In this document: piece after piece, positions 1 through 35,450 of the stretch
How the letters are laid out: the number at the start of each line of letters is the position of its first letter
Numbering within the stretch: position 1 is the stretch's first letter
Assembly (NCBI GenBank): GCA_903837075.1
Contig: CAILTI010000024.1
Span: 1-35,450 of the forward strand
Origin: an uncultured bacterium
Lineage (GTDB): Bacteria; Patescibacteriota; Minisyncoccia; Phycocordibacterales; PALSA-1337
Direction: 5' to 3'
Length of the DNA stretch: 35,450 bases
Notes under the pieces: model-generated
The model's database searches: none
What the model saw: the letters and a program-made list of their open reading frames with translations, nothing else
Told to the model about the DNA's origin: nothing
Position numbers and translations under genes: made by a program

Positions 1-2286
1 CAGCTTTTTTACTTTTTCAATCTCGTCGGCGATTTCAGATTCAGATAGAGAATTTATTCCGGACTTTTCCCCTTTCTTGATCCACTCTCCAATTTTTTTA
101 TAACTAAATCCCGCCCGCTCAATTGTTTCAACGATCGTATCTCTATCAGGTAACCATTCTACCCCTTCGTGCTCTTGATATTTTTTTAGCCACTCATCGC
201 TCAAAACTTCTTTTGCCCAACCTTCCATACTCTTTGAATACCGAAAACCATTAACACAAACATCCTTCGCACCAGCGTTTTGAAGCTCCGTCATAAGTAC
301 ATCTATTCGCTTGTCGGTAATTCCGTAAATAAATGGCTGAATAACTACGAGCGGGTCAAAACCGGCTCCGATCAAATTTCTTATGGTCACTATTCTGAAT
401 TTATCAGTCCGTTCAAGTTCTGACAATTTTGCATAGGATACTTCCACTTTCAAAACATCACCGTATTTTTCGAACAACTGTCTGGATTTTTCTTCGGTGA
501 TAATCGCCTTGGTGCAAATGGCAACCTTGAAACCGAATTCTCTGGCTTTTTCACAGATAAAATCAAGTTCTTTGGGAAACAAAAGTGGCTCGGATGCCCC
601 TTGAAAACCGACAGTATCGCCCCGCAGTAGTTCAAAATCAAAATTTCGTAATTGCTCTATGTGTTTTTCTCTATTCTTCAATGGGATATTGAAAGCGACA
701 AAAGAATTCATGAAGTATTCCAGATGTTCTCCGTAATCTTCTTTTCTTTCTTGATTCAAGTCGACAATACAATAAGCGCATCCTTGCGGGCAAGCTGATT
801 CGTTCGGATTACGATGAAAATGTTCCTGTTTTGGTTTTTCTTCCGGCACAGGTACTTCCTTTTTTACATTAAGCGCAAAAATACGCGGTGTGTCTATAAC
901 TCCATCAGCCGAAGTGGGTATACCGGAAAGCCAACGAGCCAAACTTAACTCCCCAAGAGTTCTCTTGCCTTTAAGTTTTAAACTCATCCCTCCTTTAAGG
1001 GAGCAATGGGTACAAGCGCTAGTGCAAACATCTTTCAATTTACAAACTCCTTTCTTCTCCGAGTATTCTATTTCTCCTTCTCCACCCACAACATCGAGTG
1101 CCAGCTGAGCTTTTTCCGGTTTCCAATCTGAAGCCGCTTTTGAACATTTTGCCGCCATTTCGCAATCATCACAGCTGTATTTTTCGGGCATTGCCCAGTG
1201 ACAATTATAGTCACTGTCTAGCCCCAATGCATAGCTAACCGCGCAACTTGTTTTTCTAAAAACTTTCAAGCCGAGCTGTTTACCATATTCCTCTATGTAT
1301 TTTTGCAATTCGTCATCTATGAGTTTGTGATCCTTTTGCCAATTTGAATAGCCTTCTGGCGGTTTGATTTTTTCACCGGTAGTTTTTTCAAGGAGTTTAA
1401 GCACATCGGATGTTCCCCTCAATCCGCTATAACAGAGAATTTTACAGCCGCTTTGAGCTACACTATCTAGTGTGGATCTGATAATGTCTTTGAAAGCATT
1501 GTATCCAGGAATGAGAGGTCGTAAATAAGCGATAGCTGGCACTCCAGCTTCCACTAAATTTCTCAAACTCTCAATTCTTTTCTCATGGCTGACCGGTTCA
1601 ATCTTTGTTGGCAGATTAGAAACGCTTTGCAACATTACGACCTTACACTTGATATCTTTCAACTGTTGAGCCCTCTCTTTCGAAAATGACGATTTTGAAA
1701 TTATACCCACCGGTCCACTATGTCCTGACTCCTCAAGTTTTTTCAACTTTGAAAGAGTGTCCTCCCATTGAATTCCGGGGTCCCCGAAATAGTTATTGAT
1801 TGATACAGGAATGTCTCTCATCGCCACAGCAATTTCTGCTGGCACATCGCCAATTTCTTTGTTGATAAACGATTCTATTCCCCCGACACCTTCCTTGCTT
1901 AGATCACTTCTTGATGAAAGAATGCAATACCCGCATTTGTAGCATTTTTCCGTGTTATGAGCATAGACAAACCATGATTTGACCGCTTCATAAACTTTTG
2001 CTCCCAAATTGTGGTCGGCTTTGCCTCCACAGTCTTCTACTTGCAAAACTCTTTCTACTCCGCCAGCGACATCATCAGAACTTTCGACAACCTCTCTTTT
2101 TGCTTTTTCTATCACCGCGTCACCGCGTATAACAGAATCAGCCAATTTCTTTTGTGCAAAAGATAAAATTTGTTCTAACTCATTTACAGTTTCTATCTTT
2201 GTTTCTATTCCCTCATTTGTCTTAGCCTTAGTCGCAAGAGGCACAGAATATGAGTTTTCAATTGTTTCTAGGTTTTGTTTTTCCAT
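1..2286 (-). CDS. Large radical-SAM-like protein with two Cys-motif halves, 3' end truncated by window edge
   Basis: Reverse-complement frame is open from ATG at 2286 (MEKQNLETIENSYSVPLATKAK...) to base 1, 762 codons with no stop; contains CYKCGYC in the N-terminal half and CPQGCAYC (CX3CX2C) in the C-terminal half, plus further Cys clusters. Not in ORF track because the stop lies outside the window. Confidence 0.8.
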   Translation of the reverse strand, partial: MEKQNLETIENSYSVPLATKAKTNEGIETKIETVNELEQILSFAQKKLADSVIRGDAVIEKAKREVVESSDDVAGGVERVLQVEDCGGKADHNLGAKVYEAVKSWFVYAHNTEKCYKCGYCILSSRSDLSKEGVGGIESFINKEIGDVPAEIAVAMRDIPVSINNYFGDPGIQWEDTLSKLKKLEESGHSGPVGIISKSSFSKERAQQLKDIKCKVVMLQSVSNLPTKIEPVSHEKRIESLRNLVEAGVPAIAYLRPLIPGYNAFKDIIRSTLDSVAQSGCKILCYSGLRGTSDVLKLLEKTTGEKIKPPEGYSNWQKDHKLIDDELQKYIEEYGKQLGLKVFRKTSCAVSYALGLDSDYNCHWAMPEKYSCDDCEMAAKCSKAASDWKPEKAQLALDVVGGEGEIEYSEKKGVCKLKDVCTSACTHCSLKGGMSLKLKGKRTLGELSLARWLSGIPTSADGVIDTPRIFALNVKKEVPVPEEKPKQEHFHRNPNESACPQGCAYCIVDLNQERKEDYGEHLEYFMNSFVAFNIPLKNREKHIEQLRNFDFELLRGDTVGFQGASEPLLFPKELDFICEKAREFGFKVAICTKAIITEEKSRQLFEKYGDVLKVEVSYAKLSELERTDKFRIVTIRNLIGAGFDPLVVIQPFIYGITDKRIDVLMTELQNAGAKDVCVNGFRYSKSMEGWAKEVLSDEWLKKYQEHEGVEWLPDRDTIVETIERAGFSYKKIGEWIKKGEKSGINSLSESEIADEIEKVKKL

Positions 2287-2374
2287 GCTCGAATTTTAGC
2301 ATATGTAACTAGTCAATTCTACCAAAAACTTCCACAATAGATCATCTCGATAAATGATCCATAGAAAGAGTTTT

Positions 2375-2402
2375 AAAAAATGACCCCGATAGCACATCGG
2401 GG
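2375..2402 (-). terminator. Rho-independent terminator downstream of the 2418..2945 ORF
   Basis: Minus strand CCCCGAT-GTGCT-ATCGGGG followed by TCATTTTTT. Confidence 0.75.
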
Positions 2403-2417
2403 CCGTGACAACACAGA

Positions 2418-2945
2418 TCAATCTGTACAAGAAACACAATGTTCAGGAATGAAGCACCCCAACGGAGACACCGCGGCCGGTTGGTTGTTACGCCAGTAGT
2501 CTTCGAACCAGCCGTAGTTCCAACTCCACTTCTGGCCGCGCGCATCCCACCAGAGATGACGAACATAGAAACCGCCACAGCCACTACGATAGATCACGCC
2601 CCAGAAATAGATACGTTGATTTTTCCATTCCTCGGGAATGAACTGCGAATTGGCGAGGTAGAAGTTGAGTAGCTGATCGCCATAGACCCATTGCCTCTCG
2701 AGCTTCTTTCGAAGATCCTTACCTTTGATGCAACCATCATTCTGACAATCGTCCCAATGAAACCTGACCGTGTTGGTAGTAACCGTGACCATCCCGCGCA
2801 CCCTATTGGGTAGTTGTTCGGAATCCGGCAATATTGTCCAACCCTCCGGTACCTCAGGAGACTTGTCGAAGTCGACTACGTGCTGACCTGTACCACAACC
2901 AAATTCACATGCTTTTATACGTGCCTTTCCTTTCATTTTTAACAC
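2418..2945 (-). CDS. Hypothetical protein, Trp/Cys-rich
   Basis: 175 aa ORF followed by a strong terminator; no recognised family. Confidence 0.6.
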   Translation of the reverse strand: MLKMKGKARIKACEFGCGTGQHVVDFDKSPEVPEGWTILPDSEQLPNRVRGMVTVTTNTVRFHWDDCQNDGCIKGKDLRKKLERQWVYGDQLLNFYLANSQFIPEEWKNQRIYFWGVIYRSGCGGFYVRHLWWDARGQKWSWNYGWFEDYWRNNQPAAVSPLGCFIPEHCVSCTD

Positions 2946-3044
2946 ATCCCCTTTCCGAAGATATGTCAGTTATTGTTGTGTCTATCGTCCATAGATCTGC
3001 CAGTAGTATAGCACGAGGTATGGTGATAGTAAATAGCGAGCTCA

Positions 3045-4256
3045 TTACCCATCCCTATTCTGGAGGAGATCTAGTATCGCTCCAGATACATTTCTCGATA
3101 CGCCAGTAGATGGCACATGGTGCATATCTATGTACGGGAGACTGTTTGCTTCGATGACCCCGCAGACCTGATGTTTCCATGATTGACTGATATCAGGACA
3201 AATGAAATCAATACCGATGAGGTCTGCGCCACATAGATGAGCGATCCGCTCGAACATCTCTACATTATCAACATGAGTGATATGAGTTACATCATGTATG
3301 TCAGCACCTGTCGCCAGAGTGATTTTCTTGTTCAAATATATTTTCCTATTTGATAGGGGGACAGTATTGAGCGATATCCCCTGTTCATCCAGAAACGCTA
3401 GAGTACTCTTCGTAAGAGCGATTTTATGTAAAGTAAAGCTATTCTGATCAATATCGCCACGTTTCGCGTCGGCATTCTTCAACTCTATCAATTCGGCTAT
3501 ATCGTGTTTACCGTCTCCGATGATATTCGGTGCTTCTCTCATACAACTAGCGACAAATTTACCACCAACAACAGTGATACGATATATATCTCCCGAGATA
3601 AATCTCTCAACTACAAAATCCTTTTTGAGGATCTGTGATATTGCGACAGCTCGTCTCAATTCTTCTCTCGATGCGACCCCTACCGTCGTATGCTTGCTGA
3701 GGGATCCTGACAAAGGTTTTACTACCACGGGAAAATTGATCTTTTCGATCACATAATCCACCGCTTGATCATAGTTCACAAATGACTGGCCCGATGGGTT
3801 GGGTATGCCGTTCTTTGACAACACCTTCTTGAACTCATATTTATCGTCAAAGTTAAATAGTCTTTTGTTACATGGCAGGATCTTGAAATATATTTTTCTA
3901 TTAGAGAACGTTATAGAAAAAATGGAGCTCGTTAATCCAAAAAAGGTTAATACGGATACATCTAAACCTCTATTTTTCGATTCATGGAGCAGAACCATCG
4001 TTCTGTTCGATATTTTGTCAGTTTCGACTATTTTCCGTTGCCCCATGATACGTATCATCAATAACATATGGAGTAAACTGTGCTCTATATGATTCGATAG
4101 CTTATCGATAATGCTGATATACCTAGACTCGATAAAATGAACCGGTCTCGATACCAGTCTCACGATGCCGACATTTCCCATTTTCTCTAGAAAATGTCGC
4201 GGACTCTCTTCGTACGGATCACAGTGCGAACAATACTTTCCTTCGTTTTTATACAT
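3045..4256 (-). CDS. ATP-grasp protein resembling the cyanophycin synthetase/GshAB ATP-grasp domain
   Basis: KNGIPNPSGQSF..A..YVIEKINFPVVVKPLSGS.....VERFISGDIYRITVVGGKFVASCMREAPNIIGDG.....ATGADIHDVTHITHVDNVEMFERIAHLCGADLIGIDFICPDI is typical ATP-grasp; start codon uncertain. Confidence 0.75.
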   Translation of the reverse strand: MYKNEGKYCSHCDPYEESPRHFLEKMGNVGIVRLVSRPVHFIESRYISIIDKLSNHIEHSLLHMLLMIRIMGQRKIVETDKISNRTMVLLHESKNRGLDVSVLTFFGLTSSIFSITFSNRKIYFKILPCNKRLFNFDDKYEFKKVLSKNGIPNPSGQSFVNYDQAVDYVIEKINFPVVVKPLSGSLSKHTTVGVASREELRRAVAISQILKKDFVVERFISGDIYRITVVGGKFVASCMREAPNIIGDGKHDIAELIELKNADAKRGDIDQNSFTLHKIALTKSTLAFLDEQGISLNTVPLSNRKIYLNKKITLATGADIHDVTHITHVDNVEMFERIAHLCGADLIGIDFICPDISQSWKHQVCGVIEANSLPYIDMHHVPSTGVSRNVSGAILDLLQNRDG

Positions 4257-4293
4257 ATCATGATCATAGCATTTATGTTCCGATATTTAATAC

Positions 4294-4316
4294 AAAAAAG
4301 CGTCCCTAGGGGGCGC
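4294..4316 (-). terminator. Rho-independent terminator of rpsT
   Basis: Minus strand GCGCCCCCTAGGGACGC followed by TTTTTTG. Confidence 0.6.
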
Positions 4317-4349
4317 GCAGAACAAAGCGAAAAAAATTATAGGGATTGA

Positions 4350-4613
4350 TTAGCCTAGCTTCTTCAGAGAAGACATGGCGCGAGATTTGAGACGAGAAGA
4401 GGTGTTGGCCTTGATATAACCAGTCTTTACTGCCTTATCCAATGCCTGATATAGAGGAGAGACGAGTTTGTTGGCTTCTACCTTGTCCTTACCGATCACA
4501 GCCTTACGAAACGACTTTAGCTGATCATCTATCGTGGCTTTGCGGCGCAGATTGAAAACTCGCTTCTTTTTTGAGGCTCGTAGGGCTTTCTTTGCTGATG
4601 AAGTAATAGCCAT
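4350..4613 (-). CDS. rpsT: 30S ribosomal protein S20
   Basis: MAITSSAKKALRASKKKRVFNLRRKATIDDQLKSFRKAV...SRLKSRAMSSLKKLG, 87 aa; start placed at 4613, not the longer ORF at 4778. Confidence 0.93.
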   Translation of the reverse strand: MAITSSAKKALRASKKKRVFNLRRKATIDDQLKSFRKAVIGKDKVEANKLVSPLYQALDKAVKTGYIKANTSSRLKSRAMSSLKKLG

Positions 4614-4691
4614 ATGTGTATGTGTCGATAACTTAACATGCCGCAACAGAAAAGTAAAGTGTCTCCGCGGTAATGTAATACCCGATCTAGA

Positions 4692-4852
4692 GGGCAACCT
4701 CCCACAGCTCTTTTCGTCTCTGCGGCTTTGTTTCCAATATACCAGCATTTTCACAAAGGACTCGCTCCAAGGATTCACTCATCCTTTGGAAAATGCGCTG
4801 GTATATCAGTCACAAAATATCCTCGAGACTCAAGAGCTGTGGGAGGTTGCCC
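4692..4852. repeat. Copy 1 of hairpin repeat: perfect 21-bp terminal inverted repeat, with nested inner inverted repeat (4737-4806)
   Basis: GGGCAACCTCCCACAGCTCTT (4692-4712) / AAGAGCTGTGGGAGGTTGCCC (4832-4852); 26-bp core GTCACAAAATATCCTCGAGACTCAAG at 4809-4834 is identical to 34631-34656. Confidence 0.9.
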
Positions 4853-4909
4853 CATAAGTATTATCTATACCAAATAGAAATTAGACCAGTTCTAATGTAT
4901 CATGTACCC

Positions 4910-5488
4910 ATGATCGCCAGCATAAAAGGCCTAGTAACCCATATAGACGTGAAATACGCCATCATAGAGACTGGTGGCATCGGTTACAAGGTATTCCTGA
5001 CCGCCGACACGATCCATAGTCTAAAAAGAGACAGCCCCACTTCCCTATGGATATATATGGTAGTTCGAGATGATGCTATGGACCTATACGGTTTCCCATC
5101 AAAGAAGGAAAAGGATTTCTTTGAACTACTCATCTCCGTTTCCAGTATCGGACCGAAGTCTGCACTCAATATCCTATCGATCGTGACCAGTGACACTCTC
5201 GCCAACGCCATCAGGAGCGGCTCAACAACACACCTAGTCAAGGTCTCCGGAATCGGCAAGAAAACAGCAGAAAAGATCGTGATCGAACTCAGGGACAAGA
5301 TCGGTTCATTTGGTATGAGTATGGACTCAGAGTTTACTGCCGGCCTATCTAGTGATATGGACGCCCTCGAAGCCCTGAAGGCTCTCGGCTATGATGCTGA
5401 CGAGTCCAGAGAGGCATTGAAGAAGATAGACAAGAAGATAGAAGATACTGGCGCCAAGGTAAAAGCAGCACTAAAAATGTTAAGCTAA
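4910..5488 (+). CDS. ruvA: Holliday junction branch migration protein RuvA
   Basis: MIASIKGLVTHIDVKYAIIETGGIGYKVF...DLYGF...SSIGPKSALNILS...KVSGIGKKTAEKIVIELRDK; C-terminal EALKALGY. Confidence 0.93.
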   Translation: MIASIKGLVTHIDVKYAIIETGGIGYKVFLTADTIHSLKRDSPTSLWIYMVVRDDAMDLYGFPSKKEKDFFELLISVSSIGPKSALNILSIVTSDTLANAIRSGSTTHLVKVSGIGKKTAEKIVIELRDKIGSFGMSMDSEFTAGLSSDMDALEALKALGYDADESREALKKIDKKIEDTGAKVKAALKMLS

Positions 5489-5497
5489 CAGAACAAT

Positions 5498-6787
5498 ATG
5501 CTAGATACATTCCTAGGCAAGATCAAGCGGAACATCATACCGGAGAAAATATTCAATTTCTTCCAGCCTATTTATCATTGGACACTATCCTTACTCGCTG
5601 CTATATGGTACCGCTTCCCTTCGAGACAGATCAGGGTGATCGCCGTTACAGGAACGAAGGGCAAGAGCTCCACAGTGGAAATCATAAATGCCATCTTTGA
5701 AGGGGCTGGTTATAAAACTGCGCTTTCGAATACGATCCGATTCAAGATCGACGAACGATCTCAACCCAACCTCTACAAAATGAGTATGCCGGGCAGGTTT
5801 TCCGTGCAGAAGCTGATCCGCCAAGCAGTCAATGCTGGATGTCATTACATCGTGATCGAAATGACATCCCAAGGCGCACTCCTATACAGACACCGATTCA
5901 TCGAACTGGATGTTCTGGTATTTACCAATATTTCTCCTGAACACATAGAAGCGCACGGTTCATACGAAAACTATCTGGCATCAAAGCTCCGTGTAGCACA
6001 AAATATGGCACACTCGAAAAAGATAGAGAGATCGATCATCGTGAATGCTGACGATCCCGAGTCGGACAAGTTCATGGCTTGCCCTGCCGAGAAGAAGATC
6101 TCGTACAGTATCCATGATGCTGATCCTTACATCATCAAAAAAGAAGGCCTGGATTTCACCATGGGTGGCCGTACCATCCACTCTCACCTATCTGGTCTAT
6201 TCAATCTCTATAATATCTTGGCTGCGGCTGCGGCCGCACACAGTCAAGGTATTTCCGACAACGAGATCTCTCGCGCCATAGAGAACTTCACAGACATTCC
6301 TGGACGGGTACAGAAGATCATCGTTGACAGTGCTGATAGAAAGCAAGATTTCTCTGTCGTCGTGGATTATGCACACACACCCGACTCTCTAGAGAAGTTC
6401 TACCAAGTCTTCCAAACTTCTAGAAATATCTGTATCCTCGGAGGTACTGGAGGCGGCAGAGATACTTGGAAACGAGGCGAGATGGGTCGTATCGCAGAGA
6501 AATATTGTGATGAGATCATACTAACTAACGAAGATCCTTATGATGAAGATCCGAAAAAGATCATCGATGACGTGAGGAAAGGTATCACCGTAACTATTCC
6601 ATCTATCATCATGGATCGTCGCGAAGCGATACGCGAGGCCATAAAGCGTGCCCAGACTGGTGATGCCATCCTCATCACTGGCAAAGGTACTGATCCTTAC
6701 ATCATGGGAGCGAACAATACGAAAATTCCTTGGTCAGATGCCAAGGTAGCAGAAGAAGAGCTCACGACAAGGTCTATCCTTGTCTAA
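5498..6787 (+). CDS. Mur ligase family protein, MurE-like
   Basis: GTKGKSSTVEIINAIFEGAG, HIVIEMTSQGAL, TNISPEHIEAHGSYENYLASK, GRVQKI, VVDYAHTPDSLEKFY, GGTGGGRDTWKRGEMG, TNEDPYDEDP. Confidence 0.88.
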   Translation: MLDTFLGKIKRNIIPEKIFNFFQPIYHWTLSLLAAIWYRFPSRQIRVIAVTGTKGKSSTVEIINAIFEGAGYKTALSNTIRFKIDERSQPNLYKMSMPGRFSVQKLIRQAVNAGCHYIVIEMTSQGALLYRHRFIELDVLVFTNISPEHIEAHGSYENYLASKLRVAQNMAHSKKIERSIIVNADDPESDKFMACPAEKKISYSIHDADPYIIKKEGLDFTMGGRTIHSHLSGLFNLYNILAAAAAAHSQGISDNEISRAIENFTDIPGRVQKIIVDSADRKQDFSVVVDYAHTPDSLEKFYQVFQTSRNICILGGTGGGRDTWKRGEMGRIAEKYCDEIILTNEDPYDEDPKKIIDDVRKGITVTIPSIIMDRREAIREAIKRAQTGDAILITGKGTDPYIMGANNTKIPWSDAKVAEEELTTRSILV

Positions 6788-8055
6788 ATTATCGCATCCA
6801 ATCCAAACTTGCCATTCAGGACCGACCTCGTTTTTGAACCTATAATACCCTTCTCATCAGTTATCCCATACCTCTTCTGAAATGCTGCTAGAGCAGATAC
6901 CGTACATGGACCGATGGCGCCGCTGCGTGGACAATCATTCAACGACTTATCCCCCGGTGGATATGTCCCGTCCATAACTAACGCCGTCTGGAGTGCATAT
7001 ATATCTGGAGAGGATGCCCCGTCGTTTTTCGTCACGATATTATTCCACTGATGCGGTATGAGGAGAGTGCCATATGAGAATGTACCTGCAACACTATTCA
7101 CATCAAAGAAATCCTGCAATCCGAGATACGTCTGAAAAGCGAGATCTTTGAGAGCGCTACTACGAAGGGCCGGATTCACCAATTGCGCTTCATATATGTA
7201 GCCATACTCGATCAGCATACTTGCCGCATTCGAAGTATTAGCGGCACCTATAGCGATGAGATCCGGCTCCTCGACTATACCAGTAGACTCACCAGGAAGA
7301 TCACTAACAGGGTTGTACTTTTCAAGCCTCTTGAAGATCGTATTGGCGACAGCCAGCGTAGTCGTGCTATTGCCATATTGTTTCTCTGGAATATATATAG
7401 CGAAACCGGAATGATCGCCAGGAGTATTTTTCGAATGACCAGAATGATCATTGAAATGGATATGTATCATGATATCGATATCATTCTCATTCGCCCACTT
7501 GGTGATGCCAAAGAGACGGTGCGCAACGTCAGTAGGTGCTTTGTTATGAATGACCGTCGCTACAGGTTTTTTCACTGTCCCAACAGTGATGAGGTGCGAC
7601 ATCTCAGCACGATTGGCCTTCACCCAGGCGATGATATCGGTCCAATTGTTCTTGAAATACGCGGCGAGATTGGCACTCCACGCATCCTTACTTCTCGAAA
7701 TATAGACCTCATAATGACTGTTACTGGCGAGGAATTGTTCCAGATATTGACCGAGCTCAACATTCAATTCTCTTTCTTTGATCAATCCAAATTCCGCACC
7801 ACCATAATTCGGTTCATGTCCTGGTACGATCATTATCCGCACTTTCTTGTCAGAATCCTTCTTGCTAGCCTCAGAATATCTGGACTGAATATCAGCTACA
7901 GTTTTCGGATTGTGGGAAGTGATGACCGCGGCCAGTTGTTCTCCGAAACTAGATATAGCGGATATGGCTACACTCATTTCCTGTGGATACGTGAAAGAGA
8001 ACCACGGTATCACGAGCAATGTCACTGCAAGAAATATTCCGAGATAATGTCGCAT
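6784..8055 (-). CDS. N-acetylmuramoyl-L-alanine amidase with C-terminal peptidoglycan-binding-like domain
   Basis: IMIVPGHEPNYGGAEFGLIKERELNVELGQYLEQFL, NDIDIMIHIHFNDH..., C-terminal ALQTALVMDGTYPP...GAIGPCTVSALAAFQKRYGI; stop codons of this gene and the MurE-like gene overlap. Confidence 0.82.
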   Translation of the reverse strand: MRHYLGIFLAVTLLVIPWFSFTYPQEMSVAISAISSFGEQLAAVITSHNPKTVADIQSRYSEASKKDSDKKVRIMIVPGHEPNYGGAEFGLIKERELNVELGQYLEQFLASNSHYEVYISRSKDAWSANLAAYFKNNWTDIIAWVKANRAEMSHLITVGTVKKPVATVIHNKAPTDVAHRLFGITKWANENDIDIMIHIHFNDHSGHSKNTPGDHSGFAIYIPEKQYGNSTTTLAVANTIFKRLEKYNPVSDLPGESTGIVEEPDLIAIGAANTSNAASMLIEYGYIYEAQLVNPALRSSALKDLAFQTYLGLQDFFDVNSVAGTFSYGTLLIPHQWNNIVTKNDGASSPDIYALQTALVMDGTYPPGDKSLNDCPRSGAIGPCTVSALAAFQKRYGITDEKGIIGSKTRSVLNGKFGLDAII

Positions 8056-8157
8056 GAATATATTATAACAGATATTTGATCCCTCCCTCAGAGTGGACAG
8101 TGGGGAGAACAATATCTCCAGATGACATATATTTTGGGTGTGTGCTACATTACTTTC

Positions 8158-9084
8158 ATGCCCGAATTACCAGAAGTCCAAACGACCGTAGATGGCCTCC
8201 GGAAACACATAGTAGGCCTCGAGATATCTACCGCATGGTCCAATTATGACAGCCTGTATTACAAAGGATCAGAAACGATCAAAGATCCGCTGTTTTTCAA
8301 ATACTTCGCCAAAACCGTCACGGGGAAAAAGGTGCTCTCTATCGAAAGGCGCGCGAAAAATATCCTGATCAATATCTCTGGTAACAAAACCATCCTAGTG
8401 CACATGAAGATGACTGGTCATCTACTGTATGGCAAGTATAAGTTCGATAATGGCAGATCCCCTGCCACGATAGCCGACCCCTGGAAACCGATATCACCAG
8501 AAAGTTTGAAAGACCCTTACAATCGTCGTGTGCGCTTCGTTCTAACATTCAGCAATAGTCACCACTTGGCACTGTCAGATACGCGTAGATTTGCCAAGGT
8601 AACTCTAGTAGATACGGGGACCATTCACGAGTCCGAGCATCTAGTTGGTATAGGGCCCGAGCCACTAGACGATCTGTTCACACTGGCAAAATTCTGTACC
8701 CGTATCCAACTACGACCGACTGGCAAGATCAAGCTAGTCCTCCTCGATCAGAATATCATCGCTGGAATAGGCAATATATATGCCGATGAGTCTCTATGGC
8801 GCGCGGGCATCCACCCTCTCCGAACTGTGAAGTCACTGAATGAGAGAGAACTATCAAAACTATTTTCCGCTATAAGACTAACCCTCTCGCATGGTATAGA
8901 TTTTGGTGGAGATTCTATGTCTGACTACAGGAATGTGTCTGGAGAAAAAGGTAGATTTCAAGAGCAGCACATGGCTTATCAGAGAACTGGCGAAAGGTGC
9001 AGGAAAACTGGCTGCAAAGGAACTATCATCCGTATAGTCGTTGGTGGCAGAGGGACGCACCTATGTGATGTACATCAAAAATAG
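8158..9084 (+). CDS. mutM: Formamidopyrimidine-DNA glycosylase
   Basis: MPELPEVQTTVDGLRKHIVG; NIYADESLWRAGIHPLR; C-terminal zinc finger GERCRKTGCKGTIIRIVVGGRGTHLCDVHQK. Confidence 0.94.
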   Translation: MPELPEVQTTVDGLRKHIVGLEISTAWSNYDSLYYKGSETIKDPLFFKYFAKTVTGKKVLSIERRAKNILINISGNKTILVHMKMTGHLLYGKYKFDNGRSPATIADPWKPISPESLKDPYNRRVRFVLTFSNSHHLALSDTRRFAKVTLVDTGTIHESEHLVGIGPEPLDDLFTLAKFCTRIQLRPTGKIKLVLLDQNIIAGIGNIYADESLWRAGIHPLRTVKSLNERELSKLFSAIRLTLSHGIDFGGDSMSDYRNVSGEKGRFQEQHMAYQRTGERCRKTGCKGTIIRIVVGGRGTHLCDVHQK

Positions 9085-9118
9085 TCTACGAAATAATAAA
9101 CCGATAGACGATCGATCC

Positions 9119-9604
9119 TTACCTGAAAAGTATGATTCCTGCAGTGACAGAAACATTGAGCGACTCCTTGGTTCCGTTCATCGGTATTTCGACTATCATA
9201 TCTGCCAGTTTCATGATCTCTGGAGAAACGCCCCCGACTTCATTACCGAAAATATAGAGGATGTTCTTTTTGGCAATTTTCTCCGTCTGGAGCTCAGCCA
9301 GTCCGACAGCATTCTCGTCCTGTTCCACGGCGATCACGACGAATCCTTCTTTCTTCAATTTCCTGATAGTTTTCACTACCTCCCCTTCCCCCAGATGTTC
9401 CCAACCAACCGTCTGCTCGGCACCTAGCGAAACCTTGGCGAAATCTCGCCTCTTTCTACCAAACCTATCCACTGGCACGGGCGTCGTCTCGACACAATAT
9501 ATCTTGGACACTCCTGCACCGTCTGCTGTGCGGAAAATAGAGCCGACATTGTGAACACTGCGGATATTGTCTAGAAGTAGATAGATTTTATGAATTGTTT
9601 TGTT
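9119..9604 (-). CDS. SpoU/TrmH-family RNA methyltransferase
   Basis: LLLDNIRSVHNVGSIFRTADGAGVSKIYC; IFGNEVGGVSPEIMKLADMIVEIPMNGTKESLNVSVTAGIILF. Confidence 0.9.
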   Translation of the reverse strand, partial: NKTIHKIYLLLDNIRSVHNVGSIFRTADGAGVSKIYCVETTPVPVDRFGRKRRDFAKVSLGAEQTVGWEHLGEGEVVKTIRKLKKEGFVVIAVEQDENAVGLAELQTEKIAKKNILYIFGNEVGGVSPEIMKLADMIVEIPMNGTKESLNVSVTAGIILFR

Positions 9605-9684
9605 CATCGGGTATTTATCTGGTCTATTGGCCATCAACGATCATTTGACCTATAATTGGTACATTATCATAATTACACAATCAT

Positions 9685-10047
9685 ATGCTATCAGCATTTC
9701 CTACCCTCCTTTCATACAGCCGATTCTCATCCCTCCTCATCCGCTTCATTCTCAGTATCATATTCATCGCCTATGCATACAGGACATTCCGAGATCCGGA
9801 AGCCAGAATACCCCAGAAGTTTGTCGGACTCATAGAAGGTGTCGCGGGTGTCTTGCTCCTCATCGGACTATGGACTCAGGTTGCCGCACTGGTCATCATC
9901 GTCGATATGGTTATGTGTCTGATCGTAAAATTCAGGAGTAGAGCTTTCCTCTCAGATGGTGTAAACTACTATATACTGCTCTTGGTCATGGCCATCTCTC
10001 TACTCATCACAGGAGCTGGCTGGTTAGCGTTCGATCTACCATTATAA
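9685..10047 (+). CDS. DoxX-family membrane protein
   Basis: RFILSIIFIAYAYRTFRDPEARIPQKFVGLIEGVAGVLLLIGLWTQVAALVIIVDMVMCLIVKF. Confidence 0.65.
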   Translation: MLSAFPTLLSYSRFSSLLIRFILSIIFIAYAYRTFRDPEARIPQKFVGLIEGVAGVLLLIGLWTQVAALVIIVDMVMCLIVKFRSRAFLSDGVNYYILLLVMAISLLITGAGWLAFDLPL

Positions 10048-10065
10048 AATAATCAAATAAATACC

Positions 10066-10344
10066 ATGGATACTCACAACACCGCATCAGATCAAGCTTT
10101 CAAGAGTCTGAAAAATGAACTAGACAAGGAACATCTCGCCATCGAACAGAAAATGAAGGATCTAGAAAGAAAAAACATGGAGATAGAGTCCAAAAAGAAA
10201 GATATTACCAAACTCGAAAATGAAGCCAAACTCATCCAGATGGAAGTAGATAGACTGAAACATCTCCGTGTACAGAATGAAGAGAAACTAAAAATGCTCG
10301 GGATAGAACTAAAGCGCCTGATCAATCAGAATCAGGAAAAATAA
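10066..10344 (+). CDS. Coiled-coil hypothetical protein
   Basis: 92 aa, charged heptad-like pattern (ELDKEHLAIEQKMKDLERKNMEIESKKKDITKLENEAK...). Confidence 0.6.
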   Translation: MDTHNTASDQAFKSLKNELDKEHLAIEQKMKDLERKNMEIESKKKDITKLENEAKLIQMEVDRLKHLRVQNEEKLKMLGIELKRLINQNQEK

Positions 10345-10352
10345 AAGACCGA
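10315..10352 (+). repeat. Direct repeat copy A covering the 3' end of the coiled-coil ORF
   Basis: CGCCTGATCAATCAGAATCAGGAAAAATAAAAGACCGA, 37/38 identical to 11306-11343. Confidence 0.9.
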
Positions 10353-10417
10353 GATGGAGTTGGAGAAGTTAATAGATAAGGAGAAGAAGTAAGTTTTATC
10401 AGCTATAAAATCATAAA

Positions 10418-11335
10418 ATGGGTATAGAAAATAATTATATTGTTTCTAATGAGAAATCCGCAGAAAATGTGGAGCCTACTGCTCTAGCCGAAAGAGTCAA
10501 AAAGCTTATTCCGGCCTTATTTCGTCTAGAAACATCAGGGCTAGAGCACCTAGATGAAATACCGCCAGGAAAGCGTGTGATTTTCCTTACGACCCATATG
10601 TCTGACTATGATGTGCCTATAGCCATCGCCGCTCTGGCCGACAAGTTCCCCAGATTGAAAGTTGCCGAGTCGTCAACGCATGAGACATTTTCACAAAATC
10701 CTGGCGGCTTCATCGGTAGGCACATCGGCGGCGTCGAAAATTCATTTTCTGTTGACTTCACTGGTGGTGGTAGTGGTGACGGTAAAGCGGTTTTCAATCC
10801 TCAAAATTTTGAAAGTATGAAGGGTGCCCTCGAGGAAGGCAATGCTATAGTTATCGCTGCATATTTTGACACTACATATAATAACAAAACCTGGAAATTA
10901 CCGAACAAAGGTGGTAGTGGTGGTGTTTATCTAGGACAAATCACACCTGACGCTGTGCTCGTGCCGGTTGCCATAGATATAAAATCAAAAAAGGCATTTG
11001 GAATGGGTGACCCGGGAATTGGTCAGATCATTCGGGAACTACGTCCGAAAGTCGAAGTTCGAATCGGAAAACCTATAGTACCTGACACTATCGAAGGCAT
11101 AGAGAGATTTTCTACGATACTAAATATGAGAAAAAATGGAGATAAACTATCACCTGAAGATCGTGAAGATTTTTCTAGAATTCACAATGCCATGAAGACA
11201 GGCTCAGAAGCCGTGATGTCTTCCCTTTCGGAGATGTTGCCACCGGAGAAGCAATCTGATTCTCAGATCAAACAAATTGATTCAGGAATTACCGATACTA
11301 AAGAACGCCTGATCGATCAGAATCAGGAAAAATAA
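10418..11335 (+). CDS. PlsC/LPLAT-like acyltransferase
   Basis: GKRVIFLTTHMSDYDVPIAI (HX4D motif) and later VLVPVAIDI...VRIGKPI typical of glycerol-phosphate acyltransferase-like proteins. Confidence 0.6.
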   Translation: MGIENNYIVSNEKSAENVEPTALAERVKKLIPALFRLETSGLEHLDEIPPGKRVIFLTTHMSDYDVPIAIAALADKFPRLKVAESSTHETFSQNPGGFIGRHIGGVENSFSVDFTGGGSGDGKAVFNPQNFESMKGALEEGNAIVIAAYFDTTYNNKTWKLPNKGGSGGVYLGQITPDAVLVPVAIDIKSKKAFGMGDPGIGQIIRELRPKVEVRIGKPIVPDTIEGIERFSTILNMRKNGDKLSPEDREDFSRIHNAMKTGSEAVMSSLSEMLPPEKQSDSQIKQIDSGITDTKERLIDQNQEK

Positions 11336-11343
11336 AAGACCGA
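11306..11343 (+). repeat. Direct repeat copy B covering the 3' end of the acyltransferase ORF
   Basis: CGCCTGATCGATCAGAATCAGGAAAAATAAAAGACCGA. Confidence 0.9.
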
Positions 11344-11372
11344 AGGCTCGCCAACTGGCTTACCCTCGGTCT
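11337..11372 (-). terminator. Terminator of the minus-strand J-domain operon, overlapping repeat copy B
   Basis: Minus strand AGACCGAGGG...CCTTCGGTCT followed by TTTATTTTT. Confidence 0.65.
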
Positions 11373-11379
11373 GTGACAA

Positions 11380-12357
11380 CTATTCTATTTCGTGCTCCTT
11401 GAGGTTGTTCCTATCTGCATCGAACATCCGCTGCTGCAAGCCTGGAGGATTGATGGCTACATACATACACAGATCATCGATAGCCTGATCGTGAGTAAGC
11501 CTCTTTGTGGACCATCCCTCTACCATCTCCCAGAACATCCGCTGTCTTCCATGCAAGCTTCTTCCTTCAGTAAGGATAGATGAACGGAACGACTCTGGAA
11601 CAGTGAGTAGGAAACGTTCATAGCGTTTCATCGCCTCCACCAACCAGTGCTTCTTGCCGTGAGCCAGATCGATCACTCGCTTTACTCGCCGGTAGTCCAT
11701 CGCCATAGAAACTCTACCAGAGAGAAAAATATTGATAAGGATGCGGCTCACGACGGTCTCCGAATCCATATACAACGTCCGATCTTCGATAACATTCTGT
11801 TCGGCTTTGGCCTGTCGGACTAACCAGAGAGCATATTCGAACTGCTCCTTCAGAATATACATGTGGTTCAGGTGGGCATAGCCAGTCCAGAACCCCTCCT
11901 TATCACGGCTCGTGGAATGTTTTTCGAGATATTCCACTTTCATGAAGAATGCACCCTTCAATGACCTTGATCGGATATTCGCGACCCAATCACCAAATGA
12001 AACTGAATTGTCCTCGAAAGGAATATACTCATTCAGTACCGTGTACCCCTTTCGGAATAACAGCGCTAGATCAGCTCCCTTCACAATATCAGCCCATTCG
12101 GATATCAGGTCACCCTGCTTCCCAACCGTGATCTGTGCAAGATGCATACTGATCATTCCCGTAAACATTTCCAGAGACCGATTCCGCACCGCTCCTTCTG
12201 TGCCTATACCACCAATTTTAATGGCGACCTGAGTAACGAGAGGTATCATTTCCTTTCGTAGTTTGCGCTTCAGCACATCTACATCCTTCTCATTCCTAAA
12301 GAGGAACGAGAGTGCTTGGGTGAATGGATTTCTCTTATCTCGAATTTGTAATTCCAT
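11380..12357 (-). CDS. Hypothetical protein (325 aa)
   Basis: Long ORF in an operon with three upstream minus-strand ORFs; no family recognised. Confidence 0.75.
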   Translation of the reverse strand: MELQIRDKRNPFTQALSFLFRNEKDVDVLKRKLRKEMIPLVTQVAIKIGGIGTEGAVRNRSLEMFTGMISMHLAQITVGKQGDLISEWADIVKGADLALLFRKGYTVLNEYIPFEDNSVSFGDWVANIRSRSLKGAFFMKVEYLEKHSTSRDKEGFWTGYAHLNHMYILKEQFEYALWLVRQAKAEQNVIEDRTLYMDSETVVSRILINIFLSGRVSMAMDYRRVKRVIDLAHGKKHWLVEAMKRYERFLLTVPESFRSSILTEGRSLHGRQRMFWEMVEGWSTKRLTHDQAIDDLCMYVAINPPGLQQRMFDADRNNLKEHEIE

Positions 12358-12420
12358 AACCTTCCTTTCAGAAATACAGCCTCCCAGAGATTTACCCAGG
12401 GAGGCTGTGTGTTTGGAAGT

Positions 12421-13131
12421 TTACTCCAGTGGAGTGAATAGATCATCCACCTTTTCAACTTCTTGTCGTTTGGCCACCCCTTCAGACACGGCCGTCGCAT
12501 ATATTCCCGCGGCGACATCATGGATGAAGTTATTATAATGGCGCCCGTTGTAATCCTGTGGCACCAGCATTTTGAACTTCCTCCATTCGTCTGCGAAGCT
12601 GTAGTGCAAGACATTGAGCACTTCACGCCAGTCACCATGATCACTCATGGCCCCGTCAGTGGCGATGAATTCAGGCAAGTCCTTTTCGTGGACAAAACTG
12701 AAAACCAGCGCCTCGATCCCGTTCTGCTCATCCAGGACAACCCTCATCAATTCATTCCTGCGCACTTCACCTTCATTGAGAAGAATAAAGGCGCAGAAGA
12801 ACTGCTTCAGCTCCTCTTGGAACTCCCGAAGAGTTTCGAGAGGGCAATCCTCCTGTTCCGCAGCACTCCACCTGACGCCTACGCGCCGGAAGACTCCGCT
12901 GAACTGCTCAGGAGTGATGGCCGTATGGAGAAGCGACGGTTTCACCACATCTGCCTCCGAGGTTACTTGCGCAACTTCGGTAGCAGACATGTGTTGTGCG
13001 ACTCGCATGACGGCTTCGTCCCCTTCCGTATGGGCAATCTCAGTAAGATGCCCTTCAGCAGCCACTGCACCCTGGTACTTCAACACGGTGGTTAGCTGAT
13101 CTCTTCTGTTTTCGTCGTTTCGATCATTCAT
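12421..13131 (-). CDS. Hypothetical protein (236 aa)
   Basis: ORF overlapping the upstream gene's stop by 8 nt (ATGAATGA); no family recognised. Confidence 0.75.
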   Translation of the reverse strand: MNDRNDENRRDQLTTVLKYQGAVAAEGHLTEIAHTEGDEAVMRVAQHMSATEVAQVTSEADVVKPSLLHTAITPEQFSGVFRRVGVRWSAAEQEDCPLETLREFQEELKQFFCAFILLNEGEVRRNELMRVVLDEQNGIEALVFSFVHEKDLPEFIATDGAMSDHGDWREVLNVLHYSFADEWRKFKMLVPQDYNGRHYNNFIHDVAAGIYATAVSEGVAKRQEVEKVDDLFTPLE

Positions 13132-13543
13132 TTACCATCTCCTCTTCTAGCGCCACACGTTGTGCGCCTACATATTTATCGAACTTGAAGTTGGCAACCA
13201 CAGCGGTCACCAATACCACTTCGAGCCCCTTTTGTTCGAGAATCCTGACGACCTCATGCGCAGCGGGGCGCATCTGGATTGCCCGCTTCAAGAGCGGCCA
13301 ATGTCCCTTGTCGGCAACATCACCGTCTACGATCCTGTTCATGACCACGTGATCATCGAACCTGATCTGATTGTGAAGTGCCAGGGCGGCCATCGTTGGA
13401 TCATTGAGGAGCAACGGCACGATCGAATCGATACCGTATCGCAACCAAGCGGTGTATTGTGGAAGCCTGGTCGGGTCCTTGGGATCCGTGACCTCCTCGA
13501 CTTGTTCACGAAGTTCACGCGCTACCATACTTAATCTCTTCAT
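13124..13543 (-). CDS. Hypothetical protein (139 aa)
   Basis: ORF in tight operon arrangement; no family recognised. Confidence 0.72.
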   Translation of the reverse strand: MKRLSMVARELREQVEEVTDPKDPTRLPQYTAWLRYGIDSIVPLLLNDPTMAALALHNQIRFDDHVVMNRIVDGDVADKGHWPLLKRAIQMRPAAHEVVRILEQKGLEVVLVTAVVANFKFDKYVGAQRVALEEEMVNE

Positions 13544-13576
13544 TTTTTGCTTTCGTTTTTTTGTTTGTTGACTACT

Positions 13577-13855
13577 TTACTGAACCAACGAATCGAGATA
13601 TGAATCTACGACTCGCTCCACGACCTCATTGATATCATCAACTTGGCCCTTGGAAATCTTTTCGTCCAATTCTTGTCGCTTTCGCGGGTCAGAGAGGACA
13701 CTGTAAGCTTCCGAAATCGAGGCAAATGTATGCCCAGCTTCCGGACTCTCGTTTCTGTCTGGATGCCATATTACCGAAAGTTTCCGGTACGCATCCTTGA
13801 TGTCCGCTATGCTAGCGTTTGGGAATACCCCTAGAATTTGATATGAATTTTTCAT
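13577..13855 (-). CDS. Small J-domain (DnaJ-like) protein
   Basis: MKNSYQILGVFPNASIADIKDAYRKLSVIWHPDRNESPEAGHTFASISEAYSVLSDPRKRQELDEKI: complete J-domain with HPD and little else. Confidence 0.9.
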   Translation of the reverse strand: MKNSYQILGVFPNASIADIKDAYRKLSVIWHPDRNESPEAGHTFASISEAYSVLSDPRKRQELDEKISKGQVDDINEVVERVVDSYLDSLVQ

Positions 13856-13944
13856 GGTGCAAACCTGCCAGTAGACTGTCATATCTTTCGATTCCTGTCA
13901 AGGCCTCATAGGCGAATTCAACCTTGAAATCTAACACTACAAAT

Positions 13945-13975
13945 AAAAACTCCCCCAGAAGAACTTCTGGAGGAG
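13945..13975 (-). terminator. Terminator of the pheA-tyrA fusion gene
   Basis: Minus strand CTCCTCCAGAAGTTCTTCTGGGGGAG followed by TTTTTATTT. Confidence 0.75.
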
Positions 13976-14008
13976 GCTGTGGTTATCTATTTATAAGTCC
14001 AGAATATG

Positions 14009-15685
14009 TCAATTCAGGACTTTGACTATAGGTTCCTGCCAGTTTTCGATTTCCTCAAGTGCCCTACGGATCTCATCGGAGGCGCGTGACTGTTCGAAGC
14101 TGAGCGTGAACTGCAAGCGATGCCCATCAAGCGCTACAGAGTTGATACCTGTTAGATTGATTTGTCGCTGACTGAACACTCTGGAAATCCTTTCCAAAAG
14201 CCCCGGCCGACTTTGTGTCTTGGTAAATTCCAGAGTCACAGAGTTTTTCCCATAGAGCGTGCCCAAGACAGACAATATCCTCATGAATAGCTCGTTCGCC
14301 TCTTTCGTGACCTCTGTACCAAAATGATCACGAGCCTTTGTAAACAACTCTTCGAAGGCTGCTTGATCCCTATCGAGAATCATTCGCAGCAGGCGTTGTT
14401 CGATCGCAATCCTTCTCGCAAGCATATCCACTGTCTCGGGATTTTCCATCACGATAGACGTATATAGATCGGGGCTTTGACTAACAAGCCTACCCATTGC
14501 CGAAAGTGCCACTCTATAAAAAGGACTTGTAAAATCCATACTCTTACTCACTGATATTCCCGCCTCTGTGATAAGAAGGGCGCTTACCAAATTCCCCAGA
14601 TGAGGAACTACTTGCACCGTGGTCATGTAACTATCATGTTCTGATGCTGTACTCCACTTGATCTTTGCTCCGGTAGCCGCAAGCATGTTAACAACCCAAG
14701 TCTTCCATGCAAGTGTAGTCAAACGTGCTGGGCACGCCACCACAGTTTGCCCGTCGAATGACACTTCGGGACGAAACATGGGATGAAGCCCCACAACCTG
14801 AGCTTTGCTTTCGAGCATCGCCTGAATAGCGGGCTGCTTAACGGACGTGACATCCATCAAAAGCTGATCTTCTCGAACCCAAGGCAGTACCGAACGAATC
14901 ACCCCTGGTGTATCCTTTATAGGGACAGAGAAGACAACAACTTCGGACCGCTCAACAACTTGATCATTAGATAGGCCAGTAGACTTCTTCTCATCGGACC
15001 CAATGACCGAACAGCCGATCTGCTCAAAGAACTCCTTGAGCATCTGACCGAATAGACCATTGATCCCGATGATGCCGACAGTAACTCGTCTAACTATAGA
15101 CTCGTTCTGAAGGAGCACGAACGTTGTCTTGTTATCCGGAACATCTTGAATACCTTCGGCCAATATCCTCAGTCCGTATTCCTCAGCTGCCGCCTTGGGA
15201 GCGATGGCTCCAATCTTCACGTTAGGTCCAAGTTTGGCAACGGCTTTCGCTGCATTACCAGTCGAATCACTCTTGCTGCGCCTGTCTGGGGTGATCCCGA
15301 TCGAATCGAGATATTTGCCGCACTGCTGGATTGCTTTCTCGTGCGACATTACGCGCTCAAGCTCTTCGGCCCTACTAATGTGTCGAGGTGCCAAAAGGTA
15401 ATGATTGATCTGAAGGTCGAACCGATCACGTTCCTGCCAGTCATATCCGATCTCTCGAAACCCGTCCAGATGCCTAGTCACTTCCATGACTTCGCCAGCG
15501 ATCGAGTTTCGAATCGGAACGACCGCGTATGCTGGTCCGTCAGCAAGCCGGCTAAACACATTAGCGTGAGTTCCACAAAAGACGATCTCACAATCCGTCT
15601 CTGCCCAAACTTGCCTGTGAATAAAGGCCCGTGCCGCCTCGTGCCCATTCGTAAATGCATCGAGAACCATAATCTTCTTTTTCAT
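14009..15685 (-). CDS. Fused prephenate dehydratase-like / prephenate dehydrogenase / ACT domain protein
   Basis: N-term: AYAVVPIRNSIAGEV, SHEKAIQQCGKYLD, AAKAVAK, AIAPKAAAEEYGLRILAEGIQDVPDNKTTFVLL (PDT-like). Middle: GIIGINGLFGQMLKEFFEQIG, HPMFRPE, EHDSYMTTVQVVPH (TyrA-like). C-term: SRPGLLERISRVFSQRQINLTGINSV (ACT). SD AAAGGAAG upstream of ATG 15685. Confidence 0.85.
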   Translation of the reverse strand: MKKKIMVLDAFTNGHEAARAFIHRQVWAETDCEIVFCGTHANVFSRLADGPAYAVVPIRNSIAGEVMEVTRHLDGFREIGYDWQERDRFDLQINHYLLAPRHISRAEELERVMSHEKAIQQCGKYLDSIGITPDRRSKSDSTGNAAKAVAKLGPNVKIGAIAPKAAAEEYGLRILAEGIQDVPDNKTTFVLLQNESIVRRVTVGIIGINGLFGQMLKEFFEQIGCSVIGSDEKKSTGLSNDQVVERSEVVVFSVPIKDTPGVIRSVLPWVREDQLLMDVTSVKQPAIQAMLESKAQVVGLHPMFRPEVSFDGQTVVACPARLTTLAWKTWVVNMLAATGAKIKWSTASEHDSYMTTVQVVPHLGNLVSALLITEAGISVSKSMDFTSPFYRVALSAMGRLVSQSPDLYTSIVMENPETVDMLARRIAIEQRLLRMILDRDQAAFEELFTKARDHFGTEVTKEANELFMRILSVLGTLYGKNSVTLEFTKTQSRPGLLERISRVFSQRQINLTGINSVALDGHRLQFTLSFEQSRASDEIRRALEEIENWQEPIVKVLN

Positions 15686-15912
15686 TTCTATACTTCCTTT
15701 TGTTTGTAGACACCGATCTTTACTTGTCAGTGTCCTGTTTTGAGTATCCACGCTGACACTATCATTACGATATGTAATGTCAAATGTTCTCAGCATTTCT
15801 GGCTACCCGCCATTTGAAATCGTGAGGTCGTGGTAAGCGGTGCTTGGCTAGTGTTTTTAATATTATCAGCTGATTCAGCAGAATCACCTACTGGGTAATA
15901 TACTTACACGCA

Positions 15913-16296
15913 ATGAAAAAAGATTTTCAAACTTGGCACGATAAGAAGGCAAACACCGACGAAAAGGAGGATCGTCTGTTTTTCCACGAACGTGACATCT
16001 GGTTCACACATCTCGGGACCAACATAGGGTTTGAGCAGGATGGCAAAGGTGAGTTATTCGGCAGACCAGTAATCGTGTTCCGAAAATTCAATAATATCGT
16101 TTTCTGGGCAGTTCCACTTACTACACGTACGAAGACCGGTAAATACTATATGCCAATTGACCTGGGAGATGGAGTTAATCGCATGGCAATACTCTCCCAA
16201 TTGAGATTAGTAGACGCCAAACGCATAAAACCAGAACACATTAATTCAAACTACAACAGATGTCATTTTAGCTTGGGTCTGACATTCCCCGTGTAG
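15913..16296 (+). CDS. MazF/PemK-like toxin-family protein
   Basis: ERDIWFTHLGTNIGFEQDGKGELFGRPVIVFRKFNNIVFWAVPLTTRTKTGKYYMPI...AILSQLRLVDAKRI. Confidence 0.78.
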   Translation: MKKDFQTWHDKKANTDEKEDRLFFHERDIWFTHLGTNIGFEQDGKGELFGRPVIVFRKFNNIVFWAVPLTTRTKTGKYYMPIDLGDGVNRMAILSQLRLVDAKRIKPEHINSNYNRCHFSLGLTFPV

Positions 16297-16367
16297 ACAA
16301 CAAAAGATTCCTATTTAAGCACATAGGGCGTTAAAAATATCCGACTATCTTCTTGTTGAGTAGAAGA

Positions 16368-17369
16368 CTAATATCTTGTAGATAGGAAACTCCACCAAGG
16401 TTTCTGTGTTTTTTCAATGTTGCCATTGTCTGCATTAACTTCCACTTTTACAGACATTTTTGTTCTAAATAGTCCAAATAGTTTAACATCTTTTGTCGTA
16501 TCAAATTCATACTTTGGATCAACAGATGCTCCATTTGTGGTTATTAATTTTATATTTTCAACCTTTGTGCCCGTTTCTCCTTTTAAGACGGTGTCCGTAG
16601 CCTTATCTGGCATAATTTTTATTTCCTTATCACCGGAGAAAATCTTCTCATTGGCTATCTTTACCGAGTTATCAGTTTCTACTTTTACTGAATCCTTGAT
16701 CAGAGTCTCTATCTTATCAGCCGAAATCTTATCGCCATAAATTAATATAGGATTCTTAACTCCAGGTTGGATTGTTGTTGAAGTGCTAAAGATATACGGT
16801 TTTTCTGAACTTGTAACGATAACTACTCCGGTTGATTCTTTTACTCCCTCAATTGGAGCCTTCGTACCCAATGTTGGATTTATGGATTCTTTTGATTCAG
16901 GTTTATTGATGTCAGTCCCAATAACATATTTTATGGAACTTTTTACTCCGTCCAATGGTGCAATAGGCTCTTTAGTATCTCCTGTTTGATTTACTTCTAT
17001 TGGATCTTTATCACTTTTGTCTCCAGTAGGAACTATGACAGGATTATCGATACGGTAAAAACATGCTTGTTTTGCTGAATCTGAATTCAAAAGATTACAT
17101 GTAGCTTTATCTTTATTCGTTATCGCGACCATGAAATAACATCCTTGTTCCCAAGGAATGTTTCCATTTTTTGTATAAAACTCGCATTGCGATACTACCT
17201 TGCAGTCATTATAGTTAACGCCAACTACACCACCGACCACCCTTACACATCCAGTTGCCTCGGTTCCATTTTGCGCATGTAATGAAATTGTAGGGATGAA
17301 AATACTAACAGCAAGAATAATAATGTAAAAAGAGTATGCGACAAAATCCCCATTGTTTATGTGTTTCAT
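16368..17369 (-). CDS. Secreted hypothetical protein
   Basis: 333 aa with N-terminal hydrophobic signal-like segment (AYSFYIIILAVSIFIPTISLHAQ). Confidence 0.72.
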   Translation of the reverse strand: MKHINNGDFVAYSFYIIILAVSIFIPTISLHAQNGTEATGCVRVVGGVVGVNYNDCKVVSQCEFYTKNGNIPWEQGCYFMVAITNKDKATCNLLNSDSAKQACFYRIDNPVIVPTGDKSDKDPIEVNQTGDTKEPIAPLDGVKSSIKYVIGTDINKPESKESINPTLGTKAPIEGVKESTGVVIVTSSEKPYIFSTSTTIQPGVKNPILIYGDKISADKIETLIKDSVKVETDNSVKIANEKIFSGDKEIKIMPDKATDTVLKGETGTKVENIKLITTNGASVDPKYEFDTTKDVKLFGLFRTKMSVKVEVNADNGNIEKTQKPWWSFLSTRY

Positions 17370-17376
17370 TGTTATG

Positions 17377-17511
17377 TTAGTTATTAATAACAGGACTAAT
17401 AATAATTATTTCAGACCAAAGTGCTGTGAACACTACTCCGAATACTATAAGCAATACGGACATCGTTGTAAAAATCTTAAAACATGTAAGCCAATAATCT
17501 TTTGTTTTCAT
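17377..17511 (-). CDS. Small single-TM protein (44 aa)
   Basis: MKTKDYWLTCFKIFTTMSVLLIVFGVVFTALWSEIIIISPVINN*, stop 7 nt before the ATG of the secreted protein; below the ORF-track length cutoff. Confidence 0.5.
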   Translation of the reverse strand: MKTKDYWLTCFKIFTTMSVLLIVFGVVFTALWSEIIIISPVINN

Positions 17512-17556
17512 ATTATTTAAATTGGAAACTATCTATATTTGATTGAAAATCATCTG

Positions 17557-17629
17557 TGCGCCCAGTTGGAGTCGAACCAACGACCCACTCCTTAAAAGGG
17601 AGTTGCTCTACCAGCTGAGCTATGGGCGC
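17557..17629 (-). tRNA. tRNA-Lys(TTT)
   Basis: GCGCCCATAGCTCAGCTGGTAGAGCAACTCCCTTTTAAGGAGTGGGTCGTTGGTTCGACTCCAACTGGGCGCA folds as a cloverleaf; anticodon TTT; CCA not encoded. Confidence 0.96.
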
Positions 17630-17837
17630 AAGTGAGGATTTTAAACGAGCGTTCCTACGCTCGTTATAAATCCGAGCGCAGCGCCTATATCGAGCGAAGC
17701 GAAGATATGGGCGCATTCAGTCAATTGAATGACTTTGAAACTTACAAAGGGTATAAATACCCTTTGTTCTGACATCGACTCAGATACTGTGAATGTACGA
17801 ACATTCACGCATCTTCGCTCGTCAGAATAACACGGAA

Positions 17838-18578
17838 TTATAACTCTAGCAAAAGCTTCTCTGTGCCGAGTTCTAGATCTACCACTCCCCTGTGACCATT
17901 ATGATACAAAGTGACGATCCTAGTCAGTAGTTTTCCGAGCGCAGCACCTTCGTAGTTGGTCGCATATTTTTTGGATTTACTAAAGACAAATGGACTGAGA
18001 CCAGTGTCTGTAGAACTTTTACCTCCTGCCGCTACGACCATAGACTTCACTTGCCAGAACAAGGTGCCGAGAATACTTTCCGACTCGATCCCCTGGTCAA
18101 CAGCTTGCCTATAGATCATCCAGGACTTTGCCCTATCACGACTCCCGACGGCATCAGCTAGAGAAAATATGTTGAATTCCCCTTTTGCACCAGCTCCACC
18201 GCCGAATGACCTTGCAACAACGGGCAGATCTGTCACCACAACCTTTTCCGCGGACTTTTCTATCGCCTTTCTTGATTCGACATTGGACTTGCCCTCCAAC
18301 ATAACGAAAATATTGCTTGATTCGGCCATGGCTGGGAGGAATTCATCTATTCCTTCCTTGGCTTCGGCATTTTCGGTCACACGATCTAGAAAGACGATGT
18401 ACTTATTGGAAAATAGCCCTTGCCCACCGAGGTGCTCTTCTATAACTGGAGTTCGCCAACTATCACCATTGATCGGCACATATGACGCATCAGGTTTTTT
18501 GGCACGCAGAGAGTCGATAAGCTTGTGGGCTTTCTCATGTGATCTCGCTACATCTGTTCCGTAGAATACATAAAGCAT
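17838..18578 (-). CDS. holA: DNA polymerase III subunit delta
   Basis: MLYVFYGTDVARSHEKAHKLIDSL...HLGGQGLFSNKYIVFLDRVTE...FNIFSLADAVGSRDRAKSW; HolA-like layout, divergent. Confidence 0.7.
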   Translation of the reverse strand: MLYVFYGTDVARSHEKAHKLIDSLRAKKPDASYVPINGDSWRTPVIEEHLGGQGLFSNKYIVFLDRVTENAEAKEGIDEFLPAMAESSNIFVMLEGKSNVESRKAIEKSAEKVVVTDLPVVARSFGGGAGAKGEFNIFSLADAVGSRDRAKSWMIYRQAVDQGIESESILGTLFWQVKSMVVAAGGKSSTDTGLSPFVFSKSKKYATNYEGAALGKLLTRIVTLYHNGHRGVVDLELGTEKLLLEL

Positions 18579-18632
18579 ATTGTATATTGATTATCGAAAA
18601 TTGAACATTCATTGGTTATTGAACATTGGTCA

Positions 18633-21125
18633 TTACTTTAACTCTCCCCAATTCTTTCCCACAGACGTCTCGGCACTGAGAACAACTCCGTAAGTTTCCT
18701 TTGGATCGATCACTGACTCCATGATCTTCTCTATTTCCGGTGCAACCACGGCCGCCACACTTCCCCTCATCTCGTAAACGAGCTCATCGTGCACCTGTAA
18801 TAGCAAGAAGACGTCATTTTGTAAATGATTTTTCCTTATATAGGCATCTATCTTGATCATCGCGAGCTTGATCACGTCAGCCTCGGTACCCTGGATAGGT
18901 GCATTGATCGCCATACGTTCCGCCCCTGCCCGAATATATGGTATATGGGACTTGATGCCTTCGAAATATCTACGTCGCCCGAAAAATGTTTCCGTGTAGC
19001 CCTTTCTAGCCGTCTCCGACTTTACCTTGTCTAAATATGCCGCCAACCCAGAGAAAGTCGCGAAGTATTGATTCAGATAATTTTGAGCTTCTTCACGAGT
19101 CGAACCTAGGTTCTGTTTCAGTGCCAGTACACCCATACCGTACATGATACCGAAATTTATCACCTTGGCCTGACGACGCATGTCGCTAGTGACTTGGTCT
19201 TGCGGAACCTTGAAGACGAATGCTGCGACTGAAGAGTGGACATCCTCGCCTCTCTGGAAAATACCGATCAATTTCTCATCATTCGAAAGGAAGGCGGCGA
19301 TGCGGAGTTCCATCTGAGAATAGTCGAAGGCACCCAGAACGAATCCCTGGTCTGCGATGAATGCGTCACGAACCTTCTTTCCGTGTTCTGTTTTTATGGG
19401 AATGTTCTGCAAGTTGGGGTCCTGTGAAGCCATCCTACCCGTCGTCGTTCCTGCAGAGATAAAATTGGCATGCAGTCTGTCGTCTCCGTCCAGAAGAGGC
19501 GGGATGGCATCTATGTATGTTGAGAGCAATTTCTGGAGTTCCCTATATTCAAATATATTTGGAACGATCGGATGCAGATCTCGCAATTTCTCCAATTCTG
19601 ATTCTCGTGTCGATCTGGCACCTCCGGCTGTTTTCTTCATATTCTTGGCCGCCAAACCGAGCTTGTCGAATAGTATTTCGCCCAACTGTTTCGGAGAATT
19701 CACGTTAAATTCCGTCCCTGCGGCCTTCCATATTTTTTCCTCGAGAGCAGAGAGTGTGGTGTGATATTCCTTCGAAAGTCTCTGCAGAATCATTCTGTCT
19801 ATCTTCACTCCCCTTTCCTTCATCTTGTGACAGATCGGAATGAGTGGCATCTCGATCTCCTCATATAGTTTCCTCAAGCCTTTTTCATCTAGTTCGGCAA
19901 ATATCTTCGCTTTTGCCGCTGCAAAATCATTCTCGCCCGTATAGTTCTTCATGTCTTCCAGTTTCGGATTGGTTATGTCGGAATTCACGATCCATAGGGC
20001 GACAGCGGTCTTTTCCAGTTCGTCTGTTGGAATGTCGCTAAAAAGTAATGATTGATTCGTGTCTTCAGCGTGGTCTACAGACTTCTTACCACCCGCTTGG
20101 GGGGAGAGTTTCTCTCCGATTCCCCCTTGCGGGGTTTGAGGAGAGGAACTACTCCCCCCAAAAGGGTGGGTCACAGAACCTGAAACAACCTTCTCCAGTC
20201 GCTGAGTGAGCGTCCTGAACTCTAGTTCTGTCCATAGCGCATTGGCTTTCTTCACATCCAGACCTTCCTTGAAGGTTTTGTCAGGAAGAACGAACTTGAT
20301 CGGTGCATCATGACGTATCGTGGCTAACATCTTGCTGAATTCCGCTTCTTCTCTGTTATCTTTCAATAACTGGATGATCCTCGGCGTTATACCCGCCTTC
20401 TCGAATACTTCCTCGTGGCCTGCCTCGAGTTCCTTGAACATATTCTCGATCGTCCCGAATGTCGTTATGAGTATGGTAGCCGTCTTCTCGCCAACACCTT
20501 TTACACCAACGATATTGTCTGATGGATCACCACGCAAACCTTTGTAATCTGGAATAAGTTCTGGTCCAAAGCCGAATCTGTCTCTAACTGCCTTTTCATC
20601 GTAGATAATGGTGTCCTTTATTCCCTTTTTCAATGTATATACTCTAACCTCTTCACCTTTCACTAATTGTAATGTGTCCATGTCACCAGAGGCGATGATG
20701 ATCTCCAAGGGTATAGGGTTTAGGGTATTGGGTTTATTGATAACTTGCTCCACTATCGTCCCCAACATATCATCCGCCTCGAAGCCCTCCTTCTCATATA
20801 TCGGTATACCCAATGCCTGATATACGTCATACGACCTCTTGATCTGGGCAATGAGGTCATCTTCGGCTTTCTGTCTGCCAGCTTTGTAGTCCTTGTATGC
20901 TTCGTGACGGTATGTCGGCGCGGCCATGTCGTAACAAGCGACCACGTAGTCAGGTTTCAATTCTTCGATGATCTTGATCAGCATCGTGGAAAGGCCATAC
21001 AGAGCCCCCGTCGGCTCCCCCTTGGCGGTGGCAAAATCAGGCAATGCGTGGTACGCACGGTGCAAAATAGCATGAGAATCTAGGAGTACTAGGCGCTTCT
21101 TTGGTTGATTTACGGATTTGGACAT
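18633..21125 (-). CDS. polA: DNA polymerase I
   Basis: 5' nuclease: LVLLDSHAILHRAYHALPDF...GDPSDNIVGVKGVGEKTA; polymerase: TTGRMASQDPNLQNIPI, DYSQMELRIAAFLS, RRQAKVINFGIMYGMG, LLLQVHDELVYE. Confidence 0.97.
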   Translation of the reverse strand: MSKSVNQPKKRLVLLDSHAILHRAYHALPDFATAKGEPTGALYGLSTMLIKIIEELKPDYVVACYDMAAPTYRHEAYKDYKAGRQKAEDDLIAQIKRSYDVYQALGIPIYEKEGFEADDMLGTIVEQVINKPNTLNPIPLEIIIASGDMDTLQLVKGEEVRVYTLKKGIKDTIIYDEKAVRDRFGFGPELIPDYKGLRGDPSDNIVGVKGVGEKTATILITTFGTIENMFKELEAGHEEVFEKAGITPRIIQLLKDNREEAEFSKMLATIRHDAPIKFVLPDKTFKEGLDVKKANALWTELEFRTLTQRLEKVVSGSVTHPFGGSSSSPQTPQGGIGEKLSPQAGGKKSVDHAEDTNQSLLFSDIPTDELEKTAVALWIVNSDITNPKLEDMKNYTGENDFAAAKAKIFAELDEKGLRKLYEEIEMPLIPICHKMKERGVKIDRMILQRLSKEYHTTLSALEEKIWKAAGTEFNVNSPKQLGEILFDKLGLAAKNMKKTAGGARSTRESELEKLRDLHPIVPNIFEYRELQKLLSTYIDAIPPLLDGDDRLHANFISAGTTTGRMASQDPNLQNIPIKTEHGKKVRDAFIADQGFVLGAFDYSQMELRIAAFLSNDEKLIGIFQRGEDVHSSVAAFVFKVPQDQVTSDMRRQAKVINFGIMYGMGVLALKQNLGSTREEAQNYLNQYFATFSGLAAYLDKVKSETARKGYTETFFGRRRYFEGIKSHIPYIRAGAERMAINAPIQGTEADVIKLAMIKIDAYIRKNHLQNDVFLLLQVHDELVYEMRGSVAAVVAPEIEKIMESVIDPKETYGVVLSAETSVGKNWGELK
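20089..20169. repeat. 81-bp palindromic element inside polA, in frame
   Basis: Minus strand CCACCCTTTTGGGGGGAGTAGTTCCTCTCC...GGAGAGAAACTCTCCCCCCAAGCGGGTGG; encodes part of THPFGGSSSSPQTPQGGIGEKLSPQAGGKK. Confidence 0.85.
20709..20736 (+). repeat. Four degenerate GGGTNTN heptamers inside polA
   Basis: GGGTATA GGGTTTA GGGTATT GGGTTTA. Confidence 0.85.
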
Positions 21126-21230
21126 ATAGCTATTGTACCACTAAGATGTATGTGTCGTAAGAAAATACCAATTCTTATCCACATTTAATATTGCATCTGC
21201 AATTCAGATTGATGCTATAATATTGTTGAA

Positions 21231-21593
21231 ATGGCGAAAAATCTTCTCAACACACCAGTTCTCCTCGGCACACCACTCGGTCATGAAGAGCACAAGCAGA
21301 TGAAAGTGCTTCTCTTTATCCTGGCGATCGTGCTTATGATGGCTGCGACTGTGTTATATTCACAATCAATAACACCGACGAATTATGTATCCCCTATCAT
21401 GACACAACGACCAGTTGTGGACCAGAAGACTATGATGCGTAATCAGGCAATTGCAGCGCTCAGGGGATTAGAACCAGCAACCCCAGAACAGATAAAGAGT
21501 GCTGTCGGCCAATTATCAAACGTGAAACCCATGACAGAAGCGGTGAGAGCAAGCGCCCTCAAAGAAGCAATCAGTCAATTAAAAGCAAAATAA
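21231..21593 (+). CDS. Small membrane-anchored hypothetical protein
   Basis: 120 aa with one hydrophobic segment (MKVLLFILAIVLMMAATVLY); start may be internal. Confidence 0.6.
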   Translation: MAKNLLNTPVLLGTPLGHEEHKQMKVLLFILAIVLMMAATVLYSQSITPTNYVSPIMTQRPVVDQKTMMRNQAIAALRGLEPATPEQIKSAVGQLSNVKPMTEAVRASALKEAISQLKAK

Positions 21594-21617
21594 CATTTAT
21601 CAACTATCTTACAAATC

Positions 21618-22220
21618 ATGAAAAAATATCCTTTTGTATCAAAAATAGCAACGATAACTGGTCTAGCTCTCGGCGCATTCGCTCTGTCGGCTCTAGCAAC
21701 GGGTACTTGGACAGCACCATCAGCAGCGGCACCAAATGGAAACGTTGATGCTCCGATCAATGTTGGTGGTGGTACTGCATTAAACATATACTCTCAAACG
21801 AAAACTGGTTTCCTGACTCTAGCAAACTTCATATTCAATCCAACCTTAGCTCCTGGAAGTGTCACAGCTGGCTCTGTTCTTACTGCCAAAGACACCTCTG
21901 GAACAGTGGGGTGGGCCGCCCCTTCAAGTGGTGGAAGTTTTACGGGTGTAACTTGCACAGGAAGCAAGGTTTTGAAAGGAATCAATGCTAATGGCACACC
22001 GATATGTGTTGATCTAAATTTTAAGCTTTACCAATATAGTGGTGTCGGTGACAACAGAAATAAACTAATCGGTGTCCATACATACTGTGCCTTAAAATCT
22101 TCTGACAGGGGTTCTAATACTTGGCTTTATGGTGATAACAACGGAACAGATTGGACACTAGCAACAGAGCGCTCTACCGATAATCAATGGGCTATATGTA
22201 TGGATGTAACTTGGCAATAA
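21618..22220 (+). CDS. Secreted/surface hypothetical protein
   Basis: Signal-like MKKYPFVSKIATITGLALGAFALSALATGTWTAPSAAAPNGNVDAPINVGGG; followed by a terminator. Confidence 0.7.
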   Translation: MKKYPFVSKIATITGLALGAFALSALATGTWTAPSAAAPNGNVDAPINVGGGTALNIYSQTKTGFLTLANFIFNPTLAPGSVTAGSVLTAKDTSGTVGWAAPSSGGSFTGVTCTGSKVLKGINANGTPICVDLNFKLYQYSGVGDNRNKLIGVHTYCALKSSDRGSNTWLYGDNNGTDWTLATERSTDNQWAICMDVTWQ

Positions 22221-22240
22221 TAAATTGTTCAGCTTATAAC

Positions 22241-22265
22241 AAAAAAGGGCCTCATGGCCCTTTTT
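22241..22265 (+). terminator. Rho-independent terminator, symmetric so possibly bidirectional
   Basis: AAAAAGGGCC-TCAT-GGCCCTTTTT. Confidence 0.85.
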
Positions 22266-22316
22266 ATGTTCTCAAAATATTATTTGCTTATCTTTTCTCT
22301 TCATGCCTCTTCTATT

Positions 22317-22379
22317 CACTAATCACTAATCACTAATCACTAATCACTAATCACTAATCCCTCGTCCCTAGTCCCTTAT
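22317..22379 (+). repeat. Heptamer tandem array: 6 x CACTAAT plus 3 degenerate units
   Basis: (CACTAAT)6 at 22317-22358 then CCCTCGT CCCTAGT CCCTTAT. Confidence 0.95.
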
Positions 22380-22443
22380 TCTGTACTCCCCCTCCACCAC
22401 TTCGAACTTCAGTTTCTCGTGATCTGGCAGTACTTTGTCCAAA
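22378..22443 (-). pseudogene. Remnant/duplicate of tsaE 3' end
   Basis: Minus frame ...LDKVLPDHEKLKFEVVEGEYRIRD*, about 62/66 nt identical to 23761-23826 inside tsaE. Confidence 0.85.
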
Positions 22444-22458
22444 TCCATTTTGGAGTTA

Positions 22459-23652
22459 CTACACAATACTTCCTCCCCATAGATAATCAGAAAAATTTGG
22501 TGTCTGGTACCTTCCGACTAGTTTAGATGATTCGACTGAGGCTTTCTTTGATAGATCTCTAAGTGTCTTTGCGTCTGATTCGATGGGTGTCTCCTTTGTC
22601 TCCAGAGCAAGTTTCTCATTGACGATAAAATCTATCTCTCTACCGTTCTTTAGAGAGAAGTACTGTATCTTTCCCTTGTGTCGAAGCTGATTGAATACAG
22701 CATTCTCAAATTTTGCACCACTATCAATAGTGTTCAGTATTCCTGCTAGTCCACTATCGGAAAAATACACCTTCTGAGCCTTCACTATCTCCCTATCTTG
22801 GTTCTCAGTAAAGACTGGGACTAGAGAAATGAGATACGTTCGCTCAAACAAGTAAATGTAATTCTGAACAGTTGGACGAGATAGTCCCGTCAGTCGAGAT
22901 ATCTTTGAATAGTCAAGTTTGCTTCCTATTCTACCAGTTAGCATCTTGGCTATACTTATGATGGCCGAACTATCCCTAAAATCCGCAATACTTTTTATAT
23001 CGATATTTATATAGGAACTGATTATGTCGTCGAGTATACTTCTCTTCTCTTCAGCAGACTGTGCAAGGACTACTTTCGGAAAACCTCCAAATTCGATATA
23101 TTCCTCATAATACGCCTTCAGTCTATCGTACTCAGATACGTTGAACGATCCAGGTTTATCTAGATTTTCTAAAGGTATATAAGTGACGTTCTTGAATGTC
23201 AGAAACTCTCCAAAATCTAGAGGATAGAGCTCAAAAAGTCTCTTCCTTCCAGAAAGGGACTCCGTAAACAGATTCTTCAAATAGTAAGAGCTGGAGCCGG
23301 TAAGAATAAACTTAATATTGTAATGATCATGGAGATATTTGATCACACTAGCAATATTTGGTGTTGTCTGAATTTCATCTATCGCTACATACATTCTCTC
23401 TTTTTGTGTCATACCACGTTGTTCCAGATTTATGATGATATTGTCATAGTTCTTATCTGCGAATATCTCTTGGTTACTGATCTTCTCGAGATCTAAAAAG
23501 ATCTTGTTGCTAGACTCGATTTCCGAAAGTAGGTGCTCCACGAGAGTAGTCTTACCAGTTCGTCGCATACCAGTTAATACCGTGACATCATCACTCTTCA
23601 AATGTTCCTTGATGTCCGAATATATTTTCCTTTGGAAATATGTCTTATTCAT
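22459..23652 (-). CDS. AAA ATPase, DUF4143-type ATP-binding protein
   Basis: VTVLTGMRRTGKTTLVEHLLSEI...MYVAIDEIQ...KFILTGSSSYYLKNLFTESLSGRKRLFELYPLDFGEF; C-terminal ENAVFNQLRHKGKIQYFSLKNGREIDFIV. Confidence 0.9.
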   Translation of the reverse strand: MNKTYFQRKIYSDIKEHLKSDDVTVLTGMRRTGKTTLVEHLLSEIESSNKIFLDLEKISNQEIFADKNYDNIIINLEQRGMTQKERMYVAIDEIQTTPNIASVIKYLHDHYNIKFILTGSSSYYLKNLFTESLSGRKRLFELYPLDFGEFLTFKNVTYIPLENLDKPGSFNVSEYDRLKAYYEEYIEFGGFPKVVLAQSAEEKRSILDDIISSYINIDIKSIADFRDSSAIISIAKMLTGRIGSKLDYSKISRLTGLSRPTVQNYIYLFERTYLISLVPVFTENQDREIVKAQKVYFSDSGLAGILNTIDSGAKFENAVFNQLRHKGKIQYFSLKNGREIDFIVNEKLALETKETPIESDAKTLRDLSKKASVESSKLVGRYQTPNFSDYLWGGSIV

Positions 23653-23744
23653 ACTAGTAGTTTACACAAATCATGACTATTTGTAAAGTGCCATATTACA
23701 TGTAGTAATCCATTCTGCATATATGTGGCCAAAATAAGCCATTC

Positions 23745-24227
23745 CTACTCAATTGTCGTCATTCTATACTCCCCCTCCACCACTTCGAACTTCATCTTCA
23801 CGTGATCTGGCAGTACTTTGTCCAATTCTACATTCTCTGGCCACTCGATCATGATGAGGTTACTGGCATCAGCGACCAATTGGTCGAAATTTAGCACCTC
23901 CAACTCCTCTCTGCGTTCCAATCTATACGCATCGATGTGGACGAGACGTTTCCAGGGGCAAGCAGAATTGGAAATGGAGAATTGAGAATCTTGATCTAAC
24001 TCATATATCTTCATAATGACGAAAGTTGGGCTAGTCACTTCCTCCTTCACACCGAGTAGCTTGGCGACGATCTTCACAAAAGCGGTCTTCCCCGCCCCGA
24101 GATGGCCAGACATACCGACGACTATGGCGCCACTACTCTCCCCAAAAGGGCGAGCCGCTAACGATTGTAACCACCCAGTGGCGAGCTCTCGCGTTTCTTC
24201 CAACGAATGAGATCTGAAAATTTTCAT
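23745..24227 (-). CDS. tsaE: tRNA threonylcarbamoyladenosine biosynthesis protein TsaE
   Basis: MSGHLGAGKTAFVKIVAKLLGVKEEVTSPTFVIMKIYEL...LVHIDAYRLERREELEVLNFDQL...IMIEWPENV. Confidence 0.93.
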   Translation of the reverse strand: MKIFRSHSLEETRELATGWLQSLAARPFGESSGAIVVGMSGHLGAGKTAFVKIVAKLLGVKEEVTSPTFVIMKIYELDQDSQFSISNSACPWKRLVHIDAYRLERREELEVLNFDQLVADASNLIMIEWPENVELDKVLPDHVKMKFEVVEGEYRMTTIE

Positions 24228-24261
24228 GTGGTAACTATATCAGACGTGATATAATGTTTCC

Positions 24262-25935
24262 ATGACACTCATATTCGACGAAGACAAACAAAATAGAAAG
24301 ATGACAGACCTCCTCCACAAGGAAGAGGAAGATCTCGTTCAGATCCTTAGTGGAAAGTACGCCGTCGAATACGTGAACCTGATGGTAACCCCTGTGAGTC
24401 CAGATGCCCTAAGACTAGTCGATGAGAACACTGCACGCGCAGCACTGGTGGCCGCATATACATTGGTGGACAAGAAGATCAAAGTTGCCGCTAGGAATCC
24501 GCAGGACGAGAAGGTAGTCGCTGTATTGGAAACACTAACAACCAAAGGTTACGTACCAGAACTATATATTTGTTCGACACAGAGCCTAGAGAAAGCGTGG
24601 AAAACATACAAGGACATGTCATTCGCCTATGAGAGCAAGGCTGGATCATTGGAGATATCTAGTGACGAGATCACCGCTATCATCGACCAAGCAAAAAGTT
24701 TACCAACGATCATTTCCATACTGGAAAGTACCATGTCGGCCAAAAAAAGCTACCGAGTTTCTAGGATACTAGAAACGGCAGTTGCTGGCGCATTGGCTAT
24801 AGACGCATCAGATATACACTTCGAACCAGAAGAATTGTACGTTCAGCTCAGATATCGCCTAGATGGAGTGCTCCAGGAACTCATCCACTTCGACAACGAA
24901 ACTTACGCTCTGCTCCTCTCTCGCATCAAACTCATTTCTGGGATGAAACTGAATATCAAGAAAGATTCCCAAGACGGCAGATTCAGTATACGACTCCCTA
25001 TCGGTGAAGTAGAAGTCCGTGTCTCCATATTGCCCGGCGCATACAACGAGTCCGTCGTCATGCGTATACTCAACCCAAAGTCCATCGACGTTCCACTGGA
25101 GTCTCTAGGCATACATGAGAAGCTACTCGGTATCCTACTCAAGGAGATGGATCGTCCAGATGGCATGATCCTAACAACCGGCCCGACAGGCTCAGGAAAA
25201 ACGACGACTCTGTATGCTTTCCTAAAGAAAATACACAACCCACAGGTAAAGATCATCACGATCGAAGACCCTATCGAATACCACCTACCAGGAATAGTTC
25301 AGACCCAGGTCAATACCAAAGGCTATAACTTCCTCGAAGGGCTCCGTGCCGCAGTACGACAGGATCCAGACATCATCATGGTCGGTGAAATACGAGACAA
25401 CGAGACGGCCGATATCGCCATCAACTCTGCGTTGACGGGACACCTAGTCTTCTCTACCCTACACACCAATGACGCCGCAGGAACATTCCCACGCCTGATC
25501 GACCTCGGAGTAAACTCGAAAGTTATCACTTCGGCATTGCGCGTAGCGATGGCACAGAGACTAACGCGTAAATTATGTGAGTTCTGCAAGAAAGAAACCC
25601 CCGTCGAAGGAGATGTGCAGAAAGAGATAGAAACAGTGATCAATACTATCGAAGACAAAACTCTCGTTCCGACAGAACGCTCCAAGATGTGGGTCGCTGT
25701 AGGTTGTGAGAAATGTAACAAAACTGGCTATAAAGGCCGAATAGGTATCTATGAAGCTGTATTGACTGACGAAAAAGTAGAGAATGCCGTGGAGAGCAAC
25801 CCGAGTGAACGTGAGATATGGGCCGCCGCCAAAGGTCAGGGAATCTTGACGATGAAACAAGATGGTGTGCTGAAAATATTGAAAGGTATCACTTCCCTCT
25901 CAGAACTTGAGAGAGTTATCGCCATAGAAGACTAG
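24262..25935 (+). CDS. Type IV pilus/type II secretion assembly ATPase (PilB/GspE family)
   Basis: ASDIHFEPEE, GPTGSGKTTTLYAFL, ITIEDPIEYHLPGIVQTQVN, RQDPDIIMVGEIRDNETADIAI, zinc motif CEFC...CEKCNKTGYKGRIGIYE. Confidence 0.95.
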   Translation: MTLIFDEDKQNRKMTDLLHKEEEDLVQILSGKYAVEYVNLMVTPVSPDALRLVDENTARAALVAAYTLVDKKIKVAARNPQDEKVVAVLETLTTKGYVPELYICSTQSLEKAWKTYKDMSFAYESKAGSLEISSDEITAIIDQAKSLPTIISILESTMSAKKSYRVSRILETAVAGALAIDASDIHFEPEELYVQLRYRLDGVLQELIHFDNETYALLLSRIKLISGMKLNIKKDSQDGRFSIRLPIGEVEVRVSILPGAYNESVVMRILNPKSIDVPLESLGIHEKLLGILLKEMDRPDGMILTTGPTGSGKTTTLYAFLKKIHNPQVKIITIEDPIEYHLPGIVQTQVNTKGYNFLEGLRAAVRQDPDIIMVGEIRDNETADIAINSALTGHLVFSTLHTNDAAGTFPRLIDLGVNSKVITSALRVAMAQRLTRKLCEFCKKETPVEGDVQKEIETVINTIEDKTLVPTERSKMWVAVGCEKCNKTGYKGRIGIYEAVLTDEKVENAVESNPSEREIWAAAKGQGILTMKQDGVLKILKGITSLSELERVIAIED

Positions 25936-26103
25936 AGATACGGGGTATCGTTTGAGAAAACTGCGATATTTTGTCAGAAGTTTTTTTGTAAATCGAAAAT
26001 CATATCCCCGATCTCGTCAAACTGTGGATAACTAGTTTGCTTTTATAACACTCGAAAGAGTAGTATGACTTTAGTAGCAGAACAAAAGGGATTTCAAACG
26101 CAT

Positions 26104-26248
26104 GAATCTCTAAGCAAAATCTCGTCGCGTGATGCGATAAGCGAGGTATAGTCCCGAGGATGATTACAGTATACTAGCGACAAGCGCTAGCGACCAGAAC
26201 GTCCTTAGAACCATACCCAAACCTGGGAAGGCCATTGCTTAGAGATTC
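26104..26248. ncRNA. Candidate structured ncRNA, family unknown, strand unresolved
   Basis: Perfect 14-bp closing stem GAATCTCTAAGCAA/TTGCTTAGAGATTC enclosing nested hairpins (ATCTCG..CGAGGT with TCGC/GCGA; CTAGCG-ACAAG-CGCTAG; AGGATG/CGTCCT) in an intergenic gap of about 500 bp with no credible ORF. Confidence 0.6.
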
Positions 26249-26268
26249 CTGTGTTCGAATACGATCAG

Positions 26269-26350
26269 ATTTGAGAAATAAGATTTAAGATTTAAGAAGA
26301 AACACAAATAGTCTATGTCCATTCTTAAATCCAAAATCTAATTCACAAAT
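26269..26350. repeat. Imperfect AT-rich inverted repeat
   Basis: ATTTGAGAAATAAGATTTAAGATTTAAGAA ... TTCTTAAATCCAAAATCTAATTCACAAAT. Confidence 0.7.
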
Positions 26351-26439
26351 CCGACCCAGAATCTCCAATAAACCCATGATTATTTCAATTCTCTCGACAC
26401 ATTATTAGCGCCCTACTATACTAGCATGTACACAATCAA

Positions 26440-27459
26440 ATGTCAATAGACAATAAGAAGCCATCCAAAGATGATAAGGATTCAAAGGATTTGGGATTTC
26501 TAGACCAAACCCTGCGCCCTTTACGTTGGGATGAATACATAGGTCAACAAAATATCAAGAACAATCTCCACATCTTGTTAACTGCCGCCAAGGAACGTGA
26601 ACATCCTCCGGAACACATCCTTTTCTATGGCCCACCTGGACTAGGAAAGACGACTCTGGCACACCTCATAGCCAAGGAAACTGGTGCGCAGATGAGAGTG
26701 ACCTCGGGACCAGCTATTCTGAAAGTTGGTGACCTAGCATCCATACTCACCAACCTCTCTTCCGGTGACATCCTATTCATAGACGAAATACATAGGTTGA
26801 ATAAGGCCATAGAAGAGATCCTCTACCCTGCTATGGAAACAGGCAAGCTCGACATCATCATTGGCAAAGGGCCATCCGCGCGCACCATACAACTAGATCT
26901 GCCTCCATTCACACTGATCGCCGCCACGACACGCATCGCTATGATCTCGGCCCCACTACGATCCAGATTCTCCGGCGGAGTATTCAAACTAGAATTCTAT
27001 TCTGATAAGGAGATCGCCGACATCGTCACCAGATCAGCGAAAATATTGGGTACTGAGATAGAAAACTCGGCCGTTATGGAGATCGCCGTTAGATCTAGAT
27101 TCACTCCCCGCACTGCCAACTACCACCTGAAGCGTTGTCGTGATTATGCACAGATCAACAAAAGCCATCTCTCCAAGGATATCGTAACGAAAGCTTTGGA
27201 AATGTTAGGTGTCGACACGATAGGTCTAACTGCCGCAGACCGTGACATACTGAAAGTTATCGTGAACAAATTTGGCGGCGGCCCTGTAGGGCTGAACACT
27301 ATCGCAGCCGCCCTCTCTGAGGAACAGGCTACTATCGAAGAGGTCTACGAGCCGTACTTGATACAACTCGGCCTTCTAGAACGTACTTCACGAGGTAGGA
27401 TTGCCACCAATAAAGCTTACGATCATCTCGGGGTAAAGGGTGCCAATAAGTTGCTGTGA
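26440..27459 (+). CDS. ruvB: Holliday junction DNA helicase RuvB
   Basis: LRPLRWDEYIGQQNIKNNLHILLTAAKER...HILFYGPPGLGKTTLAHLIAKE...LFIDEIHRLNKAIEEILYPAMET...TLIAATTRIAMISAPLRSRF. Confidence 0.97.
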   Translation: MSIDNKKPSKDDKDSKDLGFLDQTLRPLRWDEYIGQQNIKNNLHILLTAAKEREHPPEHILFYGPPGLGKTTLAHLIAKETGAQMRVTSGPAILKVGDLASILTNLSSGDILFIDEIHRLNKAIEEILYPAMETGKLDIIIGKGPSARTIQLDLPPFTLIAATTRIAMISAPLRSRFSGGVFKLEFYSDKEIADIVTRSAKILGTEIENSAVMEIAVRSRFTPRTANYHLKRCRDYAQINKSHLSKDIVTKALEMLGVDTIGLTAADRDILKVIVNKFGGGPVGLNTIAAALSEEQATIEEVYEPYLIQLGLLERTSRGRIATNKAYDHLGVKGANKLL

Positions 27460-27513
27460 TCCGTTTGTATTTTCGTCACCTATCCGTTATTATTAAAATT
27501 AATCAAAATCACC

Positions 27514-28044
27514 ATGTCCGGACACAATAAATTTTCCAAGATCAAGCACCTCAAGGCCAAGAATGATGCTCAAAAGAGCAAGAATTTCGGTAAAATAGTA
27601 CGCCTACTGACAGTGGAGTCGAAAAAGGCCAACGGCAACTTGAAGTCCCCTGGACTCATAGCCGCTATAGACAAAGCCCGCAAAGACAACATGCCGAATG
27701 ACACGGTCGACCGCGCAGTCAAGAAAGGTGCCACGGACAATAGTGCCGCCATGGAATCTATCATCTATGAAACTTACGGTCCTGGTGGTATCGCCATACT
27801 CGTAGAAGCTTTGACTGACAACAGGAACAAAGCCGCACAAGAGATCAAACACATACTGAGCCTGAATGGATACGAACTAGCCTCCCCTGGCAGTGCCTCA
27901 TGGGCATTCGCCAAGGCAAATGGCACATGGACAGCAACAACGACGATGCCGCTAGAAGATGCGGACATAGAGGCATTGACGAAACTCGTCGAAGAACTCG
28001 AAGAAAATGAAGAGGTTCAGGATGTATTCACGAATGCGGAGTAA
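27514..28044 (+). CDS. YebC/PmpR-family protein, short form
   Basis: MSGHNKFSKIKHLKAKNDAQKSKNFGKIVRLLTVESKK...YETYGPGGIAILVEALTDNRNKAAQEIKHILSLNGYELASPGSASWAF. Confidence 0.92.
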   Translation: MSGHNKFSKIKHLKAKNDAQKSKNFGKIVRLLTVESKKANGNLKSPGLIAAIDKARKDNMPNDTVDRAVKKGATDNSAAMESIIYETYGPGGIAILVEALTDNRNKAAQEIKHILSLNGYELASPGSASWAFAKANGTWTATTTMPLEDADIEALTKLVEELEENEEVQDVFTNAE

Positions 28045-28071
28045 TAACGAAGCACGGAAACAGGAATCACC

Positions 28072-28572
28072 ATGCGCTCTGCATCAACAATCATTCTCGG
28101 CATCGACCCCGGTTACGACCGTGTCGGCATCGCCATTATCGAAAAGCCTGACAAAGGCAAGGAGGTCGTTGTACATTCCACATGCTTCCAGACATCTTCC
28201 AAAGATACTATCTATGACAGACTGCATTCGATCGGTCTAGAGATAAAGGCGACGATAGCTAAATATTCCCCAACCACCCTATCTATCGAAACACTATTCA
28301 TCACCAAGAATCAGAAGACTGCCATGCGCGTCTCGGAGGCTCGTGGCATCATCATATACGAGGCATTGAATAGTGGTCTCAGTATTTCTGAATACAGTCC
28401 GATGCAAGTCAAGATGTCTATAACTGGTGACGGCACTAGCGACAAATCTAGAATACAGAAAATGGTCCGCCTACTCGTTTCACTACCGAAGAAAGATGCT
28501 ATCGATGATGAATACGACGCTATCGCCGTCGGCCTCACACATTCCGCGATGATGAGATCGCTGAGAAATTAG
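28072..28572 (+). CDS. ruvC: Crossover junction endodeoxyribonuclease RuvC
   Basis: IILGIDPGYDRVGIAIIEK...LSIETLFITKNQKTAMRVSEARGII...KDAIDDEYDAIAVGLTH. Confidence 0.95.
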   Translation: MRSASTIILGIDPGYDRVGIAIIEKPDKGKEVVVHSTCFQTSSKDTIYDRLHSIGLEIKATIAKYSPTTLSIETLFITKNQKTAMRVSEARGIIIYEALNSGLSISEYSPMQVKMSITGDGTSDKSRIQKMVRLLVSLPKKDAIDDEYDAIAVGLTHSAMMRSLRN

Positions 28573-28691
28573 CAGCCTTCACACCGCGGACTTTCCAGAC
28601 TTCATTGTTATCCACACCCAACCTTTCTTGCAAATTTAATACGGTTTTGTTACAAATTACATACAAAGCCATTATAATTAAAAATCTGAGT

Positions 28692-28988
28692 ATGCCTCAC
28701 ACAAAATCAACCCGTTCGGCCGTTCGTCCAGTAGTTCGTCCGAACAAGAAAGTTAAGCAGCCAGCCAAACCAGTATCTGAAGATGCTGATGAACTAGCCG
28801 CTCTCCCTGTCGCCAATATTAGGAAAGCACCGGAGATAGATATTCACGATGATGTGATCGGTATCATCGAGGAGAAACCGGAGGTTGATCCATTGCTCGC
28901 TGAAGAAGACTCCGAAGACGGCGCTGGCGAGGAAGCAACTCTCGACGAAGAAGAGATCAATCCTTTCGGAGACAAATGGGAGGTGTAA
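28692..28988 (+). CDS. Small acidic hypothetical protein
   Basis: MPHTKSTRSAVRPVVRPNKKVKQPAKPV...EEDSEDGAGEEATLDEEEINPFGDKWEV: basic N-term, acidic C-term. Confidence 0.6.
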   Translation: MPHTKSTRSAVRPVVRPNKKVKQPAKPVSEDADELAALPVANIRKAPEIDIHDDVIGIIEEKPEVDPLLAEEDSEDGAGEEATLDEEEINPFGDKWEV

Positions 28989-29012
28989 ATCTCTGCTATA
29001 ATGGACATCTAA

Positions 29013-31547
29013 ATGTCAAAGAGAAAGAAATCTCGTCATATATTTAGACTATTCGCGATAGTGGCATCGCTCGTATTCATCGCGATTGGTGCCGGTGGTC
29101 TCTGGGTTGCAACTCTAAAGATGCCCGACCTGAATTCCTTCCAGGCTAGAAAGATCGCCGAATCAACCAAGATATACGACCGGACTGGCACTGTCCTCCT
29201 CTATGACACCGGCAAGAATGCCAAGCTTTCATACATTCCCCTCTCCGCTATCACTCCTCTAGCACAGAAGGCGGCGATCGCTATAGAGGATTCGAATTTC
29301 TATAACAATATCGGCATCGAGCCGTTGTCCATCATGCGCGCTATCCTCGCTGACATCGCATCTGGCGGATATGACCAGGGGGCTTCGACGATCACACAAC
29401 AAGTCGTCAAGAATTCACTATTAACAACAGACAAGACGATAACCCGCAAGATCAAAGAGTGGGTATTGGCAATAAAGCTAACCAAGATCATGAGCAAGGA
29501 TCAGATCCTCGAAACGTACCTCAATGAGACACCCTATGGCGGAACGCTATACGGTATAGAAGAGGCCAGTAGAGCATATTTCGGTAGACCCGCCAGCGAC
29601 CTTTCTCTAGCACAATCAGCATATCTGGCCGCAATACCCCAAGCACCGACATATTTTTCTCCTTATGGAACGCATCGAGAATCCCTGGACACTAGACACG
29701 TCGTCGTATTACAGAGAATGCGCGACTTGGGATTCATTTCCAATGATGAATACACCGTCGCAAAAGCTGAGAAGGTTCAATTCCTCTCAAAGAATGACTC
29801 CAGTATCCGCGCCCCACATTTCGTCATGTTCGTGAAGGAATACCTGACGCAAAAATACGGTGAGGACGAGGTTGATAGCGGCGGTCTCAAGGTTATAACT
29901 ACACTGGACTACACTATGCAACAGACCGCTGAGGATGTTGTAAAGAAATTCGGCCCATCACTCACGTCCAATTTCAATGCCAGCAACACGGCGATGGTCG
30001 CCATAGACCCGAAGAATGGAGATATCCTGACCATGGTAGGCTCGAGAGACTATTTTGATGCCTCGATCGACGGGAACTACAATATCGCCTTAGCAAAGAG
30101 GCAGCCAGGATCAACTTTCAAACCTTTCGTATATTCTACCCTTTTCAAGAAAGGCTACACTCCAGAGACGATATTATTCGACGTGCAAACCGAATTTTCG
30201 AACTATTGTACCGTCGAAGGAAAACCGAAGACTGAGGGCATCACCGATACGAGCAAGACGTGTTATTCACCAAATGAATACGACAACATATTCGAAGGTC
30301 CATTAACCGTCCGGAAATCCCTAGCCCAATCTAGGAACATTCCCGCCGTCAAAGCCCTCTATCTAGCCGGAATACCAGAATCTATCCAAACTGCCGAGGA
30401 GATGGGTATCACGAGCCTCAAAGATCCGAACAGGTATGGACTGACACTAGTTCTCGGTGGTGGTGAAGTCTCTCTACTAGACCTAACGAGCGCGTACGGT
30501 GTTTTCGCCAATGACGGAATGAGAACTCCCTATAGATCTATATTGAAAGTCACTGATAAAAAGGATGTTGTACTCGAGGAAAATGGCACAACGACACCGA
30601 CACTGGCTCTGCAACCTGAGATCGCCCGACAAATATCAGACATACTATCAGATAATGAAGTTCGCATGGCCAGCCTAAAGCCTGTTGCAGACAGTGTCGG
30701 CAGACAGGTAGCGATAAAAACTGGTACTACCAATGACTATAGGGATGTATGGGCTGTAGGATATACACCCAATCTCGTCGTTGGTGCCTGGGCTGGGAAG
30801 AATAACAACACTCCGATGCAACACAATGTCGCCGGTCTCATCATCGCACCAGTCTGGGGCGCATTCATGTCTCAGGCGGTCAAGAATCTTCCTGTAGAAG
30901 GCTTCGTCCCTCCCCCATCACCACTCACTGATGGTAAGCCTGTTTTGCGCGGTATATGGCAAGGTGGTATGTCATACACGATCGACAAGATCTCTGGTAA
31001 AGTAGCGACGGCATATACTCCACAAGAAACGAAGCAGGAAGTTCTCTATGATAGTGTTCACACTATACTCCAGTGGGTTAACAAAGATGATCCGCGCGGC
31101 CTACCTCTCGCAGATCCTACACAAGATTCCCAATATCCATACTGGGAGTACGGTGTCAGGAAATGGTTAGTTGAATATCAGAAACTCCATCCAGATTTCA
31201 AAGAGTCCAAAGGTGACTTCGTCATCCCTACCCAAACTGACGACGTCCATACTGCCGACAAAGTTCCGAAGATCATCTTCGTCTACCCTAGTGCCACTTC
31301 TACACCTATCAATCCTCAAAGTTTATTACCCATCAAACTAGGTATCGCGGGTTCTTTTACCCCGACAAAGACTGATGTTTATCTGAATGGTAAATATGTT
31401 CTGACTGCTGACCGCGACCCTCTCAATTTTTCATTTATTCCTTCCGATGTTGGTAATGTGAATGACACGGACAATGTCATAACCGTCAATGTGTTTGATA
31501 GCGCCTACAACAAAGGCGAGGCGACTCTAAACTTTACAGTTAATTAA
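29013..31547 (+). CDS. Class A penicillin-binding protein (GT51 + transpeptidase)
   Basis: AIEDSNFYNNIGIEPLSIMRAILAD...QGASTITQQVVKN; RQPGSTFKPF (SXXK), SRN, KTGTTNDYRDVW (KTG). Confidence 0.95.
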   Translation: MSKRKKSRHIFRLFAIVASLVFIAIGAGGLWVATLKMPDLNSFQARKIAESTKIYDRTGTVLLYDTGKNAKLSYIPLSAITPLAQKAAIAIEDSNFYNNIGIEPLSIMRAILADIASGGYDQGASTITQQVVKNSLLTTDKTITRKIKEWVLAIKLTKIMSKDQILETYLNETPYGGTLYGIEEASRAYFGRPASDLSLAQSAYLAAIPQAPTYFSPYGTHRESLDTRHVVVLQRMRDLGFISNDEYTVAKAEKVQFLSKNDSSIRAPHFVMFVKEYLTQKYGEDEVDSGGLKVITTLDYTMQQTAEDVVKKFGPSLTSNFNASNTAMVAIDPKNGDILTMVGSRDYFDASIDGNYNIALAKRQPGSTFKPFVYSTLFKKGYTPETILFDVQTEFSNYCTVEGKPKTEGITDTSKTCYSPNEYDNIFEGPLTVRKSLAQSRNIPAVKALYLAGIPESIQTAEEMGITSLKDPNRYGLTLVLGGGEVSLLDLTSAYGVFANDGMRTPYRSILKVTDKKDVVLEENGTTTPTLALQPEIARQISDILSDNEVRMASLKPVADSVGRQVAIKTGTTNDYRDVWAVGYTPNLVVGAWAGKNNNTPMQHNVAGLIIAPVWGAFMSQAVKNLPVEGFVPPPSPLTDGKPVLRGIWQGGMSYTIDKISGKVATAYTPQETKQEVLYDSVHTILQWVNKDDPRGLPLADPTQDSQYPYWEYGVRKWLVEYQKLHPDFKESKGDFVIPTQTDDVHTADKVPKIIFVYPSATSTPINPQSLLPIKLGIAGSFTPTKTDVYLNGKYVLTADRDPLNFSFIPSDVGNVNDTDNVITVNVFDSAYNKGEATLNFTVN

Positions 31548-31560
31548 TCCGCCAAATTCC

Positions 31561-31821
31561 CTATTTTATTTCAGTAATCTTTACTGCATCCTGTCTATCA
31601 TTTATCAACTTCAATATTTGCTGCTTCTTTATGAAAAGTTCTGATCTGGCCGCCTGGCTGATATTCGAGAAGTGAACAGTAGTTTCTTTAACTGCTATAT
31701 TTCCCACTGGAATATCGATTCTCACAACATCCTTGATCACCCCTCTAACGATCTCGCATATGAAAAATTCCCGCGTTTGGCGGTTTTGCATCTTCTTCAA
31801 TAAGTGTCCAATACCAAACAT
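31561..31821 (-). CDS. Small DUF721/DciA-like protein (tentative)
   Basis: 86 aa; VHFSNISQAARSELFIKKQQILKLIND resembles the C-terminal part of DUF721/DciA; directly downstream of dnaN. Confidence 0.5.
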   Translation of the reverse strand: MFGIGHLLKKMQNRQTREFFICEIVRGVIKDVVRIDIPVGNIAVKETTVHFSNISQAARSELFIKKQQILKLINDRQDAVKITEIK

Positions 31822-31826
31822 ATAGA

Positions 31827-32933
31827 CTAACGATTCATCGGCATAACTAGATACATGAAGGTCTGATCCCCGGAAATAGGCCTTATCACCATAGGTTTAT
31901 TGATCCCGCTCAGTTGTAGGGAGATACTGTCTGCGTCTATAGACTGGAAACAGTCGGCTATGTATTTGTAATTGAAATTGATCTCCATCTTCTCCCCTGT
32001 TAATGCCGCGTCTATATTGGTCTTGTTCTCGCCAATGTCAGAATTTTTCGTTTGGACTTCGAAAATCTTTCCTTTCGGATCTACTATCATGTGCACTTGA
32101 TTGAATTTGTCAGAAAAAATGTTTGATATCTTCAACGCGTTCAAGAAATCTTGTTTCAAAGTTATAACCTCCGTTACATAACCTTTGGGAATGATCTGTT
32201 TGTAATCTGGGAATGTTCCGTCGATGATGCGGGAAACAACGTAGATACCATTGGCCTCAAAAGAGATCAGATTCTTGCCCATTTTTGCTTTGAGATTTTC
32301 TCCCATACTCTCTATGATCCTCGTCACGTCGGCAATATTCTTGAACGGAAGCAGTATCTCGTTGATCTTTACAGCCAAAGGAACCTTTATCCTCTTTTCT
32401 GCTAGACGGAATGAGTCCGTGGCCGCAAAGACGATATAATCCCCGTCCTTGTATATATAGACACTAGACAGCTCCGGCTTCACACTCGACACAGAAGCGC
32501 TGTACCAGACTGATTTTAGGCCTTTTATGAATATCTCACTGGCGAATGACATCTCCGTAGCATCAGCCACTGTCGGAATCGTAGGAAAGTCCTCTATAGG
32601 TAATGTTTTGATGACCCCTTTGGACTTGTTTGCTTGGATGTGTAGATTTCCTGATATGACTTCGACCTTCACTATCTGGTTGTCTTCTTGGATCTGGGAA
32701 ATGAATGATGACAATATATGCCCCGGCACTGCCACAACACCTTTCGTGGTTGTTTTGATAGGTACAGATATCTCCACTCCGATATCTAGGTTAGTTGCCT
32801 TGAAAATAGCAACGTTATCATCAGCCTCTATCAGTACACAAGAGAGAACTGGTAGCGTCATATGTTTGCCAGTTATCCTCTCGACTAGGCCAACTGCTTC
32901 TTTTAGTTTTTTAAAGTTAATTTCAAATTTCAT
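31827..32933 (-). CDS. dnaN: DNA polymerase III subunit beta
   Basis: MKFEINFKKLKEAVGLVERITGKHMTLPVLSCVLIEADDN...ATDSFRLAEKRI...YLVMPMNR. Confidence 0.96.
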   Translation of the reverse strand: MKFEINFKKLKEAVGLVERITGKHMTLPVLSCVLIEADDNVAIFKATNLDIGVEISVPIKTTTKGVVAVPGHILSSFISQIQEDNQIVKVEVISGNLHIQANKSKGVIKTLPIEDFPTIPTVADATEMSFASEIFIKGLKSVWYSASVSSVKPELSSVYIYKDGDYIVFAATDSFRLAEKRIKVPLAVKINEILLPFKNIADVTRIIESMGENLKAKMGKNLISFEANGIYVVSRIIDGTFPDYKQIIPKGYVTEVITLKQDFLNALKISNIFSDKFNQVHMIVDPKGKIFEVQTKNSDIGENKTNIDAALTGEKMEINFNYKYIADCFQSIDADSISLQLSGINKPMVIRPISGDQTFMYLVMPMNR

Positions 32934-32939
32934 GTTATT

Positions 32940-33103
32940 AGGGGGGTGAATATGTTGATAATTATTTCCAAGGCTAATATTGAATGTATATTATCTATCA
33001 CAAATTATTTATCCTGTTGAAAAATTATAGTTAGTAATTTGATGAAATATTTGTATACTCGCAATCAACAACTTATCCACAGACTTATTACCATGCAAAA
33101 TTT
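32940..33103. other. AT-rich dnaA-dnaN intergenic region with a perfect DnaA box (33073-33081)
   Basis: TTATCCACA in an AT-rich stretch between dnaN and dnaA; possible oriC part. Confidence 0.45.
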
Positions 33104-34453
33104 TTATAACATCGAACGTAGTTGATTGATCTCTTGTAACAGAACCGGACTAGTCTTCAGATCCTCTTTCACTTTTTCATACGAGTGGATGACTGTGGTG
33201 TGATCGCGACCGCCCAGCTTGTCCCCTATCGAAGGGAAAGAGATGTTAAAGTCCTCACGGAGCATATACATGACGACTTGGCGTGGCTTAACTACCTCTT
33301 TTCTGCGGGTTTTGTTGTATATACTATCTTCGTCGACATTGTAGAAATCAGAGACGACCTTCACGATATCTTTGATAGAAACAGTCTTTTTGGGTTTGGC
33401 ACTATTCTTCAATATATCCTTGATCTCGTTTATATTGAGTTCCCTGTTGCGGAGTTGTGTCTGGCAAGCGATCACATTGACGATACCTTCTATCTCGCGG
33501 ATATTGTCATCGATCGATCCAGAAAGATATTCGACGACATCTGTTGATAGGGTGATGTTGTGAACACCGCACTTCGTTCGAACTATGGCCATCCTAGACT
33601 CGCGATCTGGTTCAGGTATATCTACGATCATACCGACACTGAATCTGCCTCTCAAGCGAGATTCGAGACCAGGGATGATGTTCGGGTGACGATCAGAAGA
33701 AAATACGAGTTGTCTTCCTGTATCATGGAAGGTATTGAAGAAGTGGAACAACTCTTCCTGGAATTTTTCTTTGTGTGAGAAGAATTGGACATCATCCATG
33801 ATCATCACGTCATATTTTCTATACTTATCCTTGAATGGTTGAACTTTGTTCTCCTGTATAGCTACGAAGAACTCAGAACCAAACCTCTCTGAGGTGAGGT
33901 AGAAGACCCTTTTGTTCGGGTGAACTTTCTTGATCTGGTTCCCTACTGCCTGGATGAGATGAGTTTTGCCTCTACCGGTCGATCCGTAGACGAATAGTGG
34001 GTTGTAAACCATGCCTGGGTTCTTGATGATGGCCTGTGAAGCAGCATGGGCGAGCTCGTTGAATGGTCCTATGACAAAATTATCGAACGTATAACGTGGA
34101 TTCAGGTTATCTTCTTTGTTTATATAGAAATCTTGTAGTGGCATAGGCATTGTCGGGGTTGCGACAACCTTCTTTTTGGCGTCATTGACCTTGGACTTCT
34201 CATTTTCCTTGGTTATAACGTATTCGAGAGCCCTGATACCTTCATTCATCTGCCTCAATATGCGTAGAATGTTGTTGTGGAACTTCTTTACCATCCATTC
34301 TTGAGTAAATGAGTTCGGAACCCCTAGATATACTACGCCTTCAGTCTCCTTAAGGATCTTGGTTTCTTTGAACCATGTAGAAAAATTGGCCTGAGACACT
34401 ATCGTCTCTATCTCTACTAGCGCTGTTTGCCACATTTTTGAATAGTCTTGCAT
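33104..34453 (-). CDS. dnaA: Chromosomal replication initiator DnaA
   Basis: NPLFVYGSTGRGKTHLIQAVGNQI...DVMIMDDVQFFSHKEKFQEELFHFFN...LGGRDHTTVIHSYEKV. Confidence 0.98.
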   Translation of the reverse strand: MQDYSKMWQTALVEIETIVSQANFSTWFKETKILKETEGVVYLGVPNSFTQEWMVKKFHNNILRILRQMNEGIRALEYVITKENEKSKVNDAKKKVVATPTMPMPLQDFYINKEDNLNPRYTFDNFVIGPFNELAHAASQAIIKNPGMVYNPLFVYGSTGRGKTHLIQAVGNQIKKVHPNKRVFYLTSERFGSEFFVAIQENKVQPFKDKYRKYDVMIMDDVQFFSHKEKFQEELFHFFNTFHDTGRQLVFSSDRHPNIIPGLESRLRGRFSVGMIVDIPEPDRESRMAIVRTKCGVHNITLSTDVVEYLSGSIDDNIREIEGIVNVIACQTQLRNRELNINEIKDILKNSAKPKKTVSIKDIVKVVSDFYNVDEDSIYNKTRRKEVVKPRQVVMYMLREDFNISFPSIGDKLGGRDHTTVIHSYEKVKEDLKTSPVLLQEINQLRSML

Positions 34454-34608
34454 AGGTAAATTTTTTCTTTAAGTATATACCTGTTTATAATTCTGCATAC
34501 TTGTGGAGGAAGATAAAATATGTTGATAAGTTGTGGACAACTATTTTAGTGGGTTTTTTCCTACATAAAGGTTGTAATTTTTTATAGGTTTTAATGAATG
34601 AGGGATAA

Positions 34609-34672
34609 GTAACCTCCCACACCTCTTTTTGTCACAAAATATCCTCGAGACTCAAGGGGTGTGGGAGGTTAC
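34609..34672. repeat. Copy 2 of hairpin repeat, upstream of rpmH
   Basis: GTAACCTCCCACACCTCTT / AAGGGGTGTGGGAGGTTAC with the 26-bp core at 34631-34656. Confidence 0.9.
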
Positions 34673-34719
34673 CTTCATACCACTTGAATTTATCAGTAAG
34701 ATAAGGTACAGTAGTCTGC

Positions 34720-34854
34720 ATGTCATTCACATACAATCCAAAAAAGAGGAAGCGTGCCAAATCCCACGGTTTTCGAGTACGCATGAAGACTACTTCTGGC
34801 CGCAAAGTATTGGCTCGCCGACGCAGCAAAGGTCGCACTCGTGTTGCCGTCTAA
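34720..34854 (+). CDS. rpmH: 50S ribosomal protein L34
   Basis: [44 protein letters not shown]; too short for the ORF track. Confidence 0.96.
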
Positions 34855-34868
34855 GCACATAGTCCTAT

Positions 34869-35264
34869 ATGCTACCTCGTTCAGTTAGGCTTACTAAGGA
34901 ACAATTCAACTCTGTTATGGAAAAAGGGAGAGCTTATCACTCTACCCTTTTCATGTTGAGGGTCGTGCCTGCGACTAGTCCCGCGGTCAGTCCCGATTCT
35001 GTCAGCGGTAATGTCGGGAAAAGGACGCCTTTGGTCACTCCTACACACATCGCGGCCAGTATACCGAGCAAAGTTTCCAAGAAAGCCGTGGATAGGAATA
35101 GAATGAGGAGGAAAATATATGAGGCTATAAAACCGTTCTATAAGATAGTGGCTCCGAATCATTACGTGGTTGTTTTTGGTAAAAGCACCGCTCTCACGGT
35201 GACTCAGAGCCAATTGGAGAAAGATGTTCGCGATATCTTTGTAAAAGCGGGATTATTGAGGTAG
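34869..35264 (+). CDS. rnpA: Ribonuclease P protein component
   Basis: MLPRSVRLTKEQFNSVMEKGRAYHSTLFMLRVV...SKVSKKAVDRNRMRRKIYEAIKPF; between rpmH and yidC. Confidence 0.88.
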   Translation: MLPRSVRLTKEQFNSVMEKGRAYHSTLFMLRVVPATSPAVSPDSVSGNVGKRTPLVTPTHIAASIPSKVSKKAVDRNRMRRKIYEAIKPFYKIVAPNHYVVVFGKSTALTVTQSQLEKDVRDIFVKAGLLR

Positions 35265-35276
35265 TATTGATGCATC

Positions 35277-35450
35277 ATGTTCCATAACTACATCTTCTTG
35301 CCCCTTTACAATGGCCTCATCGGTATCATGGATATACTTCCAGGTATAGATGTAGGATTGGCGGTTATCATCTTTACAGTTATTATCCGTCTCATTCTAT
35401 TCCCCCTATCAAAGAGCTCAGTCCTGACTCAGGTGCGCATGAAGGCCGTC
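35277..35450 (+). CDS. yidC: Membrane protein insertase YidC, N-terminal fragment (window edge)
   Basis: MFHNYIFLPLYNGLIGIMDILPGIDVGLAVIIFTVIIRLILFPLSKSSVLTQVRMKAV. Confidence 0.9.
   Translation, partial: MFHNYIFLPLYNGLIGIMDILPGIDVGLAVIIFTVIIRLILFPLSKSSVLTQVRMKAV

Follow-up and report, generated by a model that had tools for sequence, protein, structure and literature searches.

The hairpin at positions 4692–4852 of the window, by which we mean the whole stretch of 35,450 nucleotides that was analysed, belongs to a family of intergenic elements that is confined to one genus among the 179 genera sampled. We consider it reasonably probable that the members of this family are genus-specific, dispersing, non-autonomous hairpins, which combine arms rewritten by template switching with a conserved single-stranded tip and would be spread by a putative mobilising protein. 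The evidence comes from the copies in the window, from filled and empty sites in related genomes, and from the different behavior of the arms and the tip of the hairpins.

Copies in the window and their distribution in the genus

An inverted-repeat search of the window identified copy 1, a hairpin of 161 bp at 4692–4852 that is flanked by rpsT (S20) and ruvA. Based on the inverted repeat, the alignment, the folds, and the empty sites in relatives, it was assigned to the minus strand as a full-length element of the family designated R1. Its outer arms, at 4692–4712 (GGGCAACCTCCCACAGCTCTT) and 4832–4852, form a perfect inverted repeat of 21 bp (100% complementary, with 119 nt between them), the sequence of which is unlike that of the arms of other copies. 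The conserved tip, or core, occupies 4713–4831 on the minus strand and shows 88–96% identity among the intact copies compared in G000, the genome of the window. The functional single strand of copy 1 is probably the minus strand (GAGGATATT... first). Copy 2, which is also assigned to the minus strand and lies between dnaA and rpmH (the latter identified by reading the sequence), is a hairpin at 34609–34672 with an inverted repeat of 19 bp as its left arm (34609–34627, GTAACCTCCCACACCTCTT) and right arm (34654–34672). Both copies are placed between divergent genes. Only two exact instances of a 26-bp core, GTCACAAAATATCCTCGAGACTCAAG, are present in the window, at 4809–4834 and 34631–34656, and the expectation from 100 shuffles was 0, even when 3 mismatches were allowed. 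Relative to copy 2, copy 1 contains 93 additional bases at 4719–4811, with GTC at both junctions (4716–4718 and 4809–4811), and this stretch is an imperfect palindrome by itself. Re-examination therefore bore out the structural part of the original prediction, namely a hairpin with perfect 21-bp arms, a 26-bp core shared with copy 2 (exact match at 34631, none in shuffles), and about 93 extra bp of palindromic DNA with GTC at both junctions.

In the G000 assembly (730 kb in 60 contigs, about 77% complete), we counted about 11 copies, several of which are cut by contig ends. The size and the genes of this genome suggest a host of the candidate-phyla type. About 30 intact full-length copies were found over G000, G006, G011, G017, and G004, plus one in G009. 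A covariance model recognized clear family members in G000, G006, G011, and G017, divergent members in G004, and a single one in G009, and found no copies in the remaining 28 species of the genus, so that the copy number between species ranges from 0 to more than 10. Of 397 genomes that represent 179 genera of the order, 3 contained the apex pattern of the tip, and all three belong to this genus. Viral contigs of IMG/VR gave 0 matches to the element. The elements are located in intergenic spacers, and the length of R1 is about 160–195 bp. The relatives examined are represented by assemblies, in part from metagenomes, and their gene contexts are based on simple ORF calls.

The rpsT-ruvA spacer holds the element in G000 only: all of the about 20 readable relatives, among them G011 (RuvA 86%) and G006 (79%), have neither the hairpin nor its arms there. 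Because the spacer is empty in all readable relatives, copy 1 was gained as one unit, arms included. Only three sites are common to G000 and a relative (C24b/G017_C40, C29b/G011_C3, and C6/G011_C17). The dnaA-rpmH spacer contains different hairpins in G000, G006, G002, G017, G021, and G004; in most of the remaining genomes, it is short and empty. No target-site duplication was seen at pairs of filled and empty sites, the flanks of which align poorly near the borders. The possibility of an assembly artefact was considered as well, and is argued against by sites shared in several independent assemblies. The further copies, the filled and empty sites, and the lineage-specific spread all support the proposal, made from the window alone, of a small non-autonomous element. 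In the mechanism that we propose, the first step is the gain of a whole hairpin at a new intergenic site, which the empty sites show.

No transposase or any other gene for mobilisation could be tied to the family. It is unlikely, in our estimation, that the family is a REP/REPIN-like element moved by the RAYT (TnpA-REP) type transposase of several of these genomes. Although a RAYT-like protein is encoded on contig C12 of G000 (PF01797, 37 bits; NCBIfam REP_Tyr_transpos, E = 5.5e-7, below its cut-off), PF01797 matches occur in 21 of the 34 genomes of the genus, and a hairpin with conserved mismatches and a bulge is the type of feature read by TnpA-REP (PMC8266576), several observations run counter to this explanation. 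The elements carry no GTAG/CGTC tag, their length is 4–8 times that of REPs, their least conserved part is the outer ends, and no family member was found on the G000 contig that bears the RAYT-like gene. In addition, while a Y1-type gene was found in G000, G006, G011, G021, and G015, no PF01797 match, and thus no Y1 gene, was detected in G017 (99% complete), G002, or G009. Since G017 nevertheless has at least 7 full-length copies, we regard the RAYT-like gene as a lead only. In its own context (L138, corresponding to G000 C12, 3483–3992), it is a single RAYT-like Y1 transposase gene within a type IV pilus/pseudopilin-like cluster. An integron explanation was rejected: no match to the integron integrase TIGR02249 exceeded the cut-off in 8 genomes, the low scores being like those in all control genomes.

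Variable arms and a conserved tip

Hairpins of the same design are not limited to R1. A de novo search of G021 for giant hairpins (arm of at least 22, loop of more than 15) detected 57 across about 0.8 Mb of sequence, including 72 kb that was masked, and a shuffled control of its first 400 kb contained none. They include several families other than R1, in which the tips are common to the family and the arms are individual to the copy (family A tip, ...TACTCATTTT.../AGAGACATGTACATTACACCG...; family B tip, .../TCCGTAACGTTC...CCCGCTGGGAAT). Their orientation to the direction of replication is mixed, as judged by eye. A search for arms of at least 18 gave 2.7–3.8 hairpins per 100 kb in G015, G018, and the window, and none in sampled portions of four genomes from other genera of the same family or order or in 50 kb of E. 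coli.

Other repeats and hairpins were observed in the course of this survey. The window contains tandem CTAATCA repeats at 22312–22367 and a 68-bp direct repeat (22378–22445 and 23761–23828, 93% identical, 1.4 kb apart). A long imperfect hairpin at 26093–26259 (ATCTCTAAGCAA...TTGCTTAGAGATTCC, fold z-score −5.3) is conserved in G018 (L244:12610–12772), and its GTCCCGAGGATNATT motif is also found in G006 (L125:6044); no Rfam family passes for this hairpin, which resembles a divergent 6S RNA and, like the tips of the family described here, contains CCCGAGGAT. An AT-rich imperfect hairpin at 26265–26354 (AAGATTTAAGATTTAAG...CTTAAATCCAAAATCT) is similar to a hairpin that G011 has between dnaA and rpmH and possibly represents another hairpin family. 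Repeated CGATTCTGCTGAATCG hairpins are present around 1480–1620 of L053 in G043, which belongs to a different family within the order, and modules like these occur in elements of G000, G011, G005, and G024.

When copies within one genome are compared, their arms are 45–71% identical on average (35% when shuffled), and the two arms within each copy are 96–99% Watson–Crick paired. We counted 513 matched and 20 mismatched arm positions in the R1 family and 671/9, 325/6, and 610/17 in three other hairpin groups, which gives 2119 matched positions in 64 hairpins and a mismatch frequency of 1.3–3.8% per family. Wobble pairs account for less than 1% of the arms overall, with a weak bias over A-C pairs (18 vs 8, p = 0.08). 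Selection on RNA stems is expected to leave many more wobble pairs. The arms of copies 1 and 2 are about 91% identical and differ by one G-C to C-G flip that is present in both arms, a change to which no route through a wobble intermediate leads. AAC was found within the first 8 positions of 30 of the 64 arms (giant hairpins of G021 and G015 and R1 copies; shuffle mean 11, maximum 21), and the hairpin ends may thus carry a weak common signal, AAC...GTT.

The fate of individual hairpins was followed by comparing G021 with part of G015 (at most about two-thirds of it). To this part, 25 of the 57 G021 hairpins could be mapped, about ten of which are empty in G015, and half-hairpins, in which a single arm and in some cases a portion of the tip are left, are present at L216, L224, L205, and probably L213. 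Three sites are filled in both genomes. At C2:64861/L211, the same outer arms (GCGAAGCRGGAG..TGTGTACTCATTT) carry matched substitutions and enclose a tip of family A in one genome and of family B in the other. The hairpins at C3:20840/L205 have orthologous arms (GCAACCCACACC..GTGCAC..TCATTTTC) and different tips, and the arms of the two genomes differ by an insertion of CC and the loss of 2 bases, each of which is found in both arms. At C2:340366/L220, the tip family is unchanged and the middle is replaced in both arms. Such matched indels are very unlikely to arise by independent mutation, and they fit the templating of one arm by the other. Template switching homogenises the arms of inverted repeats, inverts spacers, and creates and maintains perfect stems (PMC8604942, PMC8794818), and its expected signature is what the present arms display: paired changes, including indels, with very few wobble pairs. 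We infer that the arms drift in sequence and that replication template switching (quasipalindrome correction) would copy a change in one arm onto its partner, which would keep the stems near-perfect and fits the matched indels. The tips, in turn, would be exchanged or homogenised between sites, and the pattern of exchange is seen at two sites. A different origin of the arms, copying from the target flanks on insertion, was rejected, as neither arm is found in the empty site at most filled/empty sites; at G015 L205, L216, and L224, where one arm is accompanied by part of a tip or a decayed arm, the loss of one arm fits better.

The tip differs from the arms in that it is conserved. The common fold of intact copies comprises the outer arms, a 2 × 3 internal loop (CC[GA]GG / CC[GCA]GG), and an inner stem that is interrupted by another internal loop. 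The apex, TTTTCCAAAG...CTTTGTGAAAA, contains a single bulged T. According to the alignment and folds, the 5′ side of the internal loop of copy 1 (GAGGA, minus strand) is at 4820–4824 and pairs, in the form CC[GA]GG / CC[GCA]GG, with its 3′ side (CCGCAG, minus strand) at 4720–4725. The bulge, a conserved single T within CTTTG-T-GAAAA (minus strand), is at 4753 and is replaced by A in a few G006/G017 copies. The inner imperfect palindrome (ATATACCAGC...GCTGGTATAT), which is the extra palindrome of the original prediction and contains the conserved apex, extends over 4737–4806 on the minus strand (alignment, folds, and pattern search). The mean identity of the tips was 91% among the four intact G000 copies compared. 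The tips of the orthologous pair G000_C6/G011_C17 are only 76% identical, whereas each is 94–98% identical to the nearest copies in its own genome, which means that tips have either been replaced or become homogenised within the species.

RNAalifold predicted 51 pairs over the arms and tip, with changes on both sides in 33 of them. Among the tip pairs, 23 were G-U and 2 were A-C (p = 2e-5; one near-constant pair was excluded, and the counts, which ignore kinship, are small and share ancestry). This bias suggests that one strand of the tip matters, in single-stranded form, and the fact that the internal loops of the tip escape "correction" argues for selection on it. As far as can be judged from sequence, the tip is most likely kept as a single-stranded form on one strand and is a putative recognition structure of the spreading protein. 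In the second step of the proposed mechanism, it would accordingly act single-stranded on one strand, as the wobble bias, the bulge, and the loops suggest. DNA is preferred to RNA as the presumed acting form because the elements show no preferred orientation with respect to genes and because a family-wide promoter was not noticed, the latter on reading by eye for a common promoter outside the variable arms.

These properties of the tip, namely strong covariation, the one-strand wobble bias, and the conserved loops and bulge, could also be those of a structured RNA family, every copy of which is transcribed and the arms of which co-vary through selection on an RNA stem. We consider this quite unlikely. 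The arms, with wobble below 1%, are far too perfect for RNA selection and contain matched insertions and deletions and the G-C to C-G flip; the orientation relative to flanking tandem genes is the same in 12 cases and opposite in 7; the copy number varies from 0 to more than 10 across species; and deleted copies and half-hairpins persist. There is no Rfam match either: at the gathering score only tRNA was found in the whole window, and at a relaxed E-value the element hit chance miRNA models only. The structured leader that had been suggested as an alternative likewise finds no support, given the absence of an orientation preference and of an Rfam family.

It is very unlikely that the hairpins are ordinary transcription terminators or insulators with stems selected for termination. 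Many copies do lie closely behind a stop codon; however, they have no U tract, no T run follows the arms (by reading), ordinary short-loop terminator-like hairpins are present separately, and both copies in the window are between divergent genes. Divergent spacers are also over-represented among the giant hairpin sites of G021, which are 18 tandem, 12 divergent, and 2 convergent against a background of 190/64/55.

Long and short forms of the element

The full-length form with the "93-bp extra" is found in all intact copies of G000 and its relatives, and in 4 species the standard element includes these 93 bp. The long form is the common state and probably the ancestral one, so that the direction implied by the word insertion is wrong. 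Copy 2 retains one strand only of the inner helix and lacks exactly 93 bp between two GAC/GTC triplets, and the orthologous dnaA-rpmH site of G017 carries the full-length form. From the remaining half of the helix and the G017 site, copy 2 is read as an internal deletion derivative formed at a 3-bp microhomology. A similar internal deletion, between TTTGTGA repeats, is present at G000 C26:8814, and one half is gone at G000 C4:9383. Elements decay through internal deletion, as in copy 2, or through loss of one arm, as the copies show.

That a 93-bp element instead entered a smaller hairpin, with copy 2 as the pre-insertion state and a 3-bp target duplication visible as GTC at both junctions, is highly improbable, given that only one half of the long form's internal helix is present in copy 2, that its orthologous site in G017 has the long form, that the GTC duplication is missing from other copies, that the comparable deletion at G000 C26:8814 used a different microhomology (the TTTGTGA repeat), and that the pattern which this reading predicts, short forms at several sites and long forms always nested at one fixed position, was not found. 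The nesting originally envisaged for copies 1 and 2 is therefore unsupported; the underlying intuition of modules within hairpins nevertheless holds in part, as tips were exchanged between families at other sites.

Relation to known elements and significance

A literature search on palindromes or inverted repeats in candidate phyla gave no relevant results, and we compared the family with systems known elsewhere. Like REP/REPIN/BIME sequences and their RAYTs, the elements are dispersed intergenic non-autonomous hairpins that form species-specific families, have conserved stem mismatches, and co-occur with a RAYT-like gene in some genomes. The conserved 2 × 3 internal loop, the bulged T, and the one-strand wobble bias may point to single-strand recognition of the REP type. 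REPs are 20–40 bp, have a GTAG or CGTC tag, and are mostly located between tandem or convergent genes (PMC3733652). In contrast, the present elements are 95–200 bp, with outer arms that have no constant tag, variable outer ends, and a conserved tip, and a RAYT does not accompany them in every carrier genome (no PF01797 in G017, G002, and G009). MITEs have conserved ends (TIRs) and duplicate their target. The elements are small, non-autonomous, dispersed, and foldable, as are bacterial MITE-type repeats (PMC2229807), but their ends vary among copies (outer arms with a mean identity of 45–71%) and no target duplication was seen at the poorly aligned flanks. Thus, they are REP- or MITE-like in dispersal and non-autonomy, yet lack the tag, the constant ends, and the required RAYT that would place them in these classes.

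The sites of integrons offer another comparison. The attC sites are folded single-strand sites with poor sequence conservation and good structure conservation, extrahelical bases, and AAC...GTT near their ends. The present elements resemble them in being folded sites, putatively of single-strand type, with a structure that is better conserved than the sequence, extrahelical bases, and AAC...GTT near the ends; however, they have no R-box consensus, the full RYYYAAC / GTTRRRY box was not seen by eye at the listed arm ends, and there are neither cassette arrays nor an integron integrase over the cut-off. The repetitive hairpin elements of sponge mitochondria and related double-hairpin elements are also dispersing intergenic hairpins that comprise multiple independent families, but they have conserved stems and varying loops, the opposite of the conserved tips and varying stems described here (PMC2800124). 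As in the present elements, quasipalindrome correction and template-switch mutations homogenise arms and generate and preserve perfect stems (PMC8604942, PMC8794818). Whereas this process is known on individual inverted repeats, it apparently operates here across dozens of members of dispersed families.

We tentatively extend our interpretation further, although we give this extension somewhat less than an even chance: the elements would form a class of selfish hairpins with two layers, in which arms inherited with the site are rewritten by template switching and tips are copied across families and take over old stems, the tip being the substrate of a putative ssDNA (or RNA) mobilising activity in these ultra-small bacteria. 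Compensatory changes in a stem are commonly regarded as proof of a selected RNA, whereas here the arms change in step, including matched indels, with wobble nearly absent. The near-identical tips on dozens of stems that have changed in step constitute a natural series for how far template switching alone makes and keeps perfect hairpins, and they are a warning for covariation-based RNA discovery. The family also points to a putative mobile-element activity in tiny genomes.
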